Of a DNA stretch of 64,000 nucleotides, positions 1 through 64,000 are shown in pieces. The position numbers were made by a program, and so were the translations under genes. Positions within the stretch are counted from its first letter, which is position 1; every line of letters starts with the position of its first letter. Below the pieces are notes generated by a model, which saw only the letters and a program-made list of their open reading frames with translations, was not told the DNA's origin and did no database searches. This DNA comes from Agelas oroides (taxonomy: Eukaryota > Porifera > Demospongiae > Agelasida > Agelasidae), in contig OX422186.1 in the NCBI GenBank assembly GCA_949130485.1, forward strand, positions 5,303,792-5,367,791, in the 5' to 3' direction.

Positions 1-310
1 AAACAAGACAAGTTCCAGCCGAGAGACAAGTCCTACTTCTAGAACATAACCGAGTCCGAAGCAGAACCGCTGAAGGATTGTTCCGCTGCAAGCGTTGCAA
101 ATCCAAAAGTGGCTTCTTTTTCTCTACGTTAGCTACATTTTGCCACTGCGGACATTTCACGCATGTCGTTCGGCAACCCTTCGGAGCTATTCCTTCTAGC
201 TCGGATATGTTTTGTACGCTTGATGTTGTTCTCCGTCGGCGCTTGTCTCGTCTTCGTAGCTAGTACAGAACGCAAGATCGGTCTTCTCACTAGCATGGCT
301 ATTTAGCCTA

Positions 311-661
311 TTACATATAAGCGTGACATGTTACGCCTGTGCCGTGGTAAGATTCACCAGGCCTTCTCCCTCCGTTTTTGCATGCAAGAGCCAAAATGGA
401 GCAGGAGCAGTCCAAGCGTGATCGTGCTAGAGAGCGAAAACGGAAACAAAGGGACACTGCATCAGAAGAGAGTAAGGCAAAGGAGAAAGAGTCTGACAGA
501 GTGAGGAAGAAGCGATGTATACAGGGAGGGTCTAGTGGAGACAGGTAGGACAAACGTTTAGTCTTTGTCCAGTATATGTTAACTACTATGCCCTTCGCCA
601 CTTCCTGAAACTCTTCAGACGACCGCTTTGCCATCTTCACCGCTAAGCTCGTCCCCAGCAC
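311..661 (-). repeat. Dispersed repeat, copy 1 (inverted relative to 19850-20100)
   Basis: This segment matches 19850-20100 in inverted orientation. Both copies contain a stretch starting ATGGCAAAGCG on one strand and, on the opposite strand, a basic Arg/Lys/Glu-rich reading frame. Here that frame starts with the ATG at about 396 on the plus strand, runs about 50 codons (RDRARERKRKQR, DRVRKKR) and meets a possible splice donor at about 547 (AG/GTAGGA). In the second copy the frame has in-frame stops. The composition resembles the basic N-terminus of the Helitron-type ORF at 59.3-60.9 kb, so it may be a fragment of a TE-encoded N-terminus. No function is assigned. Confidence 0.45.
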
Positions 662-1313
662 CTGGCACCTACACGCTACACGTGGTTACAACGGATATCT
701 ACTTGCATATTTCCGGATATTCTTCTGCGCGAGGCATACACTGCGCATGCGTATTCCTAGTAATTATGTGTAACATTACCAGCTAGAATCAACCACTCTC
801 TGTACCACACTTTGACCCCTCTGTGAAGCCAATTTCCTGATTTTGATCACATGACAACTGACCAGCACTGAAAACTGAACTGACACAGCTTAAAAACTGA
901 CCAGTCCATGCCCCCAAAATTGGGTCCCCCCTGCTCTTACTATGGAGAAAATACAGCTCTATGTTCTAATGAAAAATTTAGCTGACTCAAACAAACCTTT
1001 TTTACTTGTTGCACTTTATCTTGCTCCCACTTAGCTACTCTGTTTCTCAGCCAAGCATTCAGATCTGTATGCCACCAGTGAGATTGAAACGTGCAGGATT
1101 ACTCTGGTGATCTCAATAGAGCCCTTATATATTTATGGGTTGTCCTTTGTGTTTATCCATTGTTGGTGGACAAGAACAACGGATAAACACAAAGGAGAAT
1201 TGCACACCTAAGGGCTTTATTGAGATCACCAGAATCACATATAAGTAGGTGCGGTGGAAATGTATGGTTCTCAAAGCGTCATATAAGGATCTGTGGTGCT
1301 TAATGCTGGGTGC

Positions 1314-1473
1314 TTACAAACCACAAGCATAACCAGCATCTAACATAAAACCACAAGCATAACCAGCATCTAACATAAAACCACAAGCATAACCAGCATC
1401 TAACATAAAACCACAAGCATAACCAGCATCTAACACAAAACCACAAGCAATTAACACAAAACCACAAGCAACT
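1314..1473. repeat. 30-bp minisatellite, about 5 copies
   Basis: Four nearly identical 30-bp units (CCACAAGCATAACCAGCATC plus 10 bp) run from 1321 to 1440, followed by shortened units. The reading frames across it are low-complexity repeats and are not genes. Confidence 0.9.
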
Positions 1474-1479
1474 AATATG

Positions 1480-2780
1480 CACATGTAGCTATAATAAAAG
1501 TGTCAAGTGCTGTAAGTGAATGCAGTCTGTCACTGCCAGGTGTCAGGGCATGGCCAAAGCGAAAATCATTACATACACACCATAAAATGATGAACATGCT
1601 GTAAAAAAATTAAAAATACTAGTAGCTTAGCAAGTGCAAGCTGCCAGAATTGTTTCTCCTGTTCTCCAGCTCCACCCAATATGGTATAGTACCAAGGTAA
1701 TTCTTCCCGCTCCTCCCTCTCCCCTCACTGGCCTGGCCTCATATCATGTTCATCAAGGTGATTGATTTATGTAAACTTGTTATTTATCTCAGCACTCCAT
1801 TGCCAGTGACTGTTTCCTCTCTCAAAGTTGCTTGTTCTGGCCAGAGGATTTAGAGTCAACACTTTTGTAATGGCTAACAGTAGAATATCGATCCACATGT
1901 TCACTTCTTCTCAATGCATTCTCCAACCAGTCTGTTGCAAGATGTCCCAAAACACCTGCAAAATCTTTTATAAAATACTTCATGGTAACAAAATAGCTTT
2001 AATTCAAACTGACCGAAAACAGGACAGCTAGTACATGATCATGACCACATGTACAACGAGTCTTCTTAGGACAGTTTATACTAGGTAGGTAGTATGAATC
2101 CAAAATAGGTAACTGTGTTCACATAGCTAGAGGACACTATAATGCTTATGCCAGGTGTGTGTGTTTGTAAGGTTGCAATGATTAGAAGGGGCACTTTAGT
2201 CAAGGACATGGTGACAAAATGTTTCAGCTGTGTCTGAGTATGCATGCATTCAATTAGAGCTTCATCTGCACCATGATATGTCATTGTCACTGACAAGGGA
2301 CTTTTCTGATATATTGCTGTCATTAGATGCATGGACAGGGGTGAAGGCAGTTTATCCAATGATTCTGTGCTCATGAACTATCTACTGCTGTAACTGTCTT
2401 TTCTTTAGAACATCTCAAACACTTTTATTATATTTTCTGTCTTGGAAAGTAATAAGGTACAACCTTTGCACTGGTAATATAACACACTGAATTAGAAGAG
2501 GGGTGATTGCAAATCGAAAAATAAAGCAACAGGAGATCTGGGAATGAGGCTTATGATATACAGGAAATGTTGCCAATTTAGGCAGCAGAATACAAACAAT
2601 CATTACCAAAATTGTGCTACAGCTACATGCAAATTTCACAGTGCAAAAAAAGAAGAAGAATACATGTATATGAAAAGCCCCCAAAAATAATTCAAGAAGC
2701 AAGACTGTAATTTATAAGATAAATTTATGGTATGTGTACATTTACAACTTATTGCATGAAGTGAATTGTTGATATTGTCA
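1480..2780. other. Gene-free A/T-rich stretch
   Basis: I see no coding exon, RNA gene or clear transposon here. It lies 3' of the minus-strand beta-helix/multi-TM gene and probably holds its 3' UTR. Short open frames lack similarity or codon structure. Confidence 0.4.
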
Positions 2781-2781
2781 A

Positions 2782-5700
2782 TCAATCATCAGTGAGTAGG
2801 GGTTCCCTCAGGTTAATCACAGTCCTTGTAGGAGGGCGGGGAGGGGGGGCATCAACAGCGGACTCCACAGAGTCCTCCACTGCCCTTCTCTCCCTTCTGT
2901 CTCCCTTCTCATTTTTGTGCTTCCTGAAATGGAAGTGCAGCTTTGTGGACTTGAAGTAAAGACAGGTGTGGTAGAAGATGATGCAAATGAAGGTAGTGAA
3001 TGCAACTCCAGTACTTATACAAAGTAGAGCAATTTGTCCCTCACTTGAATTTCCATTTGATGCATGCCTGTTGTAGATGGTCCATCCTGAAAGGATTAAC
3101 AGGTTTAGAATAAAGGATAGCTCTAGGATATTTATGGCCGTGCTCTTATAGGCAACTCCTGTAATTGAGGTACAACACAGGAGTATTGACAACACAGTCA
3201 CAGTGAGTAGGTGGTTTATGTCTGAATCACCAAGAACATTCAAGCCAAACCCCACAAGCAGGATACTGCGAACCACCAACATTAGACCATTCCAAAACCG
3301 AAATTTATCTTTGTATGGTCCTTGGTATGCATCCAGTAGTGGCACCAGTCTAATCTTTACCCACTTGAATAGGAAGTGGTTGGAGGCTTGTATGCAGGGG
3401 GCAAACAAGAGTAACAGAGTGAATGGAAGGAGGAAGAACAGTGTGACAGTCAAGGCCATCAGGAACAAGGCCATGTGCTTTCCTTGAAGATAAGGGACAT
3501 TCCCATCGTACAGCCACACAGCTAGTGGCTTGCCATCCCCATGGTAGTTCTGCAGGTAAGTGAATGAGAAGGCAGTAATGACAGTTCGTTGCAGTTTGGC
3601 ATATGAAAGGAGAAACAGAGTAGCAAGCACCAAAACTGCACTGGAACCCACCAACTTGACAATGATGATGGAGCGCCTGCTCAAGTAGATGATAACTCCA
3701 ACTATTATCCATATGTAAATTGGAAAAGCAAATTGTAACCATGTCCTAATGTAAGCATCCATGCCATTGACAAAACAGGTCTCAATTCCAAGATCCAAAT
3801 TTAGCCATGCTATGAAGACTGCAAGCACTTGTTGAAGTATTTTCAGAGCAGGTATCTTTGGTGTCACAAAAAAGAAAGCATGATTTACACGAACAATGTT
3901 GGCATAAAAGATGAGCCCATTGATGGTTCCCCTGGAGACAGTGAGGTTGCAGACCACCAGGAACAGTACTAGCATCAGTCCAGCTAGTGCAAATGGAAGG
4001 ATAAGAGCAAGGTGAGTGTTTGTGCACTCCAAACACTGGGAAGTTCCAATTGCCAGACTGAAGTTGGACTTGCATCTACCACAGAGAAGGCCTGAACGTC
4101 CATATGCACACTGTTCATCTGGGTGGTTCAGCTGCAACCAAAGTTGAGTGGGTCTGCAGTAGTCAAGTGGGCAGTTGTCATGTAGTAAAGTGTCTGTTCC
4201 ATTAGGGTGGGTGCTAATCCATATTGATTTGGTTCTTTGTACCATTGGCGTTGCCCCAGATATGTTGCAGAGTAGATGTTTGTTTTTCAGTAGTGGATTG
4301 CAGTCACACTTGGCAATGATTGTGGATAGTTGAAAGCCAGGGGGACAAGAGAGGAGCGTGATATTTACTAGAGCAGCTAAATGAGCTGTCTTTTGATCAT
4401 TTTGGACACCGTCTACCTCTAACACCATCAGTTCAAAATGTCTAGTTGAGAAGATGGTATACGTTAGGTTTGTACACGAATAATCAACCTTTTGAGTGTT
4501 TTGTAGTGGAGCAAGGTGGGCTCCACTAGATTTGTTTACAAATTCACCACGCACAAAACCAGGAACAGATCCATTTCTCTGTCCATAAAGCACTACTGGA
4601 ATTTGGAATATTTGTCCAGGATAAACATGAACTAGGTGCATCTTGGTTCCAAATGGAGTCTTAAGGGTACACAGATGGACTGCAACAGGATTAGATGATA
4701 CTTGTGATACAGCCGAAGAGCTATTGTCAATAATGTTAAATATCCTGCTAAATACAGTGCTGCCATGTACAGAACTTATACTACTGGTATAAAGAAAACA
4801 CAGGTTAATCTCTCCTCCATACACTGCACTTCCTGCCTCATCAGCAGTGTTGTTTTCCAAGGTAATCACATAATTTTTGTAATACTTGGAATAGGGATAA
4901 TACAGATTCAACAGTTGAAAGAAACATGGGATTCTTATTGCTGTAACTAAATCTTCGACATAGATACCACCTCCCCTTTTTGCATGATTGTTGGCAACTA
5001 GAATGTGAGCATGGGGCATCAGGTTAAATGTAGAACCACCTTGTAAGATCATAGCTCCTCCAAGTGTCCCATTGTTTCCTGAGAAGATTACATGCCCTCC
5101 AAAGTACAGTGTGCTGTCGAATGCTTGCAGTGCTGTTTGTTTGTTGAGTGTAAAAATGCAGTTGGTGAATTTAAGATTTTTTAATCCATATACAGCAACA
5201 ACATTGAGACTATTGGAGTTGGAATTTTTCTCTGGTGTCACGTGATTGGTGAAGTTTGTGTCTTGGACCAAGACTTCTAACCCTGATGTACTGGGTAGTA
5301 TAGTAGGTTGCCCTATTCTCATAGCACTTCCAACTGGACTTACATTTCTCTCAAATGTACAATTTTGAATAATCACTTTATACTTAAAAGTATTAGTGTT
5401 TCCTATATACAGTTGAATGTTAATACCTCGTCCAGTGTTGGCATAGAACTTTGAGTCAGATATGTGCAGAAGTGTCTGGTTGGTGTTAGAGATCTGTGCT
5501 GATTGGCCCACTGCATCATAATAGAATTCAAATCCTGCTATTGGTATATATTTATCTGGTGATAGTATGTGGTTTGCCATGGAACTTGTACTGTTCTTGA
5601 TTTTTATATTTCCAATATAACCATAGAGATGAAAGAGAAAATTTGCTCCTCTCTTTGCTGTATTTCTTGTGCTGATTACATTGCATATTGAAAAACCAAC

Positions 5701-6478
5701 CTTATACTGAAGTGTGTTTGACAAGTATATACCTAATCCACTTGCAAATTCTAACTGTTGTCCTTTTGCTATATATACACCATCGCTGAATACACACGAG
5801 TGAATACTCATCACATAGGTACTGCCTGTTACTGTGCCAGTTACAGATTCTTCCAGTCCCATGAAAAATAGGTACATATTTCCCCCAATACACGTCCCCA
5901 GGCCATAGGAGCAGTTGGTTGAACTCAGGGTGTAGTAGTTGTTGAACATAAATTTTGAGTGAGTTATAGATGAATTCCCCAGAACATTCACACCCAGTAC
6001 TCCAAATCCAGTGCTGTTTTCCACAGAGATGTCTGATAGTTTCAGTGAAATGATATCTATAAAGAGTAATGCTGCACTCGTATCTTCATCCTGTACCTCT
6101 ATATCCAATGAATTTAATGGTAAAGAGGGGTATCCACAGTGAACTACTGATAGATGTTTTATTCACAATGTTCCAAAATATCAGGATTGCCGGTTTCACA
6201 CGTATGATCTTCGCAGTGTATCCAGTGAGGGTGAGGTTGGAAATGTCTTTGATAAACAACTCGCCAGGAGTGTGAATCTTATGAACACCATGCAGGAAAC
6301 TTACTCTTGCATTGGATGTGAAGTACAGTGCAATGTTCTCTAGATAGTGGGAAAGGGTGTGGCATGGATGCGCAGGGCACGGGGTATCCTCGTTGGGTGT
6401 TGCATAGTATTCAGTTTGGATGGCATAGCCCAACATCAGGAGTGCGACCAGGAAAGCTACTACTTGCACAGCTTTCAT
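2782..6478 (-). CDS. Beta-helix-like ectodomain, multi-pass membrane protein
   Basis: A long frame (6108-2782, about 1,108 codons) is preceded in another frame by an N-terminal segment whose ATG at 6478 starts a hydrophobic signal-like peptide (MKAVQVVAFLVALLMLGYA). The frames must join near 6110-6160, where the sequence needs a one-base shift or a very small intron. Residues 1-450 of the long frame are N-glycosylation-rich, with short repeating beta-strand-like segments (SNLTLTG, KNLKFTNCIF, GGAMILQGGS) typical of right-handed parallel beta-helices. A Cys-rich juxtamembrane region follows (CAYGRSGLLCGRCKSNFSL), then about eight hydrophobic helices and a basic Ser/Arg-rich cytoplasmic tail. 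I recognise the architecture as an uncharacterised family common in sponge genomes. A surface receptor or recognition role is inference. No introns are obvious in the main frame. Confidence 0.75.
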
Positions 6479-6679
6479 TGCTACGTAGCTATGCCTGTGG
6501 GAATATGTGTATATATATAGTAAGCATATGTAAAGAACAAAACAAGCATGTTGGAATACACATACTGTTCCACATGTGTCAGTTTTATACACTATTTTTG
6601 CAGTATCACCATTTTGGAGCTGTATTTAATTGTTGTATGACAAGAAGTTTATTTGTTTTCATTGGGAACAACTGAGCAC

Positions 6680-6845
6680 ATACAAAATGTCAAGGTTCAT
6701 GCACAACATGCCAACATTAATGCACAACATGCCATCATGTAAGCACTGTCATCATGCATGCATAACTTGTCATATATCAGCATGTATTTGCAATATGCCA
6801 ACATGCATGCACAATATATCATCGTGCATGCACACCGCGCCAACA
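6680..6845. repeat. Degenerate CATGCATGCACAA tandem repeat
   Basis: About seven imperfect units built on ATGCACAACATGCCA and CATGCATGCACAATA lie just upstream of the beta-helix gene. Open frames here are repeat artefacts. Confidence 0.7.
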
Positions 6846-6849
6846 TGAC

Positions 6850-8156
6850 ATCGCAGCATCCAGCACGCAAATATCAAAGTTCATGGATAAGCCCACAAGG
6901 GGATTTCCCTCCACACGCGCTTTTGGAAAAGACTGCTGAGAAGCCAAGCCCGCTTGGAAACGAATGTAACTTGTAAGCGACAGATGGGAGAACCACTACC
7001 AACCTATAGCTGTCAAGGGCCCAGGGGTACGTTGCATCAGATATATTGTTGTTGTCCCGCTGTTTATACTCTTCGGTTCACAATGACTGCATCGGAGAGC
7101 CTGATTGTAGATGTGGTTGCATGAAAGTGCGATGGCAGTGTCAGCTATAGTGTTGCTCTCTCGGCATAATTGCGAAACGTAGCGAGTGTAACCCTGCACC
7201 GGAGTTCATTGCACTGGGAATTTCAGGTATACATGTAAGACCAGAAGCACCGTCTGCCATGTTGTAGAACTATGTCCTACCTTATATTTTGTGCACAATT
7301 CTTGACTGGAATCACAGTGAATAACAAGTGAAAGAAGGTGCACACAAATTTCTGCACTATATTAGCTACCTGAGATCACTTTGGAGTGTAAACAAGAAAC
7401 TAGTGTATGCACAGTTTGACTTGCTCTAAAACTGGTCACCCCGGCCCACACACCTGAGTCCCTAGCCATGCATGCAGCTCAGCAGTCAGTGCACAAACAC
7501 AATTTTCCTTACTAGGGATACACATTGTGCAAAATGACCTCGCTCCGCGAACGTCCGCGTTTGCCCTCGTATATTTCCCAAGTGTACTTTGTACGTTCCC
7601 AATCCATGTATCCTGGGAACCAGACCAGTCTTACCATGTAAAAATGGCTCCTGTTGTAAGCTTGAGTTGGTAGGAACAAAGAGCGTGTTTGTCTTATGCT
7701 ACAGTCGCTATTTGTCTGCCGTTGGTTGCTCACAGGTGGAACTGTCATACCAGTAAGTTTGATAGCTGTTGTGCCTACCGTTCTGGAGAAATCCGTGTTT
7801 TACGGATATCTCACTGCTGCGTCTGTTTCCCTTGGGCTACCGACACAGTTTGTTCACTGTTGTTTAGTAACAGCTAGAGCTTTCATGTCTGCCAGTCTGA
7901 TAGTGATCCCGTACACCATTCTTGAGATATCGAAGTTTTTAGGCCAACACGACGACGACGACGACGAAAAATCTCAATTGAACCCGGGTATAGCCTCGCT
8001 TCGCTCGGAATAAGAAATTGCTTTGTGAATATAATTCAGCAGAAAATAAAATACCAGCTATTTGTATGTGGTGTGACCTTTCAACCACTCCCTACCTCTG
8101 AAGCTGTATCAATAGTCTTCTCAATTCCTTCCAGCCTGAATACGTATTATTTATAA
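6850..8156. other. Gene-free stretch with one unassigned 105-codon frame
   Basis: I can assign no gene here. A 105-codon plus-strand frame at 7696-8013 contains a (GAC)n run coding for Asp repeats. It has no recognisable domain and sits in repeat-like sequence, so I do not call it. Confidence 0.35.
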
Positions 8157-8322
8157 CACACTTAGCTAACCATAAGTGTTTTAATTTGCGCGCGCGAGGA
8201 TGATGCAATAATGGTCGAGGTTACGTAATGCACGAGCCGAAGGCGAGTGCATTACGTAACCGAGACCATTATTGCATCATCCGAGTGCGCCAAATTAAAA
8301 CACGTGAGGTTAGCTAAGTGTG
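8157..8322. repeat. 165-bp near-perfect palindrome
   Basis: The left arm (CACTTAGCTAACC ... GTTACGTAATGCAC) is repeated as its reverse complement around a 13-bp centre (GAGCCGAAGGCGA at about 8233). The arms are about 75 bp with few mismatches. It abuts the left terminal repeat of the foldback element starting at 8321. Confidence 0.85.
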
Positions 8323-9690
8323 TTATTATTGCTGATCACGTGACCTTCAGCCAATCAGGTGGCGGGTTTGTTGTTGCTGAGTCATTCCAAACGTTCGCGA
8401 ATTCGAGAGAGCTGTTGTGTAAATGGCTCGAAAAGGCAATTGTACGTCGTGTTATCACTAGTTAACCCTCGGCGCGCATGCGCAGCGAGGGTTACGGTAG
8501 TTGTCCTGTGTGTCTGTCCGTTTTCTCTATTCTGCCTTCTCGCGCTTTTAGGCGTCCAACGAGAGGTATCAGCGGCTACAGCGCGGAAAATGCAGTAAAA
8601 CTAAAAAGCCGTTTTCTCTAAAACTGTTTAGTTCAAAAGTTAGAAGCGTTAACTTATAAACTTACGGCGACTAAGTCAGCCATTTTCTTCACGTGCAATG
8701 TTTCCGTATACCTCCGTAACACGTACGTAGCAGTAATGTGTGATCACGTGACTTGGAGCACGCGGTATAGCGGTATTGTGATTTTTCCGTCGAACTTAGA
8801 CGTTTGTGACTGTCGAGAGGTTCAGAAAGGTATGCCCACAGTGTAATACCGTAGTGCATGCAATGGAGTGCAATAGGTCTATGCGTCTGAGAAAGGTATG
8901 CCCACAGTGTAATACCGTAGTGCACGTGAAGAGGTCAGTTTGTGACTGTGGCCATGCCTTCGCATCGAAGGAAAGGAAAGCACGGTGTAGTCAACACACA
9001 AGTACAATCACATCCACTGCTGCGCCGAGGGTTTGGCACTTCAGTGCCTTTTCATTTAGGTAAGCAAAAAGTTAGACAGAACGTTGAGAGCTGTTTTATA
9101 GACAAGGCAGTAGCCAAACGACTGCTGGATTCGTGTAAGGAGCGCAAGGGCTGCCGCTCAAATCGATGTCCTGCACCATAAGTTCGTTGTCGATGCTACT
9201 AGACTTGCTTGCTGGTTGGGGAAGCGGGTAGACGTGTCACGGAAGTCCGAAAAGACGGCACCAAGTAAGCTAACACTTCGTAAGTACTTTCCATATTCGT
9301 GTTCTTTGTATACTTGCTTTTGTGCTGTTTTAAAGCATTTCAGTGAAGTGAATAGTAGACTTGGCATCTTCGTTAAGCGCAAACGACGCGCGCTTTAGCA
9401 CTTCTCAACGACATTGGGGGCTTACCGGCCCGTTCTGTGTGGACACGCGTATGTGCGCAGAAACAACCAGTTTTAGTACCTTCAGTCGGCAATATACTTC
9501 CATGCACATCGTTTTGCCTGTATTTCATGCCTTAGACTTGTGGAAATCACTCAACGTTGTACTTAGAAAAGTGTGCACTAACAACCTAATGCACACTTAA
9601 GTGTACATTAAGCGATTTAATGCGCAGTCACCTGACCAAATTCTAAACACCTGATTGGCTGAAGGTCACGTGATCAGCAATAATAACTCA
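8321..9690. mobile_element. DNA element with 40-bp terminal inverted repeats
   Basis: 8321-8361 (TGTTATTATTGCTGATCACG ... CAATCAGGTG) recurs inverted at 9649-9688. The 1.37-kb interior holds a small hairpin at 8467-8498 (CCTCGGCGCGCATGCGCAGCGAGG type) and a zinc-ribbon-like ORF at 8806-9063. No transposase is recognisable, so this is a non-autonomous or decayed transposon. Its target duplication is not clear because a palindrome abuts the left end. Confidence 0.65.
8806..9063 (+). CDS. Small zinc-ribbon-like ORF inside an inverted-repeat element
   Basis: The 85-codon frame contains two tandem copies of RKVCPQCNTVVH. Only the second is completed by the other half of a zinc ribbon (VCDCGHAF), giving a CPxC...CxCG pattern like UPF0547-type zinc ribbons. 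The first copy is followed by an unrelated linker, so half the motif was duplicated: the DNA repeat (GGTATGCCCACAGTGTAATA) is at 8829 and 8895. I have seen similar Cys motifs in metazoan TE proteins. Whether this fragment is translated is unknown. Confidence 0.4.
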   Translation: MTVERFRKVCPQCNTVVHAMECNRSMRLRKVCPQCNTVVHVKRSVCDCGHAFASKERKARCSQHTSTITSTAAPRVWHFSAFSFR

Positions 9691-10800
9691 TAAAGTTCTG
9701 TTTTTGTGTTAGCAAGAGGGAATCATTCCACTTAATACTCCATGAATTTATGATGGCATGATCTACATTGATTAGCACCAGTGTGGATGATTCACCTACT
9801 TCCTCTCTTCAATATGTTTGCAAGAGAGGATTGCTTGGCACCATATATAATAATATATGTTATACTTCATGAAGTGGATGGTGTGATATGATTAGTAGCT
9901 ATATTTGGCCTTAACACATGAACCACTGTGAAGCTGGCCACATCAGACTCTATACTGTACATGGAAACAAGGACACTTTGGAATCAATGTACAGAAGTGC
10001 ACGATTTTTTGCATGTTAAGGAGTTATTTACCACATAAAATTCTAGCCAATTTCATGTGGTGACTTTGCTTGGCCTGCCTTTTAACCCTTTAATACCAAA
10101 AACAAAATTCTCATTCAACGTTTCTCACCAGCTTCCTAGCATATGGTGATACACTGCGCTAAGCGCTTTCCGTGCATGGCACTTGTTGTATCTGTGAAGT
10201 AGTGCAAATATACAACTTCATAAGACGTTTTCAATTTAGTTAGAAGTAAACACATCATGAAAAGATCAGGATGGACACATCACAAATGCAGACATTAACT
10301 TAGGCCTACCTGCATACACATATTTATCTACTCATGCATTTTATGGACCTCTATTCACACTTACATGCCAGTGTATGCATTGCAAACACTAGTGTGTTAC
10401 CTGCTAAAAAGGATGATATTTTTGATCATGGAAAATTTCATGTACTACAGCAAGAAGAACACAGTGACAGATACTGAACAAATGTGCATTGTGTGGCAGA
10501 ATCCATCCAAATGTATTGGCAAGTGCAGCTCAGTTTATGATTACATAGTTACCAGGTGGTTTATTGATAGGCCATGCAGCCAGGCAGTATTGTTAGTGAT
10601 ATTGCCACCCCGACTTTTCTTGTCATTAAAGATTTTATTTCTGATTGCTTATGTGGAATCCAAAAACAAATCACAAATCAGAAAACTGCACTTTGCAGTA
10701 AGTACAGCATTTGAGATTAGTAGCTAGCAAAATAATGAAAAATTAAACTAAAACCTTCATTAAAATGACATTGTCAAAAGAAATCGTGGTCACTGAACTA
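9690..10800. other. Gene-free stretch 3' of the GPCR gene
   Basis: The region is A/T-rich with no recognisable coding sequence or transposon ends. A 120-codon plus-strand frame (10365-10727) shows no domain and is probably chance. The 3' UTR of the minus-strand GPCR gene probably lies at its right end. Confidence 0.4.
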
Positions 10801-10802
10801 TA

Positions 10803-46503
<35,701 letters not shown>

Positions 46504-46882
46504 GGATACAGGCTTCTTCCCCCACCACTCAGGTGTTGCTAACAATCCAAGCCTAGACACACTTGCTCATGCAGGTATAGCTGCACACGATGGCATCCAA
46601 GTTTCACGCTATACTAAATCCATGATCTGGAGGATTATGGTTAAGATCCGTGATGTGTCACCAGGTTTGCTTTATTCAATTAGTCTCTAGTATCAAAATA
46701 AACTTATCATAACCACTACATGTCTTTTAGGGTTGAGAGATGGCTTGCAGAGTAGCAAATCACTCATGCATGCCAAATTAATTAATTAAATAATGCAAAG
46801 TTATTACACATGCTATAGACTCTGCTGATTCCCCTCAACCAACTGGGTGTTAGCAACATGATTGAGAAAACGCTGAAACGAA

Positions 46883-46992
46883 ATGGAAGCTGCACCCACA
46901 AAATTACAAGTTCTGCGCAAGCGCATCACAGCAGGCGGATTATCTCCTGTGCTATGTGCATGGAGTGACCCAGCCTCGGCAGTGTTAGTGAG
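46883..46992 (+). CDS. Candidate first exon of an unrecognised gene
   Basis: ATG at 46883 in a purine-rich context (ACGAAATGG) opens MEAAPTKLQVLRKRITAGG ... WSDPASAVLV and ends at a good donor (AG/GTAAGG) in phase 2. The next exon is not settled; its phase does not fit 47540 directly. Confidence 0.4.
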
Positions 46993-47539
46993 GTAAGGCT
47001 AATGTTGTTCTCTAGCTGTGGCAGCTACTTTCGTACGTATAGTGCTCCAGAGCAAGTCAGCCAACTTTTAAAAATCCTCATTGAGAGCTTCTTGAGCTCC
47101 GAAACAGTCTGCTATGCACATCACTTATATATACACTGTTAAAATAGAGGTGTGAAAGTAACACCGGTAGTGTTAAAGTAAGCATATATCTGTAGTGCAA
47201 GTATCAACCCATGAGGTGTAGTATAATACTTGGTTGTTTAGTTCAGCACCAGCATGGCTTAGTGTAAACCACCATGGAGTAGGATTGACACCAATGTGAG
47301 GCCACATGATACATGCAAGAAAGGGAGGTGTTATACCAACACCAGGAGTGCTATTTATGTAGTGCTAAAGTTAACCCAGTAGGTGCAGTGTATAGCACTA
47401 CATGTTTTACTTTAGCCCTAACATAGTTTGATTTAAAACTCTAGTGTAGAAACAGCACCAAGAGTAGGGTTTATAAGCTTCATACTATAGTGCACCTCAG
47501 ACAAGAATTTCCTGAGTATTTTTTTCATAAAACATACAG

Positions 47540-47744
47540 ATAGCTACTGTATTACACACTTCCTCGGTTAATTTGCTACAATACATTGATGTTAACCACC
47601 TTGAAACAATTGCTGACATCGATTTGAAGGCACTATATATCATGGACTTGCTAAAATTTGGAGTTAAACATATAGTGCTCCAAACGCTTGCTGCGGTGGG
47701 AATCCGTGCAGAGATGCAGTTTCTAGCCTGCTGTGTCTCACTGG
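47540..47744 (+). CDS. Candidate exon with SAM-like helices
   Basis: After CATACAG, 68 codons are open: SVNLLQYIDVNHLETIADID, LKALYIMDLLKFGVKHIVLQ, ending at GTAAGT. The spacing of LEHL/DLKALGI/LLKFG/HIVLQTL resembles the helices of a SAM domain. No family is assigned. Confidence 0.4.
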
Positions 47745-48204
47745 GTAAGTAGATCTATTTCCGTGCTACTATCTATGGTGCTACGTATGCGCATACTGAA
47801 CTTCGTACTTTGCACTTTGTACAATCGCGTGATTTTCGGCGCGCGGGCAGCGCAGCAGCTGCCGATTTCTCTTGAGTGCGATTTGAACCTTCTGTGGCCT
47901 TTCCCTGGTTTGTAACTTCCAACTTTTGTGATTCTAGCAACCTCCTACTGGGTGAAGGAGCTAGAATATGAGGCCAGAAGTTCAGAAGTATCAGGCAAGC
48001 TAAACCTGAATCTAGCCCTAAGCATTCGTCTAACCCTTTGTGGGTGGCAACCCTTTGTGGTAGTCTCGCGTGGCCACACCCCGTTCCGCAAGAGAGGGAC
48101 CCATTGTTGATCACCTATGGTAGACGTTTGTGGTTCCATATATGGTATATGGCCAGATGTACATGACTGCAGTAGCTACATGCACAGTCTCTATTTATAT
48201 TAAC

Positions 48205-48325
48205 TCACCAGAACTAAAGCATCATCTGGATCCCAGCCAGCTGCTATCCATGCTGCAGCATCCGTACCTATTACTTCTCCGTGAAAAGTGACGGTCTTTG
48301 TGTCAAGCAGTAGAGGACTTATCCT
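48205..48325 (-). CDS. Isolated candidate exon, minus strand
   Basis: The open frame ISPLLLDTKTVTFHGEVIGT, DAAAWIAAGWDPDDALVL ends at a donor (CTG/GTGAGT), with a possible acceptor TCTATAAATAG upstream. I do not recognise it, and no partner exon was found. Confidence 0.25.
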
Positions 48326-48351
48326 ATTTATAGAGAACATACTCATGCAAA

Positions 48352-48613
48352 GTGGAAGACACTCCAGTGGTGGGAGAAACTGTCCACAATTTTCAGGTGT
48401 ATCATGCTGAGAATGAAGATTTCAAGGCAAGTAGTTGCCTAAGTGATTATGCCTAGCTAGTGGATGCAAGCTAACAACTATACACATAATTTTCTCACAC
48501 AGGATCCAGGCTTAGGGAAGATTCAAGGTCATAAACTTGATAACTCATTTAAGAAGCAGTCAACTGCGAAAAGAAGACTACAGTTTGAGTCACCCAAGTC
48601 TGAATCTTCTGTG
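48352..48613 (+). CDS. Two candidate exons joined by a GC-AG intron
   Basis: 48352-48426 (VEDTPVVGETVHNFQVYHAE NEDFK) ends AAG/GCAAGT, a consensus GC donor. The acceptor TTCTCACACAG leads into 48503-48613 (DPGLGKIQGHKLDNSFKKQS, basic), which ends at GTG/GTAAAT or runs to TAA 48619. Phase is kept. Probably part of the same plus-strand gene as 48795-49273. Confidence 0.4.
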
Positions 48614-48794
48614 GTAAATTAAAGAGTAGCTAGGATGTTATAGCTTCCTATGTAGCTACAGCTACTTATTTGCTGAGGCAGCAGCTATTAATTCCACAAA
48701 GTGTTCATTGCTACTCAGATCATCACAGAAGAAACGACGGCGTATTATTCTGGCAAACAGGGCTAAATAGCTTTGATACAAGCAAAACAAAAAA

Positions 48795-49273
48795 GTGAAA
48801 TGGAACAAGAAACTAGCTCAACTCTGGAAAGACAGGGCCAACAAATATGAAAGTGGAAATGATGGAAATGGAGAAGAAAGCGTAACTCCCTTTAATGATG
48901 AAATCATCAATAAAAAAGATGAATATATTGATACTGCTGCGATAAATAAATCTTATGAAAGCATACAGAAAGACTGTGAACTTGAAGGTGTGCATCTCCT
49001 TCCACAAATAATATCTCCAGAGAACAGCACAGCTGAGAATGTAGCAGTGGAAAGGAGATTACTAAAATGTGAAAAGAGAGGGATAAAGCACTAAATGATG
49101 CGTTGCACTATCACACTCTTGTGGAGAAGTTGGAAACAGATATAAGAGAAGTAAAATCAACCATGCATTACGGAGTTGCTGCTGTACGTGACGTTTGGAG
49201 GAACAGTGTCCTTGAAAGTCGCAGTAGATCTGGTGCAATTCTGAAAAAGGCACTAACCAAACACAAGAACTAG
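48795..49273 (+). pseudogene. C-terminal coiled-coil part of an unrecognised gene
   Basis: 48795-49094 is acidic and Lys-rich. A one-base shift near 49078 continues to TAG at 49273 with NDALHYHTLVEKLETDIREV and VAAVRDVWRNSVLESRSRSG. I know this ending (VRDFWRN...RSGxxLxxAL) from uncharacterised sponge proteins. The shift suggests decay or an unseen splice. Confidence 0.45.
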
Positions 49274-49479
49274 AATATGCATGGTTATAGCATAGCCAAC
49301 ACAACACTAATTATTATATTTTCATCACTCATATTGGTGGTGTTTCCTAAGTAGCTAACTATTTGCCCTACATGCATGTGATTACCCACCACATAAAACA
49401 CTATATATCAAGTCCTCACACGTGTGAATGGACGTATGCATAGCCAGTATGGTATACTATAATTATTCATTTTACAATA

Positions 49480-52400
49480 TTACATGAAGTCAATAAGTTG
49501 ATACTTAAGGGGTACATAAAAGAAACGAGGTTGAGTTGAAATTACATAGGCAGTCAACACCGTATGGTCATAGAGATTGGCTTGTTTACAAACTGCATAC
49601 TCCACTGGACGTTGTGCTCGTGTTTGGTAAGCATGAAAATGATGTAAAAAACAATCAGTTATAAGTGTTTCGCAGATAAGGTATATATATGTCAGTATGA
49701 AATACAATGATATCTTTCACTATACCAAATCTGGGAACAAGGTCCACGCCAAGAACTACAATACTTCCTTGCTTGTAGGTAGTCCCGCAAACTTCAATCC
49801 ATGAAACTCTACCATGATAACAAACAAATCACAGTTACCACCAAGCAACGAGAAGAATACTTCCAAATAGTGCACACTACCTCAATATAACCTTTTGTAT
49901 TGTCATACAATACCTACCTTGTTAACTCAGTTTCTTCATCAATGTCAGAAAATTCTGCCAATACTGCTTCCTTGTACTTCAACGTATTGACAATAGATGT
50001 CGTTACTGTAATTGGGATTGACCAACACACATGCACCACACATGATGTGTATTATTTCAGGAATACATGCGTGAGCCACCAAAGGCAGTGAGGAGCATGT
50101 AACTTCACATTCATGAGGGCCATCAAAATTCAGTTTCAAGCTGTACTAATTATCTTTTGGATTTGGATGGTTCCAGAGTTACAGGCACCTTTGATGGCTC
50201 ATAAGCTCACGGTGTACATGCATGTACCTGTGCCTGTTCTACTGTCTTTGCAGAAGGGGCTGCGGTCACTGTCACTATTGAAATAATAGCAGACCAACTC
50301 CTGGTGACGAAATGCCATAGTCTTTGAGATGTTCTTGAAATTCTTCACTCGATGTGCTAAATCTTTGAACATGTTATGCTTGCCTTCAAATCGCATACAC
50401 CAGAAGCGGACCAATGGGCCATACCTACACATAAATGTACAAGAAAAAAGCAACCATTGTAGTAGTCATGTATATATAATGACCACTCCCACTGTCACAC
50501 TCCATACATGCTTACTTGCACATTATCTCAGGGAAATGCACCATGTAGTGCATTTTTGGAGTTAGTCGACAAGAAGGATAAAGTCGTTTGAACTCTTTGT
50601 GGTGATCGTTGATTATCATTCTCAGGTAAGCAGCCCAGTCTTTGGAGACCACTGGTGCTAGACAGTAATCCACAATTGAAAGAAGCAGTAAAAAGTTGTC
50701 CCAATGGGGATTACTTTCCTCCCCAATCATGAGTGGAAGTAGCCTAGCCAAGCACCACATTTGTGTTGCTGCAAAAAAACAACAACCAAGCATGCTTATA
50801 AGGACATACCCTAAGAAACTTCAGCTTATACTGGCATACCAGTTTGTTTTAGTGAATGGTCGCGAGATGTTAGGGTAGAGTGAGCAATTGGTGTTGGCTT
50901 GTTGCAGGCATCGAGACCTGTATATGCAAAGGACTCCACTGCTTCATTAATCTCCGAAAGGCATATATAGTTTTCGTGCTAATGAGATGTTTCATTAGCT
51001 CTTTTACTTCCAGTGGCAGAGCACCCTCCAAAACATCATGCATCACATCAGGAACAAGTCCTTCTGCTTAACATGGAAATACCTAGATGTATTGAGGACA
51101 GAATCCCGGTTTATTCCAAAAGTTGTAGCATAATGGTCATGTAAAGGGCCATCAAGTGATGAACACTGAGCAGCATGAGTTTCCCTGGTTCTTGGCTGGA
51201 AGGCTTCAGAAACAAACTGAGAACACATAGTAAAGTTTTCACCAGTGGACCTTGTGTGTCTGGTGGTTAGCCACAGTAGAAAAGAGCTGTGAAATGTGAC
51301 GCAGATTCACATTATGGTGTACAATGAAATTTCTGAAAAAGCATACACAAATACTCTCAAAACTTTTGTTGTCTGGTTACACATTGTAAGCACACTTATA
51401 CAATATGAAGTTGTACAGATTTGTGATGCCATACATTACTTACCCAGTTTATGTTTCTTTGCCCTTGACCCTAGAGGGTTGCACACTTCAACATCATCAT
51501 AGTATGCCATTATCTGCAGAGCTTGATGATCTTGTGAGAAAAGAGGGTGTGACTGATAAGCAGTTCCATCGCAGTAGTCAACTAGTAATCCATCATGGCG
51601 TTGGTGCCCTCTCAAAACCTATAATTATACATAACATCAACACCTTAAATTACCAGACACTATACAATCGCTACACTTGTATATTGCAGGTGATCTACAC
51701 ACTATACTCACACATTAAGTGCATTTTCCCTATTGACTGTTAAGTGCTGGTTTGTGTGCAGTACTAGCTAAACTTGAATTAAAGTACACAAACTGCACTT
51801 ACCATTAAGCACACTAACTCACTATTAGGCACTCAATTCCTTCTTGTGGAGGTATAAATGTATGCACTTAACAATATGTGAGTAAAGTATACTATAAATA
51901 CGTACCTCTTCCAAAATGAAAGGGTCTGAGAGAAGCTGCTTTAATGAGGACAGAAGTGGGAGTTCGTGAACATATTTTGAGTGGGAACTCATTTCTATAA
52001 CTGTTTGATCATGACCAAGTCTTCGTTCAACAGGTTCCTATAAACAATAACAGACAGTCATTTTATAAATAGCCATAATAGTACATTAAGCTCTCAAAAA
52101 GGCTGTTGGAGCACTTACCACAAAACCCATTTTCTCTCTGTAGAACTTCTTCCGAACAAACTCACTGTGTAGACCTTGAAAAGGTGTTGTAAGACTGGGC
52201 TTTTGAAAGATTGCAGCAAGTTCTGCATCAAATTCTAACCCCTTGTGCTGTAGGGCAGTACTAATGGATTCTTGCAGCAACTGGATTCTACTGTCCAGCA
52301 AGATGGTAATGTCTCCAATAAGGTCGTCAAGTGCAGTTTTGGAAACTTTTCGTACTGCTGTAGCTTTCAACAGAAACAGTGCTGATTGTTTCTTTTCGTC

Positions 52401-52746
52401 AGTATGAGCTGGATGTGTTGTTGTGTCACTGCTACCACAAGTGTAGTCATGCATCTGTTTCAATAGGTTCAAAAACTTGAACTTCCGATGCAGATGAAAC
52501 GGTAGTAACTTCAAGAACTTTGCGGTGGTTTTGGTATATATGCTTCTTGTATGAATGGTAATTGCAGTACGAACGTGGACAACCTTGTATGCCACAGGTG
52601 ACATGAAAGTTAGCTTCATGTGCATGAACCGCTCCGATATCATGATATGTCGCATGCAGTACACCCTTCAGAATACGTGCTGCAAACGAGTGCATCGCCA
52701 CGACTGTGAGGATGCCATAGCAGACGTCAGCGTAATCAATGTTCAA
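49480..52746 (-). pseudogene. Decayed multi-exon transposase-like gene
   Basis: Minus-strand order: zinc-finger N-terminus (52746-52447, CGIQGCPRSYCNYHSYKKHI); linker (52560-52123, SALFLLKATAVRKVSKTALD ... SEFVRKKFYREKMGFV); exon 52037-51906 (EPVERRLGHDQTVIEMSSHS); exon of about 51621-51443 (HPLFSQDHQALQIMAYYDDV EVCNPLGSRAKKHKLG); 51228-51043 (LDGPLHDHYATTFGINRDSV); about 51050-50835 (VMHDVLEGALPLEVK); 50793-50512 (WCLARLLPLMIG, LTPKMHYMVHFPE); 50425-50200 (GPLVRFWCMRFEGKHNMFKD); C-terminus to 49480 (AQRPVEYAVCKQ, FFYVPLKYQLIDFM). Several junctions have proper GT-AG sites, but at least four frameshifts are present. The family is abundant in sponges and fish. The HDVLEG and KMHYxVH...FExKH motifs suggest an EnSpm/CACTA-like transposase ancestry, by inference. 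Confidence 0.65.
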
Positions 52747-52749
52747 TTA

Positions 52750-53430
52750 AAGTTCAAAGTTTCAATGATCAGACTGCATTAGCACCGTAGACAAAACGAG
52801 CTAACGCCGCGCTAGCTCCCAGCTATGAATGCCTGATTTTGGTAGAAACTATGCTGAATGTTAGGCTTAGCATTTACCTCTTTCAAGGAATTTCTGTCTT
52901 AAGACATATATATATATGGCCTTGTAGCTGACATATCCTGAAGTTTGTAAGGAACACATGTATATTGACTATGCAATATGTAACTGATTGACCTAGATTA
53001 ATAGTTTTAGTAGCTTGTGCCAGTGTTGCTATATTTTCCTTATTTGTACATGCTTGCTTACTCTCTTATAGTGTGATCTTGTGGTTCTTTGCACTCTATA
53101 GCCTGGTCACTCCTTGTTGTAGCTGACACCTTTATCATTTCACCTGTATATGTCCGGCTCTTGTGGTGAAGAGGTCTTACCTATATTAAATATACTCTAT
53201 CATGCTAGACCATCTCTCACTTCCACTCCAGTGAAGCGAGAGGTCATCAGATGGGTGAGAGATGGTCTATAGCTTTATACTGTATTTCATCATGCTTATG
53301 TTATATATGGAGGCGCACTAGCTTGCTCAGAATGCTCTTGCTGTATTGCTTACACCCAATGATAATATTTGCACAGTCTAATACTTATACCTAATGGCAC
53401 GTTTGACTTTTGAACCACGCTACACAAATA
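52750..53430. other. Unassigned stretch
   Basis: A/T-rich with no gene. A short inverted repeat (GACCATCTCTCAC / GTGAGAGATGGTC) at about 53208-53268 is the only structure noted. Confidence 0.4.
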
Positions 53431-53436
53431 GGTATA

Positions 53437-53978
53437 CCGTCATTATTCGGTAGACAATTAAATAATTTCAAATCTGGCTTCCGCTAAATTAGAAGCCAAT
53501 TTCTTCCGTTAGATTAGATTCATCGTTGTAATGGAAGCACATTTTCCAAGAAAAGCACTAGCCACGCACTAAGGCCTCTTTGTCCCAGGGAGTGTTGCCT
53601 GTAGTACTAAAATTACCTTAGGCTTTCCCAGAAGTGTAATAGGCTCCGAGAACTTCCATGGTCTGAGCATCGTTCTGTCTGCCAGCAATAGTCCGTACTT
53701 GTTTTGACGGTCTGGGTGCATTACAACGCCTCTGTAGTGACTTCACAAGTGTTTTGATAAGAACGCTTCCTGGTGCACTCGTTCTGCCCGTGACTTCGCC
53801 TTTTTCTGTTTGCTAGAAACGCTTCGTGGTGTCTGTTATACACAACTACAACGGGCTCTTCCGCTAAATTGGATTCACTCGAAAATAATTAGTGCAGCTA
53901 CCTTCCGCATAATTGGATTACCAAAAAACTGAATTTCTTCCGCTACATTGGATCTACCGTTCTATTCGAATAATGACG
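53437..53978. mobile_element. MITE with CCGTCATTATTCG ends, TA target site
   Basis: Left CCGTCATTATTCGGTAGA and right TCGAATAATGACGG are inverted and flanked by TA on both sides. Repeats of TTCCGCTAAATTGGATT type occur inside. 542 bp, no ORF. Confidence 0.8.
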
Positions 53979-54003
53979 GTATTGCTCCATTATTATTATT
54001 CAG

Positions 54004-56776
54004 TTGTTGACAGAGAACACAAGCACGTCAAAAGCAATTACACCCATATCAAGAGAAAATCAAATCAAACCTCGTCGGCTGCATCTTAACTCCAATGATG
54101 ATGAAATCAGCATTCCCAATTCACCCTTGGCAAGCAGCAGCTCTGAAGAAGATTGCATACTCTCTGGTACTTCCAGGAAACGCTTGAACATTTTCCCTGA
54201 TGATAGTCCTGATGAACAAAGCCTCATAGAGGGGGAGAGCATGGCCAAACAGGAAAGTGTTACAACTTGCTGTTCACACACACCAACACCCAGCAAAAAA
54301 CTAAAGTTTGTGAAAACTGAAGATGACACGATTCCTTTGCCTGATCCTTTTCCCTTGCCAAAACACTACCGTGCTGATGTGGAGGTGGCATTAGCAAGTG
54401 GGAAAATGACAAAGGAAACTATATATGTCGGCATTCCTTTCTGCCATTGCTGCTGCAATGCTTGTACATAAGCGTTAACCAACTAGAGAGGATTATACAT
54501 GTGTTGCCAGCAGTGGCGGATCTAAGGTAGGGCCTGGTAGGGCCTAGGCCCTACCAACTGCTGCAAGTGCCCTACCAACTGCTGCAAGTGCCCTACCAAC
54601 TGGAGCCCTACCGTCCGGCTTTCTCACTTACTGGAGCTACACAACCGCCAGTCTAACAGTGCTGTACGTACGTAGCTTCATTCGAGCAACCGCCAGGCAC
54701 GCTGGGCTTCTCTTCGTCTACTGAGTACATGTGTCTACAAACCACGCCTACCCAAGTACATGTCTCGTTCCCAGTCTGCAGTCGAACCGCCAGCGACCGG
54801 AAGTCCCCGTATTGTACGTACAAAGATAATTTAGTATGCATTACGCATTACGTCATTAACGTGGCCCGCAACAAAACTGACATTTTTTTGCGATATGTTC
54901 ACGCTCATTTTTCTCAGCAGCCGTTCAATATTTTTGCATGGGACGTTTTTTGAGAGAAAGTTCATGGACTTGGGAATGGGCCTGTTCAAGTTGCATTTTC
55001 GTATCTGGTACAGAAATGACACTACATCCCAAAACACGTGACCATTTCCAGACGGGCTTGTGAAACGGTATGTACAAACGATGTCCGAACAGCAGTTGTC
55101 ATTGATTCTGAGGTCTGCTGAGCTAGAATCAAGCAGAACGAAGGTGAATGCAGCTGAAATCAAAAATTGTAAGTCCATAGCGGCAACTTGGAAGCTCAAC
55201 CCCCTATATTTTCAGTAGTAGTTGAAACAATCTCGATCTGCATCCTAACTTATTTTTCATGTTTTATGTACTTTCCTATGTAGGCATGAAGTAGCTATCG
55301 TGAATCTCATGACCTGGTCAACCCCCTTCAAGTCACTGACTGGCCTGTGATTCACATATTTTGTTGTGTCTTGCATTTTATCAAGTTTATAATGAACCAG
55401 GAAGTGTAAAATAACTTTGTCAACATAGGATAGGTACCAGATACTCCAGTGTAAGCCTTGGATCACCAGGATGTGGAACCTAGCACACCTATGCAATCAT
55501 GCATACCGGGTTGTAATAAAACAGCTAGTATTGTGCAGCGATTACAGTGGAACAAGACCAAATTTTGCATGCAGTAAGAACAACCATTAAACTAAATGTA
55601 TACCAGAGTGGAGGCTGTTTTGGTGATGAGAACTGCTATTCGGACGGTAAACGTATAGGCGGTTTATAGCGGTCTGATTTGGATGATGGTACTGGAACAG
55701 CACTGCAGCAGCTTCGGGCACGGTCAACTGGCCCCTTTTTGGTACCATTTTGTTCAGAAGGAGTGGAAGAACACGGTCTGCAAGTTTTAAAGTAACAGCT
55801 ATAGTACTTTTAAAGATATCGTCTTGCAAAAACAAGGCACAAAAATTGCTCGAGACCGGAAACGTGATTTTACAAGACGGTAACACATCCGGTTCATAAT
55901 TAAAATTGTACGCTGGCGGTTCGGCTGTCTGTACTTGTGCCCTACCAACTGTCAGCTTCTAGCTACGCCACTGGTTGCCAGAACTGTGGTACAAAAGTAT
56001 AGCTTCATGGCTTCGCCAGCAGGAACCCCTTACATAAGTAGCAGTGCTAATCCATTAAGTATTTCTAATAAGTTTGTCCCATTCCCTCCCATTATTTGAA
56101 ATGTGCATAATCTCTTACTTTCTTGCAAAGTAAATTAAGTTGGGTTTTTTTGGCATCTTCCTTGCTCCCGCGCAACATACCTCCTTGATCCTATATATTT
56201 GTTTTCTCTCCAGGGTGCTATTGTAACCTCCTTGAAAAATCGTTTCAAGGAGTTTCGGAGAACACCAGTTGAAAGGGGAAAGTCCAAGAGTAATCCTAAA
56301 AAATCTCCCCAAAAGAAAAGGCCAGGGATCACACGACCTCTATCAGAGCCTTTGCCAGCACCAGGAGAAGACTCAGTGTCTTTCAAGAGACACCTTCGTG
56401 TGCTCCACGTTGAATTCACGAAAACACATCGTAACAAGCAGGTTGCTGCTGATCTGATGGATCGAACATTCGCATTGAGACGGAAGGCCATCCTGGAGAA
56501 ACCCCACGACCTTGACGGTCTTTTCCATCAGTTCCCATTTCTGCAAGAGAGTGACCAGGTATGTATGCATGTGCATCTAGAGATTCTGTCAGTTGCCTTA
56601 ACTCAACCTGTTTCATTTACTTCTAGAATTAGAAAGAATAACTGAACGGAAGGGACTCAAAGAATCAACCAGGTAAACATGGAAGGAACTTGCACCAAAG
56701 ATAATTTCCCAGGCACGTTTAGAGAGTCATAGCCATAGTGTGGATTTAGCCTTGAAGACAATCGGTGACTGTGAAG
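54004..56776 (+). pseudogene. SAMD3-like family gene remnant, split by a hAT-like element
   Basis: 54004-54420 encodes an acidic/Ser-rich region and PFPLPKHYRADVEVALASGK MTKET. A small frameshift leads to SAFLSAIAAAMLVHKR, TAA 54474, then PTREDYTCVA, where a 1463-bp element is inserted. The sequence resumes at 55982 (VVQKYSFMASPAGTPY) and ends at ATAAGT, apparently a mutated GTAAGT donor. Exon 56214-56558 is intact (GAIVTSLKNRFKEFRRTPVE ... LFHQFPFLQESDQ). The next (56627-56776) has a TAA inside ERKGLKESTR and ends GAAG/GTATGT at a second insertion. I recognise the order from sponge proteins annotated 'SAM domain-containing protein 3-like'. Their function is not established. Confidence 0.7.
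54511..55973. mobile_element. hAT-like non-autonomous element, 8-bp target duplication
   Basis: It starts CAGTGGCGGATC and ends TAGCTACGCCACTG (inverted CAGTGGCG). It is flanked by exact GTTGCCAG at 54503-54510 and 55974-55981. An 8-bp duplication is the hAT hallmark. It contains CCCTACCAACTGCTGCAAGTG tandem units near the left end and the same motif near the right. No transposase is recognisable. Confidence 0.9.
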
Positions 56777-56777
56777 G

Positions 56778-57305
56778 CATAGGCGTAGGAAGAAGTGTAG
56801 AGGCCATGCTGAGCCGCGTTCCGCGCTGGTGAAAAAAAAAAAAAATTTCGCTATGCGTAGCGCGGCGGCAAATTTTTTCAAAGTGTGCACCTTTAGACTG
56901 CAAAATAAAGCCTTTTTTCAACGGTGTATAATATTCTACCCTCGCTCTCAGACCTTACCAACCCTCTAGTACAATATTCAATTTATGTGGAAAACAGATT
57001 ATACTGACTTCGTCGTCGGCTTTTTCGTCGCTTGTAGTAGTCTCTTTGAAAATCTGCATTAGCTTCGTACCGAGCCATCTCACTGCCAAGATTTCGATCA
57101 CCTTACAGTGTACTTTCAGAATCGGAAAGGTATACATGTAACTGCATATATGAGACTGATGCAACGAAGAGGCTGCTTGACCTTAGCCCTGCTCCCAGAG
57201 AACGAGGCTAACTTGAGCTAACTTATCAGGTTATGAATATTAATTTACGGCCTAGAAAGTGGAGCGGCCAAAGCCGCTACGGCCGCTACGGTTCCTACGC
57301 CACTG
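56778..57305 (-). mobile_element. Non-autonomous hAT-like element with 5-bp target duplication, copy 2
   Basis: Same family as 22693-23214, opposite orientation. Ends CATAGGCGTAGGAAG (left) and GGTTCCTACGCCACTG (right), flanked by GAAGG at 56773-56777 and 57306-57310. The insertion lies exactly at an exon/intron border of the SAMD3-like gene; the right-hand GAAGG is followed by TATGTG, which recreates the donor. Confidence 0.82.
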
Positions 57306-57309
57306 GAAG

Positions 57310-58390
57310 GTATGTGCATGTGTATATCAGAGAGTCGGTAGACTCTCTATGTAGGGATGGCGCCGACGCGCAATATATGCAATACTTAAGCAAAAGCCGT
57401 ACAACTTCACCACAAACACGCTAAAAGCTTATTTAAGCGCCCAGGCTTCCTCTTTGAGTGCCTTTGTGATCAGCAAGACTCATATAAGTGGCCAAAAGCC
57501 ACGCGGAAGACATGCAGCTAAACGAAAAAGTGTGCGGTAGCAAAAGTGCCATTTTTCGTATCCTTTCTTTCTTTCTTTCTTTCATTCTTTCATTCTTTCA
57601 TTCTTTCTTTCTTTCTTTCTTTCTTGTTAAGACCACTATGTTCAACAACGATATCTCGCAAACGGTTTAAGTACTCACCGTCATTTTAGCACGAAACTGA
57701 TGCTTATCACAGCGCGGAGCTCTACGACCACTCAGCGTCTTCATAGCTTCAAATTCATCCTGGTCAATAAAAGCGATTCACAACACTCTGTGGTTGCTGT
57801 CCGTTGCGAAGGACGCCATTTTCTAATTTTGTACGCATGCGCACATGTAGTCTCGTTCCCAGACCAAATACCACAATCATTGGCCTGAGAACGAGACGAG
57901 TGCACAAGCGAAATCGCGAGTTGACCACGCGCACGGTTGGCACGGTCTCTTCCCGTAGTCGTGGGCAAGCTTTATGAACACCACGTAGGTAAGACGCTAC
58001 ATTCAGCTGCCAACTTATAGCTACACTAAATAAAGTAGCTACTCACAGCTTTAGTAAACTATGATGGTCGGTTGTCAACGTCTGCTGCAGCTGGTCAGTC
58101 GTCATGTGATCGAAATTCAGGAGATTGGTCTCAAAAAGTTTGGTACGGAGCTCCGGAGAGTGGTTGGCCTTCATCAGATTCTAGCTGGCAATGATATTAC
58201 ATGCTTGGAACCACTACTAAATTGTCAATGCCGTTTTAAGTTCTGGGGTTGTGGTTACACTTGAAAGAAATATTCTTCTTAATAGGCTTTATAGGTCTAA
58301 CTGTAACCATAGATGATAAAGTACTGAAACTGTTCGTAGCTCTATTATCTATGCTGTAACTGAGATTAACATCAAAAAAGTACAGAAACA
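57310..58390. other. Unassigned stretch with CTTT microsatellite
   Basis: A (CTTT)n/(CATT) tract is at 57563-57625. A short inverted pair GTCTCGTTCCCAG / CTGAGAACGAGAC is at 57848-57896. No gene recognised. Confidence 0.45.
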
Positions 58391-58392
58391 AG

Positions 58393-58660
58393 GCTTAAAA
58401 AACATTAAAAATGTAAAAAGATGTAGGGATGGCATGCCAAAAAGTATGCAAACAAGGTAGGGATGATATAATAGTGAAGGTAAATTTACAAAGCCCGATC
58501 CCTACATCTTTTTACATTACAGTTGCAAACTAGTGTGAAAACGATGCAGGGATGAGGCTTTGTATTATTTACCTTCACTATTATATCATCCCTACCTTGT
58601 TTGCATACTTTTTGGCATGCCATCCCTACATCTTTTTACATTTTTAATGTTTTTTAAGTC
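58393..58660. repeat. Foldback element, about 100-bp arms
   Basis: CTTAAAAAACATTAAAAATG ... GGTAGGGATGATATAATAGT (left) recurs inverted at the right (ACTATTATATCATCCCTACC ... TTAATGTTTTTTAAG). AGATGTAGGGAT occurs also in the centre. Confidence 0.88.
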
Positions 58661-58734
58661 TTGTATATATATGTGTGGGTGTGTGTGCATTTATGAGCAT
58701 TTTCTTATTATCAAGTGACTATGCTGCATGTGCG

Positions 58735-58830
58735 GTTCTAGCTGGCTGGGGTACTGTGAGTGTATTTTTTGTCAGACCAGAGACCATGCTTTGTGCGGGT
58801 CTAGCTGGCTGGGGTAGTGTGTGTGTATTT
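58735..58830. repeat. Short direct duplication
   Basis: TCTAGCTGGCTGGGGTA and flanks occur twice, about 61 bp apart. No gene. Confidence 0.6.
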
Positions 58831-59337
58831 CTTTAACTGGTAAGCTGTTCCTCACTTTCCTGTGTGTGTAGTACACCTGCGGCTTATTTTGACAGTTGAG
58901 TTTACATTTGTTGCAAAGCTTGTCTTGCCATATCCCAGTCTCCATGGCCGCCATATACAGGGTAGAGAAAGTCCTGAAACACTTGATGTCACCAATTTGA
59001 ACAGCTAAATCCGACTTCCTGAAATCAGCCAAAGGGGGTAATGTATTTGACTTGCTCAGATATCTGAAGTTGGATAAGTGACTTCCTACTGTACTTTTAA
59101 AACTTGGTGTTATCTCAAGTACGAGTGTAAAGTTTAGAAACCAGGTGTAAAATGGGCTCTGCCACTAGTTGTACGGTTGTACCTTTGCATATTTGATTGG
59201 GGCGAGCCTGAGCGAGCCCCACACTAGCGTGACTGCATTGCGCACGCATGTGTGTATGCTTGTACGCTTGGACCGACCACTTACCGGAAATTTTAAATGA
59301 GCGCGTTTCAATTTTAATACTAGGTAGATGCAGGGCA

Positions 59338-60891
59338 TCATGGGGCGAGCCTGAGCTGGTTCGTATGATGTAATTTAGATTGTCGCTCTTGCACAGACTG
59401 TCTGACTGTCTCCTCTTCAGTCAACCGCTGAGTAGTGTTGGGCACAAACGATCCTGAGAGATGGGCATCATAGGGGTCCACGTCTTCGACAGATGGTGCT
59501 TCACTGTCATCAGCAACAGAGTCGAGTGTCACAGACCTCAGGCCAGTCAAATATCCATCCTCTGGTAGTAGAGCAAGGGCATCACTATTGATCTGAACAC
59601 TGCGATAATACTGGTTGTTGGCGAGTAACCACTGAAGTGCAGCAAGCACTACAGACCTCCTGACACGAAAGTCATGATGGGAGTCAGCAGCTCCTTGCTT
59701 CCTCACAACAATGATGTCAAGTTCAGTGGGCAATCGTGGCAGAGGATTGACGAAGGAGGCCACGTCTTGTGGCAGGTTGATGACGTGTCCATTGTATGCG
59801 TACTGCCCATGAGGTAGTCGGTACAGTGGCATGATTGGTAGCACACCAGAAATCAACATTTCTTCCACTTGTGTTAATCCCTGTAAGAAGGAACACGTAT
59901 CAGTTACATAGGATGACATAACAGTAATATTATTACCAACCTGCAGTTCAGATAGTAAGAAGGAACACATATCAGTTACATAGGATGACATAACAGCAAT
60001 ATTATTACCAACCTGCAGTTCAGATGGTAAGAAGGAACACATATCAGTTACATAGGATGACATAACAGTAATATTATTACCAACCTGCAGTTCAGATGGT
60101 ATAGGGCCAGGATCCATGTTGTTGGCAGAGGAGTATAACTTCGGTATATGCTTGTCCCGGCTACAGCGCAGACACTCAGCAGACCCCAAGTGAAGCTGAA
60201 GACCAGGAAAACTCTCCAAACAGGTGGTACATGTCGACAGATCTAGCGTAGCGAAGTGTGCATGAAACTTATGCATCTTAGCTCGAATGGAATGCTGTTC
60301 AAACAGTGGGAGCTGTGACTGCACAAGCTGTTGATCTCTGTGTCTCTGTCTGTCACACTGTAACCTGACCTCTCTCTCCTCGGCAGTGTCAGCTGCCAAT
60401 CTCTCATGCTGGTAAGTACTCATATGCTGCAGCCTGGCCTCTCTTTCCTCGGGAGTCTCAGCTGCCAATCTCTCATGCTGGTAAGTATTCATATGCTGCA
60501 GCCTGGCCTCTCTTTCCTCGGGAGTCTCAGCTGCCAGCCTGTCCCTCATATACTGCAGCCTGGCCTCCCTTTCGTCGGGAGTCTCAGCTGCCAGCCTGTC
60601 CCTTCTCAGCTGCAGCCTGGCCTCTCTCTCCTCGGTAGTCTCAGCATCCAGTCTGTACCATCTTTGCTGCAGTCGTGCCTCCCTATCTTCGGTAGCTTGT
60701 GAAGCCCGCCTAGCCCTGTCCCTCATTCTCCGTTTTCTCAACCTTTCTTCCCTTTGCTCCGCTGTCTCGGAAGCACGGCGGGCCCTCTCTCGTTCTCTCC
60801 GACTCCGCAACCTTTTCTCTCTCTTCTCTACTGATTCTGGGTTAGTATCCATACTCGCGAACAACCAAAAATCCACTTGGAAGGCGTGCAA
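59338..60891 (-). CDS. N-terminal part of Helitron-type replicase (STPR-like repeats, DUF6570-like region)
   Basis: The likely start is the ATG at 60852 (MDTNPESVEKREKRL); a longer open start is at 60891. Residues 10-190 hold Arg/Glu-rich repeats of 18-28 residues (AETPEEREARLQ, RRASETAEQREERL) like score-and-three peptide repeats. Next come a CxxC...C region (CTTCLESFPGLQLHLGSAEC LRC) and NNMDPGPIPSELQ. An in-frame 204-nt intron (60084-59881) follows, then GLTQVEEMLISGVLPIMPLY, HVINLPQDVASFVNPLPRLP and DFRVRRSVVLAALQWLLANN, which I know as the DUF6570-type region before the Helitron HUH nuclease. The ORF stops at 59338 before nuclease and helicase, so it is truncated. Confidence 0.75.
   Translation of the reverse strand: MHAFQVDFWLFASMDTNPESVEKREKRLRSRRERERARRASETAEQREERLRKRRMRDRARRASQATEDREARLQQRWYRLDAETTEEREARLQLRRDRLAAETPDEREARLQYMRDRLAAETPEEREARLQHMNTYQHERLAAETPEEREARLQHMSTYQHERLAADTAEEREVRLQCDRQRHRDQQLVQSQLPLFEQHSIRAKMHKFHAHFATLDLSTCTTCLESFPGLQLHLGSAECLRCSRDKHIPKLYSSANNMDPGPIPSELQVGNNITVMSSYVTDMCSFLPSELQVGNNIAVMSSYVTDMCSFLLSELQVGNNITVMSSYVTDTCSFLQGLTQVEEMLISGVLPIMPLYRLPHGQYAYNGHVINLPQDVASFVNPLPRLPTELDIIVVRKQGAADSHHDFRVRRSVVLAALQWLLANNQYYRSVQINSDALALLPEDGYLTGLRSVTLDSVADDSEAPSVEDVDPYDAHLSGSFVPNTTQRLTEEETVRQSVQERQSKLHHTNQLRLAP
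59881..60084 (-). repeat. 72-bp tandem repeat forming a stop-free intron in the Helitron ORF
   Basis: Two full 72-bp units (60084-60013, 60012-59941) and a 60-bp unit (59940-59881). On the coding strand each unit starts GTTGGTAATAATATTAC right after CTGCAG, and the last ends TTCCTTCTTACAG. Removing all 204 nt joins PSELQ to GLTQVEEML, the continuity known in the family. The insert is a multiple of three without stops, so retention would also be translatable. Confidence 0.8.
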
Positions 60892-61059
60892 ATATTAAAG
60901 TTCAACTATAGGTGCAATCATTATCTATGGTGCAATACCAAATCACGTTAAATTAGAGTGGAATTAGAATTTACGGAAAGACGTACGTACGTCCATATAT
61001 AGAGAGAAAATCTCAATACGACTCACCAATGTGGGGCTCGCTCAGGCTCGCCCCAATTA

Positions 61060-61668
61060 CAAAGATCGAGCTCGTGCAGAGTAGGTGATGAGCCGATGAG
61101 ATCAACAGTGTGAAGGACTGCCGCCATAACGCAGCGTCGGCGTGAAAGAAACTCGGAGCGAAGACTACTCAAGTTAACGCACGCATTGCAACTGCGGACC
61201 GTGACAGACAAGGGCAGGCTGCTTACAGACACTGAGTACAAATTTATGATACAGTAGTTGAGGTCGCTTCAGGTAAGGGCCAAGCATAATCAACACTCAT
61301 AAGCGCCAGAGATTCAGCTCATGACTTCAGTGTGAAGTTTAGTCCAAGCATGTGTGTAGCTGTAATAGACAGGAGAAATGGCTGCAATTTGTCAGCATGT
61401 ATGATCATCTATATATCTGGTGAGTACTGCTTGGCTACATGAAGTTTTGCGTACCATGCTCATGGAACAGCAGACAGTGGTATTCCTGTATCAGGCTTGC
61501 TCAGGCTCGCCCCTACAATGTTCTACATTTTCTAGTTATCAGCATAATGTAGTTGACCAAATTTGCAAAAACCGATGATCACATTTCACTATGTAACCCA
61601 ACTTGATTGCATTGTGTAACTTCTGTTGCTGCTGACCTTATGTGGGTTTAATCTTAAAAAATGTGCAG
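61060..61668. other. Unassigned stretch
   Basis: No gene seen. It contains one copy of the GCTCAGGCTCGCCCC motif at 61497-61511. Confidence 0.4.
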
Positions 61669-61794
61669 GGCCGCACTGATGTCAGGGAAGTGGTGGCAGA
61701 AAACCAGAGATTGGATCCGTATGTGGTAATCATTGGTGAAGACACTCTTGAGGCATACCTAGTTGTCGACAAACATATTATAGAGTATTGTTGA
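61669..61794 (+). CDS. Candidate terminal exon
   Basis: After AAAAAATGTGCAG, 41 codons are open to TGA: GRTDVREVVAENQRLDPYVV, IIGEDTLEAYLVVDKHIIEY. The PYVVIIG...LEAYLVVD pattern resembles the C-terminal region of SAMD3-like proteins, so it may be a distal exon of the 54-57 kb gene or of a relative. Confidence 0.4.
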   Translation, partial: GRTDVREVVAENQRLDPYVVIIGEDTLEAYLVVDKHIIEYC

Positions 61795-62059
61795 TATACC
61801 TTTTGCATTAATGGCGGGTTTTTATGTGTACAATATTTGTTACCCCAAGGGGTGTAATAATTTTAATACATTTTTTTAGAGATTGTTGAACCAGAGAAGG
61901 CATCCCCATCCGTCAAGTATTTGCTAGCTAAAATTAGTGCTCATTAGATACTTTCCTAATTTGAGTTGTGTTTGTATGATATTTTTTTTGTGAATGGTAC
62001 TGATTTTTTTAATGGTGAGCCAGACACACGTACTAGTGGATGCTTCCACACCTTGCCCT

Positions 62060-62306
62060 GGTGTGTTGTCCACACTACACCCAGTCCATTGTCCACACTA
62101 TATCCAGTGTGATGTGCACACTATACCCAGTGTGGTGTGCACACTGGTATCCAGTGTGGTGTGCACACTATACCCAGTGTGTTGTGCACACTATGCAAGG
62201 TGTGTTCAGCACACTGGCTTTCGTGGTGTGTTATGCACACTCCTTTAAGTGTGCGTATAGAGACATCCATAGCACACCTTATTTGGTGTGTTGTGCACAC
62301 CTTAGT
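62060..62306. repeat. Minisatellite with GTGTGNTGTGCACACT units
   Basis: About eleven 20-24-bp units such as GTGTGTTGTGCACACTATAC, each with a palindromic GTGTGCACAC-type core. Open frames across it are artefacts. Confidence 0.88.
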
Positions 62307-62309
62307 TTT

Positions 62310-63710
62310 TACAGTTCTTGTCGTTTAGCTGTCGAATGCTGACAGTTGACATCTTCAGTAGCTGGTTTACAGTATTGGGCTCGTGTTTCCCTTTCTGTGC
62401 ACTGAACATTTAGCCACCTATGAGTAGAATAACTTGGTAAATACAGAGTATGTACTTGCAGCCTGGTCGTGCTGGTCGTGTCATAAGTACAGTACAAGGC
62501 TATATACTGAACAGTTGCTATATAGCTACACTGTGTTTCACAATGTCACTTCAAAGTAAATTGATGGTCTTGTTGTCTGTTTGTCTGCCTTACAAATATA
62601 GCCAAGTGCCAACTGAGTCACAAGCAAGGTGAGGCTATACTTTGGATCATTAATTCCTAAATAGTTAGCTGTCAAAAGGCTTTATGGGTTTAATTTTGTT
62701 GCTTCTAGACCTACAATGATATTTTGATGGAACATAATCTAAAGATTTAGCTGTCGAATGGCTTGGTGTTTGTGGCTTCTAGATCTATGAAAATATTTTT
62801 GTGCAGCAAGGCATCTGTGAGGAATTTACTACAAACTGGATTTCAATTTTTAGGCCTTAGTTATGTAAGGCTATTGTAAATGTGGCTAGCACCTCCCAGG
62901 TACCTCAGCCACCGCCAAAAATTCAGGTGAAACCCTGCCTAAAACATCCCTTACTTGCCACTAGTCCTCCTAGCATGTGATTAACCTGGTGCAATTTGCC
63001 ACTTAACTGAGACTGAGAGAGGAAATATATGAAAAGGTACTTACTGAGAAGGGACTAGTCTATCCCTTTGTTTCAGTAGCTAATCGATTTTACTTTGTCT
63101 GCATTGATAGCTTACAGTAACCAGGAATACTTCTTTATTTTGACTCCCAGTGATAAAAGTACTAGCTAATCCCTGTCCACTCTGGTTTGTATGTATAGCA
63201 TTCTTACTGAGTTACAAAACTGGATTGTATAGATGTGGAGGACTTTTTACAGGAAAATGGGCTGAAACTATGCATGTGTGTATGATGTAGCTAGCATGGA
63301 AACTTATATAACATATATCATTATAATCTAACAAGATTTTCAATGACACTTGAAGTTGAGTGAATTAAGTGAAACTGTCAAGTGACAACTGTTCACAGTT
63401 AAAATTTGGCACCAAAGCTACAACTAATGCTACACCAAAGCCCTTACTTGTCCTCCTCTTCCATGATACACTTTCCATCTTAAAATTTGGAAACAACTGC
63501 TGAGAACAAAATCTGAGAGTGTAGAACTAGCTGTGCTAGACAAGGTAGTAGCTAGCTACACATTGTACAAAATGTGTATGACGGTGCTGAGTTTGTGCTG
63601 CAAGAAGTAGCTAAACCTGTGTTAAATATCAGACTAAGTCTGGAGTAGTAGCTGCAACTCCGATCAAGATGCCAACCTTGATGGAGATGATGGTGATAAC
63701 ACCAATGCAA
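62310..63710. other. Unassigned stretch
   Basis: A/T-rich with no recognisable exon, RNA gene or TE terminus. Confidence 0.4.
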
Positions 63711-63764
63711 GAAAGTGCTTGAAGTCCCCCCTCCCCCTCCACCCTCCCCTCCTCCCCTGTGTTC

Positions 63765-64000
63765 ATGTGATGATCGGAAAGGGTACTCCCCTGAAGACCA
63801 GTGTTTTTGAAACCCGTAGTCATGTGATGATCAGAAAGGGTACTCCCCTGAGAACAGTGTTATTAACCTGTAGTTATGCAATGATCGGAAAGGGTAGCTA
63901 CTCCCCTGAAGACCAGTGTGTTTGAAACCCATAGTCATGTCACTCATGTGATGATCGCAACGGTACTCCAGTGTGTTTGAAACCCATAGTCATGTCACTC
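63765..64000. repeat. 55-70-bp tandem repeat running off the window
   Basis: Four units of CATGTGATGATCGGAAAGGG ... ACTCCCCTGAAGACCAGTGT, truncated by the window edge. A single related unit (GATGATCAGACTGGGAACTC CCCTGATGACC) is at about 46032. Confidence 0.85.

Follow-up and report, generated by a model that had tools for sequence, protein, structure and literature searches.

A tandem array spanning a predicted exon-intron boundary in a Helitron2/Helentron-like transposon of the sponge Agelas oroides

The window, i.e. the whole 64,000-nucleotide stretch of the Agelas oroides genome analysed here, carries a short transposon on its minus strand, in which a predicted gene is interrupted by an array of three similar units. 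The features are as follows.

59320..61059, minus strand: internally deleted, non-autonomous Helitron2/Helentron-like element, 1,740 bp, with ends common to close copies in other flanks
61040..61054, minus strand: 5' subterminal inverted repeat GGGGCGAGCCTGAGC, the exact reverse complement of 59342-59356
59342..59356, minus strand: 3' subterminal inverted repeat, pairing with 61040-61054
59327..59339, minus strand: 3' hairpin GATGC-CCT-GCATC (DNA fold), followed by the terminal TACCTAG
60085..60852, minus strand: exon 1, from a predicted ATG start (MDTNPESVEK...) to PSELQ, 768 nt
60364..60672, minus strand: tandem repeats of exon 1, STPR domain, units of 57 and 69 nt (TRF; Pfam PF21107, E 4.5e-21)
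59881..60084, minus strand: predicted intron with the three-unit array (from sequence, TRF and a position common to diverged members)
60028..60084, minus strand: unit 1, 57 nt, first donor GTTGGT and intron body (copy comparison)
59956..60027, minus strand: unit 2, 72 nt, with exon-end copy CCATCTGAACTGCAG at 60013-60027 and donor GTTGGT at 60007-60012
59881..59955, minus strand: unit 3, 75 nt, with exon-end copy CTATCTGAACTGCAG at 59941-59955, donor GTTGGT at 59935-59940 and the terminal TTCTTACAG
59338..59880, minus strand: exon 2 (GLTQVEEML..., DUF6570), running into the 3' end of the element, with its stop at 59338-59340

The ends of the element, 61059 and 59320, were set by comparison with 20 close copies, taken as 9-kb loci. 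They show the features by which Helitron2/Helentron ends are defined in the relevant part of PMC4067079, subterminal inverted repeats (here exact, 15 bp) and a 3' palindrome (here a hairpin with a 5-bp stem), and the DNA fold of the 20 nt at the 3' end has an energy of -3.3 kcal/mol (z -4.2). At the 5' start, 17 of the 20 listed copies (all except L013, L016 and L023) have TAATTG, TTATTG or TTGTTG, and the 3' end reads CTAG/T, the slash marking the junction, in the nine listed copies that show that end; insertion within TT, as in Helitron2/Helentron elements, is possible on these ends. Pfam finds DUF6570 and STPR domains in the open frame of the window copy. Sequence beyond its deletion point is present in eight copies (L010, L011, L013-L015, L021, L027 and L028), and among the long copies Helitron_like_N is recognized in L015 and L027 and a PIF1 helicase in L027, with stops between the L027 pieces. 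The family resembles the Helitron2/Helentron elements, as described in that part of PMC4067079, in having inverted repeats just inside its ends, a hairpin at the 3' end and a terminal CTAG, and probably also in the Helitron_like_N and PIF1 domains of its long copies. Judged from these sequence features, the window copy is an internally deleted derivative of a rolling-circle family of the Helitron2/Helentron type, which may be of either subtype; a C-terminal apurinic (AP) endonuclease is what marks Helentrons in the strict sense.

Some further observations concern the element and its surroundings. In L018, L019 and L022, T(A/T)ATTGGG, the end of another adjoining element, stands no more than a few bases after the CTAG, which suggests that these are head-to-tail tandem elements. 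L036 is a short derivative in which an internal deletion fuses the second array unit to the 3' end of the element, so that its deletion point lies inside the intron array. The STPR array of exon 1 is a second, coding minisatellite within the element, and exon 1 ranges from 579 to 837 nt among the copies. Elsewhere in the window, several reverse-transcriptase fragments at 27592-43200 are probably retrotransposon remains; they include an RVT_1 match beside a weak GIY-YIG match below the cut-off (27592-28764) and a PHD with an endonuclease piece (36857-38155). A fragment of a Secretin-family 7-transmembrane receptor, which points to an animal host, lies at 10806-11564 on the minus strand, and two minisatellites outside the element lie at 62061-62215 and 63763-63940 (47/23-bp and 57-bp units).

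The insert of the window copy is 204 nt long (59881-60084, minus strand), runs from GTTGGT to TTCTTACAG between the PSELQ and GLTQVEEML codons, and is partitioned into 57 + 72 + 75 nt. TRF reports the array at 59883-60101 with period 72, 3.0 copies, 97% matches and a score of 417, which is far beyond chance. A preliminary description of this DNA had seen three 72-bp units splitting the PSELQ and GLTQVEEML segments, a donor-like GTTGGT after CAG in multiple copies, and the exon end and most of the intron inside the repeat; the sequence and TRF agree with it in each respect. CTGCAG precedes each of the donors, whose first bases are at 60084, 60012 and 59940. Two extra copies of the exon end, CCATCTGAACTGCAG and CTATCTGAACTGCAG, are directly followed by GTTGGT, and the sole acceptor TTCTTACAG closes the array. 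The exon-intron boundary thus lies inside the tandem unit, each 72-bp unit carrying 15 bp of exon end with its donor. In the young subfamily the unit combines 14-15 bp from the end of exon 1 with 57-58 bp from the start of a 60-bp intron. The duplication joint, TTCTTAC/CATCTG, shows a 3-bp TAC microhomology common to both parent sites, i.e. ...CTATAC/CATCTG in the exon and ...TTCTTAC/AG at the intron end. By its structure the array is a minisatellite of the mirage type across a predicted exon-intron boundary.

The insert was measured in 36 of 38 sequences, the remaining two (L036 and L041) having no right flank, and 30 of the 36 belong to one close subfamily. The number of units in these 30 is unstable: one unit occurs in one copy (60 nt), two in 13 (109-134 nt), three in nine (185-208 nt) and four in seven (262-280 nt). 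This is the kind of length series that had been proposed as a check (0, 60, 132 and 204 nt), with the value 0 found only in more distant families. Since the insert has one to four units across 30 close copies, the array is both young and labile. The unit core has 78 matches in the genome, every one of them inside the 31 places of the subfamily, at a threshold of up to 2 mismatches with which a diverged source could be missed, and a control with the reversed pattern gave 0. We rejected on this basis the derivation of the unit from another genomic repeat.

The four-unit copies differ in which unit was multiplied: one kind occurs twice in L017 and L018, another in L019, L020 and L023, and L021 and L022 have yet other unit orders. 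The window copy and L009, with three units, form one supported clade (98/94) with the four-unit copies L017 and L018. The tree as drawn, with 29 copies and L023 left out, requires 11 changes of unit number; the shuffled mean is 13.5 and a value as low occurs in 15 of 200 shufflings. The supported branches by themselves force just 2-3 changes per unit class, with many open forks. The single-unit copy is nested among two-unit copies (88/86, midpoint root), a place compatible both with one unit as the ancestral state and with a contraction. The substitution rates per site are 0.0039 and 0.0078 for the exon flanks, as against 0.0093 for the last unit. L023 was dropped from all of these; the left-flank rate also excludes L016, L030 and L033, and the last-unit rate excludes L015, L016, L034 and L037, which have indels there, and so covers 25 of the 30 copies. 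No codon-position pattern proving selection was found among the exon substitutions of the close copies. The GTTGGT of the first donor is intact in 30/30 copies and that of the internal donors in 47/52, a non-significant difference (p 0.15). CTGCAG/GTTGGT is likewise found at 47 of the 52 internal junctions; two junctions are deleted and one has lost its donor GT. The acceptor AG is lost in one copy, L021, and the first unit measures 55 rather than 57 nt in 15 of the 30.

More distant relatives show what else may stand at the same junction. At exactly this codon junction six diverged loci carry inserts, 80-331 nt long, that start with GTTNG and end with AG (112 nt in L039 and L040, 331 in L042, 80 in L043 and L044, 276 in L045). 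Three more inserts were found in L046 (229 nt), L051 (87 nt) and L053 (114 nt), the latter two with in-frame stops and with donors that differ from GTTNG. These nine two-ended inserts represent six distinct sequences, since L039/L040 and L043/L044 are near-identical and L042/L045 are related. In all nine the matches to the 60-nt unit are no longer than 8 nt and TRF detects nothing repeated in tandem over the exon edge; a 32-bp repeat in two copies lies inside the intron of L053. Seven additional loci show the acceptor side only and one (L041) the donor side only. In six loci, L056-L061, the insert is absent, the sequence reading ...TTGCAA/GGCCTGACG... or similar. The pattern of a spliceosomal intron, i.e. 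GT...AG at one exact junction and relatives lacking the insert, is seen here, with nine diverged loci that have an insert and six that have none, and the insert position behaves, as far as these sequences indicate, as a phase-0 intron. The exon-2 protein tree (29 rows, with seven of the 30 close copies taken in and L041 left out) implies one change of intron state. Its support is weak (35/34), so gain and loss of the intron are indistinguishable and repeated gains at this junction would be compatible with it as well. Because nine diverged loci hold inserts there with no detectable relation to the 60-nt unit, free of the boundary repeat, the position of the junction looks older than the repeat.

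Two other origins of the insert have to be weighed against an intron that was lengthened. In the window copy the insert is in frame and without stops inside an open frame of 518 codons (59338-60894), which could mean that it is a translated protein repeat of 24 residues per unit with incidental splice-like sequences; exon 1 of the same protein does contain a coding repeat array, and six of the 30 inserts (the window, L009, L017, L026, L030 and L038) are both stop-free and divisible by three. The remaining 24 are off frame or contain a stop. The freedom from stops and the divisibility by three, stressed at the outset, thus hold for the window copy and fail as a trait of the family, and the idea that spliced, partly spliced and retained forms would all be readable is contradicted by the same 24 copies. 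Seven of the 30 inserts are stop-free in frame; the length modulo 3 is 0 in 8, 1 in 15 and 2 in 7, and we rejected any meaning in the divisibility, 8 of 30 being no different from one third. The 429 nt of flanking exon are open in 20 of 30 copies when the insert is spliced out and in 2 of 30 unspliced (the window and L038); of the 28 closed in the unspliced form, four (L009, L017, L026 and L030) fail only by stops in the exon. Exon 1 is open in nine of 21 copies, and in five of these nine the reading frame changes from one side of the insert to the other, exon 2 being then open for 558 codons in L015, 210 in L021, 72 in L025, 254 in L027 and 252 in L028. In the other 12 of the 21 exon 1 is not open. 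In 10 of the 21 its length is no multiple of three, versus 15 of 21 for the inserts, a non-significant difference (p 0.21), which indicates that broken frames are no special property of the insert. Many copies are decayed, and the relatives, rather than the frames, provide the stronger argument for an intron. They hold other inserts at the junction, some with stops, or none, and we looked in them for a translated repeat conserved as protein, which had been named as evidence against an intron, and found none. We rejected the translated repeat on the frames and the diverged relatives together and consider it extremely improbable.

The second origin, raised as an option in the preliminary description, is that the intron arose when an exon segment bearing AGGT was duplicated in tandem (a Rogers-type gain). 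CAG/GT at every junction is the geometry of that model, and the acceptors of some relatives resemble the exon end, e.g. the last 15 nt of the L042 intron differ from it at 4 positions, a likeness that the splice-site consensus alone may explain. The unit core, however, has no match elsewhere in the genome with up to 2 mismatches, and hence none in any exon, and the diverged loci share the position with other inserts, without a repeat at the exon edge. The position appears older than the repeat; we rejected a repeat-born intron and consider it very unlikely. The other suggestion made at the outset, an intron caught during tandem expansion in a Helitron-type gene, is the one that these sequences support.

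Our analysis suggests that the insert is very probably a spliceosomal intron in a gene of a rolling-circle transposon, whose exon end and donor have been multiplied by tandem expansion. With its intron borders and phase 0 it separates an N-terminal STPR exon from a DUF6570 exon, which in long copies also bears the Helitron_like_N and PIF1 helicase domains. An existing intron of 60 bp would have been lengthened by tandem copying of the exon end and the intron body, joined at TAC. We infer that the first donor is spliced to the only TTCTTACAG acceptor, by which the whole array would be removed at any length. The expansion would be nearly neutral for the protein because such splicing gives the same mRNA at any number of units, and drift in the length of the array would be almost unconstrained. 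If an internal donor alone were used, one or more units would enter the message; the first unit has 55 nt in 15 of 30 copies, and there this would shift the frame.

Each extra unit would bring a donor, a possible branch site, a pyrimidine run and CTGCAG as a possible acceptor. The possible branch site is CTGAT, which the units carry together with TTCCTTCTT; it and the pyrimidine run are candidates by consensus motifs. Where introns are short, the array could also be removed one unit at a time, through CAG/GT nodes and with the same final mRNA, because CTGCAG/GTTGGT could serve as acceptor and then as donor. Such removal could even be the main splicing route, with the extra units as tandem zero-length exons rather than passive filler. 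The 47 of 52 preserved internal junctions and the branch-like CTGAT with TTCCTTCTT fit this; on the other side, the young age of the copies by itself would preserve junctions, and two are deleted and one donor GT is gone. Lancelet mirages, moreover, are reported without disturbance of regular splicing in the relevant passages of PMC3087553 and PMC3902484. We regard it as possible, though rather unlikely, that this is the main route. That the array represents transposon-multiplied recursive-splicing nodes (zero-length exons, CAG/GT), each unit being a short intron removed stepwise, is more tentative still. If it were so, the intron could grow at little cost for the protein, and spare donors and acceptors would be at hand when the outer sites mutate, e.g. 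in L021 without its terminal AG.

Arrays of this kind are known from lancelets. The passages of PMC3087553 and PMC3902484 concerned describe mirages in Adh3, BflGb6, BflGb9, TnC and PGBD5 as minisatellite-like duplications spanning an exon-intron boundary, with units of 10-72 bp in Adh3, haplotypes of 6 and 3 units in BflGb6, and undisturbed splicing. The sponge array, compared with these accounts, shares the boundary-spanning repeat, a similar unit size, multiplied splice signals and a varying unit number; unlike the lancelet cases, which involve host genes or one domesticated transposase, it sits in about 30 dispersed copies of a young transposon. In potato RdRp, a case of intron gain by the portion of PMC4974935 on that gene, the splice signals come from a tandem duplication that spans an intron/exon boundary, whereas here an existing intron was probably lengthened with no new intron position or exon. 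Variable tandem repeats at human exon-intron boundaries, where a change of repeat number alters the intron, are presented in the accessible part of PMC2812944 for recent paralogs with transcript support and with no transposon series; ours is a transposon series read from sequence. Lipomyces stwintrons have more than one copy of the donor within a single intervening sequence, whose removal may take one step or several, and the portion of PMC7138796 in question proposes donor duplications of 4-7 nt, in contrast to the 72-bp units described here, which include the exon end and the intron body. Among the matches listed from the open-licence literature, a limited basis of titles and abstract openings, we found no report of such an array in a Helitron. 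In structure the array is of the mirage kind already known from lancelets, and a young transposon family is its unusual carrier.

Duplications at exon-intron edges have been proposed as a source of new introns, in the sections of PMC3087553 and PMC4974935 on this subject. One sponge genome holds 30 close copies of a gene with one to four units at the same junction, a series that would bear on the tolerance of introns for repeated splice sites. Should the element be expressed, these copies would constitute a natural dose series for splice choice, recursive splicing and array turnover.
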